From Mesonia mobilis DSM 19841 (GTDB lineage Bacteria > Bacteroidota > Bacteroidia > Flavobacteriales > Flavobacteriaceae): a DNA stretch of 64,000 nt. Below the pieces are notes generated by a model. It was not told the DNA's origin. It did not search any database and worked only from the letters and a program-made list of their open reading frames with translations. Position 1 is the first letter of the stretch. Every line of letters starts with the position of its first letter. Of the stretch, positions 1 to 64,000 are shown piece by piece. The DNA lies in the NCBI RefSeq assembly GCF_000423405.1, contig NZ_AUHX01000006.1:186001-250000 (forward strand), read 5' to 3'. A program made the translations under genes and the position numbers.

Positions 1-243
1 ATAACTTTTGAATAGTTTTTCAGCTAGTGTTTTCCGAAGAGAAATTAGACCCGCGAGCGGTGCATATTGATTGTGATTTTCATCTAACCCCTGTTTTACG
101 AACTCTAGTAATTTTTGATTAGGAGGGAAGTCTGGAAAACCCTGTGAAAGATTAATGGCGTTGTATTCTTGCGCCAATTTACTCATTTTGGTAAATATAG
201 TGGTTCCCAAATTAGGGAGCTTAGATTCGATAGAGAAATTCAT
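1..243 (-). CDS. Class I/II aminotransferase, N-terminal part only (truncated by window edge)
   Basis: The minus-strand reading frame opens at an ATG (bases 243-241) and stays open to the left edge, giving 81 residues. The protein begins MNFSIESKLPNLGTTIF and contains LSQGFPDFPP at about residues 32-41. That signature is typical of the PLP-dependent fold-type I aminotransferases related to methionine aminotransferase YbdL and kynurenine aminotransferase. The PLP lysine lies beyond the edge, so activity cannot be judged. A transaminase acting on methionine or another hydrophobic or aromatic amino acid is inferred from the family. It lies downstream of the sdh terminator on the same strand, so it is probably transcribed separately. 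Confidence 0.8.
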   Translation of the reverse strand, partial: MNFSIESKLPNLGTTIFTKMSKLAQEYNAINLSQGFPDFPPNQKLLEFVKQGLDENHNQYAPLAGLISLRKTLAEKLFKSY

Positions 244-272
244 TAGCAATGATTTTCTCGAATATAGAAATA

Positions 273-310
273 AAAAATCCCAAACTCAACAAAGTGAATT
301 TGGGATTTTA
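273..310 (-). terminator. Rho-independent terminator of the sdh operon
   Basis: A perfect 11-bp inverted repeat (274-284 with 299-309, AAAATCCCAAA/TTTGGGATTTT) has a 14-nt loop. On the minus strand it is followed by a run of T. It starts 20 bp beyond the sdhB stop codon. Confidence 0.8.
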
Positions 311-329
311 ATTTATAAAGATAGATGAT

Positions 330-1076
330 TTATCCTTTTGAAGTCGCGCTCATATATTCACGGTTCATTCTTGCAATATTCTCTAAAGAAATTCCTTTAG
401 GGCATTCGATCTCGCAAGCTCCGGTGTTACTACAATTACCAAAACCTTCTAAGTCCATTTGGCGAACCATATTCTGTACACGCTCGGTAGCTTCAACTTG
501 ACCTTGAGGTAATAAAGCGTATTGAGAAACTTTAGCCGAAGTAAATAACATCGCACTAGCGTTTTTACAAGCTGCCACACAAGCACCACAACCAATGCAA
601 GTCGCTGCTGCAAACGAGTCGTCTGCATCGTGTTTATTAACAGGAATACTGTTGGCATCGATCGTGTTACCAGAAGTGTTTACAGAAACGTAACCACCAG
701 CTTGCTGAATACGATCAAAAGCACCTCGATCTACAATTAAATCTTTTACTACCGGAAAAGCTTTAGCTCTAAATGGTTCAATAACGATGGTGTCACCATC
801 TTTAAAAGAACGCATGTGTAATTGGCAAGTAGTTACCAATTTATCGGGACCGTGAGGTTCACCGTTTATTTGTAAAGAACAAGCTCCGCAAATACCTTCA
901 CGACAATCGTGATCAAATTCTACCGGCTCTTCTCCTTTATTGATCAAGTCTTCATTTAAAACGTCTAACATTTCAAGAAAAGACATATCACCTTCAACTC
1001 CGTCGATCGGGTAGGTTACCATCTTTCCCTTAGCATTAGCGTTTTCTTGACGCCATATTTTAAGTGTAAGTTTCAT
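330..1076 (-). CDS. sdhB: Succinate dehydrogenase/fumarate reductase iron-sulfur subunit
   Basis: This 248-residue subunit passes electrons from the flavoprotein to the quinone site of respiratory complex II. The N-terminal plant-type ferredoxin domain has the [2Fe-2S] cysteines C58, C63, C66 and C84 (CREGICGAC motif). The C-terminal domain has C160, C163, C166, C170 and then C215, C221, C225, the ligands of the [4Fe-4S] and [3Fe-4S] centres. All cluster ligands are present. It is the last gene of the minus-strand order sdhC-sdhA-sdhB, 75 bp after sdhA, and a terminator follows. The length is normal for the Bacteroidota B-type enzyme. Confidence 0.96.
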
Positions 1077-1090
1077 ATCTTTTAGATTTT

Positions 1091-1111
1091 AGTATTGAGT
1101 ATTGAGTACTG
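1091..1111. repeat. Three tandem heptamers between sdhA and sdhB
   Basis: AGTATTG, AGTATTG and AGTACTG follow each other directly, then a partial AGTC. They lie in the 75-bp gap between sdhA and sdhB, about 15 bp upstream of the sdhB start on the minus strand. No function is evident. It could be a slippage-prone simple repeat or an mRNA spacer element. Confidence 0.6.
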
Positions 1112-1151
1112 AGTCGCTAAGTTGTAACACCTCATAGTTCAATACCGGCAT

Positions 1152-3155
1152 CTATTTATAGCTTCTTGTTTTTAATTCAATATTCTTGAAGTCTAATTCT
1201 TCTTTATGTAATTGCGCGTCTCTTGGGTTTCCTTTATACTCCCAAGCAGCTACATATTTAAAGTTCTCATCATCTCTAAGTGCTTCACCTTCCTCGGTTT
1301 GGTATTCTTCTCTAAAGTGACCACCACAAGATTCATTTCTATGTAAAGCGTCTTTAGCAAACAACTCTCCTAGTTCTAAGAAATCTGCTACACGACCTGC
1401 TTTTTCTAATTCGGCATTTTTACCTTCTGCAGCACCTGGTACTTTTACATTTGCCCAGAAATCTTCACGAAGTTCTTTAATTTCATCTAAAGCTTCTTGA
1501 AGACCTTGCGCGTTACGCGCCATACCACACTTGTTCCACATGATCTTACCAAGTTTCTTGTGATAATAATCTACCGAGTGCTTTCCTGAAGCATTCATTA
1601 ATTTTGAGATTTTATCTTTTACATCTTTTTCAGCGGCATCAAACTCTGGTGAATCTGTTGGTATTTTGCCGGTTCTAATGTCTTTAGAAAGATAATCTCC
1701 AATCGTATAAGGTAATACAAAATAACCATCGGCTAAACCTTGCATTAATGCAGAAGCTCCAAGTCTGTTAGCTCCGTGATCAGAGAAATTTGCTTCTCCG
1801 GCAGCATAACAACCAGGGATGGTGGTTTGTAGGTTGTAATCTACCCAAAGACCTCCCATTGTATAATGAACTGCAGGATAGATCATCATTGGAGTTTCGT
1901 AAGGATTTTGATCTACGATCTTCTGATACATCTGGAAAAGGTTACCGTATTTAGCTTCAACAACTTCTTTTCCTAATTTAATGATCTCTGCTTCAGAAGC
2001 ATTTTTGTTTCCTGAAGAGAAAGCTGCTTCTTTTCCGTAACGCTTAATAGCGCTTGCAAAATCTAAAAATACAGCTTCACCTGTTTTATTTACTCCAAAA
2101 CCTGCATCACAACGTTCTTTTGCTGCACGAGAAGCTACATCTCGAGGTACAAGGTTACCAAAAGCAGGATATCTTCTTTCTAAGTAATAATCTCTTTCTT
2201 CTTCAGAAAGTTCAGTAGGTTTTTTCTTACCTTCTCTAATGGCGATCGCATCCTCTTTTTTCTTCGGTACCCAAATACGTCCATCGTTACGAAGAGATTC
2301 AGACATCAATGTTAATTTAGATTGATGCTCTCCTGAAACCGGAATACAAGTTGGGTGAATTTGCGTGTAACAAGGGTTAGCAAAGTAAGCTCCTCTACGG
2401 TGAGCTCTCCAAGCTGCCATTACGTTACTTCCCATCGCATTGGTCGATAAGAAAAAAACGTTACCATAACCACCGGAAGCTAAAACTACAGCGTGTGCTG
2501 AGTGTCTTTCAATTTCTCCGGTAACCATATTTCTAGCGATAATTCCACGAGCTTTACCATCTACTAAAACCAAATCCATCATTTCGTGACGGTTGAAAGA
2601 TTGAATCTTTCCACGGTTAATTTGACGGTTCATCGCAGAATATGCGCCTAATAATAATTGCTGTCCTGTTTGCCCTTTTGCGTAAAAAGTTCTCGATACA
2701 AGAACTCCGCCAAAAGAACGGTTATCTAAAAGGCCACCGTATTCACGAGCAAAAGGAACCCCTTGTGCCACACATTGATCGATAATATTACCAGAAACTT
2801 CAGCTAAACGATAAACGTTAGCCTCACGAGAACGGTAATCACCACCTTTTACGGTATCATAAAATAATCTATAATCAGAGTCACCATCTCCTTGATAGTT
2901 TTTAGAGGCGTTAATCCCTCCTTGTGCTGCAATCGAGTGCGCACGTCTTGGAGAATCTTGGTAACAAAAAGTTTTTACATTGTAGCCTAGTTCTGCTAAA
3001 GTTGCAGCGGCACTACCACCGGCTAAACCTGTACCAATCACAATAACATCTATATTACGCTTGTTGGCTGGGTTAACCAGGTTAATATCATTTTTATGTT
3101 TTGTCCACTTATCTTTAAGTGGTCCTTCTGGTATTTTTGATTCTAAAACTGACAT
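1152..3155 (-). CDS. sdhA: Succinate dehydrogenase/fumarate reductase flavoprotein subunit
   Basis: This 667-residue catalytic subunit of complex II oxidises succinate to fumarate in the TCA cycle. The Rossmann FAD motif [14 protein letters not shown] lies at about residues 37-50. H73 in the [10 protein letters not shown] context is the expected site of covalent FAD attachment. An HPTCIPVSG segment and the C-terminal [12 protein letters not shown] motif are also present. It is longer than the E. coli type (about 590) but typical of the Bacteroidota/epsilonproteobacterial B-type enzymes. It lies 14 bp after sdhC and 75 bp before sdhB in one transcription unit. Confidence 0.96.
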
Positions 3156-3169
3156 AATCTTTCTGCGTA

Positions 3170-3832
3170 TTATAAGTTATTGATATAGTGGAATACTGCA
3201 ATAAAAATAAATCCTAACGGAATAATAATCGCAAAAGCTTTGGTGAAGCCTTGAATTCCTTTAGAATACTTGTTATTCCACCCTACAGATTGAAATGAAG
3301 AAGCAAAACCGTGAAGTAAGTGTAACATCAAAAAGATGAAAGAGATCACATACAATCCTGTTCTTACAGGGCTTTCGAATTTTGCAATAGTTTCTTCGTA
3401 GTATCTTGTTGGGTCTTCCGGGTGAGACTGTACATATTTATGTACTAATTCCGGAACCCAAAAGTCGTAAAAGTGTAAAGCTAAGAAAGCTAAAATTACA
3501 GCTCCCGAATAAATCATGTTTCTAGACATCCAGCTAGAATTGGCACTTCCGTTATACTTAACGTAGCTAATTGCACGCGCTTTTCTGTTATGAATTTCTA
3601 AAACGAACCCCATAATAAAGTGAAAACACACTCCAAAAATTAATACCGGCTGTAAAACGGCCTGTACTAAAAAGTTGGTTCCCATAAAATGCGACAACTC
3701 GTTAAAAGTGTCTGGAGCAATTACAGATGTAAAGTTAATGGTAAAGTGTTGTGCTAAAAAAAGAACAAGGAAGAGTCCCGATAAAGCCATAGCAAATTTC
3801 TTTGCTACAGAAGATTTTATTAATCCACCCAT
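3170..3832 (-). CDS. sdhC: Succinate dehydrogenase cytochrome b subunit (B-type, single membrane anchor)
   Basis: This is the haem-b membrane anchor of complex II. It has about five hydrophobic helices and histidines suited to bind two haems (for example in [23 protein letters not shown] and LLHGFASS). There is no separate SdhD, as expected for B-type enzymes. I chose the ATG at 3832 ([12 protein letters not shown], 220 residues). The frame is open to a GTG at 3862, but that codon sits only 1 bp after the -7 element at 3864-3871 and would lie at or before the likely transcript start. Homologues typically begin near the chosen residue. It is the first gene of the operon. Confidence 0.92.
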
Positions 3833-3863
3833 TGGTTTTGAGTATTTATTTAAAAATTTCACA

Positions 3864-3895
3864 CAAAAATACGCTTCAAAATACTTATTGACAAA
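3864..3895 (-). promoter_or_regulatory. Candidate promoter of the sdhCAB operon
   Basis: On the minus strand TATTTTTG (3871-3864) matches the Bacteroidota -7 consensus TAnnTTTG. An upstream TTTG (3895-3892) lies 20 nt away and could be the -33 element. The spacing is slightly longer than the usual 17-19. Confidence 0.5.
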
Positions 3896-4089
3896 CTTTC
3901 AGAATCGTTTCTGCTTATTTAGAATTAGTATAAGCTATTACGATTTCGTGTTTGTGAAATCGATTGCGTGAAAAGTTGAATAGATGTAAATACCAATTAC
4001 TGGGTATTTATATTTAGTTAAATTAAATATAACTTTATTAAAGCAACAAAAGCAAACTATTCTATTAAATAGGATTTAAAATAAATATA

Positions 4090-5571
4090 ATGAAGATCAA
4101 ACTATTAATTACTATTAGCTTTTTACTGTTAATCTTTTCTGTCAGAGCTCAGCATCAGCAAAAATATGATTTCATAGATTCCTTTACGGAAGGATTTGCA
4201 CCTATAAAACAAAATGAAAAATGGGGATTTATTTCGCAAAGCGAAAAGTTAATCGTAAAACCAACCTATGATTATGTATTTCCTTTTTCAGAAGGCATGG
4301 CGGTGGTTGTCGAGAACGGTAAATGGGGTTATGTGAACACAAAAGGAAAAGTAGTAATTACTCCACAATACCGGTTTGCTTCTCATTTTTCTAATGGCTT
4401 GGCGCGGGTTTTTAAAGATGGTAAGTATGGTTTTATAGACAAGAAAAATGAAACTAAAATATCTTTTGAGTATGAAGATGCCGAAGATTTTAAAAATGGA
4501 TTAGCAGTTGTCGCGCAAGACAAAGAAAAGGAATATGGTGTTGAACGTGAATATAGTCTTATTAATGAAAACCAAAATGAGTTAACGAAGAAGAATTATT
4601 CCTGGATTAGCAACACTTTTAACAATGTTTATAAATCTATGGATTGGGATGATACACTTGTATTTTTTAAGATAAAAGATAAAATGATCGAGAATATATC
4701 GAGCACTGAATTTGATGATCTAAGAAGAAATTTTTTATCTCATAAAGATGCCGCTGCTAGAAAAATTTTAAAAGCTAATAATATCGAATTTGATGGGATA
4801 TGGAGCTTTTCAGAAAATATGGTGGTTTTTAATTTAAACAATTTATATGGGTTCTTTAATGAAAATAATAAAAAGCTTGTAAAACCCCAATATGCAAGAG
4901 TAGGGGAGAAGTTTAAAGATGGCTTATTAGCAGTAAAATTAAACAACAGTTATTTTTTTGTAGATAAAATAGGAAATCCTGTTAGCATAAATCTCATCAA
5001 CCCAGTAGAAAAAGCAGAAGAATACGAAGCTTCGTATGGTATAGACACCTACAGTTTAGTTACAGCAAGAGATTACTTTAATAAAGTTGTTGCTCCTGCA
5101 CCACCACCGCCTCCGGCACCAGAGATCATAGAGTTAGTGGAAGATGATGTAGAGATCGAAGAGGAGGTAATTGCCTCTAAAGATACTTATGAAAGAGTAA
5201 CGGTGAACCCAGAATTAGGTATGGATGTTCCTTTTACAGCTGTAGATCAAGTTCCAATAATGCCAGGTTGTGAAGATGCTGCAAATCAAAAAAAATGCAC
5301 CTCTATCAAGATAAATGAGTTTTTTGAGGAGAACTATAATAAAAGCCTCGCTTCAAATATAGGGTTGTCAGGCATACAAAGAGTTTATTTACGATTTAAA
5401 ATAAATACAACAGGAGATGTTGTATACATACAAGCAAGAGCCCCGCATCCAAAACTGGAAGAAGAAGCACTAAGGGTAGCAAGAGAGTTACCTACAATGA
5501 TTGCTGGCGAGGAAAAAGGCAAAAAAGTGGGTGTACTATACTCCTTGCCAATCATATTTGATGTAGAATAA
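4090..5571 (+). CDS. Exported WG-repeat protein with TonB-like proline linker and C-terminal domain
   Basis: This 493-residue protein has a signal peptide (residues 1-20, ending SVRAQ). Residues 35-145 carry WG-type repeats (EKWGFIS, GKWGYVN, GKYGFID with KP.Y/EG.A.V spacing), and a second set lies at about 250-300 (NLYGFFN, NSYFFVD). A proline linker APAPPPPPAP at 335-344 follows, then an acidic stretch (EDDVEIEEE). The region from about residue 385 to the end (PIMPGCED..., RVYLRFKINTTGDV, LEEEALRVARELP) looks like the C-terminal domain of Bacteroidota TonB proteins. TonB normally has an N-terminal membrane anchor, and here an exported WG domain takes its place. A periplasmic interaction or scaffold role is inferred, and no catalytic motif is visible. 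Two unknown proteins follow on the same strand. Confidence 0.75.
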   Translation: MKIKLLITISFLLLIFSVRAQHQQKYDFIDSFTEGFAPIKQNEKWGFISQSEKLIVKPTYDYVFPFSEGMAVVVENGKWGYVNTKGKVVITPQYRFASHFSNGLARVFKDGKYGFIDKKNETKISFEYEDAEDFKNGLAVVAQDKEKEYGVEREYSLINENQNELTKKNYSWISNTFNNVYKSMDWDDTLVFFKIKDKMIENISSTEFDDLRRNFLSHKDAAARKILKANNIEFDGIWSFSENMVVFNLNNLYGFFNENNKKLVKPQYARVGEKFKDGLLAVKLNNSYFFVDKIGNPVSINLINPVEKAEEYEASYGIDTYSLVTARDYFNKVVAPAPPPPPAPEIIELVEDDVEIEEEVIASKDTYERVTVNPELGMDVPFTAVDQVPIMPGCEDAANQKKCTSIKINEFFEENYNKSLASNIGLSGIQRVYLRFKINTTGDVVYIQARAPHPKLEEEALRVARELPTMIAGEEKGKKVGVLYSLPIIFDVE

Positions 5572-5606
5572 ACAATAATCCCCTGCTTATTTAAACTGAT
5601 TTTTAT

Positions 5607-6314
5607 ATGTTAAAAGCAAAAGTTTTTAGGTGTGGAGCGAACACGATATTTTTAACAGAAGATTATTTTGTGTTCGATTATGATAAGGCAATTAAATATG
5701 AGCATCTATTAACAATTGAAATTGAGATAGGAGAAAAGTTCTATTATTGTTTGTTGGGGCAATATAAACCAGGGTATTTTTTCAATCACATCAGTCCACT
5801 AGCTGATGAAATGATTATTGAGCTGTTGCAAAAAAAAAGTTTAGCCTTAATTAAAAAAACAGCTATAAAGGCTCCGTCATATTATAATAAACATAGCGGT
5901 GAAATTAAATTCGATGACGGTTATATACTAGAATGGTATATTTCTAGATCATGTTATATGAAGTTTTTAAATCCTGATCGAAAATTTATCAAATACATGT
6001 TTTTTACAAGATTTTTATTTGGCTATAGCTTTAAATTTATTGGAGAAAAAGAAATAGAGCTCGGAGATTGGAAAACAAACAAGAATGTTAACATAGTTTT
6101 GTTTAATCCTTTTGACACGAGTGGATTTGAAGCACATTCCCGAAGTATTATAGATTTTAGAAAAAAGCACTATTACTATAAACCAATTTTTAATGAAAGA
6201 ATATATAATAACCCTAGTAGTGATATTGGTAAAGGCTGTTTGATTGCTATTCTTTGTATGGTAGGTATTCCCATTCTCATGATGTGTTTTAAATTAATTT
6301 TAAGTTTATTTTAA
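5607..6314 (+). CDS. Unrecognised protein with C-terminal membrane anchor
   Basis: This 235-residue protein has no signal peptide and no family I recognise. The body is rich in aromatic and lysine residues (for example GEKFYYCLLGQYKPGYFF). A single hydrophobic helix at about residues 210-235 (GCLIAILCMVGIPILMMCF) ends the protein, so it would be tail-anchored with a cytoplasmic body. It starts 35 bp after the WG-repeat gene and shares a layout with the next gene: an opening with F..G.N..F..ED.F spacing and a C-terminal helix. The segment looks more A+T-rich than its surroundings. The coding call rests on length, codon texture and context. Confidence 0.6.
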   Translation: MLKAKVFRCGANTIFLTEDYFVFDYDKAIKYEHLLTIEIEIGEKFYYCLLGQYKPGYFFNHISPLADEMIIELLQKKSLALIKKTAIKAPSYYNKHSGEIKFDDGYILEWYISRSCYMKFLNPDRKFIKYMFFTRFLFGYSFKFIGEKEIELGDWKTNKNVNIVLFNPFDTSGFEAHSRSIIDFRKKHYYYKPIFNERIYNNPSSDIGKGCLIAILCMVGIPILMMCFKLILSLF

Positions 6315-6385
6315 TGTGTTTTACCAATTTTTTTGCACTAATATAAAATACTCAAAACACTTTTCACAGAATAAAAAACGTTGAC

Positions 6386-7045
6386 ATGAAAAACTTTAAA
6401 ATAGGTCCAAAAAACTACTTTTTCGAAGAGGATAAGTTCGAGGGTAAAACCCCTATTTCAAATTTAAGTTTATACCATTTTCAACGAGCAGAAACATATC
6501 AATTTTATGTGTTGCTAATAAATGATGCTAAAGCAATCAGGGCAATTTTATTTGGGGAAGGAGATGAGTTGGTAGATTATTTAAAAGCAAATAACGTTAT
6601 TTATAAAAAATATGATTTATCCCACCATAAAATTAAGACAACTAGTGAGCGAAATCCCGATTTAAGAAGCGAGACCATAGAAGCTACTACAAAAGAAGGA
6701 CATCATCTCATAATTTATACCTCTAATAGATTTAAGCAGGGCTATAAAAAACCTTGTTTTGTTCATGCTTGGTTAATTGATAAGGAAGGTAAGAGAAAGG
6801 AACTTTTTCTTCGTTATAAGACAGATAAAGCAGTTTTAACCGGTCTATATAAAGTTAAAGCTGTATTACTCAAAGAGGTTGAAAAAGATTCAGAAGAAGC
6901 ACAGGCTATAAAGAATAAATATTTTCATAGCTTACAAAGAGAATTGAATAAAGAATTAACCGAAGCAGAAAATAATAAAATATTTGGCTATATAATTTTA
7001 ATAATAAGTGTGCTGTTTGGATTATTTTTAATATTTAACTCTTGA
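6386..7045 (+). CDS. Unrecognised tail-anchored protein
   Basis: This 219-residue protein is of no family I recognise. The N-terminus (MKNFKIGPKNYFFEEDKFEG) resembles the spacing of the preceding protein's opening. The middle is charged (for example KEVEKDSEEAQAIKNKY). One C-terminal hydrophobic helix spans about residues 199-218 (IFGYIILIISVLFGLFLIF). No export signal is present. It lies 71 bp after the previous gene and probably belongs to the same three-gene cassette as the WG-repeat/TonB-like protein. A role in envelope sensing or protein-protein contact would be a guess. Confidence 0.55.
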   Translation: MKNFKIGPKNYFFEEDKFEGKTPISNLSLYHFQRAETYQFYVLLINDAKAIRAILFGEGDELVDYLKANNVIYKKYDLSHHKIKTTSERNPDLRSETIEATTKEGHHLIIYTSNRFKQGYKKPCFVHAWLIDKEGKRKELFLRYKTDKAVLTGLYKVKAVLLKEVEKDSEEAQAIKNKYFHSLQRELNKELTEAENNKIFGYIILIISVLFGLFLIFNS

Positions 7046-7110
7046 TAATTAGGTTTTAGCATTCAAAGAAAAATTTTCTTCTTCTACATAGTAATTTAAA
7101 TAGCCTTTCA

Positions 7111-7118
7111 TAAATTTG
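7111..7118 (+). promoter_or_regulatory. Candidate -7 promoter element of the Xaa-Pro aminopeptidase gene
   Basis: TAAATTTG matches TAnnTTTG and lies 16 nt before the ATG at 7135. No convincing -33 TTG is present at the usual distance. Confidence 0.35.
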
Positions 7119-7134
7119 AAAAAATTCAATATTT

Positions 7135-8427
7135 ATGAGATATCAACCTATACATTCAGACTTATTTATAAAGAATCGTAAAAACTTTATGGCGCAAATG
7201 AAGCCAAATAGTTTAGCGGTTTTTAATTCTAATGATATTTACCCAATTGGTGCCGATAGTACCATACCTTTTCAACAAGATCGAAATATTTATTATTTAA
7301 GTGGTGTAGATCAAGAAGAAAGCGTTTTAGTTTTATTTCCAGACGCTCCGCACGAAAAGCATCGTGAGATTTTATTTTTGACTGAAACAAACGAGCATAT
7401 CGCCGTTTGGGAAGGAGAAAAGTTAACCAAAGAAAAAGCTTTTGAAACTTCTGGCGTAAAAACTGTGTATTGGTTAAAAGACTTCCATAAAGTTTTACAC
7501 GAGTTAATGGCGCAAAGTGAAACAGTTTATATTAATACCAACGAGCATTACCGCGCAAATGTAGAGACAGAAACTCGTGAAGCGCGTTTTAATAAGTGGC
7601 TGTTAGAGAAATATCCGGCACATTCGGTAGCTAAAAGTAATCCGATTTTGCAACGTCTTCGTTCGGTAAAAGATCAATTAGAGATTGATGTGATGCAACA
7701 AGCATGTAATATTACCGAAAAAGGTTTCAGAAGAATTCTAAATTTCGTAAAACCCGGAGTTTGGGAATATGAAATTGAAGCTGAATTTATGCACGAGTTT
7801 TTACGTAATCGCTCTCGTGGCTTTGCTTATACACCAATTGTAGCTTCAGGGCAAAATGCAAACGTACTTCATTATATTGAGAATAAAATGCAGTGTAAAG
7901 AAGGCGAATTAATTTTATTAGATGTAGGAGCCGAGTACGCGAATTACGCCAGCGATATGTCGAGAACAATCCCGGTGAGCGGAAAGTTTAGCAAGCGTCA
8001 AAAAGAAGTTTATAATAAAATTAATCAGATTAAAAAAGACGCGACAAAAATGTTAGTGCCGGGAACCGATTGGGCTTCTTACCACAAAGAAGTTGGTAAA
8101 ATGGCGACTTCAGCATTTTTAGATCTTGGTATTTTAGATAAAGCCGATGTGCAAAACGAAAATCCGGATTGGCCGGCTTATAAAAAATACTTTATGCACG
8201 GTACGTCACACAATATTGGTTTAGATACGCACGATTACGGATTGTTGCACGAACCCATGGTAGCAAATCAAGTATTTACGGTTGAGCCTGGAGTTTACCT
8301 GCCGGAAGAAGGCTTCGGAATTCGTTTAGAAGATGATGTCGTGATTCAAGCAAAAGGAGAGCCGATCAACTTGATGAAAAATATCCCGATTGAAGCAGAT
8401 GAAATTGAAGAGTTAATGAATAGTTAG
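7135..8427 (+). CDS. pepP: Xaa-Pro aminopeptidase (M24 family)
   Basis: This 430-residue cytosolic metallopeptidase removes N-terminal residues preceding proline. The N-terminal aminopeptidase P domain occupies about residues 1-165 and the pita-bread catalytic domain about 175-425. The dinuclear metal ligands are all present: D263 and D274 (LLDVGAEY, YASDMSRT), H359 (HGTSHNIGLD), E384 (TVEPGVY) and E399 (GIRLEDD). It stands alone, with a terminator after it. Length is normal for the family. Confidence 0.93.
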   Translation: MRYQPIHSDLFIKNRKNFMAQMKPNSLAVFNSNDIYPIGADSTIPFQQDRNIYYLSGVDQEESVLVLFPDAPHEKHREILFLTETNEHIAVWEGEKLTKEKAFETSGVKTVYWLKDFHKVLHELMAQSETVYINTNEHYRANVETETREARFNKWLLEKYPAHSVAKSNPILQRLRSVKDQLEIDVMQQACNITEKGFRRILNFVKPGVWEYEIEAEFMHEFLRNRSRGFAYTPIVASGQNANVLHYIENKMQCKEGELILLDVGAEYANYASDMSRTIPVSGKFSKRQKEVYNKINQIKKDATKMLVPGTDWASYHKEVGKMATSAFLDLGILDKADVQNENPDWPAYKKYFMHGTSHNIGLDTHDYGLLHEPMVANQVFTVEPGVYLPEEGFGIRLEDDVVIQAKGEPINLMKNIPIEADEIEELMNS

Positions 8428-8480
8428 TTTATTTACTGAATTTCAGGCTAAGCTTGTTTCAGTGTAATTTAAAATTTTAT

Positions 8481-8519
8481 AAAAACCTCACAGATTTTCA
8501 AAATCTATGAGGTTTTTTT
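8481..8519. terminator. Bidirectional terminator between convergent genes
   Basis: A long hairpin has arms 8481-8490 and 8508-8517 (AAAAACCTCA/TGAGGTTTTT), with an inner AGATTT/AAATCT stem after one mismatch. A-runs and T-runs flank both sides, so it can stop pepP on the plus strand and the convergent hydrolase on the minus strand. The CCTCACAG core recurs at 48827-48857. Confidence 0.75.
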
Positions 8520-8552
8520 GTATTTGGAAAATTTAATTTCCTAGACGCTAAA

Positions 8553-10103
8553 TTACTCTTCCACCTTATAAAAATGTAAATCTTCAAAATCGAAACTAAA
8601 GTCGGTGATGGGAGCAATAGGTTTCATCGTTGCTTCGATCGCTTCACCTTCTTCATTCAACGTAAATAAAACAAATACATCAGCATCAAAACTACGGTTG
8701 TCCCATTTGGCAACATAAGTAGTTAAATTATACAGAAGCAATTTTCCTTTCAACTGCGAAGAACGTTCTGAAGTAATTAGAAGTTCTTCTCCGTTTTGTT
8801 CAATAGTGATCTTCCCAAACCAATCGTCTTGGTAAGTCCCTGTAATTTGTGAAGCGGCGATCGTGTTTTTTGCTTTTCTATTGCTTACTTGATCGTAAAC
8901 CGCTTTTTTAATACTGTCGTTATAGGTAATCCACTCTTCATTTTTCTCGCCATACTTTTCGACCCAATTGCGATCTTTGTAACCTAAATAGCTGTCTTTT
9001 ATCGTGTTGGTGATTGCGCTGAATGCGCTCCCAACCATTTGGTTGGTAAGCACTACAATGCCTAAATCTAGTTCCGGGATCATCGTGAATTGCGTTACCG
9101 TTCCTAGCAATCCGCCGGTATGGGTTACTTGTTTGTAACCACCATTTACATCGCTTACAAACCAACCCAACGAATAACCTGAAAAATGAGTGTTGTAATC
9201 GTTGTCTTTGCGAACCGGTAGCGGAGTTTGCAGTTGCCATAAATTATGCATTTGTTCTTCGCTTAGTAATCGTTCACCGTTTTTGGTTACGGCATCATTC
9301 ATTAAAAATTCTGCCCAGGTTAACATATCAGAAACGTTACTCATAATTCCGCCGGCAGGATTAGCAAGATCGCTCCAATCGTGTGTTATGGCAATCACTT
9401 CACCTTCTGTTCTGGTATGTGCGTCGATGATATTCGATTTGTCGGTCACGCGGCTGTAAGAAGCTTTACTGTCTTTCATCCCGACAGGTTGTAAAATTCG
9501 TTGTTCGATAAATTCTTCCCAAGTTAAACCGCTTACACGATGAATCACTTCACCGGCAATAATAAACATATTGTTGTTGTATTTAAACGAACTGCGATAC
9601 GCACTTTTTTTGTCTTGTTTGCTCATATTGGCAATCACATCATCGATGGTGAAATCGCTTCCTTCAGGAAAAAACATCAAATCCCCCGCGCCTAGACCTA
9701 AGCCGCTACGGTGCGTAACTAGATCTCGGATCGTAAATTCTTCAGTTACAAAAGCATCGGGCATTTTAAACTCAGGAATGTGCTTTCGCACCTTATCGTC
9801 CCAATTAATTTTACCTTCATCAACCAGCATCGCTAAAGAAAAACAAGTAAAACCTTTACTGTTCGAAGCGATCCCGACCAATGTTTTTTTCGTCATCGGT
9901 TGATTATTCTTTAAAGATCGAACACCGTGACCTTCGGCATAAACAATTTCACCATCTTTGATAATCCCAACAGAAATCCCTGGAACATCGAAAGTTTCGA
10001 GTGAGTTTTGAATGACTTTATCGAGTTTTCGGTCTTTAATTTGTGCGGAAAGGCTTACCGAAATAATGAGTGCGAAAAGAAAAAGAAAGTTCGTTTTTTT
10101 CAT
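8553..10103 (-). CDS. Exported serine hydrolase, class C beta-lactamase/DD-peptidase family
   Basis: This 516-residue protein has a signal peptide (MKKTNFLFLFALIISVSLSAQ). The catalytic domain shows the SxxK motif S80-N-S-K83, the YxN motif Y175-N-N177 and a late HTGG box (VTHTGGLLG, near residue 329). These are the three motifs of beta-lactamase-fold serine hydrolases (AmpC, EstB, DD-peptidases, Pab87-like). The tail from about residue 410 (ITGTYQDDWFGKITIE) resembles the lipocalin-like DUF3471 domain often found with this family. Peptide or ester hydrolysis in the periplasm is the likely role. Antibiotic resistance cannot be inferred from sequence. Confidence 0.88.
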   Translation of the reverse strand: MKKTNFLFLFALIISVSLSAQIKDRKLDKVIQNSLETFDVPGISVGIIKDGEIVYAEGHGVRSLKNNQPMTKKTLVGIASNSKGFTCFSLAMLVDEGKINWDDKVRKHIPEFKMPDAFVTEEFTIRDLVTHRSGLGLGAGDLMFFPEGSDFTIDDVIANMSKQDKKSAYRSSFKYNNNMFIIAGEVIHRVSGLTWEEFIEQRILQPVGMKDSKASYSRVTDKSNIIDAHTRTEGEVIAITHDWSDLANPAGGIMSNVSDMLTWAEFLMNDAVTKNGERLLSEEQMHNLWQLQTPLPVRKDNDYNTHFSGYSLGWFVSDVNGGYKQVTHTGGLLGTVTQFTMIPELDLGIVVLTNQMVGSAFSAITNTIKDSYLGYKDRNWVEKYGEKNEEWITYNDSIKKAVYDQVSNRKAKNTIAASQITGTYQDDWFGKITIEQNGEELLITSERSSQLKGKLLLYNLTTYVAKWDNRSFDADVFVLFTLNEEGEAIEATMKPIAPITDFSFDFEDLHFYKVEE

Positions 10104-10124
10104 GAAAATTATTTTTTAACTGAT

Positions 10125-10166
10125 TTAAACTGAGTCAGGCTGAAGTTTTTTCAGCATCATATCAGG
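10125..10166. repeat. Intergenic palindromic element of the TCAGGCTGAA type
   Basis: The region has CTGAgtCAGgCTGAAgttttTTCAGCAt and nearby TCAGGCT repeats forming overlapping small hairpins (CTGAA/TTCAG). A related sequence (CATGCTGAACTTGATTCAGTATCT) lies at 19141-19165, and a weaker one at 8443-8463. It looks like a degenerate dispersed intergenic repeat. Confidence 0.4.
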
Positions 10167-10231
10167 CTATTAGTTTTTAGAAAAGCATATTAGATTTATA
10201 ATTCAAAATTTTCAAATGCTTGAAAAGACAC

Positions 10232-10239
10232 TATTTTTG
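10232..10239 (+). promoter_or_regulatory. Candidate -7 element four bases before an ATG (leaderless start)
   Basis: TATTTTTG matches TAnnTTTG and ends 4 nt before the ATG at 10244. The transcript would start at or next to the start codon. A good -33 match is not seen. Confidence 0.45.
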
Positions 10240-10243
10240 CGCT

Positions 10244-11020
10244 ATGCAAGAATACATCAGCTACAAAAATATACAAATTGCTTTTACGGTTGAAGGTAAA
10301 GGCAAAACAATCGTTTTACTTCACGGCTTTTTAGAAAGCTCAACGATTTTGAAAAATGTGGTTTCAGCGTTTAAAGAAACTCATCAGCTCGTTACGATCG
10401 ATCTGTTAGGCCACGGTAAAACTGAAAAGTTAGGCTACATCCATTCTATGGAAACGATGGCAGAAACAGTTCATGCTGTTTTAGCTGAATTAAAGATTGA
10501 AAAAGCTTCGATTATTGGGCATTCGATGGGTGGTTATGTAGCGTTGGCGTTTGCAGAGAAATTTCCGCAGCAATTAGAAAAACTCATCTTGTTGAATTCT
10601 TCTACAGTAGCCGATTCTGAAGAACGAAAAGAAAACCGAGATCGCGCCAAGCGTTTAGTGAAGCAAAATAAGCAAGCTTTTATTAGTATGGCGATCAAGA
10701 ATTTGTTTACCTATGAAAACCGAAATGCTTTACGCACTGAAATCGATGCGTTGGTTGAAGAAGCGGTTCAACTTCCGGAAGAAAATATAATTGCTTCGGT
10801 AGAAGGTTTAAAAAACCGAAAAGATAGAACAGAAATACTTCAGCAATATTCAGGAGAAAAAATAATTATCGCCGGTAAAAACGATCCGGTAGTTCCGTTT
10901 AAAGAGATTGAAGCGATTGCTGAAAAAACCAATTCAACCTTCATTAGTTTCGAAGACGGACATATGAGTTACTTGGAAAATAAAGTAGAACTTTTAAAAG
11001 TATTAAATGAATTGTTTTAA
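10244..11020 (+). CDS. Alpha/beta-fold hydrolase
   Basis: This 258-residue cytosolic hydrolase has the oxyanion region LLHGFLES near residue 24, the nucleophile elbow GHSMGGYVAL (serine near residue 92), an acid in GKNDPVVPF and the final histidine in DGHMSYLEN. The catalytic triad is therefore complete. The closest named relatives by pattern are MenH-like and epoxide-hydrolase-like proteins, but no menaquinone gene is near, so the substrate is unknown. I chose the ATG at 10244. An upstream TTG at 10220 would add eight residues, but it lies before the likely promoter element. Confidence 0.88.
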   Translation: MQEYISYKNIQIAFTVEGKGKTIVLLHGFLESSTILKNVVSAFKETHQLVTIDLLGHGKTEKLGYIHSMETMAETVHAVLAELKIEKASIIGHSMGGYVALAFAEKFPQQLEKLILLNSSTVADSEERKENRDRAKRLVKQNKQAFISMAIKNLFTYENRNALRTEIDALVEEAVQLPEENIIASVEGLKNRKDRTEILQQYSGEKIIIAGKNDPVVPFKEIEAIAEKTNSTFISFEDGHMSYLENKVELLKVLNELF

Positions 11021-11028
11021 GATGAATA

Positions 11029-11058
11029 AAAAAGGCTGTCGATTTCGACAGCCTTTTT
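11029..11058. terminator. Bidirectional terminator
   Basis: AAAAAGGCTGTCGA (11029-11042) pairs perfectly with TCGACAGCCTTTTT (11045-11058). It lies between the convergent hydrolase and aspartate kinase genes and has U-tracts on both strands. Confidence 0.85.
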
Positions 11059-11075
11059 AGTTTAAGATCATTCTC

Positions 11076-12398
11076 TTAAACTAGGGTTGGGTTGGGGTTA
11101 AAAGCATAGTGGTTAAGCGATCGTAGGGTATGCTCTTTATCTTCGGCGTTCACCAATAACGAGATATTATTGTTGCTGCCGCCGTAAGCGACCATTCTTA
11201 CATTTACATTTTGTAAGATCTGGAAAATTTGTGGAGTAGTTTTGTGGTAAATAATATTATTACCTACTAAGCAAACAATACTTCTGTTTTCTTCCACTTC
11301 AACTTGAGCGAATTTGAGTAATTCAGAAGTAATTTCTGTTAAGTATGTATTGTCGTCGATGGTTAAGGAAACTGCAATTTCTGAAGTAGTGATCATATCG
11401 ATCGCTGTTTCATACTTCTCAAAAATTTCAAAGATTTTCTTTAAAAATCCGTGAGCCAACAGCATGCGTTCAGACTTTATTTTAATAGCGGTAATTCCAT
11501 CTTTTGCAGCAATGGCTTTAATACCTTCGCCGGTAATTCTATTAGAAATTAAAGTACCTTCTGCTTCCGGTAAATTGGTGTTTTTTAAACGAACAGGAAT
11601 TTCTAGGTTTCTTACCGGTAAAACCGTTTGCGGGTGAAGAATTTTAGCGCCGAAATAAGCCAACTCTGCAGCTTCATCAAAAGAAAGTTGCGCAATAGAG
11701 CGCGTATTATCAACTACACGAGGATCGTTGTTATGAAATCCGTCAATATCGGTCCAAATTTGTACTTCTTCAGCTCTAATTGCTGCGCCAATTATGCTTG
11801 CCGTATAATCGCTTCCGCCACGTTTTAGGTTGCTAATATTTCCTTCATTATTCAGACAAATAAACCCTTGAGTGACATAAATTTCTTGGTTTGGGGTATC
11901 CTTTAAAATTCGGTTAAGGCTTTGCTGGATGTAAAAATAATCGGGTTCTCCTTCTTTGTCGACACGCATAAAATCTAATGCCGGGATCAACTCAGAAGCA
12001 ACGCCTTGTTCTTGCAGAAATTGATTGACCAAATAGGTAGAAAATAATTCACCTTGCGCTACAATTTCATTGTAATTGCTAGTTTGGTTATCTACAAAAG
12101 ATTGCAGTTGCTCAGAAAGTGCGAAAATGTATTTTTTTAGGGTTTCTTTTCTTTCTTCGCTTTCAATTAAACCGGAAACAGCAGCCAAATATTTTTGTTC
12201 TAGTTGGTTAATAATCGCTTGACTATCTTCAATTTGGTTAGATTTGATGAGTTGAGAAAGTTCTACTAATTTATTGGTGCTACCACTCATTGCCGATAGA
12301 ACAACGATCTTAGGTTCACCATCGTGAATAATTTCTTTTACTTTTTGGATATTAGCGATCGATCCTACAGAGGTGCCGCCAAATTTTAAAACCTTCAT
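11076..12398 (-). CDS. Aspartate kinase (monofunctional)
   Basis: This 440-residue enzyme phosphorylates L-aspartate, the first step towards lysine, threonine and methionine. The kinase signature KFGGTSVGS lies at residues 4-12, and RGGSDYTASI and DIDGFHNNDPR lie in the catalytic domain. Tandem C-terminal ACT-type regulatory segments follow (from about residue 300, ITAIKIKSERML, and at 375-430, NIIYHKTTPQIFQILQ). There is no fused homoserine dehydrogenase. A protein with an ACT-like C-terminus is encoded divergently 101 bp away, which suggests linked amino-acid control. The end product that inhibits it cannot be deduced. Confidence 0.92.
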   Translation of the reverse strand: MKVLKFGGTSVGSIANIQKVKEIIHDGEPKIVVLSAMSGSTNKLVELSQLIKSNQIEDSQAIINQLEQKYLAAVSGLIESEERKETLKKYIFALSEQLQSFVDNQTSNYNEIVAQGELFSTYLVNQFLQEQGVASELIPALDFMRVDKEGEPDYFYIQQSLNRILKDTPNQEIYVTQGFICLNNEGNISNLKRGGSDYTASIIGAAIRAEEVQIWTDIDGFHNNDPRVVDNTRSIAQLSFDEAAELAYFGAKILHPQTVLPVRNLEIPVRLKNTNLPEAEGTLISNRITGEGIKAIAAKDGITAIKIKSERMLLAHGFLKKIFEIFEKYETAIDMITTSEIAVSLTIDDNTYLTEITSELLKFAQVEVEENRSIVCLVGNNIIYHKTTPQIFQILQNVNVRMVAYGGSNNNISLLVNAEDKEHTLRSLNHYAFNPNPTLV

Positions 12399-12466
12399 CT
12401 TCCGTTTAATTTTTGGCGAATGTAATTGAGTTCAAAGAGCTTACCTTATAAATGTATAAATTTTAC

Positions 12467-12474
12467 TAGTTTTG
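12467..12474 (+). promoter_or_regulatory. Candidate -7 promoter element
   Basis: TAGTTTTG matches TAnnTTTG and lies 25 nt upstream of the ATG at 12500. The -33 region is not clear. Confidence 0.4.
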
Positions 12475-12499
12475 CACATGAAGTTAAATAATTAACAAA

Positions 12500-13159
12500 A
12501 TGAAAACTGTTGCGCAAAGTGTCGAGCAGATTTTGAGAGCTCAACCTTTTTTAGAAGAAGTTTTACAACGAAGCATTATTAATTTTAGTGCGTTAGCAGA
12601 AGAGTTGCAGCCGGAAATTGCGGCGATGTTAAAAAAGCCCGTAAAAACCGGAGCGATCATGATGGCTTTGCGACGTTATCATTCTCCGGTCGGTGTGAGT
12701 AATAATCAAAAACTAAAACAAGCTTTTAAAAATTTAGGCGATATTACCGTACGTTCTAATATTTCTGCATTTACCTTTAAGAATACTAATACATTGGTGA
12801 ATTGCCACGGAAAATTACTGAGTTATGTTTCGGCTAATACTCATTTGTTTTATGCTTTTACCCGTGGAATTTTAGAAAGTAATATCATGATTTCCGGCTC
12901 AGAAACCGAGAAAGTAAATTCTTTTTTTGAAGCTGAACATTTACTGATGCAACGAGAAGCTTTAGCAGCGATTAGCGTGCAATTACCTCAAGATAATTTT
13001 AAAGTTGCGGGATTGTATTATCAGATCTTTAAGCATTTGGCATGGCAGAATATTGCTTTGTATGAGGTAGTTTCTACGACGAACGAGTTTACTGTTTTGG
13101 TAGAAGAAGATTTGGTAGAGCAAGCCTTTGCGGCGATTAAGGGGTTGAAAGCCCAATGA
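12500..13159 (+). CDS. Probable amino-acid-responsive regulator with C-terminal ACT-like domain
   Basis: This 219-residue protein has no signal peptide. The N-terminal 70 residues are helical and could form a winged-helix-like unit (AQSVEQILRAQPFLEEVL, then TGAIMMALRRYH). Residues 150-219 follow the ACT pattern (LPQDNFKVAGLYYQIFKHLAWQN, then IALYEVVSTTNEFTVLVEED). Similar proteins are often annotated loosely as aspartate kinase, but no kinase motif is present. The pattern resembles predicted ACT-containing regulators of amino-acid metabolism. Its divergent position next to aspartate kinase supports this, though DNA binding is not demonstrated. Confidence 0.65.
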   Translation: MKTVAQSVEQILRAQPFLEEVLQRSIINFSALAEELQPEIAAMLKKPVKTGAIMMALRRYHSPVGVSNNQKLKQAFKNLGDITVRSNISAFTFKNTNTLVNCHGKLLSYVSANTHLFYAFTRGILESNIMISGSETEKVNSFFEAEHLLMQREALAAISVQLPQDNFKVAGLYYQIFKHLAWQNIALYEVVSTTNEFTVLVEEDLVEQAFAAIKGLKAQ

Positions 13160-13166
13160 TTTTTTA

Positions 13167-13174
13167 TAATTTTG
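13167..13174 (+). promoter_or_regulatory. Candidate -7 element four bases before an ATG (leaderless start)
   Basis: TAATTTTG matches TAnnTTTG, with the ATG of the 68-residue gene at 13179 just 4 nt later. This is the same spacing as at 10232-10244. Confidence 0.4.
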
Positions 13175-13178
13175 AAGA

Positions 13179-13385
13179 ATGAAGAAAAAAAGATTTATAC
13201 CTGTAGTAATAGCTTTAAGTGTTTTAAATATTTTTCAAGCAGTTCAGCTGTTTCGAATTTTAGAAAATTACCAAGAGATGGAAACTTGGAGAATTGTATT
13301 CGCAGTTGCCGGTTTTTCTATTATTTTTCTGTTCTCGATTTATATCATCTTTCGGATGCGAAAAATTTCAACAAACAATAAATAA
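13179..13385 (+). CDS. Small membrane protein, two predicted helices
   Basis: This 68-residue protein starts MKKKRFIPVVIALSVLNIFQ. It has two hydrophobic stretches (about residues 6-26 and 40-59, FAVAGFSIIFLFSIYIIF) and a basic tail. It lies 19 bp after the ACT-domain gene and its stop sits at a strong terminator. I recognise no family. The short length and overlapping alternative frames lower confidence, but the start, promoter element and terminator form a coherent unit. Confidence 0.6.
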   Translation: MKKKRFIPVVIALSVLNIFQAVQLFRILENYQEMETWRIVFAVAGFSIIFLFSIYIIFRMRKISTNNK

Positions 13386-13413
13386 AAAATCCCGCTCAAT
13401 GGCGGGATTTTTT
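13384..13413. terminator. Bidirectional terminator
   Basis: AAAAAATCCCGC (13384-13395) and GCGGGATTTTTT (13402-13413) form a perfect 12-bp stem with a 6-nt loop between the small membrane protein gene and convergent thiL. Confidence 0.85.
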
Positions 13414-13430
13414 AATATATCAAAGAAGTT

Positions 13431-14489
13431 TTATTCTTCATCATTCGCGTCTTCAAAAGAATTCCAACCGCGAGATTGGATAGGAATTTTTTGGTTAGCA
13501 CGAGTAATAAGGTGCATTCCTTCATTTTCTTCCGTCATATGGCCAATAACCGTTAAATTAGGATTGCCTTTTATTTTATCGTAATCTTTTTGATCGATGG
13601 TAAATAAAAGTTCGTAATCTTCGCCGCCGCTTAATGCCACCATTGTACTGTCGATATTAAACTCTTCACAAACCGAAATTACAGTAGGATCGAGCGGTAT
13701 TTTTTCTTCAAAAATATTCGCGCCTACTTTCGAGTTTTTACAAAGATGGATCACTTCAGAAGAAAGTCCGTCACTAATATCGATCATCGAAGTAGGTTGC
13801 ACTTCCAACGCCTGTAAAAGTTCCGGGATATCTTTACGAGCTTCCGGTTTTAATTGGCGTTCCATAATATAACTGTACGCTTCTAAATCGGGTTGGGAGT
13901 TTGGGTTGGCTTTAAAAACTTGCTTTTCACGTTCTAGTACTTGCAAGCCCATATAAGCTGCGCCCAGATCTCCAGAAACCACTAACAGATCGTTAGCTTT
14001 AGCTCCGCTACGTGTAGTGATCTTTTCTTTTTTTGCTTTTCCTAAAGCGGTGATACTAATCATTAATCCGGCAGTAGAAGAGGTCGTGTCGCCACCAACC
14101 ACATCAATATTATATTTTTTAGAAGCTAATAAAATACCGGAATATAATTCTTCTAAAGCTTCTACCGGAAAACGGTTAGAAGCTGCAATCGAAACAGTGA
14201 TTTGCGTTGCTTCGGCATTCATCGCATAAACATCAGAAAGATTCACCATCACTGCTTTGTAACCCAAATGTTTTAGTGGCATAAATGAAAGGTCAAAATG
14301 TACGCCTTCTACCAACAGGTCGGTCGTCACTACGGTTTCATCGCCTTCAAAATTTAAAACCGCAGCGTCGTCACCAATACCAATGTTGGTTGAGGTACGT
14401 TTTATTTCGAAATATCGCGTAAGGTGATCGATGAGTCCAAACTCTCCTAATTCAGATAAATTGGTTCTACTTTCTTTGTTATCAAACAT
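13431..14489 (-). CDS. thiL: Thiamine-phosphate kinase
   Basis: This 352-residue enzyme phosphorylates thiamine monophosphate to the cofactor thiamine diphosphate. Its motifs are characteristic of the PurM/ThiL fold: IGDDAAVL near residue 38, VTTDLLVEGVHFD near 55-67, GGDTTSST near 137 and SGGEDYELLF near 305. The ATG at 14489 is preceded on the minus strand by a TAATTTTG element (14531-14524). No TPP riboswitch is apparent upstream. The length is normal. Confidence 0.95.
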   Translation of the reverse strand: MFDNKESRTNLSELGEFGLIDHLTRYFEIKRTSTNIGIGDDAAVLNFEGDETVVTTDLLVEGVHFDLSFMPLKHLGYKAVMVNLSDVYAMNAEATQITVSIAASNRFPVEALEELYSGILLASKKYNIDVVGGDTTSSTAGLMISITALGKAKKEKITTRSGAKANDLLVVSGDLGAAYMGLQVLEREKQVFKANPNSQPDLEAYSYIMERQLKPEARKDIPELLQALEVQPTSMIDISDGLSSEVIHLCKNSKVGANIFEEKIPLDPTVISVCEEFNIDSTMVALSGGEDYELLFTIDQKDYDKIKGNPNLTVIGHMTEENEGMHLITRANQKIPIQSRGWNSFEDANDEE

Positions 14490-14507
14490 ATATTATAAAA
14501 ATAGTGT

Positions 14508-14531
14508 TAGCTTTGTAAGACTGCAAAATTA
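14508..14531. promoter_or_regulatory. Divergent pair of candidate -7 elements (thiL and the envelope operon)
   Basis: On the plus strand TAGCTTTG (14508-14515) lies 32 nt before the ATG at 14548. On the minus strand TAATTTTG (14531-14524) lies upstream of thiL. Both match TAnnTTTG, and neither has an obvious -33 partner. Confidence 0.4.
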
Positions 14532-14547
14532 GTGATAAATAAAGATT

Positions 14548-15969
14548 TTGATGAAAAAATTACTACTTTCTCTATTTTCAATTTTATATACTGCAATTTT
14601 TTTCGCGCAAGTTCCTTGTGAGAATGGTTTTGCCGGCGATTACCCTTGTAACGATTATGATTTAATGAGTCATATTAGTCTTGCAACCTTAGGAGCTTCT
14701 GCCGGAAATGATTCTTGGGGTTGGACCGATCCTGCCGACGGAAAAGAATACGCCATTATGGGTGTAGATAATGGAACTTGTTTTATCGATATTTCAGATC
14801 CGGTAAATCCTGTATATTTAGGTAAGTTACCTACACATACCAATCCTAGTGCTTGGCGAGACATAAAAGTTTATCAAAATTATGCGTTTGTGGTGAGTGA
14901 AGCATCCGGTCACGGAATGCAAGTGTTCGATCTCACAAAACTAAGAAACGTTACCAACGCTCCGGCTACTTTTTCAGCCGACGCGCATTATGGTGGTTTT
15001 GGTAATTGCCATAATATTGTGATTAATCCCGATCAGGGTTTTGCTTATGCGGTAGGAACTTCGTTAAATAATGGAGGTCCGCATATGGTAGATATTCAGA
15101 ATCCTTTAAATCCGGTATTTGCCGGCGCTTACGACGCGAGTTTTTATACACACGATGCACAAGTAGTTACTTATAATGGTCCCGATACCGATTATACAGG
15201 CGATCAGATTTTGATAGGAAGTAATGAAGACGAAGTGGTTGTTGTGAATGTTACGAATAAGAGTAATCCTGTACTTATTTCAACAGTGAGTTATAGCAAC
15301 ATTGGTTATACGCATCAAGGTTGGTTTACAGAAGATCAAGCTTACTTTTTATTGGGCGATGAGTTAGATGAAATCAATTTTGGCTTTAATAGTAAAACTG
15401 TTGTTTTCGACTTTACAGATTTAGATAATCCTTCGGTAGCTTTCGACTTTTTTGGTCAAACCACAGCGATCGATCATAATGGTTATGTGAAAAATGATGA
15501 TTTTTTTGTAGCTGAATATACCGCAGGAATGCGTGTGATCGATGTAAGCGATATCGAGAATTCAAACATTTTTGAAACTTCTTATTTCGACACGTATCCT
15601 AATAGTGATGCAGTGAGTTTTAGCGGCGCTTGGAGTGTTTATCCTTATTTTGATAGTGAAAATATTGTGATTAGTGATATTGATAGCGGTTTCTTTTTAG
15701 TAAGAGAAAGCGGAACTTTAGCAACAGAAGATCACGAATTTTCAGCGAGCGTAAAACTCTATCCGAATCCGACTCATTCTATTTTGAATGTTGAAATTGA
15801 ACAAGGCGAATTAACGCAGGTTGAATTTTTCGATGTGATGGGTAAAAAAGTACTTCAAGCTTCTTTAGATGAATTGTCTAGCGGTCAAATCAATATATCC
15901 AACCTTTCTTCTGGTGTATATCTTGCACGTATTAACAACAAAATCTCAAAAAAAGTAATTATTGAATAG
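14548..15969 (+). CDS. Choice-of-anchor-B family protein with T9SS type A sorting domain
   Basis: This 473-residue protein has a signal peptide (about residues 1-21, ending FFAQ). The body has LVIVD-type beta-propeller units (for example GVDNGTCFIDISDPVNPVYLG, then VYQNYAFVVSEASGHGMQVFD). Residues from about 402 (VKLYPNPTHSILNVEIE to ARINNKISKKVIIE) form a classic C-terminal T9SS type A sorting domain. The protein should therefore be secreted or cell-surface attached. It heads an operon whose later members look like an MbnP/MbnH pair, and choice-of-anchor-B proteins commonly accompany such genes. Ligand or activity is unknown. Confidence 0.85.
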   Translation: MMKKLLLSLFSILYTAIFFAQVPCENGFAGDYPCNDYDLMSHISLATLGASAGNDSWGWTDPADGKEYAIMGVDNGTCFIDISDPVNPVYLGKLPTHTNPSAWRDIKVYQNYAFVVSEASGHGMQVFDLTKLRNVTNAPATFSADAHYGGFGNCHNIVINPDQGFAYAVGTSLNNGGPHMVDIQNPLNPVFAGAYDASFYTHDAQVVTYNGPDTDYTGDQILIGSNEDEVVVVNVTNKSNPVLISTVSYSNIGYTHQGWFTEDQAYFLLGDELDEINFGFNSKTVVFDFTDLDNPSVAFDFFGQTTAIDHNGYVKNDDFFVAEYTAGMRVIDVSDIENSNIFETSYFDTYPNSDAVSFSGAWSVYPYFDSENIVISDIDSGFFLVRESGTLATEDHEFSASVKLYPNPTHSILNVEIEQGELTQVEFFDVMGKKVLQASLDELSSGQINISNLSSGVYLARINNKISKKVIIE

Positions 15970-17320
15970 GTTGAAGTTGTTAAAACTACATAGCATTTTA
16001 CTGCTTTTAATTTTCGCGGTAAGTTGTGCTGATGACGAAACTTCAGCAGAAGATTTTCCGCCTGAAGAACAAATGTTTCAAGGAGAATTTGAATTTGCTA
16101 AAACCTTTGGCGGAAGTCAAGACGAAGAAGCGATTTCAGTCACAAAAACAAATGATGGCGGTTTTGCTGTTTTAGGTTTTACCCAAAGTACCGATGGCGA
16201 TGTAGTTGGTAAAACGGCTACCGATAGCGATTATTGGTTGCTCAAGTTTGATGGGCAAGCCAATTTGCAGTGGAGTAAAGTTTATGGTGGTACGGGCGAC
16301 GATCGCGGTCAAAAAATTATCACTACTAACGATGGCGGTTTTGCGGTAATTGGTTACAGTCGTAGCGACGATGGTGATGTTACTAATGCGCAAGGTTTTT
16401 ACGATTATTGGATGTTGAAGTTAAATAATACCGGCGACCTGCAATGGCAAAAATCTTTCGGTTTTCCCGGTAGCGATCGCGGTTATGCTATTGTGCAAAC
16501 CACCGATGGCGGCTATTTTTTAAGTGGTTATTTAGATGTAACTGCAAGTGAAGGTCAAGGTAACGACAGAAGCGCCGGCGTACTTCACGGCGTGGGAGAA
16601 TTTTGGGGAGTTAAACTCGATGCTGAAGGAAATAAAGAATGGCGACGCTATTTTGGTGGCACTAATAACGATCGCAGTTACGATGCAGTTCAGGCGGAAG
16701 ATGACGGTTTTATTATGGTAGGAAATTCAGAAAGTGATGATTACGATATTACCGATCCTCGTGGAAGTTACGATTTTTGGGTCGTAAAAACCAATGCTGA
16801 AGGCGAATTGCAATGGCAAAAAAACTTTGGCGGTTCATCGATCGATATTGCTTACGGGATCACTAAAACCCTTGATGGTAATTATGTAGTGACCGGAGAC
16901 ATTAGAAGTAACGACGGAGATGTTTCTCAAATTCACGGCAATGCCGATGTTTGGGTGATCAAGATCGATGATTTAGGAAATTTACTGTGGAAGCAAAATC
17001 TAGGTGGTGCTAATTTTGATTCTTCAAATAAAGTCTTGCAACTAGAAAATGAAGATCTCCTAATTACCGGAAGCAGCCGAAGCAACGATATCGATCTTAC
17101 CGAAAATTACGGCGACAGCGATGGCTGGTTAATGATGATCGATAAAAACGGGAATTTACAATGGCAACAAAGTATTGGCGGTAGTGATTTTGATGTGTTG
17201 AGTGAAAGTATTCAGTTAGATGATAAGAGCATTATTTCTGTTGGAAATACAGAAAGTGCCGATGGTTTAGTGGAAGATAACAAAGGAAATAAAGATATTT
17301 TAATCGTAAAGATTCGATAA
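15962..17320 (+). CDS. Lipoprotein with seven propeller-like repeats
   Basis: This 452-residue protein has a lipobox (LLLIFAVSC, C22). From residue 45 there are seven repeats of about 58 residues, each with a W.K.FGG/D.....V..T.DGG....G...S.DGDV pattern and ending in W.{4}D..G.L. Seven copies suggest a seven-bladed beta-propeller. Only TTG starts exist (15962, 15971, 15977). I give the longest, which overlaps the previous gene by 8 bp. The TTG at 15971, one base after the previous stop, is equally plausible and points to translational coupling. It probably sits at the outer membrane as a binding or scaffold protein. Confidence 0.82.
   Translation: MNRLKLLKLHSILLLLIFAVSCADDETSAEDFPPEEQMFQGEFEFAKTFGGSQDEEAISVTKTNDGGFAVLGFTQSTDGDVVGKTATDSDYWLLKFDGQANLQWSKVYGGTGDDRGQKIITTNDGGFAVIGYSRSDDGDVTNAQGFYDYWMLKLNNTGDLQWQKSFGFPGSDRGYAIVQTTDGGYFLSGYLDVTASEGQGNDRSAGVLHGVGEFWGVKLDAEGNKEWRRYFGGTNNDRSYDAVQAEDDGFIMVGNSESDDYDITDPRGSYDFWVVKTNAEGELQWQKNFGGSSIDIAYGITKTLDGNYVVTGDIRSNDGDVSQIHGNADVWVIKIDDLGNLLWKQNLGGANFDSSNKVLQLENEDLLITGSSRSNDIDLTENYGDSDGWLMMIDKNGNLQWQQSIGGSDFDVLSESIQLDDKSIISVGNTESADGLVEDNKGNKDILIVKIR
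16094..17317 (+). repeat. Seven in-frame coding repeats (propeller blades)
   Basis: There are seven units of roughly 175 nt. The recurring codon pattern includes gatggcggtttt (as in 16154-16165 and 16331-16342) and caatggcaaaaa-type W-Q-K blade starts. They are diverged, so this is an old protein-level repeat. Confidence 0.75.
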
Positions 17321-18069
17321 TGAAAAAGTGGTGGTTGTTATTTGTGGTGTTAGGTTTTGTGGGTTGTTCAGAAGATTCAGATGATCAGGCTTCTTCGCAA
17401 GAATTTACAGAAGTTACGCTTCAATTTCAAAATCAGATTGAAGGAGAAAATGTGGTGTTGAATTCAGAAACCTACGTGAATTCAGAAGAAACTTATGAGA
17501 TCGAAACCCTTCGTTACATTATTAGTAATATCGTTTTGATCGCTGAAAACGGAGAAGAGTTCGCGTATCCGCAAGCAGAAAGTTATTTTGTGGTGAATGA
17601 AGAAAATGAAGCCAGCAAAAGCATCATCTTAGAAAACATTCCTATCCAGAATTATGAAGCTATTCGCTTTGGTTTGGGTGTCGATCAATCAAATTATCCG
17701 CTCAACGGAGTGAATAATTTTGTGCCAACTGCTGAAGAAAATAATATGTTGTGGAGCTGGTCTGCCGGCTATATATTCTTGCATTTTGAAGGAAATTATA
17801 CTTCAGCAACCGAAAACGATCACCTGTTTGCCTATCATATCGGTAGTCACGGGCAAGCTTTAGATAATTATAAAGAAGTGACTTTAGATTTTCAAAATAC
17901 ATTGGCCCTAGATAGTTCAAATTCAATAGCAATCACATCAGATGTTTCAAAAATATTTGAAGCTGAATTTTCATTGTCTTTAGAGGAAATTGATGATATT
18001 CAGGTAGATCCCGAATATTCACCGCAAGTAATGGCTAATTTTTCACAAAGTTTTTCAACCCAACAATAG
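17320..18069 (+). CDS. MbnP-like copper-binding lipoprotein
   Basis: This 249-residue protein has a lipobox (LGFVGC, C16). The body matches the MbnP family pattern: EIETLRYIISNIVLI near 61-75, the tryptophan motif MLWSWSAGYIFLHFEG at 143-158 (W145, W147), and HIGSHG at 173-178. In the characterised methanotroph system the partner di-haem enzyme oxidises a tryptophan of MbnP to kynurenine, and the product binds copper. This protein is followed 6 bp later by such an enzyme, so a similar modification is a reasonable inference. Its start codon overlaps the preceding stop by one base. Confidence 0.8.
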   Translation: MKKWWLLFVVLGFVGCSEDSDDQASSQEFTEVTLQFQNQIEGENVVLNSETYVNSEETYEIETLRYIISNIVLIAENGEEFAYPQAESYFVVNEENEASKSIILENIPIQNYEAIRFGLGVDQSNYPLNGVNNFVPTAEENNMLWSWSAGYIFLHFEGNYTSATENDHLFAYHIGSHGQALDNYKEVTLDFQNTLALDSSNSIAITSDVSKIFEAEFSLSLEEIDDIQVDPEYSPQVMANFSQSFSTQQ

Positions 18070-18075
18070 TTTTAA

Positions 18076-19125
18076 ATGCGATTAAGTTTTTTTCTACTTT
18101 TAAGTTTGTTTCTAGTGAGCTGTTCTGAAGAAGATGTAAACAGCGGTTACGAAGCTATTGTAGAAAACGACACGCTAAGTATTGAAATTCCCGACTATTT
18201 CCCGGAAGTTACCTATAATTTTGAAGCCAACCCACCCACCGAAAAGGGATTTGAGTTGGGTAAAAAGCTGTTCTATGATGGTAAATTATCTTCCGACGGA
18301 GTGGTTTCTTGTGGTTTTTGTCATATTCAAGATTTTTCATTCACTCATCATACACATATTGTAAGTCACGGCGTAAACGGAGCTTTAGGAACCAGAAATG
18401 CGCAGCCTTTACAAAATATGATTTTTATGAATGAATTTACATGGGACGGCGCAGCAGAAAGTCTCGATGCACAACCTATAATTCCGATCACGGCTGAGGT
18501 GGAGATGAACGAGAGTTTTTCAAACATTATCGATAAACTTCAGGCAGATGAAGAATATCCGCAACTATTTGCAGAAGCTTTTGAGAATGGCGAGGTGAAT
18601 ACCGATAATATGTTGAAAGCGATTTCTCAGTTTTTAGTAATGATGGTTTCTGCCGATTCTAAATACGATAAAATTCTTAAAAACGAGGGCTCGCAATTCA
18701 CTGCTGAAGAGGAAGCCGGAAAAGTTTTATTCGATCAAAAATGTGCCACTTGTCACGCGGGAGTTTTGTTTACCGACCAAAGTTGCCGCAATAATGGTTT
18801 ACCTATTGACCCTGAATATGATGATGAAGGGAGAAGTCGGGTTACCGGTTTGCAAGCTGATAAGTATAAATTTAAAGTACCGAGTTTAAGAAATATTCAG
18901 ATCACCTATCCGTATATGCACGATGGTCGTTTTCAAACCTTAGCGCAAGTCTTAGATCATTACGATAGCGGGATGGTCGTTACAGAAAATTTAGATCCCG
19001 TTTTTCAGCAAAATGAAAATTTAGGCATTTCACTTACTGAAGATGAAAAACAAAAAATCATCGCCTTTTTAGAAACCTTAACCGACGATAATTTTTTGTT
19101 AGACGATCGCTTTGCTGAGTTTTAG
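18076..19125 (+). CDS. Di-haem cytochrome c peroxidase, MbnH/MauG-like lipoprotein
   Basis: This 349-residue protein has a lipobox (FLVSC, C16). It has two haem c motifs, C79-GF-C82-H83 and C223-AT-C226-H227, and the conserved YPYMHDGRFQTLAQVLDHY segment near residue 280. This is the architecture of bacterial di-haem peroxidases and MauG/MbnH. Since it directly follows an MbnP-like gene, it is more likely to modify that partner than to be a generic peroxide scavenger. Cell location is the periplasmic side of a membrane. It is the last gene of the operon, and no strong terminator is seen after it. Confidence 0.85.
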   Translation: MRLSFFLLLSLFLVSCSEEDVNSGYEAIVENDTLSIEIPDYFPEVTYNFEANPPTEKGFELGKKLFYDGKLSSDGVVSCGFCHIQDFSFTHHTHIVSHGVNGALGTRNAQPLQNMIFMNEFTWDGAAESLDAQPIIPITAEVEMNESFSNIIDKLQADEEYPQLFAEAFENGEVNTDNMLKAISQFLVMMVSADSKYDKILKNEGSQFTAEEEAGKVLFDQKCATCHAGVLFTDQSCRNNGLPIDPEYDDEGRSRVTGLQADKYKFKVPSLRNIQITYPYMHDGRFQTLAQVLDHYDSGMVVTENLDPVFQQNENLGISLTEDEKQKIIAFLETLTDDNFLLDDRFAEF

Positions 19126-19136
19126 GTTATTGTCTA

Positions 19137-19170
19137 ACGTCATGCTGAACTTGATTCAGTATCTCACCAG
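19137..19170. repeat. Intergenic palindromic element (CTGAA-cttga-TTCAG)
   Basis: AACGTCATGCTGAACTTGATTCAGTATCTCACC contains the perfect 5-bp palindrome CTGAA/TTCAG. It resembles the dispersed intergenic repeats often seen in flavobacterial genomes and the element at 10125-10166. It may also act as a weak transcription stop after the peroxidase gene. Confidence 0.45.
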
Positions 19171-19278
19171 TAAATTCTATCTAGCTTTTTTAAATAAAAT
19201 ATTCTTTTTAAATCTCGTTATTTCAGGAGTTGTTTTTCGACAAAGCCTATAGCGACTGTAGCTGTAGTTAAATAATAA

Positions 19279-19304
19279 ATTCTAATGCTAAAATAAATTA
19301 GAAT
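19279..19304. promoter_or_regulatory. Inverted repeat upstream of the suf operon (candidate operator)
   Basis: ATTCTAAT (19279-19286) and ATTAGAAT (19297-19304) form a perfect 8+8 inverted repeat with a 10-nt spacer. The element ends 36 bp before the -7 element. The region is A+T-rich, which raises the chance level. Confidence 0.4.
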
Positions 19305-19340
19305 AATCTTTAGCTATATGGTATTCACGGTTGTAAATGG

Positions 19341-19348
19341 TATATTTG
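19341..19348 (+). promoter_or_regulatory. Candidate -7 promoter element of the suf operon
   Basis: TATATTTG matches TAnnTTTG and lies 29 nt before the sufA ATG. No clear -33 TTG is seen at 17-20 nt. Confidence 0.45.
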
Positions 19349-19377
19349 CAAAATTAAATTAATTAACGATTTACGTT

Positions 19378-19707
19378 ATGATTAAAGTTAGTGAACAAGC
19401 AAAAACAAAGCTTACTCAGTTAATGAGTGAAGATGGTTTTGATATTGCTCAAGATTACGTGAGAGTAGGAGTAAAGAGTGGAGGATGTTCCGGACTTTCT
19501 TACGACTTAAAATTTGATAAAGAACAAGTGGAAGGCGATAAGCTTTTTGAAGATAACCAAGTAAAAATTGTGGTAGATAAAAGAAGTTTTTTATACTTGG
19601 TAGGAACCACGTTAGAATATTCTGGCGGCCTTAACGGTAAAGGTTTCGTATTTAACAACCCTAACGCACAAAGAACTTGTGGTTGCGGAGAATCTTTTTC
19701 ACTTTAA
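19378..19707 (+). CDS. sufA: Iron-sulfur cluster assembly A-type carrier
   Basis: This 109-residue A-type carrier (HesB/IscA fold) has the three conserved cysteines C37 (SGGCSGLSY), C101 and C103 (CGCGESF). It transfers assembled clusters to target proteins. It is the first gene of the suf operon, with sufB 19 bp downstream. SufA and IscA cannot be separated by sequence alone, but the operon points to SufA. Confidence 0.93.
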   Translation: MIKVSEQAKTKLTQLMSEDGFDIAQDYVRVGVKSGGCSGLSYDLKFDKEQVEGDKLFEDNQVKIVVDKRSFLYLVGTTLEYSGGLNGKGFVFNNPNAQRTCGCGESFSL

Positions 19708-19726
19708 TAAAGAAGAAAATTAAGTA

Positions 19727-21175
19727 ATGAATAAATTTACAGAAGACGATTTAAAGAAAGAGCTCGAAACCAAAGAATACGAATATGGTTTTTATACAGA
19801 CATTGAGTCTGAAACCTTTCCCGTTGGTTTAAACGAAGATATCGTAAGAGCAATTTCTAAGAAAAAAGAGGAGCCAGAATGGATGACCGAGTGGCGTCTG
19901 GAAGCTTTTCGTATTTGGAGCGAAATGGAAGAACCAGATTGGGCTAACGTAAATTACCCAAAGCCCGATTTTCAAAATATTTCCTACTATTCGGCACCCA
20001 ATAAAAAACCGAAATACGATAGTTTAGATGAAGTAGATCCTGAGTTGTTAGATACGTTTAAAAAACTAGGAATCTCTTTAGATGAGCAAAAAAAGCTTGC
20101 CGGTGTTGCCGTAGATGTGGTGATGGATTCTGTTTCTGTAACCACCACGTTCAAAAAAACACTTGCAGAAAAAGGAATCATTTTCTGTTCTATTTCAGAA
20201 GCGATAAAAGAGCATCCTGAATTAGTGAAAAAGTATTTAGGTACGGTTGTTCCGCAGAAAGATAATTTCTATGCAGCTTTAAATTCGGCAGTTTTTTCAG
20301 ATGGATCGTTCTGTTACATTCCAAAGGGTGTTCGTTGCCCGATGGAACTTTCAACATATTTCAGAATTAACCAAGCAGGAACCGGTCAGTTCGAAAGAAC
20401 TTTGGTTGTGGCAGATGAAGATAGCTATGTAAGTTACCTAGAAGGTTGTACCGCACCAATGCGTGACGAAAATCAATTGCACGCTGCTGTCGTAGAATTA
20501 ATTGCTTTAGATGATGCAGAAATTAAATATTCTACCGTACAAAACTGGTTCCCTGGGAATAAAGACGGTAAAGGTGGTGTTTTCAACTTTGTAACCAAAA
20601 GAGGGCTTTGTGAGAAAAATGCAAAAATTTCTTGGACACAAGTAGAAACAGGTTCTGCCGTAACTTGGAAGTATCCTTCTTGTATTTTAAAAGGAGATCA
20701 TTCGGTAGGAGAATTTTACTCGATCGCGGTAACTAATAATTTTCAGCAAGCAGATACCGGTACCAAAATGATTCATTTAGGTAAAAACACCAAGAGTACA
20801 ATTATCTCAAAAGGTATTTCTGCCGGGAAATCACAAAACTCTTACCGTGGTTTGGTTCAAGTTAACGGAAGAGCAGAAAATGCCAGAAACTTCTCGCAGT
20901 GTGATTCTTTATTAATGGGTAACGAATGTGGCGCGCATACTTTCCCATATATCGAAGCAAAAAATAAAACCGCAAAGATCGAACACGAAGCTACAACCAG
21001 TAAGATTGGTGAAGACCAAATTTTCTATTGTAACCAACGTGGGATCGATACCGAAAAAGCAATTGCTTTGATCGTGAACGGTTTTAGTAAAGAAGTTTTA
21101 AATAAATTACCAATGGAGTTTGCTGTAGAAGCGCAAAAGCTTTTAGAAATTTCATTAGAAGGTTCTGTAGGATAA
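19727..21175 (+). CDS. sufB: Fe-S cluster scaffold subunit SufB
   Basis: This 482-residue core subunit belongs to the SufBCD scaffold complex, on which clusters are built. Conserved segments include [20 protein letters not shown], the YLEGCTAPM motif and the C-terminal [19 protein letters not shown] region typical of SufB. The length matches the family (470-490). It lies between sufA and a small lipoprotein gene, followed by sufC. Confidence 0.97.
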
Positions 21176-21187
21176 TAACTAATTATA

Positions 21188-21625
21188 ATGAAAAAAATCA
21201 TCATCACTCTTTTTGTAGCAGCAGCGATTGCTGTGAGTTGTAAAAATGAAGAAAAGCAATCTTCAGAAAATGAAGCTTCTGAAAAGGAATTAAGAAGAAG
21301 CGATATTTTGGAAGAAAGAGCAGATCGTTTTAAGGTTGGAGACGAAGTGCTTTTGCGAGGCGAATACATTTATACAGATGAAGCTGCAGTGCTTTACGGT
21401 AACGACTTTGTTTACGGCGTAACTTTAGATGAAAAAGCTAAAGAACTTGCCCAACAAGTAGAATCGTATAAAAGAGAAGATTTTGATATGGTTCCTGTAA
21501 TTCTAAAAGCGAAGGTAAAAGACAACCCGAAGGAAGAAGGATGGGACAAGATTATAGAAATTAAAAATATAGTAAAGGTGTCTGAGCCAACCTCGGAGCC
21601 GGCCATTAAAGTTAAAGGAGAATAA
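21188..21625 (+). CDS. Small lipoprotein of unknown function inside the suf operon
   Basis: This 145-residue protein has a lipobox (FVAAAIAVSC, C18) followed by an acidic, charged region (KNEEKQSSENEASEKE). A compact domain of about 100 residues follows (FKVGDEVLLRGEYIYTDEAAVLYG, then VPVILKAKVKDNPKEEGWDKI). I recognise no family. It sits 12 bp after sufB and 12 bp before sufC, so it is co-transcribed with them although it is exported. A link between envelope status and iron-sulfur assembly is speculative. Confidence 0.75.
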   Translation: MKKIIITLFVAAAIAVSCKNEEKQSSENEASEKELRRSDILEERADRFKVGDEVLLRGEYIYTDEAAVLYGNDFVYGVTLDEKAKELAQQVESYKREDFDMVPVILKAKVKDNPKEEGWDKIIEIKNIVKVSEPTSEPAIKVKGE

Positions 21626-21637
21626 AAGAGAATAGAT

Positions 21638-22393
21638 ATGCTAAAGATAAAGAATTTACACGCCAGTGTAGAAGATAAAGAAATTTTAAAAGGAATTAAT
21701 TTAGAAATTAATGCCGGAGAGGTTCACGCCATTATGGGGCCAAACGGTTCTGGTAAAAGTACCTTGGCAAGTGTAATTGCCGGGAAAGAAGAATATGAGC
21801 AAACCGAAGGAGAAATTATTTTCGAGAACGAAGAAATTTCAGAATTAGAAGCAGACGAAAGAGCTCATAAAGGTCTATTCTTATCTTTTCAATATCCGGT
21901 AGAAATTCCGGGGGTTTCTGTAACCAACTTTATGAAAACCGCGATTAACGAAACTCGTAAAGCGCAAGGTTTAGAAGATATGCCGGCAAAAGATATGCTG
22001 AAGAAAATTAGAGAAAAATCTGAGTTGTTAGATATGGATAGAAAATTCTTATCTAGATCGTTAAACGAAGGTTTCTCTGGTGGAGAGAAAAAACGTAACG
22101 AGATCTTTCAAATGGCAATGTTAGAACCAAAACTTTCTATTCTCGACGAAACCGATTCTGGGTTAGATATCGATGCGTTAAAGATCGTTTCTAACGGAGT
22201 AAACAAACTAAGAACAAAAGATAACGCGGTGTTAGTAATTACGCACTACCAGCGTTTATTAGATTATATCGTACCCGATTATGTACACGTTTTATTGGAT
22301 GGTAAGATCGTGAAGTCTGGAGGTAAAGAGCTTGCTTATAAATTAGAAGAGCAAGGTTACGATTGGATTAAAGAAGAGATGAAAGCCTTATAA
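21638..22393 (+). CDS. sufC: Fe-S assembly ATPase SufC
   Basis: This 251-residue ABC-type ATPase drives conformational change of the SufBCD scaffold. Walker [10 protein letters not shown] is near residue 35, the signature SGGEKKRNE is near 148, and Walker [13 protein letters not shown] is near 167. The H-loop histidine is in VITHYQRLL. There is no membrane domain, as expected for SufC. Confidence 0.97.
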
Positions 22394-22438
22394 GCCTTCT
22401 TATTCTCAAAATCACTTTAACCCAAAACAACAAACAAA

Positions 22439-23752
22439 ATGGAATTAAAAGATAAATTAATTTCTTCATTTTTCGCTTTTGAAGAGCAGGTAGATGTAAA
22501 TAGCGAGGTTCACAATATTAGAAGTGAAGCGATGAAAAATTTTGAAGTAAGCGGTTTCCCTTCTCGTAAAGATGAAGATTGGAAATACACTTCTTTAAAA
22601 TCTATCTTAAAAGAAGATTACAGCATTTTTCCTAAAAAAGAAGATGCGATTGAATATAAAGATGTAAAGAAATACTTTATTCACGATATCGATGCGTACA
22701 CGATCGTATTTATCGATGGTATTTATTCTTCACATTTATCACAAACCACGCACGATAAGATCGATGCTTGCTTAATGTCTTCCGCATTAACAAAAGACAA
22801 ATACAAGCCGGTCATCGAAAAGTATTTTAATAAAATAGCACCTAAAAATTCGTTAAACAGTTTAAATACTGCTTTTTCTAGAGAAGGCGCTTTTATTAAT
22901 ATTCCTAAAAATACGGTAGCCGATAAGCCTATTCAGATCCTTAATTTTTCAACAGGAAATGAGTCAGCTTTAATGTTACAGCCAAGAAACTTAGTGGTTG
23001 TGGGTGAAAATGCTCACGTACAAATTATCGAGCGTCACCAAAGTTTAACCGATAATGCGGTTTTAACTAATGCGGTAACCGAGATTTATGCCGATAAAAG
23101 AGCGATGGTCGATTATTATAAAATTCAGAATGATCACGCCAACGCTTCCTTAATCGATAATACATATGTTGAGCAACAAGGAGAAAGTAATTGTTCGGTA
23201 CACACGTTTTCTTTCGGTGGAAAATTAACCAGAAACAACCTTCAATTCTTCCAAAAAGGAGAACATATCGATTCAACGATGAAGGGAGTTACCATTATTG
23301 AAGATAAGCAACACGTAGATCATAATACCTTAGTGCATCACATAGAACCAAATTGTGAAAGTCATCAAGATTATAAAGGTATTTACGACGATAAATCGGT
23401 AGGTGTTTTCAACGGAAAAGTTTTAGTTGAAAAAGAAGCACAAAAAACCAACGCTTTCCAAAGTAATAATAATATTTTGGTAAGTGATAAAGCAACGATC
23501 AACTCAAAACCGCAATTAGAGATTTTTGCAGACGACGTAGCTTGTAGTCACGGTTGTACGATCGGGCAGTTAGACGAAGATGCGATGTTCTACTTAAAAT
23601 CTAGAGGTATTCCTGCAAAAGAAGCTCGAGCTTTATTAATGTATGCCTTTGCGAACAACGTTTTATCAAGTGTGAAAATTCCTGAATTACAGAAAAGAGT
23701 CAATAAGCTTATTGCGAATAAATTGAATGTAAGTTTAGGTTTCGATTTATAA
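22439..23752 (+). CDS. sufD: Fe-S cluster scaffold subunit SufD
   Basis: This 437-residue partner of SufB in the SufBC2D complex has the N-terminal FPSRKDEDWKYTSL motif and the C-terminal beta-helix region with ACSHGCTIGQLDEDAMFYLKSRG, the SufD signature. It starts 45 bp after sufC and ends 42 bp before sufS. Confidence 0.96.
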   Translation: MELKDKLISSFFAFEEQVDVNSEVHNIRSEAMKNFEVSGFPSRKDEDWKYTSLKSILKEDYSIFPKKEDAIEYKDVKKYFIHDIDAYTIVFIDGIYSSHLSQTTHDKIDACLMSSALTKDKYKPVIEKYFNKIAPKNSLNSLNTAFSREGAFINIPKNTVADKPIQILNFSTGNESALMLQPRNLVVVGENAHVQIIERHQSLTDNAVLTNAVTEIYADKRAMVDYYKIQNDHANASLIDNTYVEQQGESNCSVHTFSFGGKLTRNNLQFFQKGEHIDSTMKGVTIIEDKQHVDHNTLVHHIEPNCESHQDYKGIYDDKSVGVFNGKVLVEKEAQKTNAFQSNNNILVSDKATINSKPQLEIFADDVACSHGCTIGQLDEDAMFYLKSRGIPAKEARALLMYAFANNVLSSVKIPELQKRVNKLIANKLNVSLGFDL

Positions 23753-23794
23753 AATTGAACTTTAATAGGTTCAATCAATTCATAAACTCATTTT

Positions 23795-25018
23795 ATGAGT
23801 CATCAAATAGATATAGAAAAAGTACGAGCAGATTTCCCTATACTTTCCCGTAAAGTAAATGGGCATCCGCTCGTGTATTTCGATAATGCGGCTACTTCGC
23901 AAACACCAAAAGTGGTGATCGATGCGATTGTAGAATATTACGAACAATATAATGCCAATATTCACCGTGGCGTGCATAGCTTATCTCAAGAAGCAACCGA
24001 TGCTTACGAGCAAGCTCGTGAAACACTAAGAGCACATTTTAATGCAGCGAAGAAAGAAGAAATTATCTTCACTTCGGGCACCACACACGGGATTAATTTA
24101 GTCGCTAATGGTTTTGCTTCTCAATTAAAAGCTGGTGATGAGGTGATCGTTTCTGCTTTAGAGCATCACTCTAATATTGTGCCTTGGCAAATGCTTTGTG
24201 AAAAAACCGGCGCGCAATTAAAAGTAATCCCGATGACTAATTCGGGTGAATTAGCCATGGATGCGTTTCACGAACTTTTAAGTGATAAAACAAAACTTGT
24301 TTTTGTAAATCACGTATCCAACGCATTAGGAACCATCAACCCGATCGAAACGATTATTTCTGAAGCTCATAAAAAAGGAGCGGCAGTGTTGATCGATGGT
24401 GCGCAAGCAGCTCCGCATATTAAAGCCGATGTTCAGGCTTTAGATGTCGATTTTTATGTTGTATCGGGTCATAAAATGTGTGGACCAACAGGTGTTGGTG
24501 TGCTCTACGGAAAAGAAGAATGGCTCATTAAACTTCCGCCATATCAAGGTGGAGGCGAAATGATCGATCAGGTAACTTTCGAGAAAACAACTTACGCCGG
24601 GTTACCGCATAAGTTTGAAGCAGGAACGCCAAATATTTGCGGCGGTATTGCTTTCGGGAAGGCGATCGAATATTTAAACGGACTAGGTTTCGAGAATATC
24701 GCAGCTTACGAGCACGAACTCTTAACTTATGCCACCGAGCAATTGTTAGCGGTTGGTGACGTAATGATCTATGGGACGTCTTCAGAAAAAACTGCGGTGA
24801 TCTCTTTTAATATTGAAGGAATACATCCGTATGATATCGGGACGATTATCGATAAATTAGGGATTGCCGTAAGAACCGGTCATCACTGTGCGCAACCTAT
24901 TATGGATTATTATAAAATTCCGGGAACGGTGAGAGCTTCTTTCAGTTTCTATAATACGAAAGAAGAAATCGATGCTTTTGTGCAAGCAGTGAAGCGAGCA
25001 AAAATTATGTTATCTTAG
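23795..25018 (+). CDS. sufS: Cysteine desulfurase SufS
   Basis: This 407-residue PLP enzyme releases sulfur from cysteine for cluster synthesis. The PLP lysine is K227 (VVSGHKMCGP) and the persulfide cysteine is C365 (RTGHHCAQP), close to positions 226 and 364 of the E. coli enzyme. The N-terminal FPILSRKVNGHPLVYFDNAA is typical of SufS (group II). Its partner SufE is encoded two genes downstream. Confidence 0.97.
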   Translation: MSHQIDIEKVRADFPILSRKVNGHPLVYFDNAATSQTPKVVIDAIVEYYEQYNANIHRGVHSLSQEATDAYEQARETLRAHFNAAKKEEIIFTSGTTHGINLVANGFASQLKAGDEVIVSALEHHSNIVPWQMLCEKTGAQLKVIPMTNSGELAMDAFHELLSDKTKLVFVNHVSNALGTINPIETIISEAHKKGAAVLIDGAQAAPHIKADVQALDVDFYVVSGHKMCGPTGVGVLYGKEEWLIKLPPYQGGGEMIDQVTFEKTTYAGLPHKFEAGTPNICGGIAFGKAIEYLNGLGFENIAAYEHELLTYATEQLLAVGDVMIYGTSSEKTAVISFNIEGIHPYDIGTIIDKLGIAVRTGHHCAQPIMDYYKIPGTVRASFSFYNTKEEIDAFVQAVKRAKIMLS

Positions 25019-25020
25019 GG

Positions 25021-25040
25021 AGCTGATTTTTCAGCTTTTA
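25021..25040 (+). terminator. Small hairpin with T-tract after sufS (weak or attenuating)
   Basis: AGCTGA (25021-25026) and TCAGCT (25031-25036) form a 6-bp stem with a TTTT loop, then TTT. It starts 2 bp beyond the sufS stop. It may reduce read-through into the META-domain and sufE genes, or it may be neutral. Confidence 0.35.
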
Positions 25041-25070
25041 AAAATTTCAACCTTCTAAATTCTATTATAT

Positions 25071-25481
25071 ATGAAATTAAAGTTTTTCATTTTATGCTTT
25101 GCCGCTTTCAGCTTGATAGGTTGTAAGGATGTAGAAAACAATTCAACTAAAGCCTTAGAAAGTGCTGAATATTCTGTAGAAAAAGTTGGTGAAATGTCGG
25201 TGAAAGATTTTCAGTTAACGATGAATATCGATCTGGAAGAAAAAATAGTTAACGGTTTTGCCGGGTGCAATAGTTATAGCGGCGGGTTAAACAATCCGGA
25301 AGCGCAACAACTAAAAGTAATGAAAGTGGTTTCTACCAGAAAAATGTGTCAAGAAGCGATGCAAGCAGAAAATGGTTTTCTAGAAGCACTTCGCCAGACC
25401 ACAGCTTATCAATTTTCAGAAGAGAAACTTCAGTTTACTAATGAGAATGGTAAGGTTTTAATTGAAGCAAAAAAGAAATAA
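25071..25481 (+). CDS. META-domain lipoprotein
   Basis: This 136-residue protein has a lipobox (FSLIGC, C18). The domain resembles the META/HslJ family: FAGCNSYSGGLN near residue 62, then VVSTRKMCQEAMQAENGFLEAL. Such proteins are heat-shock or motility-associated outer-membrane lipoproteins in other bacteria. Here the gene lies between sufS and sufE and is probably co-transcribed. Its link to iron-sulfur metabolism is unknown. Confidence 0.8.
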   Translation: MKLKFFILCFAAFSLIGCKDVENNSTKALESAEYSVEKVGEMSVKDFQLTMNIDLEEKIVNGFAGCNSYSGGLNNPEAQQLKVMKVVSTRKMCQEAMQAENGFLEALRQTTAYQFSEEKLQFTNENGKVLIEAKKK

Positions 25482-25485
25482 TAGT

Positions 25486-25911
25486 TTGAGTAATATAAAA
25501 GAAATACAGGAAGAGATTGTAGATGAATTCGCAATGTTTGACGATTGGATGCAGCGTTACGAATATATGATCGAGCTAGGAAAATCACTTCCGTTAATCG
25601 ACGAGCAATACAAAACCGACGAAAATATCATTAAAGGCTGCCAAAGTAAAGTTTGGGTTCACGCCGATATGGAAGATGGGAAAGTAGTGTTTACTGCCGA
25701 TAGTGATGCAATTATTACCAAAGGAATCATTGCCATTTTGGTGCGTGCGTTCTCTAACCAAGAACCTAAAGCTATTTTAGATGCCAATACCGATTTTATA
25801 GATGAAATTGGTTTAAAAGAGCATTTGTCGCCAACACGTGCTAACGGATTGGTAAGTATGATCAAACAATTAAAAATGTATGCGTTAGCATATCAAACTA
25901 AAGTACAATAA
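25486..25911 (+). CDS. sufE: Sulfur acceptor SufE
   Basis: This 141-residue protein takes the persulfide from SufS. The conserved cysteine is C52 in IIKGCQSKVW, with this start chosen. Homologues open with the I..IQ..I..EF..FDDWM pattern immediately after the initiator. That favours the TTG at 25486 (MSNIKEIQEEIVDEFAMFDDW) over the in-frame TTG at 25462, which would overlap the META gene. With this start C52 aligns with C51 of the E. coli protein. It lies 4 bp after the META stop, suggesting coupled translation. Confidence 0.93.
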   Translation: MSNIKEIQEEIVDEFAMFDDWMQRYEYMIELGKSLPLIDEQYKTDENIIKGCQSKVWVHADMEDGKVVFTADSDAIITKGIIAILVRAFSNQEPKAILDANTDFIDEIGLKEHLSPTRANGLVSMIKQLKMYALAYQTKVQ

Positions 25912-25914
25912 GCG

Positions 25915-26241
25915 ATGAGCGTAGAAGAAATAGATACTCAAGAGTTAGGAGAGAAGATTGTAAAGGTGCTAAAAACCATTTACGATCCAGAAATACCTGT
26001 AGATATTTACGAACTAGGTCTTATTTACGATGTTTTTGTAAATGAAGATTACGATGTGAAAATTTTAATGACGTTAACCACGCCTAACTGCCCGGTGGCA
26101 GAAACGCTTCCGCAAGAGGTAGAGGAAAAAGTGAAGTCGTTAAACAAGGTGAATGATGTAGAGTTAGAGCTTACCTTCGACCCGCCTTGGTCTCAAGATT
26201 TAATGAGCGAAGAAGCAAAACTAGAATTAGGAATGTTATAA
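25915..26241 (+). CDS. SUF-system MIP18/DUF59 protein (SufT-like)
   Basis: This 108-residue protein of the MIP18/PaaD family helps mature iron-sulfur proteins. Key segments are YDPEIPVDIYELGLIYDV near residues 22-39 and TLTTPNCPVAE with its conserved cysteine near residue 61. The start is 3 bp after sufE and a terminator follows, so this is the last gene of the suf operon. Confidence 0.9.
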   Translation: MSVEEIDTQELGEKIVKVLKTIYDPEIPVDIYELGLIYDVFVNEDYDVKILMTLTTPNCPVAETLPQEVEEKVKSLNKVNDVELELTFDPPWSQDLMSEEAKLELGML

Positions 26242-26244
26242 GTT

Positions 26245-26273
26245 AAAGGCCGAAATTATATTTCGGCTTTTTC
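26245..26273 (+). terminator. Terminator of the suf operon
   Basis: GCCGAAAT (26249-26256) pairs with ATTTCGGC (26260-26267), with a 3-nt loop and a TTTTT tract after it. It lies 3 bp beyond the last suf stop codon. Confidence 0.75.
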
Positions 26274-26289
26274 AGAATTTGAAAATTTT

Positions 26290-26802
26290 ATGGCTGAAGA
26301 AATCATCAATAGAGTTGCCAATAGTAAATTAGTCACTTTTAATTTAGAAGAATACTATCCGGAAGGAGAACGCGTGCTTTTCGATATTAAAGATTGGCTT
26401 TTTGAAGGATTTGTGCTGCGTGAAAAAGATTTTCGGGAAGCTGTAAAACAACACGATTGGGCGCAATACCAAGATAAATATTTGGCGCTAACTTGCTCTT
26501 CAGACGCGATTATACCGGCTTGGGCTTATATGTTAATTACGACAGAACTTCAGCCTTATGCAAAACGTATAATTTTAGGAGATCTTCAGCAATTAGAATT
26601 CAGCATTTATCAAGATATTATCAATACCATCGATATAGAAGAATTTAGAGATTTGCCGGTAATTGTTAAAGGTTGCGCTCGCAAACCGGTACCCGAAAAT
26701 GCTTATCTGCAAATCGTACAAAAACTACAACCGGTAGCCAAAACCATTATGTTTGGTGAGGCTTGCTCATCGGTTCCGTTATTCAAAAAGAAGAAAAAGT
26801 AA
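26290..26802 (+). CDS. DUF2480 family protein
   Basis: This 170-residue cytosolic protein is of the Bacteroidota-specific DUF2480 type. It shows LEEYYPEGERVLFDIKDWLFEG near residue 18 and a late GEACSSVPLFKKKKK tail. No signal peptide or catalytic motif is seen. It follows the suf terminator by about 20 bp. Its cysteines (LTCSSD, KGCARKP, EACSS) could bind metal, which is inference only. Confidence 0.75.
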   Translation: MAEEIINRVANSKLVTFNLEEYYPEGERVLFDIKDWLFEGFVLREKDFREAVKQHDWAQYQDKYLALTCSSDAIIPAWAYMLITTELQPYAKRIILGDLQQLEFSIYQDIINTIDIEEFRDLPVIVKGCARKPVPENAYLQIVQKLQPVAKTIMFGEACSSVPLFKKKKK

Positions 26803-26858
26803 TTCAGCTTTTCCATTTATATTTAATATTTCTTTAAGAGTCACTTGTTGAAATAAGT

Positions 26859-26866
26859 TAACTTTG
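26859..26866 (+). promoter_or_regulatory. Candidate -7 promoter element of the DUF3078 gene
   Basis: TAACTTTG matches TAnnTTTG and lies 29 nt before the ATG at 26896. TTG triplets at 26845 and 26848 are closer than usual for a -33 box. Confidence 0.4.
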
Positions 26867-26895
26867 TAGGCAATTTTACTATTAAATTTTGCACT

Positions 26896-27834
26896 ATGAA
26901 GAAATTACTATTAATCGTACCTCTTTTACTTTTTACACAACTCACTTTTGCTCAAGATGAAGAAGAATCTGACGAACCTAAAGAAGGTTGGGTAGGCACA
27001 GGAACTTTTTCGTTACTTTTTAATCAAGCTGCATTTAATGCCGAATGGCAAGGCGGCGGAACTTCAAACTACGCCGGTAACGCTACGATTAGCTATAATC
27101 TAAACTACAATAAAGACAATTTTACTTGGGACAATACCTTTTTAGGAGATTATGGTTTAACCAAGGTAAAAGATGATGAATTTGTAAGAAAAACCAACGA
27201 CCGTTTAGAGGTAAATTCGGTTGCAGGTTGGGAGATAAATGAGTCTAACTGGTATTATTCAGTTTTTGCTAACTTCAGAACCCAATTTGCTAAAGGTTAT
27301 GAGTATGACGAAGTAGATGTGATCGATGAAACTACAGGAAATGTGATTGGCGAAGAAACCGTAAGAACAGAAACTACGCACTTTATGTCTCCTGGGTATT
27401 TGCAAGTAGGTCCTGGCATGCTTTGGAAGAAAAATGAAAACTTTAAAGTGAATATTGCGCCGGCTACTGCACGTTTTATTTTTGTAGACGATCGTTTTAC
27501 CACGGTTGAAGGTTATGAAGACGGTGATTATTTTGGCGTAGATCAAGGAGAATCGATGCGTTTTGAATTTGGTGCTTCGGTAACGGCTTACGCAAAGTTT
27601 GATCTAGTTGAAAATGTGACTTTTGAAAATATGCTGAATTTATATGCAAACTATTTAGAAGACCCGCAAAATGTAGATTTAGATTACACCGGAAAATTAA
27701 ATATGAAGGTGAACGATTATCTTTCTGCAAACTTTATTTTCCAAACGATTTATGACGATAATGCAGTAAAAGCATTTCAGGTAAGAGAAGTATTAGGAGT
27801 TGGTTTTACGTATAAAATCAATCCGCAAGAATAA
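26896..27834 (+). CDS. DUF3078 outer-membrane protein
   Basis: This 312-residue protein has a signal peptide (MKKLLLIVPLLLFTQLTFAQ) and alternating strands rich in aromatic residues. The family start pattern WVGTGTFSLLFNQAAFNAEWQ leads into GGGTSNYAGNATISYNLNY. The pattern fits a beta-barrel protein of Bacteroidota. No ligand is known. It ends just before a bidirectional terminator. Confidence 0.85.
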   Translation: MKKLLLIVPLLLFTQLTFAQDEEESDEPKEGWVGTGTFSLLFNQAAFNAEWQGGGTSNYAGNATISYNLNYNKDNFTWDNTFLGDYGLTKVKDDEFVRKTNDRLEVNSVAGWEINESNWYYSVFANFRTQFAKGYEYDEVDVIDETTGNVIGEETVRTETTHFMSPGYLQVGPGMLWKKNENFKVNIAPATARFIFVDDRFTTVEGYEDGDYFGVDQGESMRFEFGASVTAYAKFDLVENVTFENMLNLYANYLEDPQNVDLDYTGKLNMKVNDYLSANFIFQTIYDDNAVKAFQVREVLGVGFTYKINPQE

Positions 27835-27864
27835 TTTTTATTGCTGAATTATTTACGATATAAA

Positions 27865-27898
27865 AAAAAAGGCTTTCTATTTCTAGAAAGCCTTTTTT
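27865..27898. terminator. Bidirectional terminator
   Basis: AAAAAAGGCTTTCT (27865-27878) and AGAAAGCCTTTTTT (27885-27898) form a perfect 14-bp stem between the DUF3078 gene and the convergent RND operon. Confidence 0.88.
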
Positions 27899-27928
27899 GT
27901 TGAATTCAATAAATGTCTGCTGAATAAA

Positions 27929-30900
27929 TTAATTGGTTTCAGCATTTGGTTGAAGTTCTTTACCTCTTTTTTTTCTGTACTTTACCTTACCGCGATTACT
28001 TAGGTAGAACATTACCGGTACGATCACCAAGGTTAAGAAAGTAGCAAAGGTAAGACCGAAGATCACCGTCCAGGCTAAAGGTCCCCAGAAAATCACGTTA
28101 TCACCACCAATATAGATCTTTGGTTCGTAGTTAATAAATAGCGAGAAGAAATCGATGTTTAACCCAACTGCCAAAGGTATTAATCCTAAAACCGTAGTAA
28201 TTGCCGTTAATAAAACCGGTCTTAATCTCGATTTACCACCGGCCACAATTACTTCAAAATATTGTTGTTTGGTAAGTAGATCTTTTTCATCTAAACCAAG
28301 TTCTTCTTTCTTTCGATCGATGAGTATTTGCGTGTAATCAATCAAAACAATTGCGTTGTTCACAACAATACCGGCGAGAGAGATAATCCCCATCATCGTC
28401 ATAATGATCACGAAATCCATTCCGAAGAAAACTAATCCGAAAAACACGCCACCTAAACTTAAAAGTACCGCCATTAAAATAATGATAGGTTTTGATAGCG
28501 AATTAAATTGTGCTACAAGAATTAATAAAATTCCGCCTAAAGCAATAAGCAACGCTTTCAATAAGAAAGACATATTTTCTGCTTGCTCTTCTTGTTCTCC
28601 CGTAAAGCTAAAACTCATATCTTTTGGGAGCTCGTAGTTCTTTAATTCAGATTTTAGCTGCTGTACAATAGCGTTACCATTATAATCTCCCAAAACGTTA
28701 GAATAAATGGTGATCACACGTTTTAAGTCTTTACGTTTGATCGAGCTAAACGTTGCTGTCTGTTTTTTATCGACAACCGCAGAGATCGGGATCTGCATGA
28801 TCTCTCCGGTATTTTGATTTTTAAACGTAATGGGTTGATTAAAGATCGCATTTTCATTATACCTGAAATCTTCATTAAACCTTACGTTAATTTCATAATC
28901 ATCATCACCATCTTTATAGGTTGAAACTTCTTCTCCATAAATTGCACGACGTAAAGTTTGCCCAACTACCGCGGTAGAAACACCTAATCGACCGGCTTTT
29001 TTACGATCTACTTTTACGTTAAGTTCCGGTTTAGCTTTGTTAACATCTATTTTAAGCTCTTCGATCCCGTCGATACTTAAATCTTGCATAAACGAACGCA
29101 TTTTTTGCGCTTCCGCTAACATTTGATCGTAGTTTTCACCTTTAATCTCAATGTTAATTGGGTAACCGGCCGGCGGTCCTGCTGCATCTTTTTCAACAAT
29201 TACAGAAGCACCGGGAAAACCTTGAACCGCTTCACGAACTTCTTCTAAAACGGTAGAACTTTTTACGCCACGACGATCGTTAAATTCACGCATCGATAGC
29301 GTAATTTTACCTTTATGCGGCATTTCATTTTGTTGCCCGCCATCGGTTTGTGGGTTTCCTGCACCTTCACCAACTTGAGAAATAGCAGATTCAACCATAA
29401 AGTTATACCCGTCGTCTTCGTACTTTTTAATAGCCTCGAAAACTCGCTTTTCGATCTTTTTAGTTAGTTCGTTAGTTTTCTCGATATCGGTTGCTTCCGG
29501 ATATTCGATATAAGTAATAATTTGGTTAGGCTGATTTTCTGGGAAAAACAACACGTTGGGTTGAGAAACGCCTACCAAAACAAAACTTATAATAAGCAAA
29601 CCGAAAGTTCCGAAGAAAAATAAATAGGCTCTTTTACCACGAAGCGAATATTTTAAGAAACGCTCATAAAAGTTCTCTAGTTTTTTTAAGGATTTATACT
29701 GGAAATAGTTCACCGCTTTCTTCAAAAACAATCGGTAAACCCAAAGTAAAATTACCGCTAATAGCATTAAATTTCCTAAGCCTCTAAAGAAGCCCATTTC
29801 TAAAACGAAACCTGCGATTAAAATAATAACGCCAACAACACCTAAGATAATACTTACCATAATGGCGCGCTTTCGCTTCATATCTTTTTCTTCAACCTGC
29901 ATAAACTGCGACGTAAGCATCGAGTTAATGATTAGCGCAACGAATAGGGAAGAACCTAAAACGATAGAAAGCGTCATCGGGAAAATAACCATAAACTTAC
30001 CAATGGTTCCCGGCCATAAACCTAACGGGAAAAATGCTGCCAGTGTAGTTGCTGTTGAAGCGATAATTGGCCAAGCAATTTCACCTAAACCTTGTTTGGC
30101 GGCTTTAATTCTTGGCATTCCTTCACTCATTAAGGTATAAACGTTTTCAACAACCACAATACCGTTGTCTACCAACATCCCTAGCCCCATTACTAAGGCG
30201 AAAAGTACCATTGTGTTTAAGGTGAAACCTAAAGCACTTAATACGATATAAGAAAGTAACATCGATAGCGGAATCGCAACTCCCACAAAAAGTGCGTTTC
30301 TAAAACCTAAGAAGAACATTAAAACTCCAACCACCAAAATAACTCCGAAAATAATATTGTTTACCAAGTCGTTTACCTGGTTTTCGGTTTTGATCGATTG
30401 GTCGTTAGTCACTGAAATATGAAGGTTATCCGGGAAATATTCTTCTTCTTCAACCTCAATAATTTCTTTGATCTGCTCTACCGCTTCGATCATATTTTTA
30501 CCGGCGCGCTTTTTAATATCAAGCATAACTACCGGTTCGCCATATTCTCTGGCGTAGGTTGTGGCGTCTTTTTCTTGAAAATTGATTTTTGCGATATCAC
30601 GTAAATAGGTAACTCCGCCTTCGCGTTTTACCACAACTTCTTCCAACTCTTTCGGGTCTTCGATTTCACCGATAACGCGAATGTTTTTCTGTACACCGTT
30701 TTCTGTTACATTTCCTCCGGAAATTGTTCTGTTCTCTGCGCTAATTGCATTCACAATGTCGTTGAAGCTTATTTGAGAAGCCGTCATTTTATAAACATCG
30801 ACCGCAATTTCTACTTCTCTTTCTTCTGCACCGCGAATCGTAGCTTCTTTGATCTGCGGAAGCAATTCTATTTTATCTTGAAGATATTCAGCATAATCTT

Positions 30901-31405
30901 TTAATTGCTGAATGGTGTAATCTCCGGTAAGATTTACGTTCAAGATCGGTTGCTCTTCAGAAATATTAAGATCAAAAACATTAGGTTCTACTTTCGCGCC
31001 GTTATCTAAAGTTGGCCAAGTAGTTTCGGCTTTTACTAAATCTACCTTGTCTTTAATTTTTTGCTTAGCGACAGAAACTTCAATATCTTCTTCAAACTCG
31101 ACAATTACGATCGAATAATCTTGTAAGGTGGTTGAAGTGATTTCTCGTACGCCGGCAACGTCGTTAAACTCTTCTTCTAAAGGTTCTGTAATAAATTTTT
31201 CTACATCTTCTGCAGAGTTACCCGGGTTCACCGAACTTACGTATATTTTGGTTTCTATAATCTCTGGGAAAGCTTCACGAGGCATGCTGTAATAGGAAAG
31301 CAGCCCGCCTAGCAAAACGATAGCAATAATCACATAAACGGTCATGTTATTGCTAATCGACCAAGATGAAATAGGAAACTCTTTTTGGGTGTTTTTACTT
31401 GACAT
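27929..31405 (-). CDS. RND efflux permease (AcrB/MexB-like inner-membrane pump)
   Basis: This 1158-residue proton-driven pump forms the inner-membrane part of a tripartite efflux system. It has one helix near the N-terminus and two groups of helices separated by large periplasmic loops. The family motif GMLVDNGIVVVENVYT lies in the first helix group and GIISLAGIVVNNAIVLIDY in the second. An extra hydrophobic stretch near residues 510-560 and the total length over 1100 are seen in Bacteroidota members. It overlaps the fusion protein gene by 11 bp. The substrate cannot be read from sequence. Confidence 0.93.
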   Translation of the reverse strand: MSSKNTQKEFPISSWSISNNMTVYVIIAIVLLGGLLSYYSMPREAFPEIIETKIYVSSVNPGNSAEDVEKFITEPLEEEFNDVAGVREITSTTLQDYSIVIVEFEEDIEVSVAKQKIKDKVDLVKAETTWPTLDNGAKVEPNVFDLNISEEQPILNVNLTGDYTIQQLKDYAEYLQDKIELLPQIKEATIRGAEEREVEIAVDVYKMTASQISFNDIVNAISAENRTISGGNVTENGVQKNIRVIGEIEDPKELEEVVVKREGGVTYLRDIAKINFQEKDATTYAREYGEPVVMLDIKKRAGKNMIEAVEQIKEIIEVEEEEYFPDNLHISVTNDQSIKTENQVNDLVNNIIFGVILVVGVLMFFLGFRNALFVGVAIPLSMLLSYIVLSALGFTLNTMVLFALVMGLGMLVDNGIVVVENVYTLMSEGMPRIKAAKQGLGEIAWPIIASTATTLAAFFPLGLWPGTIGKFMVIFPMTLSIVLGSSLFVALIINSMLTSQFMQVEEKDMKRKRAIMVSIILGVVGVIILIAGFVLEMGFFRGLGNLMLLAVILLWVYRLFLKKAVNYFQYKSLKKLENFYERFLKYSLRGKRAYLFFFGTFGLLIISFVLVGVSQPNVLFFPENQPNQIITYIEYPEATDIEKTNELTKKIEKRVFEAIKKYEDDGYNFMVESAISQVGEGAGNPQTDGGQQNEMPHKGKITLSMREFNDRRGVKSSTVLEEVREAVQGFPGASVIVEKDAAGPPAGYPINIEIKGENYDQMLAEAQKMRSFMQDLSIDGIEELKIDVNKAKPELNVKVDRKKAGRLGVSTAVVGQTLRRAIYGEEVSTYKDGDDDYEINVRFNEDFRYNENAIFNQPITFKNQNTGEIMQIPISAVVDKKQTATFSSIKRKDLKRVITIYSNVLGDYNGNAIVQQLKSELKNYELPKDMSFSFTGEQEEQAENMSFLLKALLIALGGILLILVAQFNSLSKPIIILMAVLLSLGGVFFGLVFFGMDFVIIMTMMGIISLAGIVVNNAIVLIDYTQILIDRKKEELGLDEKDLLTKQQYFEVIVAGGKSRLRPVLLTAITTVLGLIPLAVGLNIDFFSLFINYEPKIYIGGDNVIFWGPLAWTVIFGLTFATFLTLVIVPVMFYLSNRGKVKYRKKRGKELQPNAETN

Positions 31406-32564
31406 TTTCGCTTATTTTTACTTCTTGTCCTTCTCTTGTCGATCTTGCTCCTTCAAGAATAATGGTTTGTCCGGCTTTTAAACCTTCTAAAACTTCAATT
31501 TTATTGTCATAGCTAAGTCCGGTTTTTACGATGTTTCTGGCAGCCGTTCCTGTAGTGTCGCTTTCTTTTTTTACGGTGAAAGCAACGCTGTTTCCTTCAG
31601 CATTTTCTTGAAGAATGTTCAACGGAATTACAATAGCATTTTCTGAAGTGTAATCGTTAAGTTTTACGGTTGCAATAAGGTTGGGTTTTATTAAACCTTG
31701 CTCGTTAGGTACAGAAACGCGTACTTGAAAACTTCTGTTGTTAGGATTAATAAAGTCTGAAACTTGCTCGATGCTTCCTTCAAACTCTTTACCAATTGAG
31801 CTAAGTTCAATTAATACTTCAGTTCCTTTATTAATTTTACCTAAATAGGTTTCTGGTACTTCTGCAGTTACATACATTTCTGTTAAGTTAACCAAACGGA
31901 AAAGCTGACTTTGTCCTGTGCTTACTACCTGACCTTCATCGGCAATTACTTGGTCGATCGTACCGGTAAATGGAGCTTTAATTACTGTTTTTGAAAGCTG
32001 AGTACGTAATTGGTTTACCGAATTTTGCATAGCTTCAAAATTGGTTTTCGATTCTAGGTATTGAATTTCTGACCCAATGTTTTGGTTCCAAAGACGCTCT
32101 TGTCTTTCGTAGGTAGTTTTCGCTAAGGCTAATTGAGATTCAGACTGCGCTAATTGGCTCGATAAACCACCATCGTCAATTTTTGCTAAACGTTGCCCTT
32201 TGGTTACTCGCTCACCTTCTTTTACATAAATACTGGTTAAAATACCAGAAAACTCCGGGTGGATAATAATATTTTGATCGGTTTCTACATCACCTTGCAC
32301 TTCGATATAATGTTTGAAAAGTGTGTCTTGCAATGTTTCAACAGTAACTAGTGAACGGCTTTTGTTCGTGTCTAGTTTTTCAATCTCTTCATTTAATAAT
32401 TCGATCTGTTCTTTTAACTCGCTTTGCTGCGTGGTAAGTTCAGATTTTTTAGCTCTTATTTCGGTTAGGTTTCCACCTTCTATCACATCTTCTACAGATT
32501 TTTCTTCGTCGCCGCAAGCAATAAGACTTAGGCTTATAAAAGAAAGGAATAAAAACTTTTTCAT
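31395..32564 (-). CDS. RND periplasmic adaptor (membrane fusion protein), lipoprotein
   Basis: This 389-residue protein has a lipobox (SFISLSLIAC, C17). A long coiled coil follows at about residues 35-70 (LTTQQSELKEQIELLNEEIEKL). The HlyD/AcrA-type barrel-sandwich is seen in GILTSIYVKEGERVTKGQRLAKID and VIKAPFTGTIDQVIADEGQVV. It bridges the pump and the TolC-like channel. It lies between the channel gene (3 bp) and the pump gene (overlap), so the three are co-expressed. Confidence 0.93.
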   Translation of the reverse strand: MKKFLFLSFISLSLIACGDEEKSVEDVIEGGNLTEIRAKKSELTTQQSELKEQIELLNEEIEKLDTNKSRSLVTVETLQDTLFKHYIEVQGDVETDQNIIIHPEFSGILTSIYVKEGERVTKGQRLAKIDDGGLSSQLAQSESQLALAKTTYERQERLWNQNIGSEIQYLESKTNFEAMQNSVNQLRTQLSKTVIKAPFTGTIDQVIADEGQVVSTGQSQLFRLVNLTEMYVTAEVPETYLGKINKGTEVLIELSSIGKEFEGSIEQVSDFINPNNRSFQVRVSVPNEQGLIKPNLIATVKLNDYTSENAIVIPLNILQENAEGNSVAFTVKKESDTTGTAARNIVKTGLSYDNKIEVLEGLKAGQTIILEGARSTREGQEVKISENVK

Positions 32565-32567
32565 GAT

Positions 32568-33947
32568 TTATTTATTGGTAAAGTTAAGGTTAGGTGTATT
32601 TAATAATGTCTCTAATGCTGCTTTTGCATTTAGTACTTCAAGCATCGACTGTAATAATTCTTGTTGTGCATCGTAAAGCTGAGTTTGCGCTTGTCTTAGC
32701 TCAAAACTGGTCGCGATCCCTTCAGAAAATTTAATTTGATTTTTGTTTTCAATACGTTCAGCAAGGGCTAAGTTTTGCTGTGAAGTTTGGTATTTTTCAA
32801 TCGCATATTGGTAATCGTTTTTTGCGCGAGTCATCCCTAATCGAATTTGTTCTTTAGACTGCTCAAATTGTGTTTGAGCTTGGTCTAAGGCAATTCTGGC
32901 TTGGGCAGTTTGTGCGCTTCTTTTTAACGAACTGAAAATAGGAATGTTTAAACTCACGCCCCAAATTGAGGATTGAAACCATTGTTGGTTATCGTTTAAA
33001 AAAGTGAATTTTTCACTGTTTCCCGTTGTTCCGTAATTGATAAATGTTGAAAGCGTAGGCAGCGCTTGTGCTTTTTGTAAGTTAAGCTCATGTTCACGTT
33101 GTTCGATTTGCACTTGCGCAAGTTGATAGTCTAAATTCTCTTCAATATTTATTTCAGAATTAAGAAGCGTTAGGCTAATGTTGTTTTCAACTAAGCCTTT
33201 AAGGGTATCGATTAGATTAACTTCTTTTTCTAACGGAATACCTAAAGTTAATTTTAAAGCATCACGCGCAATGGCAACTAAACGTTCTGCATTGTTCAGT
33301 TCGTTACTTATTTGAAGAAAAGTAATTTGTAGTTGTTCTACACTTTCTTCTTCTTGTAAGCCGTTTTCAAAAATCTTTCTGGTTTCTTCTAAATTGTCTT
33401 CCAGATTGTCTTTGTTACTTTTTAAAATAGTAACACTTTCTTCAGCCAATAAAACATTTCCGTAGGCATCGATCACATCTTGTCGAATTTCTAATGCGGT
33501 ACGTTCTGCATTGGTCGTGGTGTATTTTTCAAAAGTTTTTGCAGCACGAACTCCCACAATATAAGACCCGTCAAATAATAATTGACTTGCAGTTGCAGTG
33601 GCAGCTAAATTTTGCTTCGTACCAAATTGAACAGGTATAAATGTTCCTGGCGCTCCACCGGCAAGTTCTCCCGGTAATAATTGTACCGGTCGCTTAATGT
33701 TATTTTGATAATCTACTGCGGCACTAATTTGTGGTAATCCATCTGCAGTGGTTTCCCATTTTTGTTTAGCAGCAGCTGCAATATCTCGTTTTGCATTAAT
33801 TGCCGTGTAGCTACTGTCTAGGGCAAAATTAATGGCTTCTTCTAAGCTAAAACTGTAATTTTCTTTTTCTTGAATTGTTTCTTGCGCGTGCAAGCCAATG
33901 CTTAATAGTAAAAGAAAACAACTTAGGCGTATTCTCATGAGTCGCAT
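32568..33947 (-). CDS. TolC-family outer-membrane efflux channel
   Basis: This 459-residue protein has a signal peptide (about 23 residues, ending GLHAQ). It shows two related halves rich in long coiled helices with SLEEAINFALDSSYTAINAKRDI at the start, the OEP/TolC pattern. Two starts are possible. The first ATG (33947) overlaps the tetR end by 13 bp. The second (33938) gives the classic ATGA overlap with the tetR stop and an equally good signal peptide. Either way translation is coupled to the regulator gene. Confidence 0.9.
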   Translation of the reverse strand: MRLMRIRLSCFLLLLSIGLHAQETIQEKENYSFSLEEAINFALDSSYTAINAKRDIAAAAKQKWETTADGLPQISAAVDYQNNIKRPVQLLPGELAGGAPGTFIPVQFGTKQNLAATATASQLLFDGSYIVGVRAAKTFEKYTTTNAERTALEIRQDVIDAYGNVLLAEESVTILKSNKDNLEDNLEETRKIFENGLQEEESVEQLQITFLQISNELNNAERLVAIARDALKLTLGIPLEKEVNLIDTLKGLVENNISLTLLNSEINIEENLDYQLAQVQIEQREHELNLQKAQALPTLSTFINYGTTGNSEKFTFLNDNQQWFQSSIWGVSLNIPIFSSLKRSAQTAQARIALDQAQTQFEQSKEQIRLGMTRAKNDYQYAIEKYQTSQQNLALAERIENKNQIKFSEGIATSFELRQAQTQLYDAQQELLQSMLEVLNAKAALETLLNTPNLNFTNK

Positions 33948-34540
33948 TTATGGTTTAAGTTATTAATGTATTCTAGGCCTTTTTGTGAGGCAATGGCTCT
34001 AAAGTGATAATCTAAAAAGTGACTTACTAAATAAGGAATGGTGTATTTATCCATCGGAAAATACTCACTGTCTTTAATGCCTTCTAAAGTCATAAAGTAA
34101 AAGTTGAGCACGATTTCATTATCAATATCTTGTCGATAATAACCGTTTTCTTTTCCTCGTTTTAGGTTGTTACCAATACTCAACTTCATTCGTTCTACTT
34201 TTAATTCTTTTAAAGCTTCATCGACTTTTGGGTAGTACTTGCAAAGTTGAAATTGAGGAGAAGCTTTCTCTTCTTTTAATCTCTTTAAAATAAATTCATG
34301 AATTTTTAACAGCTCATCGATCGGGTTATGCTTTTCAGCAATAATTTCGTCTATCCCTGCGGTAATGCAATTGAATAATTCAATAGCACAAGCTTCCACC
34401 AATTTTCCTTTGTTTGGGAAATGGCTGTAAATGGTTTTTTTAGATATGCTTAATTTTTCAGCAATATCATCCATCGTGACACTTTTAAACCCTAAGGTTA
34501 AAAACATGTCTGTAGCGGTATCTAAAATATCTTCTTTCAT
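33935..34540 (-). CDS. TetR-family transcriptional regulator of the efflux operon
   Basis: This 201-residue protein has an N-terminal helix-turn-helix typical of TetR/AcrR (MDDIAEKLSISKKTIYSHF, about residues 24-42 from the chosen start) and a helical ligand domain. I chose the ATG at 34540 (MKEDILDTATDMFLTLGFKS). The frame extends to a TTG at 34579, but that region holds the promoter and operator. It is the first gene of the tetR-tolC-mfp-rnd operon, and its own promoter carries a perfect inverted repeat. Autorepression relieved by a pump substrate is the usual arrangement and is inferred here. Confidence 0.92.
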   Translation of the reverse strand: MKEDILDTATDMFLTLGFKSVTMDDIAEKLSISKKTIYSHFPNKGKLVEACAIELFNCITAGIDEIIAEKHNPIDELLKIHEFILKRLKEEKASPQFQLCKYYPKVDEALKELKVERMKLSIGNNLKRGKENGYYRQDIDNEIVLNFYFMTLEGIKDSEYFPMDKYTIPYLVSHFLDYHFRAIASQKGLEYINNLNHKCDS

Positions 34541-34550
34541 AATCGGGGGG

Positions 34551-34580
34551 CAAAAGTACCATGGAAACTTTGAATACAAA
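34551..34580 (-). promoter_or_regulatory. Promoter of the tetR-efflux operon
   Basis: Minus-strand TTTG (34580-34577), 18 nt, then TACTTTTG (34558-34551) matches the Bacteroidota TTTG-N17-19-TAnnTTTG promoter well. It ends 10 nt before the chosen ATG, giving a very short leader. Confidence 0.6.
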
Positions 34581-34590
34581 AAAAGTTTCC
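34563..34590. promoter_or_regulatory. Putative TetR operator, perfect 9+9 inverted repeat
   Basis: GGAAACTTT (34563-34571) and AAAGTTTCC (34582-34590) are exact inverted copies with a 10-nt spacer. The repeat covers the -33 element and most of the spacer of the tetR promoter. Binding there would block RNA polymerase. Confidence 0.65.
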
Positions 34591-34679
34591 GTAGTTTTTT
34601 ATTAATTTAAGATTAAATAATTCAGGGCGTTCCAAAATCACTTAATTATGGTATTTTAGCCAAAAATTTATCGAAAGCT

Positions 34680-35654
34680 ATGAGTGATATTTCTTTCTAT
34701 AGAGAAGAGTTTTTAAATTATTTAGAAAGTAATTTATCGAAGAAAGAACCTGTTAATTTATATGAGCCTATTTCCTACATTCTCCAGTTGGGCGGAAAAA
34801 GACTACGACCGGTTTTAGTATTAATTTCTACGGAAGCTTTTGGGGTTTCTTATAAAAAAGCATTAGATGCAGCCTTAGCGATAGAGGTTTTTCATAACTT
34901 TTCGTTAGTGCATGACGATATTATGGATGATGCTCCTTTGCGAAGAGGTAAAGCTACCGTTCATGAAAAATGGGATATAAATACCGGTATTCTTTCGGGT
35001 GACGCTATGCTGATCAAGGCCTACCAGTTGTTTGAAAATTATGAAGTGCATCAATTTAAAGAGCTAGCAAAATTATTTAGCAGAACAGCGATCGAAGTTT
35101 GTGAGGGGCAACAATACGATATTGATTTTGAAACTAGAGATGATGTTTCTATCGAAGAATATCTTACGATGATCGAGTATAAAACAGCAGTTTTAGTAGG
35201 TGCATCTTTAGAAATGGGAGCGATCGTTGCTAACGCATCAAAATCACTTCAAAAAGAAATTTATGATTACGGTCGTTTAATAGGGATTGCTTTTCAGTTG
35301 CAGGACGATTATTTAGATGCATTTGGCGATCCAGAAACTTTTGGTAAGCAAGTTGGCGGTGATATTATTGAAAACAAAAAAACTTATCTTTACTTAAAAG
35401 CGCTTGAAAAACTTTCAGTAGAAGAAGCAGAGCAATTAAGGCATTTGTACACCATTTTACCTACCGATAATGCGCAAAAAGTAGAAACAGTTAAGCATTT
35501 GTTTGAAGAAAGTGGCGCTGCTGAAAAAACGCGTGAAGAAATTGCGAATTATACAGAAGAAGCTTTTCAGTTATTAGAGAAATTAGACATTAAATCTGCA
35601 CAAAAAAACTTATTGCGAGATTTAGGTGAAAGCTTGCTAACGAGAACGATTTAG
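34680..35654 (+). CDS. Polyprenyl (all-trans) diphosphate synthase
   Basis: This 324-residue isoprenoid chain-elongating enzyme has the first aspartate-rich motif DDIMDDAPLRRG near residues 80-91 and the second QLQDDYLDAFGD near 206-217. GGKRLRPVLV lies near residue 39. The short distance of two residues in DDxxD is typical of bacterial long-chain prenyl synthases. It probably makes the side chain of menaquinone or another quinone, but product length cannot be read reliably. It is divergent from the efflux operon and stands alone. Confidence 0.9.
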   Translation: MSDISFYREEFLNYLESNLSKKEPVNLYEPISYILQLGGKRLRPVLVLISTEAFGVSYKKALDAALAIEVFHNFSLVHDDIMDDAPLRRGKATVHEKWDINTGILSGDAMLIKAYQLFENYEVHQFKELAKLFSRTAIEVCEGQQYDIDFETRDDVSIEEYLTMIEYKTAVLVGASLEMGAIVANASKSLQKEIYDYGRLIGIAFQLQDDYLDAFGDPETFGKQVGGDIIENKKTYLYLKALEKLSVEEAEQLRHLYTILPTDNAQKVETVKHLFEESGAAEKTREEIANYTEEAFQLLEKLDIKSAQKNLLRDLGESLLTRTI

Positions 35655-35726
35655 TAATCGATTGCATAATAAATGTTAATTTTTCATAAAGTTTAGGTGG
35701 TATGGAGAAAAATATGTCGAACTATA

Positions 35727-35751
35727 GCAGAAATTTATAATATATTTCTGC
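35727..35751. promoter_or_regulatory. Inverted repeat upstream of sucA (candidate operator)
   Basis: GCAGAAAT (35727-35734) and ATTTCTGC (35744-35751) are perfect inverted copies with a 9-nt A+T spacer. Imperfect TATA flanks extend the symmetry. The repeat lies 19 bp upstream of the -7 element, around the -33 region. Confidence 0.45.
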
Positions 35752-35770
35752 CTATATCTTGTAAAAATTG

Positions 35771-35778
35771 TATTTTTG
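35771..35778 (+). promoter_or_regulatory. Candidate -7 promoter element of sucAB
   Basis: TATTTTTG matches TAnnTTTG and lies 36 nt before the sucA ATG. Confidence 0.45.
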
Positions 35779-35814
35779 ACAATGTTTTAAAAACATAAGT
35801 GTATATTCCTATCT

Positions 35815-38601
35815 ATGGATCAATTTTCATTTCTAAATGCGGCACACACCGCATATTTTGCAGAACTTTACGATCAATATCTACAGTTTCCTGATAGTGT
35901 AGAGCCGAGTTGGAGAGCTTTTTTTCAAGGTTTCGATTTTGGTAAAGGCTTAAGCGTGGTTGAAGAAACTGAAACTTCTTCAGAAAATAAGACTATTGCA
36001 GAGCCAGGAAATGGTACTGTTGTAAATGTTCCCGATAACGTTTTAAAAGAATTTCAGGTCGTTCAGCTTATCGATGGTTATCGTACTCGAGGTCATTTGT
36101 TTACCAGAACAAATCCGGTGCGTGAGCGAAGAAAGTATGAGCCGACTTTAGATATCGAAAACTTTGGTTTAGAACAGTCAGATCTAGAAACAGAATTTTC
36201 TGCAGGAGAGATCTTAGGGTTAGGAACTACTTCCTTGAAAAATATTATTCAACACCTCAAGAACATTTATTGTGAATCGATAGGGATTGAATATATGTAT
36301 ATTAGAAAACCGGAAGAAATTCAATGGATTCAGCAGAAGTTGAATGTTAATGAAAATCATCCGCAGTTTTCAAAAGATCAAAAAAAACATATCCTTAAAA
36401 AGTTAAACGAAGCTGTTTCTTTTGAAGGGTTTTTGCATACCAAGTACGTAGGTCAAAAACGTTTCTCTCTTGAAGGAGGTGAGAGTTTGATTCCTGCTTT
36501 AGATGCGCTTATTGAAGCTGCTGCAGAAAAAGGTGTGAAAGAGTTCGTGATGGGTATGGCTCACCGCGGTCGTTTAAATACCTTAACCAATATTTTTGGT
36601 AAAAGCGCTAAAGATATTTTTAGTGAATTTGATGGTAAAGATTACGAGCAAGAAGTGTTTGATGGTGATGTTAAATATCACTTAGGTTGGACCTCTTGTA
36701 GAACCACCGATAGTGGTAAAGATATTAACTTAAATATTGCTCCTAACCCTTCTCACTTAGAGACTGTTGGTCCTGTGGTAGAAGGTATTGCTAGAGCAAA
36801 ACAAGATGGGCATTATTTAGGATCTCCTGAAAATGTATTGCCAATTATTGTGCACGGTGATGCGGCGATTGCCGGTCAAGGGGTGGTTTATGAAACTGTT
36901 CAAATGGCGCAATTAGAAGGTTATAGAACAGAAGGAACTATTCATGTCGTTGTGAACAACCAAATTGGTTTTACAACCAATTATTTAGATGCAAGATCAT
37001 CGACGTATTGTACAGATGTTGCAAAAGTAACTTTATCTCCGGTGCTTCATGTAAATGCTGATGATGCAGAGGCTGTGGTGCATGCGATGTTATTTGCATT
37101 AGATTTTAGAATGCAATTTGGTCGAGATGTATTTATCGATCTTTTAGGTTATAGAAAATATGGTCATAACGAAGGTGATGAGCCTCGTTTTACGCAGCCA
37201 AAATTATATAAGGCAATTGCAAAACACGATAATACGAGAGATATCTACGCTGAAAAATTAGTGAAAGATGGTATTATCGAGAAAGATTACGTTCAGAAAC
37301 TAGAAAAGGATTATAAAGACAATCTTGAAGATAGCTTAGAAAGTTCGCGAAAAGAAGAAACCACCAAGATCACTCCGATCATGCAGGATGAGTGGGAAGG
37401 TTATTCTTATGCAACTGAAAGCGACATGATGGAAACCGTAGATACTACAGTAGATTTAGATGAATTAACTACGGTTGCAGAAAAAATTACCAATTTACCG
37501 GAAGATAAGAAGTTCTTGAGAAAGGCTGCTAAGCTAATTGCAGCTCGAAATAAAATGTATTTCGAAACTAACAAGTTAGATTGGGGAATGGCAGAACTTT
37601 TAGCTTATGGTACTTTGCTAAAAGAAGGTCATAATGTTAGAATGACCGGTCAAGATGTGGAGCGTGGTACATTCTCTCACCGTCACGCAGTTTTAAAAGT
37701 TGAAGAAAGCGAAGAAGAAGTGGTGTTGCATAATCAAATTGCAGACGAGCAAGGTCATTTCTATATTTATAACTCGCTACTTTCAGAATATGGTGTGGTA
37801 GGTTTTGATTACGGTTATGCAATGGCAAACCCTAAAACCTTAACCATTTGGGAGGCGCAGTTTGGTGACTTTAGTAACGGTGCGCAAATTATGCTAGATC
37901 AATATATTTCTGCTGCAGAAGATAAGTGGAAATTACAAAACGGTTTAGTAATGTTCTTACCTCACGGTTACGAAGGTCAGGGAGCAGAGCACTCTTCAGC
38001 AAGAATGGAGAGATATCTTCAGCTTTGCGCAAAAGATAATATGTATGTGGTCGACGTTACAACACCGGCTAACTTCTTCCATTTATTAAGAAGACAGGTA
38101 AAAGTAGGTTTTAGAAAGCCGCTTATTGTATTTACGCCGAAGAGTTTATTGAGACACTCTAAAGTGATTTCAACTAAAGAAGAATTAGCAGAAGGAAGTT
38201 TCCAAACTGTGTTAGACGATCCGAATGCAGATACTAAAAAGATAAAAACTTTAGTGTTCTGTACCGGTAAGTTCTATTACGATCTGTTAGATAGAAAAGA
38301 AAAAGATAAAAGAGATGATGTGGCGTTAGTAAGATTGGAGCAGTTATTCCCGATCCCCACAAGCAGAATCAAAGAAATTATCAATAAATATGAAAATGTA
38401 GACGATTTAGTCTGGGCGCAAGAGGAGCCAAGAAACATGGGAGCTTATTCTCACTTGTTACTTCATTTAAATGAAATGAGAGATTTTAGAGTTTGCAGTA
38501 GAAAATTCTACGGAGCTCCGGCAGCAGGTAGTGCTGTAAGATTTAAGAGAAGACACGAAAGAGTGATCGATAGTGTTTTCGATAAAACAATTAATGACTA
38601 A
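35815..38601 (+). CDS. sucA: 2-oxoglutarate dehydrogenase E1 component
   Basis: This 928-residue thiamine-diphosphate enzyme decarboxylates 2-oxoglutarate in the TCA cycle. The N-terminal E2-binding type segment (FLNAAHTAYFAELYDQYLQFP) is followed by MGMAHRGRLN, NPSHLETVGPVVEG, HGDAAIAGQGVVYE and GHNEGDEPRFTQP. The last three are the cofactor and substrate regions of OGDH E1. The C-terminal transketolase-like domain has LPHGYEGQGAEHSSAR. Length and order are typical. sucB follows after 33 bp. Confidence 0.97.
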   Translation: MDQFSFLNAAHTAYFAELYDQYLQFPDSVEPSWRAFFQGFDFGKGLSVVEETETSSENKTIAEPGNGTVVNVPDNVLKEFQVVQLIDGYRTRGHLFTRTNPVRERRKYEPTLDIENFGLEQSDLETEFSAGEILGLGTTSLKNIIQHLKNIYCESIGIEYMYIRKPEEIQWIQQKLNVNENHPQFSKDQKKHILKKLNEAVSFEGFLHTKYVGQKRFSLEGGESLIPALDALIEAAAEKGVKEFVMGMAHRGRLNTLTNIFGKSAKDIFSEFDGKDYEQEVFDGDVKYHLGWTSCRTTDSGKDINLNIAPNPSHLETVGPVVEGIARAKQDGHYLGSPENVLPIIVHGDAAIAGQGVVYETVQMAQLEGYRTEGTIHVVVNNQIGFTTNYLDARSSTYCTDVAKVTLSPVLHVNADDAEAVVHAMLFALDFRMQFGRDVFIDLLGYRKYGHNEGDEPRFTQPKLYKAIAKHDNTRDIYAEKLVKDGIIEKDYVQKLEKDYKDNLEDSLESSRKEETTKITPIMQDEWEGYSYATESDMMETVDTTVDLDELTTVAEKITNLPEDKKFLRKAAKLIAARNKMYFETNKLDWGMAELLAYGTLLKEGHNVRMTGQDVERGTFSHRHAVLKVEESEEEVVLHNQIADEQGHFYIYNSLLSEYGVVGFDYGYAMANPKTLTIWEAQFGDFSNGAQIMLDQYISAAEDKWKLQNGLVMFLPHGYEGQGAEHSSARMERYLQLCAKDNMYVVDVTTPANFFHLLRRQVKVGFRKPLIVFTPKSLLRHSKVISTKEELAEGSFQTVLDDPNADTKKIKTLVFCTGKFYYDLLDRKEKDKRDDVALVRLEQLFPIPTSRIKEIINKYENVDDLVWAQEEPRNMGAYSHLLLHLNEMRDFRVCSRKFYGAPAAGSAVRFKRRHERVIDSVFDKTIND

Positions 38602-38634
38602 CTTTAGAAATACGATACCGAAATTATTTAAATT

Positions 38635-39897
38635 ATGGCTTTAGAAATGAAAGTCCCTTCACCAGGGGAATCAATTACAGAAGTTGAAATCGCAGAATGG
38701 CTTGTAGAAGATGGTGATTATGTAGAGAAAGATCAAGCGATTGCAGAGGTAGATAGTGATAAAGCAACACTAGAATTACCTGCTGAAGCAAGCGGAATTA
38801 TTACCTTAAAAGCAGAAGAAGGTGACGCTGTGCAAGTAGGTGAGGTGGTTTGTTTAATCGACACCGAAGCAGAAAAACCTGGTGGTGGCGAGTCTGCTGA
38901 AAAAGAAGAAGCAGAACGACAAGAAAAAGCTGAAGAGGATAACAGTAAAAAAGCAGAGGCTAAAACTGAAGAACCTTCAAAATCTTCTACAGAAGAGCAA
39001 AAACAAGACGATAAAAATTACGCTACAGGAACTCCTTCTCCGGCAGCTAAGAAGACTTTAGCTGAAAAAGGCATCGACGCAAAAGATGTAAAAGGAACCG
39101 GTAAAAATGGAAGAATTACTCAAGATGATGCAGTAAAAGCAAAACCATCGATGGGAACTCCGGGTAATGGTAGTCGTAGTGAATCTCGTAAGAAAATGTC
39201 GATGCTTCGTCGTAAAGTTGCAGAGCGTTTAGTAAGTGCTAAAAATGAAACAGCAATGCTTACGACATTCAATGAAGCAGATATGTCGGCTATTTTCGAA
39301 TTAAGAAAAAAATACAAAGAAGACTTTAAGGCAAAACACGATGTGAGTTTAGGTTTTATGTCTTTCTTTACTAAAGCGGTAATTAGAGCTCTAGAGCAAT
39401 ATCCTGCAGTAAATAGTATGATCGACGGTAAAGAAATGATTACTTACGATTATAAAGATATTAGTATTGCGGTTTCAGGGCCAAAAGGTTTAATGGTTCC
39501 TGTAATTAGAAATGCAGAGAATTTAAGCTTTAGAGGCGTTGAGGCAGAAGTGAAGCGTTTAGCGCTTCGCGCAAGAGACGGTAAGATCACGGTAGATGAA
39601 ATGACCGGAGGTACATTCACGATCTCTAACGGAGGAGTTTTTGGTTCTATGCTTTCAACACCAATCATCAACCCACCACAAAGTGGTATCTTAGGAATGC
39701 ACAATATTATTGAGCGTCCGGTAGCGGTAGATGGTAAGGTTGAAATTAGACCAATGATGTACTTAGCACTTTCTTACGACCACAGAATTATCGATGGTAA
39801 AGAATCTGTTGGTTTCTTAGTGGCGATTAAAGAAGCGCTAGAAAGTCCTGAAGATTTACTAATGGACGGCGATATTAAAAAAGCCCTAGAATTATAA
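38635..39897 (+). CDS. sucB: Dihydrolipoyl succinyltransferase (E2 of 2-oxoglutarate dehydrogenase)
   Basis: This 420-residue E2 core moves the succinyl group to CoA. A single lipoyl domain carries K43 ([13 protein letters not shown]), followed by an Ala/Glu/Lys-rich linker (residues 85-128). The peripheral subunit-binding domain spans about 133-168 ([25 protein letters not shown]). The catalytic domain has H383 and D387 (SYDHRIIDG). It is co-transcribed with sucA and followed by a terminator. Confidence 0.96.
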
Positions 39898-39920
39898 AAA
39901 CAAAACGTATTTCTATAAAT

Positions 39921-39953
39921 AAAAAGCCTTCATTGAAAAATGAAGGCTTTTTT
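39921..39953. terminator. Terminator after sucB (bidirectional)
   Basis: AAAAAGCCTTCATT (39921-39934) and AATGAAGGCTTTTT (39939-39952) form a perfect 14-bp stem with a GAAA loop. Confidence 0.88.
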
Positions 39954-40022
39954 ATGTTTTTGAATATCTGTAATTTTTAATGATCTTAAAGAATATTCAC
40001 CTTTAATATTAGCATAAAAAGC

Positions 40023-40460
40023 TTATTTTAAAAACAAGCATTTCGATTTATAATCGATCACTGCTTTTCCTTTTTTAAGCACATCGGCACCGATAATTCC
40101 GTGAACTTTTTCAGCATCGTGGTCGGTTAAAGCTTGGTTTACGTGACTTAGGTCAAAAACGACCAAGTCTATTTTTTTCTTTCGCCAATCTTTTATCTGT
40201 AAAGTATTTTTGGTAGAAACCTGCGTAAGCATATTCGTGGCGCCTGCTCCGGCTGCGCGAACATCACTATCTTCAGCAAAAAGTTTAAAATGGTCTACCA
40301 CATCTTTACCTACGCAAGAACTTGATGCTCCGGTATCTAAAATAAAATTTCCTTGAACACCATTAATTTCTGCACTTAGTTCTAAATGATTGGTCGCAGT
40401 AGTGGTTAATTTGATTCGGTGGTAGCCTTTTTCTGTTAAAAATTTTCGCAAGCTCGACAT
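40023..40460 (-). CDS. Retropepsin-like aspartic protease (clan AA)
   Basis: This 145-residue single-domain protein has the aspartic protease motif FILDTGASSSCV with catalytic D42. A hydrophobic-glycine strand near the C-terminus (VHGIIGADVLKKGKAVIDY) fits the retropepsin fold. It would need to dimerise to be active. There is no signal peptide, so it should be cytosolic. Its substrate is unknown. Confidence 0.85.
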   Translation of the reverse strand: MSSLRKFLTEKGYHRIKLTTTATNHLELSAEINGVQGNFILDTGASSSCVGKDVVDHFKLFAEDSDVRAAGAGATNMLTQVSTKNTLQIKDWRKKKIDLVVFDLSHVNQALTDHDAEKVHGIIGADVLKKGKAVIDYKSKCLFLK

Positions 40461-40474
40461 TCTTCTTTTTTCAG

Positions 40475-40506
40475 CAAAGATAGACGAAGAATTTAAATTA
40501 GTTTTG
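40475..40506. promoter_or_regulatory. Divergent candidate -7 elements (aspartic protease and tatD)
   Basis: Minus-strand TATCTTTG (40482-40475) lies 14 nt before the protease ATG. Plus-strand TAGTTTTG (40499-40506) lies upstream of tatD and would give a leader of about 73 nt. Both match TAnnTTTG. Confidence 0.4.
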
Positions 40507-40583
40507 CGAAATGAAAAAGCTTTAGTTCAATCGTATAAAGATTGAAGTGGAGCTACTTCAGCATAGATAAAATTTGAATTCTC

Positions 40584-41354
40584 ATGAAATTAATAGATAC
40601 GCATACCCATTTATATAGCGATGCTTTTGCAGAAGATAGAAATGAAATGATCGAACGTGCCATTTCCGATGGTGTCGATAAATTTTACATTCCGGCGATT
40701 GATTCTCAAACTACGCAGGCTATGTACGATCTAGAACAAGCATTTCCCGATCGAATGTATTTAATGATGGGTCTTCATCCTACTTCCGTGAAAGAAAATT
40801 ATGAGGAAGAACTAAGTCACGTTGAAGAAGAATTAGCAAAGCGTAAATTTTATGCGATTGGCGAAATTGGGATCGACCTCTATTGGGATCAATCAACATT
40901 GGAAATTCAGCAAGATGCGTTTAGAAGGCAAATAAAGTTAGCGAAAAAGTATAAGTTACCGATCGTGATTCATTGTAGAAATGCTTTCGATGAGGTTTTT
41001 GAAATTTTAGAAGAAGAAAAAGGTGATGATCTTTTCGGGATTTTTCATTGTTTTACAGGAACTTTAGCGCAAGCAAAACAAGCACTTCAGTATAACATGA
41101 AGTTAGGTATTGGTGGTGTAGTCACTTTTAAAAACGGTAAGATCGACAAGTTTTTAAATGAAATTGATCTGAAACATATTGTTATTGAAACCGATGCGCC
41201 TTACTTAGCGCCAAAGCCCTTTCGAGGCAAAAGAAACGAAAGTGCCTATGTGGTAAAAGTTGCTGAAAAATTAGCTGAAGTTTATGATACTTCAGTAGAA
41301 GAAATAGCTGAAATTACTACAGAAAATGCCTTAGAAATTTTTCAAATTCATTAA
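40584..41354 (+). CDS. TatD-family metal-dependent hydrolase (DNase)
   Basis: This 256-residue TIM-barrel metal hydrolase has the expected ligands: DTHTHLY near residue 5, GEIGIDLYWD near 92, HCRNAFDEV near 129, HCFTGT near 153 and ETDAPYLAP near 203. Family members act as 3'-5' nucleases on DNA or RNA. The asparaginase gene starts 5 bp downstream, so the two are co-transcribed. Confidence 0.93.
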   Translation: MKLIDTHTHLYSDAFAEDRNEMIERAISDGVDKFYIPAIDSQTTQAMYDLEQAFPDRMYLMMGLHPTSVKENYEEELSHVEEELAKRKFYAIGEIGIDLYWDQSTLEIQQDAFRRQIKLAKKYKLPIVIHCRNAFDEVFEILEEEKGDDLFGIFHCFTGTLAQAKQALQYNMKLGIGGVVTFKNGKIDKFLNEIDLKHIVIETDAPYLAPKPFRGKRNESAYVVKVAEKLAEVYDTSVEEIAEITTENALEIFQIH

Positions 41355-41359
41355 AAATT

Positions 41360-42391
41360 ATGCACGAAAACATCTCTAAAATTCTTCTCATCTATACCGG
41401 TGGAACCATTGGTATGATCAAAGATTACGAATCTGGTGCTTTAAAAGCTTTTAATTTTGATGAATTATTGCAAAACATTCCAGAGCTGAAGCATTTAGAG
41501 CACGAAATTGAAACGCTGAGTTTTGAAGTGCCTATTGATTCTTCTAATATGAATCCGGAATATTACTTGAAAATTGCGGAGATCATTGAAGAAAAATACG
41601 AGCAATATGATGGTTTTGTGGTCTTGCACGGTAGCGATACAATGGCGTATTCTGCTTCGGCATTAAGTTTTATGCTTGAAAATTTGAATAAACCTATTAT
41701 TTATACCGGTTCGCAGCTGCCTATTGGAGATTTACGAACCGATGCCAAAGAGAACTTAATTACTTCAATTCAGTTAGCCGGATTAAAGAAAAACGGAAAG
41801 AGTGTAATTCGTGAAGTAGGTTTGTATTTTGAATATAAACTCTATCGCGCTAACAGAACCTCAAAAGTCAACGCATCGCATTTTGAAGCTTTCGCATCGC
41901 CAAATTATCCGCCGTTAGCAGAATCTGGAGTAGAATTACAGGTGAACGAATCACTGCTGAAGCGTGTTCATGGTAGAAAGAAATTTTTTGTGCATAAAGA
42001 ATTAGATAATAATATTATTATCATTAAAATTTTCCCGGGTATTAATGAAAAAACACTTTCTTATTTTATAAACCTAGAAAGTTTAAAAGGCATTGTGTTA
42101 GAAACTTATGGCAGTGGTAATGCGTGTAACGAGAAATGGTTTACTGATATTATTAAAGAAGCGATCAAGAAAGGCATTAAAATTGTGAATGTTACGCAAT
42201 GCGTAGGCGGGAGTGTGATCATGGGGCATTATGAAACCAGCACGAAGTTAAAATCTTTAGGCGTAGTTTCGGGTAGAGATATTACTACAGAAGCTGCTGT
42301 AGCAAAATTGATGTATTTAATACCTAAAAATCTGGCACCAAAAGTATTCAAAACCATCTTTGAGACCTCTTTACGAGGAGAAATGTCATAA
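41360..42391 (+). CDS. L-asparaginase, type I
   Basis: This 343-residue cytosolic enzyme hydrolyses asparagine to aspartate and ammonia. The first nucleophile motif is IYTGGTIGM (T13) and the second is VLHGSDTMAYSA near residues 92-103, with the conserved Thr and Asp. There is no signal peptide, matching the type I (cytoplasmic) class. Length is typical. It forms a two-gene unit with tatD. Confidence 0.93.
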   Translation: MHENISKILLIYTGGTIGMIKDYESGALKAFNFDELLQNIPELKHLEHEIETLSFEVPIDSSNMNPEYYLKIAEIIEEKYEQYDGFVVLHGSDTMAYSASALSFMLENLNKPIIYTGSQLPIGDLRTDAKENLITSIQLAGLKKNGKSVIREVGLYFEYKLYRANRTSKVNASHFEAFASPNYPPLAESGVELQVNESLLKRVHGRKKFFVHKELDNNIIIIKIFPGINEKTLSYFINLESLKGIVLETYGSGNACNEKWFTDIIKEAIKKGIKIVNVTQCVGGSVIMGHYETSTKLKSLGVVSGRDITTEAAVAKLMYLIPKNLAPKVFKTIFETSLRGEMS

Positions 42392-42478
42392 AATTAACGT
42401 GCGAGGCTTGAATGGGATTAATTTTTTTTGTTATTTGCCACGCCTAATTAAAATAATGCTGAAGTTTAGCGTTTTATT

Positions 42479-42566
42479 AGAGAGGTGGCCGAGTGGTCGA
42501 AGGCGCACGCCTGGAAAGTGTGTATACGTCACAAGCGTATCGAGGGTTCGAATCCCTTCCTCTCTG
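42479..42566 (+). tRNA. tRNA-Ser (anticodon GGA)
   Basis: The gene is 88 nt with a complete cloverleaf. The acceptor stem AGAGAGG (42479-42485) pairs with CCTCTCT (42559-42565), and the discriminator is G42566. The anticodon stem is CACGC/GTGTG and the loop CTGGAAA has anticodon GGA at 42513-42515. A long variable arm of class II tRNA follows (TATACG.../CGTAT). The T-loop is TTCGAAT. The 3' CCA is not encoded. Confidence 0.97.
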
Positions 42567-42641
42567 CTAAATTAAGATTTTTAATGAGTAATAATTTTTA
42601 TATATTTAACCCTTTAACTAATTAAATTAAGACAACAAGTA

Positions 42642-43436
42642 ATGAAAAGATTATTTTCTATTCTGGTAATCGCTACAATTATGGTCTTTAGTGGCCTTAA
42701 TGCTAACGCGACTAATAGTGTAAACGATTTCGCTCAGGCAACTAGCTACATCGTACAAGACGACGATGAAGGTGCTGCTGAAGAAGCTACAGAAGAAAAC
42801 GTAAGTTTTCACCAAGAACTAAAAAGACGTTTTATAGAAGGAGGTCCTGCTTTTATGGGGATCGTACTTTTATGTTTAATTCTTGGTTTAGCAATTGCAA
42901 TTGAGCGTATCATATTTTTAAATTTATCTACCACTAATTCTAAAAAATTAGCACAAAGAGTAGAAGATGCTTTAAATAGCGGTGGTGTTGAAGCTGCAAA
43001 AGACGTTTGTAGAAATACAAAAGGACCTGTTGCTTCGATCTATTACCAAGGTTTAGATAGAGCAGACGAGAGCTTAGAAGCTGCAGAAAAAGCAGTAGTA
43101 GCTTACGGTGGTGTTCAAATGGGACAATTAGAGAAAAACGTTTCTTGGGTTTCTTTATTTATCGCACTTGCACCGATGCTTGGTTTCATGGGTACTGTAA
43201 TTGGTATGATTGAAGCATTCGATAAAATTCAGGCAGCTGGTGATATGCAACCGTCACTTGTAGCAGGAGGTATTAAAGTAGCACTTTTAACAACAGTATT
43301 TGGTCTTATTGTAGCTATTATCCTTCAGATTTTCTATAACTATATTATCGCAAAAATCGATAGTATCGTTAACGATATGGAAGATGCATCAATTACTTTA
43401 ATTGACATCTTAGTAGACTACAAAAGAAGAAAGTAA
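42642..43436 (+). CDS. MotA/TolQ/ExbB proton channel protein
   Basis: This 264-residue inner-membrane subunit is part of a proton-driven energising complex for TonB-like or gliding/secretion machines. An N-terminal hydrophobic segment (residues 5-24) is followed by an acidic spacer. Three further helices lie at about 73-94, 168-190 and 215-240, with the ExbB core LAPMLGFMGTVIGMIEAFD. It heads an operon with a small membrane protein and two ExbD-like proteins, typical of Bacteroidota. Confidence 0.9.
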   Translation: MKRLFSILVIATIMVFSGLNANATNSVNDFAQATSYIVQDDDEGAAEEATEENVSFHQELKRRFIEGGPAFMGIVLLCLILGLAIAIERIIFLNLSTTNSKKLAQRVEDALNSGGVEAAKDVCRNTKGPVASIYYQGLDRADESLEAAEKAVVAYGGVQMGQLEKNVSWVSLFIALAPMLGFMGTVIGMIEAFDKIQAAGDMQPSLVAGGIKVALLTTVFGLIVAIILQIFYNYIIAKIDSIVNDMEDASITLIDILVDYKRRK

Positions 43437-43456
43437 TTTAATATCATTAAATAATT

Positions 43457-43894
43457 ATGACTTTACATAAAGTTTTAAAATATTTAGCAATCGTGATTGG
43501 AGTTATCGGTCTTGTGCTTTTAGCAAGAGTGATAATTACCGGCGACGAGGCTATAGAAAATTCAGCAGACCTTCAGAGTAGTGTGTTGGTTCCTATCATG
43601 TATTTATCTTACTTCGTTATATTAGCTGTATTAGTATTAGTTGGTATTTCTGTAGTAAAAGATTTAATGAATGGTGACATCAAAAAAACACTTCTATCTA
43701 TAGGTGTGTTTGCTGTAATAATTTTGGCAGGATACTTGCTTGCTAATGGAGTAGAGACTGAAATGAACAATGGCGAAATGCTTTCTGCAAATGCTTCACA
43801 ATGGGTAGGTGCAGGTTTAATAGTATTTTATATACTAGCAGCTGTAGCGATTGGAGCAATGGTTTTCTCAGGAGTTAAAAAATTAGCAAAATAA
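43457..43894 (+). CDS. Unrecognised four-helix membrane protein in the ExbB-ExbD operon
   Basis: This 145-residue protein has four hydrophobic helices (about 9-28, 45-66, 78-96 and 117-140) and little soluble sequence. I recognise no catalytic motif. It lies 20 bp after exbB and 7 bp before the first exbD, so it is co-expressed with them and may be an extra membrane partner of the complex. Confidence 0.75.
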   Translation: MTLHKVLKYLAIVIGVIGLVLLARVIITGDEAIENSADLQSSVLVPIMYLSYFVILAVLVLVGISVVKDLMNGDIKKTLLSIGVFAVIILAGYLLANGVETEMNNGEMLSANASQWVGAGLIVFYILAAVAIGAMVFSGVKKLAK

Positions 43895-43901
43895 ATTAAT
43901 T

Positions 43902-44504
43902 ATGGCAAAAAGAAGTGCACCGGAAGTTAATGCAGGTTCGATGGCAGATATTGCTTTCTTGCTGTTAATCTTCTTTTTGGTAACAACTACTATTGAAACC
44001 GATGCAGGTTTAAATAGAAAATTGCCGCCAATACAAGATGAAAATACACCTCCTCCACCTCTTAAGAAAAAAAATATCTTTCAGGTTTTAATTAACCAAC
44101 AGAATGATATTTTAGTTGAGGAGAATGAGATGGAACTTGGCGATGTTCGTCAGGCTGCGATCGATTTCTTAGATAACGGAGGGCAAGGTTGTGATTACTG
44201 TCAAGGAAAAAGAGATCCGGCATCATCAGACAACCCGAACAAAGCGGTAATTTCATTACAGCATACACGTGAAACAGATTATTCTACGTATATCGCTATT
44301 CAAAATGAATTAGTTGCTGCTTATAACTTCCTTAGAAATAGAGAGGCAGACCGTTTATTTCAAATGAGTTTTACTGAGATGGAAGCAAATTTCAATGATG
44401 CTCAATATAACGGAGATAAAGATCTTTTAGAAAGCAGAATCGAAACCATACGTGATATGTATCCGATGAAACTTTCTGAAGCAGAACCTAAAGAAAGTAA
44501 ATAA
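43902..44504 (+). CDS. ExbD/TolR-family protein (first copy)
   Basis: This 200-residue protein has one helix near the N-terminus with the proton-carrying aspartate D16 (MADIAFLLLIFFLVTTT). A proline-rich spacer (ENTPPPPLKKK) and a periplasmic domain follow. The cysteine pair CDYC near residue 97 in the periplasmic part is unusual and could form a disulfide. It pairs with the second ExbD 21 bp downstream. Confidence 0.9.
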   Translation: MAKRSAPEVNAGSMADIAFLLLIFFLVTTTIETDAGLNRKLPPIQDENTPPPPLKKKNIFQVLINQQNDILVEENEMELGDVRQAAIDFLDNGGQGCDYCQGKRDPASSDNPNKAVISLQHTRETDYSTYIAIQNELVAAYNFLRNREADRLFQMSFTEMEANFNDAQYNGDKDLLESRIETIRDMYPMKLSEAEPKESK

Positions 44505-44525
44505 CAAGACTAATAAGATTTAATT

Positions 44526-45008
44526 ATGTCTAAATTTAAAAAGAAAAAGAGTGGAGATTTACCAGCGATTTCAACGGCATCATTGCCAGATATCGTATTC
44601 ATGCTTTTATTTTTCTTTATGGTAGCTACTGTAATGCGTGAGAATACGTTAATGATTCAAAACGACTTACCTTTCGCAGATCAAGTAGAAAAGCTTCAGA
44701 AGAAAGATTTAGTAATGTATATCTACGCAGGTAAACCAAGTGCTCGATACCAAAAACAATATGGTACAGAGGCTAGAGTTCAGCTTAACGATAAATTTGC
44801 AGATGTGAGTGACATTAAGCAATTTATTATCGAAGAGCGCGGTTCTAAGCGTGAAGAATTAAAGAATAAATTAACCACTTCTTTAAAAGTTGATGGTGAA
44901 ACTAATATGGGGCTTGTTTCCGATATTAAGTATGAATTAAGAAGAGCAGAGGCGTTTCGTATAAACTATACCACTAGAAATGGTGATGCTTCTCAAAACT
45001 TTCAATAG
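44526..45008 (+). CDS. ExbD/TolR-family protein (second copy)
   Basis: This 160-residue protein has a basic N-terminus (MSKFKKKKSGD), then a membrane helix with the conserved aspartate D22 (LPDIVFMLLFFFMVATV), then a periplasmic domain. Two different ExbD proteins in one operon suggest a heterodimeric pair in the proton channel complex. A terminator follows. Confidence 0.9.
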   Translation: MSKFKKKKSGDLPAISTASLPDIVFMLLFFFMVATVMRENTLMIQNDLPFADQVEKLQKKDLVMYIYAGKPSARYQKQYGTEARVQLNDKFADVSDIKQFIIEERGSKREELKNKLTTSLKVDGETNMGLVSDIKYELRRAEAFRINYTTRNGDASQNFQ

Positions 45009-45031
45009 AACGTAACTTGTTGTTCGTATAT

Positions 45032-45062
45032 AAAAACATCCAACATTTGTTGGATGTTTTTT
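45032..45062 (+). terminator. Terminator of the ExbB/ExbD operon
   Basis: AAAAACATCCAACA (45032-45045) and TGTTGGATGTTTTT (45048-45061) form a perfect 14-bp stem followed by T-rich sequence. Confidence 0.85.
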
Positions 45063-45093
45063 ATTTATAAAGCTTTTTTATTACTTTTTCAGA

Positions 45094-45810
45094 ATGAAAA
45101 ATACCGTCTTGCTACTTTTTATCTTGATTAATCTTCCCTCGTTTGGGCAAGAAAATCAACCTGTAAATGACTCTATTGTGGTAGGAGAAACTAAAATAGA
45201 TAGTTTATATCGAGAAGATCAGTTTTATTTTGGTTTTACTTTTAATCTTCTGCTTAACCGTCCTGAAGGTATTCAACAGTCTGGGTTTTCAGGAGGTTTA
45301 CAATTGGGATATTTAAGAGATTTTCCGATTAATAAAAAGCGAACTTTAGCCATTGCTCCGGGTTTGGGTTGGTCGATCAATTCTTATGGTCAAAACCTAT
45401 TGGTGACCGAAAATAGAAATGACGAATCTGAATTTTATATTTTAGATAACGACAATGATTACAGTCGAAATAGATTTACTAATTATTTAGTTGAATTACC
45501 TTTAGAGTTAAGATGGCGAAGCAGCACTCCTGAATCTTATAAATTCTGGAGAATTTACGCCGGCGTAAAAGCCAGTTATATTTATCATTTTAAATCGAGA
45601 TACGAAGGAGAAGGAAATAATGTTACACAAACGAAGGTTGAAGAGCTAAACCGTTGGCGTTATGGCGTGATGTTTACCTTTGGTTACAATACCTTCAATT
45701 TTCATTTTTATTACAGCTTAAATCCTTTATTCGATGCCAATACGACAGAGTATAATCGTGAAATCGGCTTGCATCCGCTTAAAATAGGACTTACTTTTTA
45801 TATTCTATAA
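45094..45810 (+). CDS. PorT-family outer-membrane beta-barrel protein
   Basis: This 238-residue protein has a signal peptide (about 19 residues, ending PSFGQ). Alternating strands give the PorT-like pattern (GLQLGYLRDFPINKKRTLAIAPGLGWS, then YLVELPLELRWRSSTPESYKFWRIY). PorT relatives take part in or accompany type IX secretion. Orthology to PorT itself is uncertain from sequence alone. The gene follows the ExbB/ExbD operon's terminator and overlaps the end of the convergent gene by 6 bp. Confidence 0.8.
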   Translation: MKNTVLLLFILINLPSFGQENQPVNDSIVVGETKIDSLYREDQFYFGFTFNLLLNRPEGIQQSGFSGGLQLGYLRDFPINKKRTLAIAPGLGWSINSYGQNLLVTENRNDESEFYILDNDNDYSRNRFTNYLVELPLELRWRSSTPESYKFWRIYAGVKASYIYHFKSRYEGEGNNVTQTKVEELNRWRYGVMFTFGYNTFNFHFYYSLNPLFDANTTEYNREIGLHPLKIGLTFYIL

Positions 45811-46419
45811 AATTATATGTTGAAAAAGTAATAAGCTTAATTGTGGTAATGCTCCAATACATAAACCGGTAATTAATTCGCTAGAAGAATGCGCTTTTTC
45901 CTGAATTCTTGATGAAGCCGTCCATCCTATACTAAACAATAAAAAAGCGATCACATAAGTAAGATTAGTGCCGTAAATAAAGCTGATACAAATAATAAAG
46001 GCAGTTAAACCGGCAACTCCCATCATATGTAAACTCACTTTGTATTTAAAGATATTCAGTGTAAATGCAATGATCGAAGTGTATAATATTCCGGTGAAAA
46101 AATACCACAGCGTCGCATATTCTTCACCCACCAAAATAAAGTTAAGAACGGTTAATAAGATCAAGCAGAAAAAAAGCATCGGCAAGCGCCGTTCTTTTAC
46201 GTTAGCTAATTGAAGACTTTTTACGAGTCCTAAATTCTTCAATAAAAAATAAAAAACGATCGGAATAAAAATCGTAAGAATAGCAATGGCTAAAAGCTTT
46301 GCTTTAATAATTGGTTCTGGTAAGAAACGCGGACTTATTCTAAAATATATTACAGTTCCAAAAAAAGGCATCCATAACGGATGAAACAGATAGGATGCCA
46401 GTTTAATAAACCACTTCAT
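45805..46419 (-). CDS. Multi-pass membrane protein, degenerate PAP2-like
   Basis: This 204-residue protein has about six hydrophobic helices. The C-terminal SRIQEKAHSSSELITGLCIGALPQ resembles the last PAP2 motif (SR...H....V..G...G), but the earlier phosphatase motif KxxxxxxRP is only loosely matched. It may be a lipid-phosphate-binding relative rather than an active phosphatase. Its start follows the rpoN stop directly, so the two are translationally linked. Confidence 0.6.
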   Translation of the reverse strand: MKWFIKLASYLFHPLWMPFFGTVIYFRISPRFLPEPIIKAKLLAIAILTIFIPIVFYFLLKNLGLVKSLQLANVKERRLPMLFFCLILLTVLNFILVGEEYATLWYFFTGILYTSIIAFTLNIFKYKVSLHMMGVAGLTAFIICISFIYGTNLTYVIAFLLFSIGWTASSRIQEKAHSSSELITGLCIGALPQLSLLLFQHIIL

Positions 46420-47877
46420 TTAAATTTCTTTACGCAATCTCGCTACCGGAATATCTAATTGCTCACGATATTTGGCAACTGTTCTTCGGGCAATAGGATA
46501 ACCTTTATCTTTCAATATTTTCGAAAGTTTATCATCGGTTAAAGGCTTTTTCTTGTCTTCTTCACCCACCGTAATTTCTAAAATTTTCTTGATCTCTCGA
46601 GTAGAAACATCTTCACCTTGATCGTTTTTCATCGATTCAGAAAAAAACTCTTTAATCAACTTCGTTCCGTAAGGTGTATCTACATATTTACTGTTCGCTA
46701 CACGAGAAACGGTTGAAACATCCATTTCTATTTCTTCAGCAATATCTTTTAAGATCATTGGTTTTAGATCGCGCTCATCACCACTTAAAAAATATTCTTT
46801 TTGATGATGCATAATTGCGCTCATCGTTACAAAAAGTGTTTCTTGTCGTTGTTTTATCGCTTCAATAAACCATTTAGCAGAATCTAATTTTTGTTTAATA
46901 AACATTACCGCATCTTTCTGTTCTTTGGTTTTGTTTTTAGATTCTTTATAAGCTTTCAGCATATTGCTATAATCTCTAGAAACATGCATTTGCGGAGCGT
47001 TTCTACCATTGAGAGAAAGCTCTAACTCGCCATCTTTGATCTTTATCGTGAAATCTGGCGTAACGTGTTCTACAGGTCTTAAATTGCCTGCATACGAGCC
47101 TCCCGGTTTCGGATTTAAATGTTCAATTTCTTCAATTGCATCACGAAGCTGATCTTCGCTTATATCGAACTTAGAAAGTAACTTACTGTAATGCTTCTTC
47201 GTAAATTGATCAAAAGCTTTATCAAGCATTTCTATTGCTAATTCTACGCTTGCTGTCGGATTTTTACGCTTCAGCTGAATCAATAAACATTCTTGCAGAC
47301 TTCTTGCGCCAACTCCTGCCGGATCTAATTGATGTACGATTTTAAAAATACGTTCTACCGTTTCTTCATCGGTATAAACATTTTGAGTAAACGCCAGATC
47401 ATCTACAATATCTGGAACGTCGCGACGTATGTAACCGCTTTCATCAACGCTTCCTACAAGAAATTCAGCAATTTTCATCTCTTCTTCTTTCAGGCGGAAA
47501 GTTTGCAGTTGTGTTTTTAGATGCTGAGAAAAACTCGTACCCGATGCATAAGGCACACTTTTTTCTTCATCATCGCTACTATAATTATTGGCTTGTAAAC
47601 GATAATTCGGGATTTCGTCATCGCTTAAATATTCATCTACATCAATTTCGGTCTCAATAACTTCAGAATCGTTGTCTTGCTCCTCGTTTTTAAATTCATC
47701 TTCAAACTCGTATTCGTCCGTTTTTTCTTTACCACTATCTAAAGCAGGATTGTCTTCCAACTCTTGCTTTACACGTTGTTCAAAAGCTTGTGTAGGCAAC
47801 TGTATAAGCTTCATAAGCTGTATTTGTTGCGGCGATAGCTTTTGCGATAATTTAAATTTTAACTGTTGCTTTAGCAT
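46420..47877 (-). CDS. rpoN: RNA polymerase sigma-54 factor
   Basis: This 485-residue alternative sigma factor needs an AAA+ activator. Region I is Gln-rich (QLKFKLSQKLSPQQIQLMKLIQLP) and contacts the activator. An acidic region II lies at about residues 50-100. The core-binding domain contains LVGSVDESGYIRRD and LDPAGVGARSLQECL. The C-terminal RpoN box is ARRTVAKYRE. Length is typical. A candidate -7 TAATTTTG (47906-47899) precedes it on the minus strand. Confidence 0.96.
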   Translation of the reverse strand: MLKQQLKFKLSQKLSPQQIQLMKLIQLPTQAFEQRVKQELEDNPALDSGKEKTDEYEFEDEFKNEEQDNDSEVIETEIDVDEYLSDDEIPNYRLQANNYSSDDEEKSVPYASGTSFSQHLKTQLQTFRLKEEEMKIAEFLVGSVDESGYIRRDVPDIVDDLAFTQNVYTDEETVERIFKIVHQLDPAGVGARSLQECLLIQLKRKNPTASVELAIEMLDKAFDQFTKKHYSKLLSKFDISEDQLRDAIEEIEHLNPKPGGSYAGNLRPVEHVTPDFTIKIKDGELELSLNGRNAPQMHVSRDYSNMLKAYKESKNKTKEQKDAVMFIKQKLDSAKWFIEAIKQRQETLFVTMSAIMHHQKEYFLSGDERDLKPMILKDIAEEIEMDVSTVSRVANSKYVDTPYGTKLIKEFFSESMKNDQGEDVSTREIKKILEITVGEEDKKKPLTDDKLSKILKDKGYPIARRTVAKYREQLDIPVARLRKEI

Positions 47878-47964
47878 GGTTTGATTTATTACTTACTACA
47901 AAATTAACGAAATTGGCACGACAATTGTTACCAAAATTTTGTTAAGCTTCTATAAAACTCATCA

Positions 47965-48810
47965 CTAAGCCATAAATTTTTGAAATTTCTTCGGAAAGTT
48001 ATTTTCGAAATATAGAGTTGTGTTGGAAATAGGATGTTGAAATTTCAACGAATGCGCCGCTAATAGAATTCCTTTTATTTTTTCTGAAGAACCATAAGTC
48101 TCATCGCCAACGATCGGATTACCGTTTTTGCTGAGATGAATTCTTATCTGATGCGTTCTGCCGGTTGTCGGGAATAGTTCTGCAAGTGAGAACGTCTTTT
48201 CATTTTTCTTAAAGGTTTCTTTTAATTGAAATGGAGTTTCAGCATTTTTTCCTTCAATAGCTGAATTAAAAACTCCTTCTGAAACTATAGCTCCAGAAAC
48301 GATGGCTAAATAAGATTTCTGAATTTCTTTCGCTTCAAAAGCCTGATTTAACTTTACTTGAGCATTTTTGGTTTTGGCAATAATTAAAAGTCCGCTAGTA
48401 GGGTTATCTAAACGATGTACGGGAATCGGGTAGGGAAGCGCATCTTTTTCTTCGGAAGTTTTCAGATTATACGGAAGCGCATTTTCGATAGTTTTAAAAT
48501 AATTGCCGTTGGTAGGATAACCGGAAGGTTTTTCGATCACCGCCAGAAATTCATCTTCAAAAATTACACGAAGTTTCAACTGAAAAATTTTTTTCTGCGG
48601 AAGTTCTTCTGCTAACAACTCCAAGATTTGTCCTTCTTCAATCCAATCACCAGTATTAGCCGGTTTTCCATTTAAAAGAATGAGTTGTTTTTTGATAGCT
48701 TTTTTAATTCCGCTACGGGTTGGAAGCGTTTTAAAAATTCCGACAGCATATTCCTGCAAACGAATCGGTACTTCGATTTTTGGAACTATATGTTTTTCGA
48801 TGACTTTCAT
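47965..48810 (-). CDS. RluA-family RNA pseudouridine synthase
   Basis: This 281-residue enzyme converts specific uridines in rRNA or tRNA. The catalytic aspartate is D135 in VHRLDNPTSGLLI with the chosen start, and GRTHQIRIHL follows. An N-terminal S4-like part (SGIKKAIKKQLILLNGKP) precedes it. I chose the ATG at 48810 (MKVIEKHIV). The frame extends eight residues further, into the terminator hairpin. The target uridine is not predictable. Confidence 0.92.
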   Translation of the reverse strand: MKVIEKHIVPKIEVPIRLQEYAVGIFKTLPTRSGIKKAIKKQLILLNGKPANTGDWIEEGQILELLAEELPQKKIFQLKLRVIFEDEFLAVIEKPSGYPTNGNYFKTIENALPYNLKTSEEKDALPYPIPVHRLDNPTSGLLIIAKTKNAQVKLNQAFEAKEIQKSYLAIVSGAIVSEGVFNSAIEGKNAETPFQLKETFKKNEKTFSLAELFPTTGRTHQIRIHLSKNGNPIVGDETYGSSEKIKGILLAAHSLKFQHPISNTTLYFENNFPKKFQKFMA

Positions 48811-48815
48811 TGAAG

Positions 48816-48857
48816 TAAAAATAAAAAACCTCACAGGCTTTAAAAACTTGTGAGGTT
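48816..48857 (-). terminator. Terminator of asnS, immediately upstream of the pseudouridine synthase gene
   Basis: AACCTCACA (48827-48835) and TGTGAGGTT (48849-48857) form a perfect 9-bp stem. On the minus strand it is followed by TTTTATTTTT. It ends only 5-16 nt before the next gene's ATG at 48810. The CCTCACAG core also occurs at 8486-8493. Confidence 0.7.
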
Positions 48858-48869
48858 CATTAATATATT

Positions 48870-48937
48870 TTCGTCATTCCGAATCAACACTTCGACATTA
48901 GTTTATCTTGAGCTAATTCGAAATATTCAGTGTGACA
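48870..48937. repeat. Intergenic element of the CGTCATTCCGAAT type
   Basis: TCGTCATTCCGAATCAACACTTCGACATTAG...TTCGAAATATTCAGTGTGAC resembles dispersed GTCATTCCGAA/TTCGAAAT repeats of flavobacterial intergenic regions. It has an imperfect inverted symmetry. Copy number cannot be judged from one window. Confidence 0.4.
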
Positions 48938-48970
48938 AAAAGTAACTAAGCTTTTTTAATATTTAAAAGA

Positions 48971-50413
48971 TTAAAATTCAGCACTTTTTGGAGTTCTTGG
49001 GTAAGGGATCACGTCGCGAATATTCGTCATTCCTGTAGCAAATAAAACTAAACGCTCAAAACCTAAACCAAAACCACTGTGTACGCAAGTTCCGAATCTA
49101 CGGGTGTCTAAATACCACCATAATTCTTTTTCATCTACACCTAATTCTTTCATTTTCGTTTGTAAAACATCTAAGCGCTCTTCTCGTTGTGAGCCTCCTA
49201 CAATTTCTCCAATACCAGGGAAAAGAATATCCATCGCACGAACGGTTTTGCCGTCTTCATTTAAACGCATGTAGAAAGCTTTGATGTTTGCCGGATAATC
49301 AAATAAAATCACCGGACATTTAAAGTGTTTTTCAACCAAGTAACGCTCGTGTTCACTTTGTAGATCTGCTCCCCATTCTTCAATTACATAATTGAATTTT
49401 TTCTTCTTGTTAGGCTTCGAGTTCTTTAAAATATCGATCGCCTCGGTATAGCTTACGCGTTTAAAGTTGTTATCTACAATAAAGCGTAATTTTTCACGTA
49501 AAGCCATTGGCGCACGTTCGGCTTGTGGCTTCGATTTATCTTCTTGAATTACTCTATTTTCTAGGAAAGCAAGATCATCATCACAATTGTCTAACACGTG
49601 GTTAATAACGTGTTTGATGAAATCTTCAGCAAGATCCATATTACCATCTAAATCGCAAAAAGCAACTTCTGGCTCGATCATCCAAAACTCTGCTAAGTGA
49701 CGAGAAGTGTTGGAGTTTTCTGCTCTAAAGGTTGGACCAAAAGTATAAATTTGCCCTAAACCTAACGCGTAAGTTTCTCCTTCTAACTGTCCGCTCACTG
49801 TAAGATTGGCTTCTTTTCCGAAGAAATCTTCTTTATAGTTAATCGAGCCATCTTCATTTTTTGGAACATTGTTTAAATCGAAATTCGTGACTTTAAACAT
49901 TTCTCCGGCGCCTTCAGCATCGCTACCGGTAATAATTGGCGTGTTTACGTAATTAAAACCGTTTTGGTTAAAATATTGATGCACCGCAAACGATAATTGA
50001 GAACGTACTCGCATTACGGCGCTAAATGTATTGGTGCGCACACGTAAATGTGCTTGTTCTCTTAATTTTTCTAAGGTATGACGTTTAGGAGAAAGAATGG
50101 TTTTCTTTACCTCTTCCGGATTGGCAGTTCCTAAGATCTCGATGTTTTTCACTTCGATCTCTACGCGTTGCCCTTTTCCTTCACTTTCCTTTAAAGTTCC
50201 GGTTACCGAGATGGCTGCTCCGATATTGATTTCGTTAAGAATTTCTTCCGGAGTGTTTTCGAAATCTAACACACATTGCAAATTATTGATGGTAGAACCG
50301 TCGTTTAAAGCAATAAAACGATTACTTCTAAAGGCGCGAACCCAACCTTTAGCGGTAAAATCTTGTAAAAAGTGGTCGCTTTCTAATAATTCAGCAATTT
50401 TTGTGTGTTTCAT
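48971..50413 (-). CDS. asnS: Asparaginyl-tRNA synthetase
   Basis: This 480-residue class II synthetase charges tRNA-Asn. The N-terminal OB-fold anticodon-binding domain spans about residues 15-110 ([18 protein letters not shown]). The catalytic core has [20 protein letters not shown] and motif 3 [15 protein letters not shown] near the C-terminus. The FxxxxRR tail differs from AspRS. A TATCTTTG -7 element (50440-50433) precedes it on the minus strand. Confidence 0.96.
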
Positions 50414-50432
50414 CTTTATTTTATTTGAAGGG

Positions 50433-50440
50433 CAAAGATA
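50433..50440 (-). promoter_or_regulatory. Candidate -7 promoter element of asnS
   Basis: Minus-strand TATCTTTG matches TAnnTTTG and lies 19 nt before the asnS ATG. No -33 TTG is seen at the normal distance. Confidence 0.4.
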
Positions 50441-50492
50441 AATTTTTCGAGATAGCTTAAAAAAGAAGTGATAAGAAATTTACGACTTGAAA

Positions 50493-51113
50493 TTAATTAA
50501 ATCGATACATAATCGAGAAATGCGGAAAGTTGATAAAATCACTAAAATTATTATTGCTGAAATCTGATCTGTTATCAAAATTAGGTTCTTCGCTGTGGTA
50601 AGTAAGAATATCTTTAAAAGTTAAGCTTGCCAGCCAATACTGACTGATGTTAAAAGATATTCCGGCATCTAAGTAGCTTTTGAAGTAAGAATTATGGTTC
50701 TCATCTGCTTGGAGATAATTGTAATTGAGTCCAATTTCTGACTGTACAAATAATTTGGGCAGCAATTGCACGATGTAATACCTAGCGTGAATACCCGCTT
50801 TATAGTTTTGGAGATTAAGGTTGGAAGAAGAATCACTTTCAGCAATATTCATACTAAAGCCGAGATGCGTACCTACGAGAAATTTATTAAAAACAGCATA
50901 TTCAATTTTCGGAATAAATTGAAAAGCAAGTTGACTTTCCAATTCGGGTTGACCTAAATAAATCTCTTCGTTTAATCTTGCAATTTCTTGGTCTTGAAAT
51001 GTAAAACCAAAAGTAGAACCCAGCCAAACTTCTCCTTTTTGAAAGTTTGAATCTTGGGCAGCAACTGTAAATGAGAATAGAGTTAAAAATACTATGCTGA
51101 AGAAGGTTTTCAT
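50493..51113 (-). CDS. Outer-membrane beta-barrel protein, unknown role
   Basis: This 206-residue protein has a signal peptide (MKTFFSIVFLTLFSFTVAAQ). About eight alternating amphipathic strands follow, such as EVWLGSTFGFTFQ and LVGTHLGFSMNIAES. It ends in a C-terminal aromatic strand (HFSIMYRFN) typical of outer-membrane barrels. No family ligand is visible. It lies 25 bp after the MMPL-type exporter gene on the same strand and may be expressed with it. Confidence 0.7.
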   Translation of the reverse strand: MKTFFSIVFLTLFSFTVAAQDSNFQKGEVWLGSTFGFTFQDQEIARLNEEIYLGQPELESQLAFQFIPKIEYAVFNKFLVGTHLGFSMNIAESDSSSNLNLQNYKAGIHARYYIVQLLPKLFVQSEIGLNYNYLQADENHNSYFKSYLDAGISFNISQYWLASLTFKDILTYHSEEPNFDNRSDFSNNNFSDFINFPHFSIMYRFN

Positions 51114-51138
51114 GATCTTTTTTTCAAAAGATAAGAAA

Positions 51139-53544
51139 TTATTTGTTTTCCTCTTCCCCTAACTCTTCACTATCGGTTAAAATCTGTAAATGCGGCTCTT
51201 TAAGTGTTTTCTTGTTGGCAATGTTCTTTTCTAAAGAAAGCAATAGAGAAGGTAACAATAATAAGTTAGAAAGCATCGCAAATAACAAGGTAGCAGAAAC
51301 TAAACCACCTAAAGCTTTCGTACCTCCAAAACTACTGATCATAAATACCGAGAACCCGAAAAACAACACGATCGAAGTATAAAACATACTTACCGTAGTT
51401 TCACGTAATGCCGGATATACCGATTTTTTGATCTTCCAGTTATGCGCTTTAAGTTCTTGACGGTATTTTGCCAAAAAGTGAATCGTATCATCTACCGAAA
51501 TACCAAAAGCAATGCTAAATACTAGTATTGTTGAAGGTTTAATAGGGATGCCTAAAAAGCCCATCATTCCCGCGGTAATTAGTAACGGAAGTAAATTAGG
51601 AACCAATGAAATAATGATCATTCTAAAAGAACGGAACATCCAAGCCATAAAAATGGCGATCAATACAATCGCTAAGGTTAACGAGATCACTAAGTTTTTC
51701 ACCAAATAGTTAGTTCCTTTTTGGAAAACTAAAGCTTTACCGGTCATGGTTACTTCATAGCGATCTTCGGGGAAAATTTCGTGAATTTTCGGCCATAGAT
51801 TTGCTTCAATACGTTCCATTTCTTCGGTGCCCACATCCTTCATAAAAACCGTCATTCTGGCAAATTGCCCGGTAGAATCTACATAAGCATTCAGTTGGTC
51901 GCTGGTGCCGTCTGAAAGTGATTTTAAATAGGGGAAAATAAAGTTTTGCTCCTGCGAAGTTGGTAGCTGGTAATATTTAGGATTGCCGTTATAATAAGCT
52001 TGTTTTGAATATTTCACTAGATCGACCACAGAAACCGGTTGAGAAAGCTCCGGTGTGTCTATTAAAAGTTCTTCCAACTCTTGCATTTTCTTTAAGGTTG
52101 AAAGTTTTAAAACACCTTTCTTTCGGTTGGTGTTAATGAGAATTTCCAACGGCATAATTCCGTCGAATTCATCTTCAAAAAATTCAATATCTTTAAAAAA
52201 TTCAGCATCTTTCGGCATGTCTTCCAGTAAACTACCGGAAACTTTAATTTGATAAATACCAATAATACTTGCGGCAAGAAAAGCTACAGAACAAATATAA
52301 ATTGTGATTCTTCGGTGTCTTACCGTACGCTGAATCCAATCGACAAAGCCTTCGATCCACGTTTTACCTAAATGGCGTAAATGCTTCTCTTTAGGTCTTG
52401 GCATGTAGCTGTAAATAATAGGAATGATCAATAAACTAAGCACAAAAATTGCCAAGATGTTGATCGATGCCACGATACCAAATTCTTTTAAAAGTGTACT
52501 TTCAGTAATAATAAAAGTCGCAAAACCAGAAGCGGTAGTCACATTGGTCATTAAAGTGGCGTTCCCGACTTTGGTAATTACTCGTTGTAAAGATTTGGCT
52601 TGGTTCCCGTGATTTTTAATTTCTTGTTGATATTTATTGATCAAGAAAATACAGTTCGGGATCCCGATCACAATAATTAACGGCGGAATAATTGCTGTAA
52701 GCACCGTGATCTCATAATGCAACAGCCCTAAGAAACCAAACGACCACATTACCCCAATAATTACGGTAAACATTGAAATAAGCGTGGCTCTAAAAGATCT
52801 AAAGAAAAAGAAGAAAATAAGCGAAGTCACCAATAAAGCACCGCCCACAAAAAGCCCGATCTCATCAACAATGTTTTGAGAATTTAGCGTTCGTATATAC
52901 GGCATTCCCGAAACGTGTAGCTCTAAATTGTGTTCTTTTTCGAAATCTTTCAGCAAAGGCTCAATAACATCTAAAATGAAAATTTTTCGCTGTTTCGAAT
53001 TAACGATATCTTTTTTGATGTACACCGCTGTTTGTACGGTGTTCGTGTGTTTACTATAAACCAAGCCTTCGTAAAACGGCAGGCTATCGAATAATTCTTT
53101 CTTATAATTGGAAGCTTGTTCTTGATTTACGCGTTCTTCTTTTACTAAATCGACCAGCTCAAAACGTGGCGGATTTGAGAATTTCTGAAGTTTTTTCAGC
53201 TTGCCAATTCCAATTGTATATTCAACTTCAGGAAAAGAGTCTAGCTTTTCAGCAAGCTCATTCCACGCATTAAATTTTTCCGGAGTAAAAAGTGTAGGAT
53301 CGTTAGAAGCAACTAAAAGCACATTGCCTTCTTCGCCAAACTGATTAAGAAATTTTTGATATTCTTGGTTAACTTCGTGGTGATCAGGTAGTAAGTTGGC
53401 TTCGGTGTAGGAGAAGCGCATATTTTTCCACTGGGTTCCTAACAAAACCGTGATACCTGCAATAAGAATCAATATAGCGGTTCGGTTTCTTAGAATGACC
53501 CCTGCGATGGTATTCCAAAACCCGAAACTGAAAATTTTAGACAT
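51139..53544 (-). CDS. RND/MMPL-type exporter
   Basis: This 801-residue transporter has two repeated blocks of helices (about residues 220-400 and 620-780), each preceded by a large periplasmic domain. The helix-4 type motif FGISVDDTIHFLAKYRQELK lies in the second block. Sterol-sensing/MMPL-like members move lipids or hydrophobic compounds, and the cargo is not predictable. TACCTTTG (53570-53563) is a -7 candidate before it. Confidence 0.88.
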   Translation of the reverse strand: MSKIFSFGFWNTIAGVILRNRTAILILIAGITVLLGTQWKNMRFSYTEANLLPDHHEVNQEYQKFLNQFGEEGNVLLVASNDPTLFTPEKFNAWNELAEKLDSFPEVEYTIGIGKLKKLQKFSNPPRFELVDLVKEERVNQEQASNYKKELFDSLPFYEGLVYSKHTNTVQTAVYIKKDIVNSKQRKIFILDVIEPLLKDFEKEHNLELHVSGMPYIRTLNSQNIVDEIGLFVGGALLVTSLIFFFFFRSFRATLISMFTVIIGVMWSFGFLGLLHYEITVLTAIIPPLIIVIGIPNCIFLINKYQQEIKNHGNQAKSLQRVITKVGNATLMTNVTTASGFATFIITESTLLKEFGIVASINILAIFVLSLLIIPIIYSYMPRPKEKHLRHLGKTWIEGFVDWIQRTVRHRRITIYICSVAFLAASIIGIYQIKVSGSLLEDMPKDAEFFKDIEFFEDEFDGIMPLEILINTNRKKGVLKLSTLKKMQELEELLIDTPELSQPVSVVDLVKYSKQAYYNGNPKYYQLPTSQEQNFIFPYLKSLSDGTSDQLNAYVDSTGQFARMTVFMKDVGTEEMERIEANLWPKIHEIFPEDRYEVTMTGKALVFQKGTNYLVKNLVISLTLAIVLIAIFMAWMFRSFRMIIISLVPNLLPLLITAGMMGFLGIPIKPSTILVFSIAFGISVDDTIHFLAKYRQELKAHNWKIKKSVYPALRETTVSMFYTSIVLFFGFSVFMISSFGGTKALGGLVSATLLFAMLSNLLLLPSLLLSLEKNIANKKTLKEPHLQILTDSEELGEEENK

Positions 53545-53562
53545 ATCAAAAAATTACGGGCG

Positions 53563-53570
53563 CAAAGGTA
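53563..53570 (-). promoter_or_regulatory. Candidate -7 promoter element of the MMPL-type exporter gene
   Basis: Minus-strand TACCTTTG matches TAnnTTTG and lies 18 nt before the ATG at 53544. Confidence 0.35.
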
Positions 53571-53605
53571 TAAAATGCTTAGTAATAAACTATTGAAAAA
53601 TTGAA

Positions 53606-56056
53606 TTAAAGCTTAAAATAAAACGTAAATTTAAAAGCAATGTTATCTTCAAAATTTGGCAAGTGATAAGCGCCATAACGATAAGCGAAATTTAACCCAA
53701 AACCGGTGAGAATATTATTGATCTCGAAACCAGATTCTGAATAACCGTGATTTAAAGTGTTGAACCTAATGCCGTAATGGTTACTTTGTTCGCTCATATC
53801 GCCAATGGCGTGGCGTGTGATTAACACTAGTTGCGGATTCGAGTACTTTCCTAAATTCCACCGTCTTAAGAAATGTTTTACTTGTAAGTTGGCTAAACGG
53901 TTACTGAAAAATTCGCTAAAATACATCGTTTCAAAAGTTCTTCTTCCGGCTACCGAAAATCGCTGCATGATTCTCTCTTTTTCAGGATTGTTTGGGTAAG
54001 CGTGAAAACTATGGGTGAGCGGAATATCGCCAAAACCGTAATTACCTTCTAAAATCATTTGCGTGCTGGTTTGGTTAAGTCGCTCGTAAGTGTAATTAAT
54101 TTTAGTGCCTAATTTAGTAAAGGTGAAATCGCTGCCTAACAAATCACTAACGGCTTGTGTAGCTTGAAAGCTAAATTGCGGGAAACCTTGTTTAATCTCG
54201 ATATTTCTGTCTTGTGACTTTAAATAATCGCTAAAGGGCGACCAGCGAAAAGAAGCAGTAACTTTTGAAATGGTATAATCGGCGAATAAGTTTTGATTTT
54301 GCTGAAATAAATAACCTCGCGTTTGCGAAATACGATTGTGAGAAAGCTGAAATTCACTCAGTAATTTCGGAGTAAATTGATGCTGAAGACTCACTAAGCT
54401 TTTTTGGTATTTGTAGTAATAATTAATATTTACTAGTCGAGGTTCAAATAACGAATACACGCGAGCATCGGTTAAATACTTAAAACTACCAACTTCAGCA
54501 ATGTCGTCGGTGTAAATAAAATTAAGCCACGTTCCGGTGGGTTTGTTTAAAGAAATTCCGCCGCCAAGACTGTATTTTACAGCGCGATCTTTAAAACCGT
54601 AAACGCCATAACCTTGCAGCCTGAATTTAGACGAAAGTTTTTCATTGGTAATTCCGCCGGCTCCTAGACGTAAACCTTCATATTGATTGTATTTTACCAG
54701 TGTTCGTAAATCGAAATCGAAAAACCCTAACGGATAATAGCCATTATTAAAATGCTGAATTACTTCAATCTTACGATCTATATTTTTAACACGAATAATA
54801 CTATCTACTTTATTGAAGGTTTGTTGGTCGCGTTTAGAAAAAGGTATCGTACGAATATTCTGCCAAACACTATCTGAAGTGGTGATCGCGTTTGGCATAA
54901 GCCTTACTGCGCTGGAGTTTTTCTTGATGTTTACCGGAGCGTTAAATTGAACCTCTTGATAAGTAGTGACCGATTTTAAATAAAGTTCTTCACCTTCTCG
55001 GTTTTTAGTCGGTAAACGTCCTAGATCTACATTGCCGCCAAAAATTGAAATCTCTTTATCTAGGCTTCCGGGTTTAATGGTGATGGTGTTGGTTTTAGGA
55101 AACCAAATATCTTCTTCTTCAACATAGGAAAATTCTTGTATGGCTTCTAAATTTGCTTTTCCTTTTAATTGCCCTACTGCTTTTTGAATTCCGAAATTCA
55201 GAGTGTCTAAATACAGTAAACCTTCTAAACTTGCTAATTTACTTCTCTTTTTAGGCTGAAATAAAATTACATAAGCAGGTCGTTCTGTAGCAGTCGTGTC
55301 TAAAATTTTGTAACTGTAATTTTTTAAGGCTTTATCTGAAAGGGGAGAACTGTATTCTGAACCAAAAATCACATAATATTTTTCGTACCAAGTATTCGAC
55401 TGTACGTTAGTGGTGAGTAATTCGTAAACCGGTTCTTTAAATCCGGCAGTTCTGGTGGCTAAAATGCTTTCTTTTTCGCCTTTTCCTTTTTCAAATTCAA
55501 TTAAACTATTTTTTTCAGCCAGGTAATTTCTACCATCTTCAATAACGGTTTCAATGCTATTTTGCGTAGAATCTACGGTTAAATCTAAACCCGCTACGTT
55601 TTCGTTATCAATAATAAATTTATTGTAGGTTTTGTAGCGGTAGGTGTTGAATCGTTTTTTGGGATTATTGTGTTTTTTGTTGTCGATTGCTTGCTGAATA
55701 ATAGCGCTGACTTTGTCGCTTGCTGAATTAATAAAAACCTGGTCGAGCTGTTCTGGATTGGGTTGAAGGTTAATTTGATAAAAATCGGCTTCAGAAATAC
55801 GAACTTCTTTTGGGCGATAACCAATATATTTTACCGAAAAACTAGTAGTTTCTTCTGAAACTTCAATAGAAAAAGATCCGTTGGCTTGGGTAAGAAAACT
55901 TTCTTTCGAAGGTTGCAATTGAATGGTAGCATAAGCCAAACCTTCTCCGTCTAATTCACTTTTAACTAAACCGTTAATTGTGTTTTGGGAGTAAGAGGCT
56001 AATGTGCAACAGCAACATAGAAAAATTAATAATAAACCATAAAGTGGCTTTGCCAT
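53606..56056 (-). CDS. DUF5686 outer-membrane protein with carboxypeptidase-like regulatory domain
   Basis: This 816-residue protein has a signal peptide (up to about residue 24, ending ASYSQ). Residues 27-100 form a carboxypeptidase-D-like regulatory domain (INGLVKSELDGEGLAYATIQL). The long remainder matches the DUF5686 pattern with a C-terminal beta-barrel (INNILTGFGLNFAYRYG, ending AFKFTFYFKL). Such proteins resemble TonB-dependent receptors without a plug, and a transport or assembly role is inferred. It is the only gene between the frr terminator and the exporter gene. Confidence 0.85.
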   Translation of the reverse strand: MAKPLYGLLLIFLCCCCTLASYSQNTINGLVKSELDGEGLAYATIQLQPSKESFLTQANGSFSIEVSEETTSFSVKYIGYRPKEVRISEADFYQINLQPNPEQLDQVFINSASDKVSAIIQQAIDNKKHNNPKKRFNTYRYKTYNKFIIDNENVAGLDLTVDSTQNSIETVIEDGRNYLAEKNSLIEFEKGKGEKESILATRTAGFKEPVYELLTTNVQSNTWYEKYYVIFGSEYSSPLSDKALKNYSYKILDTTATERPAYVILFQPKKRSKLASLEGLLYLDTLNFGIQKAVGQLKGKANLEAIQEFSYVEEEDIWFPKTNTITIKPGSLDKEISIFGGNVDLGRLPTKNREGEELYLKSVTTYQEVQFNAPVNIKKNSSAVRLMPNAITTSDSVWQNIRTIPFSKRDQQTFNKVDSIIRVKNIDRKIEVIQHFNNGYYPLGFFDFDLRTLVKYNQYEGLRLGAGGITNEKLSSKFRLQGYGVYGFKDRAVKYSLGGGISLNKPTGTWLNFIYTDDIAEVGSFKYLTDARVYSLFEPRLVNINYYYKYQKSLVSLQHQFTPKLLSEFQLSHNRISQTRGYLFQQNQNLFADYTISKVTASFRWSPFSDYLKSQDRNIEIKQGFPQFSFQATQAVSDLLGSDFTFTKLGTKINYTYERLNQTSTQMILEGNYGFGDIPLTHSFHAYPNNPEKERIMQRFSVAGRRTFETMYFSEFFSNRLANLQVKHFLRRWNLGKYSNPQLVLITRHAIGDMSEQSNHYGIRFNTLNHGYSESGFEINNILTGFGLNFAYRYGAYHLPNFEDNIAFKFTFYFKL

Positions 56057-56085
56057 TGGGGAATTTTTAATATTTGGCTAATAAA

Positions 56086-56115
56086 ACAAAAAAAAGCGAC
56101 AGAAATTGTCGCTTT
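56086..56115 (-). terminator. Terminator of the pyrH-frr unit
   Basis: AAAGCGACA (56093-56101) and TGTCGCTTT (56107-56115) form a perfect 9-bp stem. On the minus strand a TTTTTTTT run follows directly. Confidence 0.85.
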
Positions 56116-56139
56116 AATTAAAATTTAGTAATTAACGGG

Positions 56140-56694
56140 TTAAACCGTCATAATTTCTTTTTCTTTAGTCGCTAAAATGCTGTCGATCTTATCGATAAAT
56201 TTATCGGTAAGGTTTTGAATATCTACCTCTGCATTTTTCTTTTCATCTTCAGAAACATCTGTTTTCTTAATATCGTTATTAGCAGATTTTCTATCGTTTC
56301 TTACACCAACTTTAGCATCTTCTGCTTGCGCTTTTGCTTGCTTTGCTAATTCTTTACGGCGCTCTTCAGTTAATGGTGGTACGTTAATAATTACGCTTTC
56401 TCCATTATTCATCGGGTTGAAACCAAGATTAGCAACCTGAATTGCTTTTTCGATCTCTTGAATCAACGACTTTTCGAATGGCTGAATAGAAATTGTTCGA
56501 GCATCTGGAGTATTTACGTTTCCTACTTGATTTAAAGGAGTTTTTGCTCCGTAGTACTCTACCATTACTCCGCTTACCATATTAGGGCTAGCTTTACCGG
56601 CTCTAATTTTAGTAAGTTCTTTTTCTAAATGAGTGATCGCTTTTTGCATAGACTCTTCTGCAGAATCTACAATAAATTTAATTTCTTCATCCAT
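56140..56694 (-). CDS. frr: Ribosome recycling factor
   Basis: This 184-residue protein splits post-termination ribosomes together with EF-G. It shows the family pattern KITHLEKELTKIRAGKASPNMV near residue 17, VNVPPLTEERRKELAKQAKA near 106 and RNDRKSANNDIKK near 134. Length is typical (185). It lies 32 bp after pyrH in one unit. Confidence 0.97.
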   Translation of the reverse strand: MDEEIKFIVDSAEESMQKAITHLEKELTKIRAGKASPNMVSGVMVEYYGAKTPLNQVGNVNTPDARTISIQPFEKSLIQEIEKAIQVANLGFNPMNNGESVIINVPPLTEERRKELAKQAKAQAEDAKVGVRNDRKSANNDIKKTDVSEDEKKNAEVDIQNLTDKFIDKIDSILATKEKEIMTV

Positions 56695-56726
56695 CGCAAT
56701 AATTTTTAAAAACCTGTTGGTTATTC

Positions 56727-57434
56727 TTATAGATTAACTTTTGTCCCGATATTTTCTCCGGAAACTACTTTTAGTAAATTTCCGTCTTTATTCATATCAA
56801 AAACAATAATTGGTAATTCGTTTTCTTGGCTTAGTGTGAATGCCGTCGTATCCATCACTTTTAAGCCTTTTCTCAACACATCATCAAAACTTATAAAGTC
56901 GAATTTAGTGGCTTCTCTGTCTTTCTCAGGATCTGAGGTGTAAATACCATCTACTCGAGTCCCTTTTAAGATCACATCGGCTTCAATTTCAATAGCTCTT
57001 AAGACCGCAGCAGAATCTGTGGTGAAATAAGGATTACCGGTTCCGCCTCCAAAAATAACGACTCTTCCTTTTTCTAAATGTCTTAAAGCCTTTCTTCTAA
57101 TAAAAGGTTCTGCAACTTCATTTATTTTAACGGCAGACTGTAAGCGAGTTTCCATCCCAGCGTCTTCACAAGCGCTTTGTAACGCTAGACCGTTAATTAC
57201 GGTTGCTAGCATTCCCATATGGTCACCTTGCACACGATCCATCCCTTTACTGGCTCCGGCAACACCTCTAAAAATATTACCGCCACCAATCACGATCGCT
57301 ACCTGAATTCCTTTATCTACAACAGTTTTTATTTCTTTGGCATATTCTGCTAAACGCTCAGGATCTATACCATACTGGCGTTGACCCATTAATGCTTCTC
57401 CTGAAAGTTTTAAAAGAATTCTTTTGTATTGCAT
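56727..57434 (-). CDS. pyrH: UMP kinase
   Basis: This 235-residue enzyme phosphorylates UMP to UDP. It belongs to the amino-acid kinase fold: KLSGEALMG near residue 9, [10 protein letters not shown] near 47, and the C-terminal [14 protein letters not shown] and [14 protein letters not shown]. It starts a two-gene unit with frr. A TATATTTG -7 element (57462-57455) precedes it. Confidence 0.97.
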
Positions 57435-57454
57435 AGCTTTTGTATCGAGTTGTG

Positions 57455-57462
57455 CAAATATA
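57455..57462 (-). promoter_or_regulatory. Candidate -7 promoter element of pyrH-frr
   Basis: Minus-strand TATATTTG matches TAnnTTTG, 20 nt before the pyrH ATG and just downstream of the tsf terminator. Confidence 0.45.
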
Positions 57463-57493
57463 ATGATATTCTGAATTTGTAAAAGTAATGTAT

Positions 57494-57528
57494 AAAAAAA
57501 CCGCTTTCATTTTTTTGAAAGCGGTTTT
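57494..57528 (-). terminator. Terminator after tsf
   Basis: AAAACCGCTTTCA (57497-57509) and TGAAAGCGGTTTT (57516-57528) form a perfect 13-bp stem. On the minus strand a run of T follows. Confidence 0.88.
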
Positions 57529-57550
57529 CATTATTTTGATTAGGAAGTGA

Positions 57551-58378
57551 CTATCCTAAAGCGACTCTTTCGAAAGCAACAACTTCAGCATCTTTTCCTA
57601 AAGCGTCTGCTACGTATTGAGCAACAGATTGCTTGTTATCTTTAATAAATGCTTGGTGTACTAACGTGTTGTCTTTAAAGAAACGTTTGATCTTACCTTT
57701 AGCGATGTTGTCTAACATATCTTCCGGCTTACCTTCTTGACGTAATTGATCTTTTGCAATTTCTATCTCTTTATCGATTGTTGCTTGATCTACACCATCT
57801 TCATTTAAAGCAACAGGATTCATTGCTGCAGCTTGCATAGACACATCTTTAGCAACTTCTTCTGCGTTATCTCCAGCTTTAGATAAACCAGTTAAAACAG
57901 CAATTTTGTTACCTGCGTGAATGTAAGAACCTACGAAAGGAGCTTCTAAAGTTTTGAAAGCACCGATCTCGATTTTCTCACCGATAACTCCAGTTTGTTC
58001 TGTAAGTTTTTCTTCTACAGTGATTCCTTTGTAATCTGCAGCTAATAATTCTTCTTTAGAATTACAGTTTAATGCTAATTGAGCAAAGTCGTTTGCTAAC
58101 GCAACGAAATCATCGTTTTTAGCTACGAAATCTGTCTCACAGTTTAATGAGATTACAACTCCTTTATTAGCGTCTGCATTTACAACTGCGATTGCAGCAC
58201 CTTCAGAAGAATCTCTGTCGGCTCTCTTTGCAGCAACTTTTTGTCCTTTTTTACGTAAAATTTCGATTGCACTGTCAAAATCTCCTTCAGCTTCAACTAA
58301 AGCTTTTTTACAGTCCATCATTCCGGCTCCGGTAGCCTTTCTTAATTTATTTACTTCAGCAGCAGATATTTTTGCCAT
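57551..58378 (-). CDS. tsf: Translation elongation factor Ts
   Basis: This 275-residue nucleotide-exchange factor acts on EF-Tu. The N-terminal UBA-like domain has RKATGAGMMDCKKAL. The dimer core has LNCETDFVAKND and LVHQAFIKDN near the end. It follows rpsB by 98 bp, and that gap contains a strong hairpin. Confidence 0.97.
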   Translation of the reverse strand: MAKISAAEVNKLRKATGAGMMDCKKALVEAEGDFDSAIEILRKKGQKVAAKRADRDSSEGAAIAVVNADANKGVVISLNCETDFVAKNDDFVALANDFAQLALNCNSKEELLAADYKGITVEEKLTEQTGVIGEKIEIGAFKTLEAPFVGSYIHAGNKIAVLTGLSKAGDNAEEVAKDVSMQAAAMNPVALNEDGVDQATIDKEIEIAKDQLRQEGKPEDMLDNIAKGKIKRFFKDNTLVHQAFIKDNKQSVAQYVADALGKDAEVVAFERVALG

Positions 58379-58401
58379 GATTTTTTGTTTTATGTTAACT
58401 A

Positions 58402-58451
58402 ATAAGTCGTTTAGCTTACGATTTTAAGAATAAAAGAGCTAAACGACTTAT
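58402..58451 (-). ncRNA. Perfect 15-bp hairpin in the rpsB-tsf intercistronic RNA
   Basis: ATAAGTCGTTTAGCT (58402-58416) and AGCTAAACGACTTAT (58437-58451) are exact inverted copies with a 20-nt loop. No T-run follows on the minus strand, so this is not a simple terminator. It may be an attenuator, processing site or stabilising element that sets the S2:EF-Ts ratio. Confidence 0.6.
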
Positions 58452-58476
58452 CATTAAAAATTATGAAATTGTTATA

Positions 58477-59343
58477 TTAATTGTCTTCTTTAGAATCAGC
58501 TTTTTCTAAAGTTTCTTTTTTAGACTCTAATTTAACGTCTTTTTTAGCTTCTTTCATTGCTTTTTTATCTTCAGCATCTTTAGAAGGAACTTCTGCTTTT
58601 GCTTCTTTTTTAGGAGCAGCAGCTTTTTGTTCTTTCTTAGCAGCTTTATCTGCTTTTCTTTCAGCTAAACCGTCTACGATAGAATCTGCTACGTAAGACA
58701 TTACTTTTTTGATCGATTTAGAAGCATCGTCGTTTGCTGGGATTACGTAATCTACCTCTCTTGGGTCAGAATTCGTATCTACCATTGCAAAAATTGGAAT
58801 GTTTAATTTTTGTGCTTCTTTAATAGCAATGTGTTCACGAGTGATATCTACTACGAATAATGCTCCCGGAAGGCGAGTCATATCTGCAATAGATCCTAAG
58901 TTTTTCTCTAACTTAGCTCTCATACGGTCTACTTGAAGACGCTCTTTTTTAGAAAGAGAGTTAAAAGTACCGTCTTTTTTCATACGGTCTACAGAAGCCA
59001 TTTTCTTAACTGCTTTACGAATGGTAACGAAATTGGTTAACATTCCACCAGGCCAACGCTCAGTAATGTAAGGCATGTTTGCTCTTGAAGCTTCTTCAGA
59101 AACAATTTCTTTAGCTTGTTTTTTGGTAGCTACAAATAAGATTTTTCTACCGCTGGCTGCGATTTTGCTAAGCGCCTCGGCAGCTTCTTGCATTTTTGCA
59201 GCACTTTTATATAAGTTGATGATGTGAATACCGTTACGCTCCATATAGATGTAAGGAGCCATGTTTGGATTCCATCTTCTTGTCAAGTGTCCAAAATGTA
59301 CACCTGCATCAAGTAATTCTTTAACTTCTACTTTATTTGCCAT
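58477..59343 (-). CDS. rpsB: 30S ribosomal protein S2
   Basis: This 288-residue ribosomal protein has the S2 patterns [20 protein letters not shown] at the start, [13 protein letters not shown] and [15 protein letters not shown]. From about residue 226 there is a Lys/Glu/Ala-rich extension of some 60 residues ([20 protein letters not shown] and further), longer than in E. coli (241). Such tails are frequent in Bacteroidota S2. It is followed by tsf. Confidence 0.97.
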
Positions 59344-59502
59344 TTTTGTAATAGTTTACGTTCTGTTGAGATAGCAATAAACAAGTGGCGATGTTTCGGC
59401 CTTGCTTATTTAGATGCTAAACTAACTTCATTAATTACTAATGAATAACAACAATACTTTTTTAAAAATTTAATTTTTGAAAGAATACTCTTCCAATAAA
59501 TA

Positions 59503-59889
59503 TTAACGTTTCGAGAATTGGAATTTCTTACGTGCTTTCTTCTGACCGAATTTCTTACGTTCAACCATTCTTGGGTCTCTTGTAAGTAATCCTTCTGGCT
59601 TAAGTGCACTTCTGTTCTCTTCGTTTAATTCGCACATTGCTCTAGCGATAGCAAGACGAACAGCTTCTGCTTGTCCTGTGATACCACCACCATTTACGCT
59701 AACGTTAAGATCAAAATTACCTTCGTTACCGGTTAACATTAAAGGTTGGTTAACTTTGTACTGTAAAGTACCGGTAGTGAAGTAATTGTTAAGCTCTTTT
59801 TTGTTGATTGTAATGCTTCCGCTTCCTTCAGAAACATATACACGAGCTACAGCAGTCTTTCTACGACCAATTTTGTGAATTGTCTCCAT
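59503..59889 (-). CDS. rpsI: 30S ribosomal protein S9
   Basis: This 128-residue S9 has the N-terminal IGRRKTAVARVYV pattern and the typical C-terminal tail KKARKKFQFSKR that reaches the P site. It starts directly after the rplM stop, and the two proteins are produced together. The 159 bp between it and rpsB hold no gene that I can support. Confidence 0.98.
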   Translation of the reverse strand: METIHKIGRRKTAVARVYVSEGSGSITINKKELNNYFTTGTLQYKVNQPLMLTGNEGNFDLNVSVNGGGITGQAEAVRLAIARAMCELNEENRSALKPEGLLTRDPRMVERKKFGQKKARKKFQFSKR

Positions 59890-60345
59890 TTACACAAGTT
59901 CGTTTAGGTTAATAGATTTAGGCTTTTGAGCTTCGTGATCATGTTCAGAACCTACATAAACCTTTAAGTTTTTGAAAAGAGCAGAACCTAATTTGTTCTT
60001 AGGTAGCATCCCTTTTACAGATTTTTCGATAAGTCTTGCAGGATCTTTACCGAATAATTCACTAGCTGTTAAGCTTCTTTGTCCACCCGGGTAGTTGGTA
60101 TAGCGAATGTATTCTTTCGCGTCCCATTTTTTACCTGTTAAGTTGATTTTTTCTGCATTAATAACGATTACGTTATCTCCACAATCAACGTGTGGGGTGT
60201 AGTCTGGCTTGTACTTACCTCTAATAAACTTTGCAGCGATAGAAGCAAGACGACCAAGCGATTGTCCTTCAGCATCCAACACAACCCATTCTTTATTTAC
60301 GGTTTTCTTGTTGGCAGATACTGTTTTGTAACTTAATGTGTCCAC
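59890..60345 (-). CDS. rplM: 50S ribosomal protein L13
   Basis: This 151-residue L13 has motifs WVVLDAEGQSLGRLAS near residue 21, PHVDCGDNVIVINAEK near 52 and KSVKGMLPKNKLG near 108. It is the first gene of the rplM-rpsI unit, with rpsB-tsf following. Promoter and leader lie just upstream. Confidence 0.98.
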   Translation of the reverse strand: MDTLSYKTVSANKKTVNKEWVVLDAEGQSLGRLASIAAKFIRGKYKPDYTPHVDCGDNVIVINAEKINLTGKKWDAKEYIRYTNYPGGQRSLTASELFGKDPARLIEKSVKGMLPKNKLGSALFKNLKVYVGSEHDHEAQKPKSINLNELV

Positions 60346-60383
60346 ACTAAAATTTTTTAATTATTAAACATTCCATTCCCTTT

Positions 60384-60400
60384 CCCAATTTGGGAAACGG
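60384..60400 (-). promoter_or_regulatory. Leader hairpin of the rplM-rpsI mRNA
   Basis: TTTCCCA-ATT-TGGGAAA is an exact 7-bp hairpin in the leader between the -7 element and the rplM ATG. L13 is known to act as a translational repressor of its operon in other bacteria. Whether this hairpin is the target is unknown. Confidence 0.45.
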
Positions 60401-60404
60401 GGTG

Positions 60405-60434
60405 CAAATGTACGATTATAAATTTATTTGACAA
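60405..60434 (-). promoter_or_regulatory. Promoter of the rplM operon
   Basis: Minus-strand TTG (60434-60432), 19 nt, then TACATTTG (60412-60405) matches the Bacteroidota promoter layout. It predicts a leader of about 55-60 nt with a hairpin. Confidence 0.55.
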
Positions 60435-60599
60435 GCGTGTGGTGTAATATTTTTACCTAAGTTCGCTAATAACCAAATGATTAAATTGAAATTTGCTTGG
60501 ATTTTTTCTGAATTCAGCTAACAATTTAATAACAATGCTATAATTTTACTGTAAATACTTTTTGTGGATAGATATCTATTATTGCTAAAAATTTGAATT

Positions 60600-63500
60600 A
60601 TGATCAAAAAACTACTTCTAAGGTTACCTTTATTGGCCTTTATTCTTACCTATAATCTGTTTGCTCAACTTACAGAAAATTTTGATAACGGAAATTTTGG
60701 ACCTGGTTATAACACCGGTACAATAAATTATGATAGTGGAACGTGGGTTGTAGATGAAGTGATAAATGATCTAGCTAATTCGAGATCAGGAGCTTCTGCA
60801 AGATTAGATGATGATACTTCTGGAGCCAGTCTTACGACGCCCGTTATTAATAGTGGAGTGGGAGAAATCTCTTTTTGGTATAGAGAGTTAAATAGTGGAG
60901 GAGGAACAATTGAAATTCAAAAATCTACCGATGGTGTCAATTATACAACTATAGCTACGCAAGCTTTTGCTGGAACTACATATGCTCAATTTACTTATAC
61001 GGTAAATGATGTCTCTACAGGATTAACGATTAGAATTTTAAGTGACGATAATGCAGGTCATTTGATAATTGACGATTTTTCGACAACCGCCTATTCTCCT
61101 TCAGGAAATCAACCACCTCAAATCATTAACATTACACAAACACCAACTAGCGGAAATGTAACTTCAAGCGATGCTGTGTCTGTTTCGGCAGATGTGACCG
61201 ATAGCGATAGTAATATTGCGAATGTAGAATTACACTGGGGAACATCAACAGGAAATTTATCAAACACGATTGCAATGAGTTTGAGTAGTGGTGATACTTA
61301 TATAAGCAATACCGATATTCCTGCGCAAGCCGATGGGACTACCGTTTATTATGAAATTGAAGCGACAGATGATGATGCTACTCCCGCTACAGAAGCTTCA
61401 GATGAAGAGAATTATTTGGTAGATGACAGTGTAGAAATTATTTCTGATGACTTTCAAGATTGTGGAAATATTTCTTTTACATCGGTAAGCGTTTCTTCTA
61501 ATGCAGATTGGGAATGTAGTAGCGGATATTTTCAAATCAATGCTTATGGAGCAGATGTTGCGGCGGAAGATTATTTAATTTCTGAGGAATTGAATTTAGA
61601 TCTTTATGCAAATGAGACACTAACTTTTGAAAGTTATAATCAGTATACCGATAACGGTATTTCTGGACCAGAAGTAGAATTGCTTTATACGAATAATTAT
61701 ACCGGAAACCCGAGTACCACTAGTTGGAATTCTTTAAGTGCGACTTTTGCATCAGCAAATTCAACTACTTGGACAGCTTCTGGAGATATAGATCTTACAG
61801 GAATTTCAGGAACTAGCGTTAGAATTGCTTTTCGTTATACTTCTTCGGGAACCGGAGGAGGAGATACTTCATTGTGGCGAATCGATAATGTAGAATTAAC
61901 AGGATATTTAAGTGAAAATCTTCCAACGCAGATTACCAGTATCACTCAAAATCCGATCAATGGAGAAGTAACTTCAGCTGATGCGGTTTCTATTTCGGCA
62001 AATGTTACCGATAGTAACGGGATCGCCGATGTGGTCCTGGCTTGGGGAACTACTAGCGGAAGTTTATCGAATACAATTACCATGAGTTTAGACAGCGGTA
62101 ATACTTATACCGCTAATACCGATATTCCTGCACAAGTCGATGGAACTACTATTTATTATGAAATTGAAGCGATGAATAACGATCTTGATATTGTGACAAG
62201 CTCAGAAATAAGTTATACGGTTGAAGATCCGTTACTTTTATACATTACAGAAGTTGCTGATGCTTCAGATTATAAAAATGAATATATTGAGATTTACAAT
62301 AATGGTACGATTCCTATAGATATGACAGGCTTCAGTTTAATAGCAGATGAGTCTACTTCTTGGGAATTAGGAGATGATATAGGTACCGCAACTATTCCGG
62401 CAAAAGGATTTTTAATAATCACAAGAGTAGGCTCACAAGCTAATTTTGAAAGTGAATTCGGAACTTTAACTACAAATACTGTTTTTGTTACAGGAACCGA
62501 AGGTATGTATTTTGGTACAGGAACTTCTAGAAGATGGCAACTTACAGATGGTGCCAGTGAAATTATCGATGATACACAAACTACTGTTGCAGGAAGTAAT
62601 AGTAGAACTTATCAAAATATTTTTTTATTAGACTTTGTTGATGATACCCATGCAAACGCAAATCCGGGAGAATTAGATTATTTGTTATATAAAGATGGAG
62701 TGTGGACAAATAATGATGCGGTTTCAAATTCAACTGCTACGAAAGATGTTTTGTTGTATGATGATTTTACCGTTAATACCAATATTTCTTTAAATAGTTT
62801 GTTCGTTGATCATAATGCAAATGTAGCTATTGAAGCTGTTCTTCATGCTAACGGAAACATCACCAACAACGGTTCGATCACATTTGTAAGTAACGCCACA
62901 ACGACCGGACAGTTAGATGAATTTTATGGAACAATTAGCGGGAACGATATTAGAGTAGAGCGCTTTATTCCGGGAGATGCGGTAGATGGCGTGAGAGCAT
63001 TTAGATTTTTAACCAGTGCGGTCACCACTTCAACTTCTATTAATGCCAATTGGCAAGAAGGCGTGAATAATACTACGACAAACTTTAGTAATAATCAAAA
63101 TCCTGATCCTGGTTTTGGGATTCATATTACAGGTTCTACGACGGGAGCAAATGGTTTCGATGCAACGCCGAGCGGTAATCCTTCTCTATTTGGTTTCGAT
63201 AATCAATACACCGATGCAAATCAAGCTTGGTACGATGTTGCAAATACCGATGTAAATACTTTAACCGCAGGAGAACCTTACCGTGTTTATGTTCGTGGTA
63301 ATAGAGGCATCGATGTTACAGATAATAGTTCTACACCTATAAATCCGGCAGTAATTAGAGCGACCGGAGACATGGCGACAGGAAACCAAAGCAGTACTTT
63401 AGGAAGCACTCAAGACCATTTCAATTTTATAGGGAATCCTTACCAAGCTATTGTCGATATAAATTCAGTTTTGGCAAATTCAACAAATTTAAACACGAAT

Positions 63501-64000
63501 CAATATTACGTTTGGGATCCTAATATGAATACGCAAGGAGCTTATGTCACAGTAGATTTGTCTACAGGAAATCCTACGCCGTCAGCTTCTGAAGCAAACC
63601 AGTTTTTACAACCTGGTCAAGCGGCTTTCGTGACGACCTTAGCTAATGGTGCTTCTTCAGTTTTATTCCAAGAAAGTGATAAGGCAACAAGTGAAGCTTT
63701 TACTGAAGTTTTTAGAGGAGCTAATCAATCTACCACTTCAACCATAAATATCGATTTGCAAACTCAGGAAGCTTATGCGAATAACGGAAAACTGGCTGAC
63801 GGAGTTCTATTGAAGTTCTCATCAAACGCTTCTAATATGATCGAAGCAGATGATGCAACCAAACTTGGAAATTTAGATGAAACGCTTTCAATCGTAAATA
63901 CTAATCACTATCTGAGTATTGAAAGTAGAGCTTTACCGCAAGCAGGAGAAGATGTTCCGTTTTATTTAAACCAATATCGCCATCAAGCTTATGTGTTTAG
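60600..64000 (+). CDS. Very large exported surface protein, 5' part (truncated by window edge)
   Basis: An ATG at 60600 opens a frame that stays open for 1133 codons to the right edge. A signal peptide (MIKKLLLRLPLLAFILTYNLFAQ) is followed by a domain of about 145 residues. An Ig-like module is present twice (residues 174-259 and 444-528, with SADV.D....VELHWGT and YYEIEA). A lamin-tail-like segment lies at about 545-640 (LLLYITEVADASDYKNEYIEIYN). Later parts have FIGNPYQAIVDINSVL and PGQAAFVTT patterns common in flavobacterial secreted proteins. A C-terminal T9SS sorting domain is expected but lies outside the window. Confidence 0.88.
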   Translation, partial: MIKKLLLRLPLLAFILTYNLFAQLTENFDNGNFGPGYNTGTINYDSGTWVVDEVINDLANSRSGASARLDDDTSGASLTTPVINSGVGEISFWYRELNSGGGTIEIQKSTDGVNYTTIATQAFAGTTYAQFTYTVNDVSTGLTIRILSDDNAGHLIIDDFSTTAYSPSGNQPPQIINITQTPTSGNVTSSDAVSVSADVTDSDSNIANVELHWGTSTGNLSNTIAMSLSSGDTYISNTDIPAQADGTTVYYEIEATDDDATPATEASDEENYLVDDSVEIISDDFQDCGNISFTSVSVSSNADWECSSGYFQINAYGADVAAEDYLISEELNLDLYANETLTFESYNQYTDNGISGPEVELLYTNNYTGNPSTTSWNSLSATFASANSTTWTASGDIDLTGISGTSVRIAFRYTSSGTGGGDTSLWRIDNVELTGYLSENLPTQITSITQNPINGEVTSADAVSISANVTDSNGIADVVLAWGTTSGSLSNTITMSLDSGNTYTANTDIPAQVDGTTIYYEIEAMNNDLDIVTSSEISYTVEDPLLLYITEVADASDYKNEYIEIYNNGTIPIDMTGFSLIADESTSWELGDDIGTATIPAKGFLIITRVGSQANFESEFGTLTTNTVFVTGTEGMYFGTGTSRRWQLTDGASEIIDDTQTTVAGSNSRTYQNIFLLDFVDDTHANANPGELDYLLYKDGVWTNNDAVSNSTATKDVLLYDDFTVNTNISLNSLFVDHNANVAIEAVLHANGNITNNGSITFVSNATTTGQLDEFYGTISGNDIRVERFIPGDAVDGVRAFRFLTSAVTTSTSINANWQEGVNNTTTNFSNNQNPDPGFGIHITGSTTGANGFDATPSGNPSLFGFDNQYTDANQAWYDVANTDVNTLTAGEPYRVYVRGNRGIDVTDNSSTPINPAVIRATGDMATGNQSSTLGSTQDHFNFIGNPYQAIVDINSVLANSTNLNTNQYYVWDPNMNTQGAYVTVDLSTGNPTPSASEANQFLQPGQAAFVTTLANGASSVLFQESDKATSEAFTEVFRGANQSTTSTINIDLQTQEAYANNGKLADGVLLKFSSNASNMIEADDATKLGNLDETLSIVNTNHYLSIESRALPQAGEDVPFYLNQYRHQAYVF
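61119..61376 (+). repeat. Ig-like coding repeat, copy 1
   Basis: 258 nt encode residues 174-259 (QIINITQTPTSGNVTSSDAV through YYEIEATDDD). Copy 2 at 61929-62183 is of nearly equal length and shares most residues. Confidence 0.85.
61929..62183 (+). repeat. Ig-like coding repeat, copy 2
   Basis: 255 nt encode residues 444-528 (QITSITQNPINGEVTSADAV through YYEIEAMNND). It is shorter than copy 1 by one codon. About 550 nt of unique coding sequence separate the copies. Confidence 0.85.

Follow-up and report, generated by a model that had tools for sequence, protein, structure and literature searches.

A modular envelope operon of a Mesonia-like bacterium with an MbnP/MbnH-type gene pair behind a choice-of-anchor-B protein

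Four packed genes and their products

The window, as the whole analyzed stretch of 64,000 nucleotides is called here, comes from a marine Mesonia-like bacterium and contains an envelope-type operon of four packed open reading frames, A, B, P, and H, in this order and all on the plus strand (Table 1). A and B overlap by 8 bp, B and P overlap by 1 bp, and P and H are separated by 6 bp. A preliminary description of this DNA had reported these junctions, a choice-of-anchor-B protein with a type IX secretion system (T9SS) tail, a repeat lipoprotein (B), an MbnP-like protein with W145/W147 and an HIGSH motif (H173 to H177), and a protein with two CXXCH heme motifs (residues 79 to 83 and 223 to 227); ORF calls, profile matches, and motif searches bear out all of this. 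The frame of A opens with TTG at 14548, and the ATG one codon on, at 14551, is the likelier start; residues of A are numbered from 14548.

Table 1. Features of the A-B-P-H operon (positions in the window)
Feature	Position	Strand	Evidence
Gene A, choice-of-anchor-B beta-propeller, secreted, T9SS type A tail	14548..15969	+	TIGR04312 570.4 bits; Por_Secre_tail
Four-His ring span of A: H155 (15010-15012), H202 (15151-15153), H256 (15313-15315), H310 (15475-15477)	15010..15477	+	conservation; DSSP of model
T9SS sorting tail of A, residues 404-472	15757..15963	+	PF18962 E 1e-14; TIGR04183 E 2e-12
Gene B, lipoprotein of W..FGG...DGG repeats, probably a propeller	15962..17320	+	ORF; alignment of 15
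Gene P, MbnP-fold lipoprotein	17320..18069	+	PF20243 E 3.2e-45; model vs 7l6g Z 16.9
Predicted copper-site motif of P, M143-L-W145-S-W147	17746..17760	+	aligned to GMAWNW of 7l6g
H173-I-G-S-H177 of P	17836..17850	+	aligned to VHVGST of 7l6g
Gene H, diheme lipoprotein, MauG/MbnH branch of bacterial cytochrome c peroxidases	18076..19125	+	PF03150 E 2.1e-51
First CXXCH of H, C79-H83	18310..18324	+	107/108 loci
W123 of H	18442..18444	+	107/108 loci
Second CXXCH of H, C223-H227	18742..18756	+	108/108 loci
Y296 of H	18961..18963	+	Tyr 99/108, Phe 5, Leu 4; aligned with Tyr of 6e1c

The product of A scores far above the cut-off of the choice-of-anchor-B family (100 bits). Copies of A elsewhere stop after the propeller, and many of them carry a lipobox. 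The AlphaFold2 model of A (pLDDT 90.6) finds propellers as its structural matches. Four of its histidines, H155, H202, H256, and H310, are kept in 121, 121, 122, and 122 of the 122 A proteins of the family, respectively, each in all members of a 34-sequence set, and in 20 of 20 relatives picked from outside the family. With strand limits taken from DSSP of the model and blades numbered by our own reading, these residues appear to occupy the same position in four successive blades (3 to 6), where the putative inner strand begins or directly beside that point. Judged by this conservation, A probably binds metal as a propeller, and the four His residues would hold it at the mouth of the channel. 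For the choice-of-anchor-B family, this ring is a tangible starting point; the literature searched, mostly without subscription papers, yielded neither a metal site in choice-of-anchor-B proteins nor an A-B-P-H operon. Among the best 50 structural matches listed, the longest and most identical is the phosphotriesterase of Sphingobium TCM1 (PDB 5hrm; 331 residues aligned, Z 30.5, 16% identity). Many unrelated propellers tie with it at Z 30 to 31, and the profile match of A to 5hrm lacks significance (E 0.058), so that a close relationship was dropped as a claim and kept as a lead. Carotenoid oxygenases are absent from these 50 matches, which excludes nothing.

The repeats of B suggest that it is probably a propeller as well. 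Within NCBIfam, B comes closest to the Leptospira LipL53 SBBP propellers (NF047494), with 56.3 bits against a cut-off of 400.

P matches the Pfam MbnP family (PF20243) with 154.8 bits, above the gathering cut-off of 27, but reaches only 49.6 bits with the MbnP equivalog model TIGR04052 (cut-off, 140). A PDB sequence search with P alone shows no match up to E 1, and a profile of 34 P relatives finds the crystal structure of MbnP (7l6g) with E 0.038, aligning M-x-W-x-W and HxGS. With a sequence match to 7l6g this weak, the fold comparison carries the argument: the AlphaFold2 model of P (pLDDT 87.5) aligns with 7l6g over 209 residues at 3.3 Å (Z 16.9; next entry, Z 5.0), and all six Foldseek matches below 0.001 are 7l6g. 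The four-Cys motif mentioned in the molecule name of 7l6g is absent from P, whose sole Cys is the lipobox Cys16. P has counterparts of the WxW and of the copper-site Met and His (M143, W145, W147, and H173), with ligand roles taken over from MbnP. W145, the first Trp of M-x-W-x-W, is the predicted kynurenine site, and H173 is a predicted copper ligand. H173 is kept in all 108 P proteins of the family. P proteins were divided into classes I and II, first by profile score and then with checks of residues and tree; all 34 class I members retain M143, W145, W147, and H173, so the copper-site residues persist in close relatives. Residue 177 varies, being His in 20 and Val in 14 of these 34.

H matches CCP_MauG (PF03150) with 174.9 bits and scores 238 bits with the MbnH model TIGR04039 (cut-off, 362.85). 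The expected MbnP/MbnH profile match is thus significant at the level of the Pfam MbnP family, but both NCBI equivalog cut-offs are missed. As positions, the sequence features of MbnH are all present in H: two CXXCH motifs, the Tyr ligand, and the inter-heme Trp. The last is W123, with its role taken from MauG, and Y296 falls at MauG Tyr294 provided that the MauG match ends without a gap. PDB entry 6e1c ("Di-heme enzyme"), which we take to be MbnH, matches H with E 1.2e-40. P and H have the fold, and probably also the chemistry, of MbnP/MbnH, but form a separate subfamily.

Modular distribution in Flavobacteriaceae

The family sample comprises 199 genomes, with 108 loci examined around P. An MbnP-family gene is found in 99 genomes. 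Full-length B is likewise found in 99, every one of which also has A; their adjacency is established from fetched loci or listed coordinates, except in G065, where the position of A is not listed. P lies behind A-B in 67 of these genomes and elsewhere in 3, and the other 29 have no detectable MbnP-family gene (17 of them viewed locus by locus). The 67 include G124, where A, B, and P end in a row to the contig end and H is not seen; its two partial P hits lie outside the 108 loci. Over all genomes, B and P occur together in 70, each alone in 29, and neither in 71, an association that is partly the operon itself.

P and H are adjacent or near in all 108 loci. The order A-B-P-H is found in 66 of these, including L035, where H lies 4 kb away; the other 42 have P-H without B. 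In a set of 80 named loci, 62 have this order, so that it recurs beyond chance. In all 66, A is upstream of P on the same strand, with tandem A copies in 22, and the B-P gap is at most 54 bp; the median P-H gap in this arrangement is 5 bp. The conserved seat of the operon has a divergent gene of the thiL type on one side and the suf genes on the other, whereas nearly all class I P-H-only loci (26 of 27) are flanked by a small CxGKC protein and one that resembles outer-membrane proteins. A TonB receptor is a neighbor in 9 P-H loci, and the one scanned has TonB-copper as its sole NCBIfam match, at 94 bits (cut-off, 472). Among the 16 named A-B loci, L254 ends 88 bases after B and is uninformative; L148 and L153, with A and no B, were left out of the A-B-only set, and L138 did not enter the counts. 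L239 shows A-B-H with no P found. In a phylum sample of 247 genomes, A is next to P only in the family of the window (G000, G125, and G283) among the matches listed. The conserved seat, A-B lacking P-H, and P-H lacking A-B do not appear in the preliminary description.

P lacks the Met in all 59 class II A-B-P-H operons, that is, in 59 of the 66, and 48 of these also lack the second Trp. A-B therefore cannot depend on the Met/Kyn copper site. The 29 A-B genomes without P and the P-H loci without B further show that A-B is more than an accessory of P-H. The four-gene order expected to be conserved is indeed widespread, but it consists of separable modules, and these counts speak against the suggestion that A and B serve P-H in docking or delivery.

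The P and H of the window nest in class I, among P-H-only pairs with the copper-site signature, whereas its B is nested within the class II operons (20 of the 27 rows in that set). This conflict argues for cassette exchange. On a SufBCD tree, from which 4 of 84 loci without SufB were left out, class I A-B-P-H operons are scattered, with 5 changes forced for 6 rows. Two P-H lineages fill exactly the slot behind B. P-H thus appears to be a cassette that the A-B operon has gained, lost, and exchanged, with directions of gain and loss that we infer. Long branches and open forks limit these trees.

A genome search shows no MbnB-family (PF05114) gene in the genome of the window, in line with the reported lack of methanobactin genes nearby, and no TonB-copper receptor over the cut-off (best, 34 bits). 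This genome has no NosZ match either. Among the 199 genomes, 39 have both P and NosZ, 60 have P only, 50 have NosZ only, and 50 have neither (Fisher p 0.15, trend negative; the 89 NosZ genomes comprise 86 over the cut-off and 3 long partials). In view of this lack of association, the idea that P-H feeds NosZ was dropped.

Proposed function and alternatives

The best explanation, to which we assign a probability of about 0.6, is a modular envelope operon in which P-H is an MbnP/MbnH-type pair and an exchangeable cassette and A is probably a metal propeller; A-B would be a pair kept independently at the thiL-suf seat. H, as a Tyr-ligated enzyme of the MauG type with two c-hemes, would oxidize W145 of P to kynurenine. 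P would then bind one Cu(I) through H173 and probably M143, with the kynurenine close by, and hold it at the cell surface. The lipoboxes of P, H, and B are followed by acidic residues, suggesting that these proteins are displayed on the outer face, to which the T9SS would export A. The surface copper-capture or oxidative system envisaged earlier is partly supported, namely in the MbnP fold, the MauG/MbnH-type enzyme, the copper-site residues of close relatives, the conserved synteny, and the lack of an MbnB-family gene, but not in its use of A and B as docking or delivery parts.

A serious alternative, given somewhat less than an even chance, is that A-B and P-H share an operon solely for expression and export, with P-H as an independent pair that scavenges or stores copper, A-B in another surface function, and no physical link. 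The 29 of 99 A-B genomes without an MbnP-family gene, the 42 of 108 P-H loci without B, and the separate CxGKC setting of nearly all class I P-H-only loci (26 of 27) agree with it. Simple cohabitation fits less well with two P-H lineages taking exactly the slot behind B, with a B-P gap that never exceeds 54 bp (66/66), and with the association of B and P over genomes (70/29/29/71), partly the operon itself.

P-H might also mature or metallate A, passing copper from P to the four-His center of a surface copper or iron enzyme. The ring itself and the constant place of A upstream of P (66/66, with tandem A in 22) are consistent with such a handover, but A keeps its four His residues without P-H and outside the family, which argues that A can generally do without P-H and makes this reading unlikely; metal delivery to A is speculative. 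That H is an ordinary diheme peroxidase clearing envelope peroxide, with P as a structural or electron-donor partner without kynurenine, is likewise unlikely: the best PDB match by E-value is indeed cytochrome c551 peroxidase 4aal (E 3.4e-44; presumably Geobacter MacA), ahead of 6e1c, but the Tyr aligns with that of 6e1c, the MbnH and NCBIfam MauG models (238 and 175 bits, both under their own cut-offs) far outscore the peroxidase model NF040606 (20 bits), and M-W-W-H is invariant in class I P.

A broader and rather doubtful reading is that choice-of-anchor-B proteins are an unrecognized four-His metalloprotein family on Bacteroidota surfaces. In Flavobacteriaceae their metal supply would have been taken over repeatedly by exchangeable kynurenine-copper P-H cassettes, one with a Met-His-kynurenine site (as in the window) and one with Met replaced, perhaps by the new His in GGGYH, which would create a two-His site as in MopE/CorA. 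In one fixed slot, a P lineage that has the copper-site Met can be compared directly with one that lacks it. Kynurenine copper sites are known from methanotrophs, and genera such as Aquimarina, Dokdonia, and Psychroflexus make the function testable outside them.

Comparison with known systems

A 2021 PNAS study reportedly describes kynurenine-dependent copper binding by MbnP. P/H of the window resemble MbnP/MbnH of Methylosinus trichosporium in the predicted fold (Z 16.9), M-x-W-x-W and HxGS, a diheme partner with the aligned Tyr, and adjacent genes. They differ in having a lipobox on both proteins, no four Cys, scores under the equivalog cut-offs, no MbnB-family gene, and a junction to A-B. 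(MBNP in one paper is a dinoflagellate protein, a different thing.)

A resembles the stilbene/carotenoid oxygenases, described as four-His Fe propellers in the accessible text of PMC6097328, and 5hrm in being a seven-bladed propeller with a metal center, which in A is putative.

The accessible parts of PMC3912023 and PMC3621798 describe a surface kynurenine copper protein with a diheme partner gene for MopE/SACCP (Methylococcus) and CorA/CorB (Methylomicrobium). In the same parts, PMC3912023 assigns CorB mainly to the periplasm and SACCP to the cell surface. MopE/CorA use two His, kynurenine, and water, whereas P of the window would use M143 and H173 instead; MbnP is not markedly similar in sequence to MopE/CorA, according to the text available of PMC3621798. 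Outside methanobactin operons, MbnP/MbnH pairs occur stand-alone, sometimes near TonB receptors, with no propeller genes named in the available portions of these sources (GenProp0940; PMC3621798), whereas P-H of the window sits in a thiL-A-B-suf setting.

Gene order and modularity

Four co-directional genes of the window encode a choice-of-anchor-B propeller protein with a T9SS tail, recognized by profile search (A), a lipoprotein built of W..FGG..DGG repeats (B), an MbnP-like lipoprotein (P), and a diheme lipoprotein (H). The tight packing reported in the preliminary description is borne out by the gene order, by overlaps of 8 bp and then 1 bp, and by the 6-bp gap that follows them. The closest named relative of B comes from Mesonia sp. 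UWMA-0090 (96% identity over the best segment).

Features and example loci
Feature	Locus	Coordinates	Strand	Content
A	window	14548-15969	+	choice-of-anchor-B propeller
B	window	15962-17320	+	repeat lipoprotein
P	window	17320-18069	+	MbnP-fold lipoprotein
H	window	18076-19125	+	diheme lipoprotein
Neighborhood	window	11076-23752		aspartokinase-like gene (by eye), divergent thiL-type gene, A-B-P-H, sufA, sufB, small lipoprotein-like gene, sufC, sufD
Class I P-H-only example	L117	6826-10161		
Class II P in A-B-P-H	L055	8914-9678		
P-H with Phe or Leu at position 296 of H	L040, L041, L042, L043, L045, L047, L049, L050, L052			TonB receptor in all

Of 199 genomes sampled from the family Flavobacteriaceae, 99 encode a member of Pfam family PF20243, and H is present in all 108 loci examined. 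These fall into 66 loci with the A-B-P-H order and 42 with P-H without B. The A-B-P-H loci contain one to five tandem copies of A, and in one of them (L035) H is located 4 kb away. Four or five tandem copies per operon are found in L054, L059, L080, and L083; long-tailed and tail-less versions are mixed in three of these four. The small lipoprotein-like gene between sufB and sufC has a relative in L083 with a weak NlpE_C match.

Within the sequence retrieved around the A-B-P-H loci, a thiL-type gene in divergent orientation is present in 60 of 66 cases, sufA in 64 of 66, and sufB in 64 of 66. A further 20 loci were retrieved around A; 18 of them contain A-B without P or H, with the thiL-type gene in 17 and sufA plus sufB in 17; A-B alone occupies the same thiL-suf seat as A-B-P-H. 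Full-length B is encoded in 99 of the 199 genomes, all of which also encode A. P lies behind B in 67 of them (the 66 A-B-P-H loci and G124, a genome whose locus is cut by a contig end) and P-H lies elsewhere in 3, with no MbnP-family gene detectable in 29 of the 99. The 80 named loci comprise 62 A-B-P-H, 16 A-B (one cut just after B), one A-B-P (truncated at the end of its contig), and one A-B-H (L239, from an Aequorivita MAG), where P was not detected between B and H. Named loci with class I P, which retains the M143-x-W145-x-W147 and H173 signature, belong to Mesonia, Aquimarina, Psychroflexus, Dokdonia, Gilvibacter, and Kordia; those with class II P, which has lost the Met, to Aequorivita and Luteirhabdus; and those with A-B alone to Muricauda/Allomuricauda and Eudoraea.

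This separability of A-B from P-H speaks against the docking role earlier proposed for the propeller proteins, at least as a general rule. The operon is a modular variant, a description of which was not found in the literature searched.

Of the 27 class I P-H-only loci, 26 have P-H downstream of a gene for an ~125-residue protein with a C-x-GKC-type motif and upstream of one for an ~330-residue outer-membrane-like protein whose N-terminal part is rich in Cys (CDLCGC or similar). Scanned representatives of these flanking proteins had no Pfam or NCBIfam match.

Proteins P and H

The earlier MbnP/MbnH assignment is correct at the superfamily level: P matches the Pfam MbnP domain with an E value of 3.2e-45, and H matches CCP_MauG with an E value of 2.1e-51. 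In Foldseek searches with the AF2 model of P (built from 34 relatives; pLDDT, 87.5), the six chains of crystal MbnP 7l6g were the sole matches below 0.001. VIA-align superimposes the model on 7l6g with a Z score of 16.9 (209 residues, 3.3 Å), the next-ranked entry having a Z score of 5.0; P is modeled with the MbnP fold. A profile match (E value, 0.038) aligns M143-L-W145-S-W147 with GMAWNW of 7l6g and H173-x-G-S with VHVGS, and all four residues (M, W, W, and H) are retained in 34 of 34 class I P proteins. In MbnP, the leading Trp of WxW is reportedly converted to kynurenine, and Cu(I) is reported to be bound at a site with a His, a Met, and solvent. M143 is the conserved candidate for the Met ligand of P. 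Because P has no further cysteines and does not reach the TIGR04052 cut-off, it is placed in the MbnP superfamily and not in that equivalog.

By sequence, H is of the MauG/MbnH kind; it also matches the MbnH model, but below the cut-off. Its Tyr296 meets a Tyr in the alignment with the "Di-heme enzyme" 6e1c, which we take to be MbnH, whereas cytochrome c551 peroxidase 4aal has a gap there and its own Met immediately after. The phmmer stretch shared with MauG (3l4m) ends at residue 298 of H and 296 of MauG, so that Tyr296 corresponds to MauG Tyr294 if the alignment end is ungapped. Trp occupies position 123 in 107 of 108 loci, and position 296 is Tyr in 99 of 108 (5 Phe and 4 Leu otherwise). 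The nine exceptions at position 296 are exactly the nine P-H-only loci with a neighboring TonB receptor. In the one locus of this group in which it was scanned, the receptor matches TIGR01778 (TonB-copper) with 94 bits, the cut-off being 472. These nine loci also encode a lipoprotein, and the one scanned gave a weak YtkA-like match.

A pattern search detects a lipobox in P (97 of 108 proteins), H (71 of 108), and B (49 of 66), with means of 2.8, 2.0, and 1.9 acidic residues, respectively, in the six positions after the Cys. Such acidic residues resemble the lipoprotein export signal of Bacteroidota, and P, H, and B are likely exposed on the surface.

Two classes of P and a probable cassette exchange

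In 59 of the 66 A-B-P-H loci, P belongs to a single clade (support, 100/99) that lacks Met at position 143. These class II proteins retain W145 in 53 cases (Phe in 6) and W147 in 11 (lost in 48), and GGGYH is invariant across the 51 that were aligned. The H proteins paired with class II P retain Y296, variants at this position being confined to P-H-only loci. The remaining 7 A-B-P-H loci, including that of the window, carry the complete M-W-W-H signature and fall among P-H-only pairs in both the H tree and the P tree, the latter with long branches flagged by the tree tool. B from class I A-B-P-H loci nests inside B of class II operons (set of 27 rows, of which 20 are class II). A quick SufB/C/D tree leaves 29 of its 77 forks open, and placing the 6 class I A-B-P-H rows on it takes 5 changes; shuffled labels gave equally low values in 58 of 500 trials, so these rows are hardly clustered on this tree. 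The simplest reading of these trees would be that P and H move as a unit and that the P-H cassette has been exchanged, B being co-transferred in some cases.

A predicted four-His ring in A and a possible copper link

The model of A (pLDDT, 90.6) aligns with seven-bladed propellers. H155, H202, H256, and H310 are located at or adjoining the starts of strands 156-160, 201-208, 255-260, and 309-315, interpreted here as the inner strands of blades 3 through 6 in the model. Among 122 family A proteins, these residues are conserved in 121, 121, 122, and 122, respectively, and all four are kept in 20 of 20 choice-of-anchor-B domains from other families of the phylum, chosen among the matches listed (507 down to 196 bits). 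A fifth His, H122, is found in 117 of the 122 family proteins and is missing from the four most distant proteins. Among the 50 matches listed, Sphingobium TCM1 phosphotriesterase 5hrm aligns with A over the greatest length and at the highest identity, with a Z score that ties with those of unrelated propellers. The profile match between the two is not significant (E value, 0.058); it places H155 on a His of 5hrm that we take to be a metal ligand. Stilbene and carotenoid oxygenases bind iron through four His in a propeller (PMC6097328). The four-His ring of A is the most interesting lead.

In 53 of the 122 A proteins, at least 60 residues extend past the propeller, as judged by length and not by a T9SS profile; 38 end with the propeller and carry a lipobox pattern, which suggests that the anchor changes while export is kept.

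As the likely mechanism, H would oxidize W145 of P, and the modified P would hold Cu(I) via H173 and probably M143, with kynurenine nearby; P might function in copper uptake, in copper storage, or in the supply of A. A NosZ comparison across the 199 genomes yielded no support for a copper sink, and no TonB-copper receptor above the cut-off was found in the M. mobilis genome. Precedents are MopE and CorA, kynurenine-containing copper proteins of the cell surface that each have a gene for a diheme partner (PMC3912023, PMC3621798).
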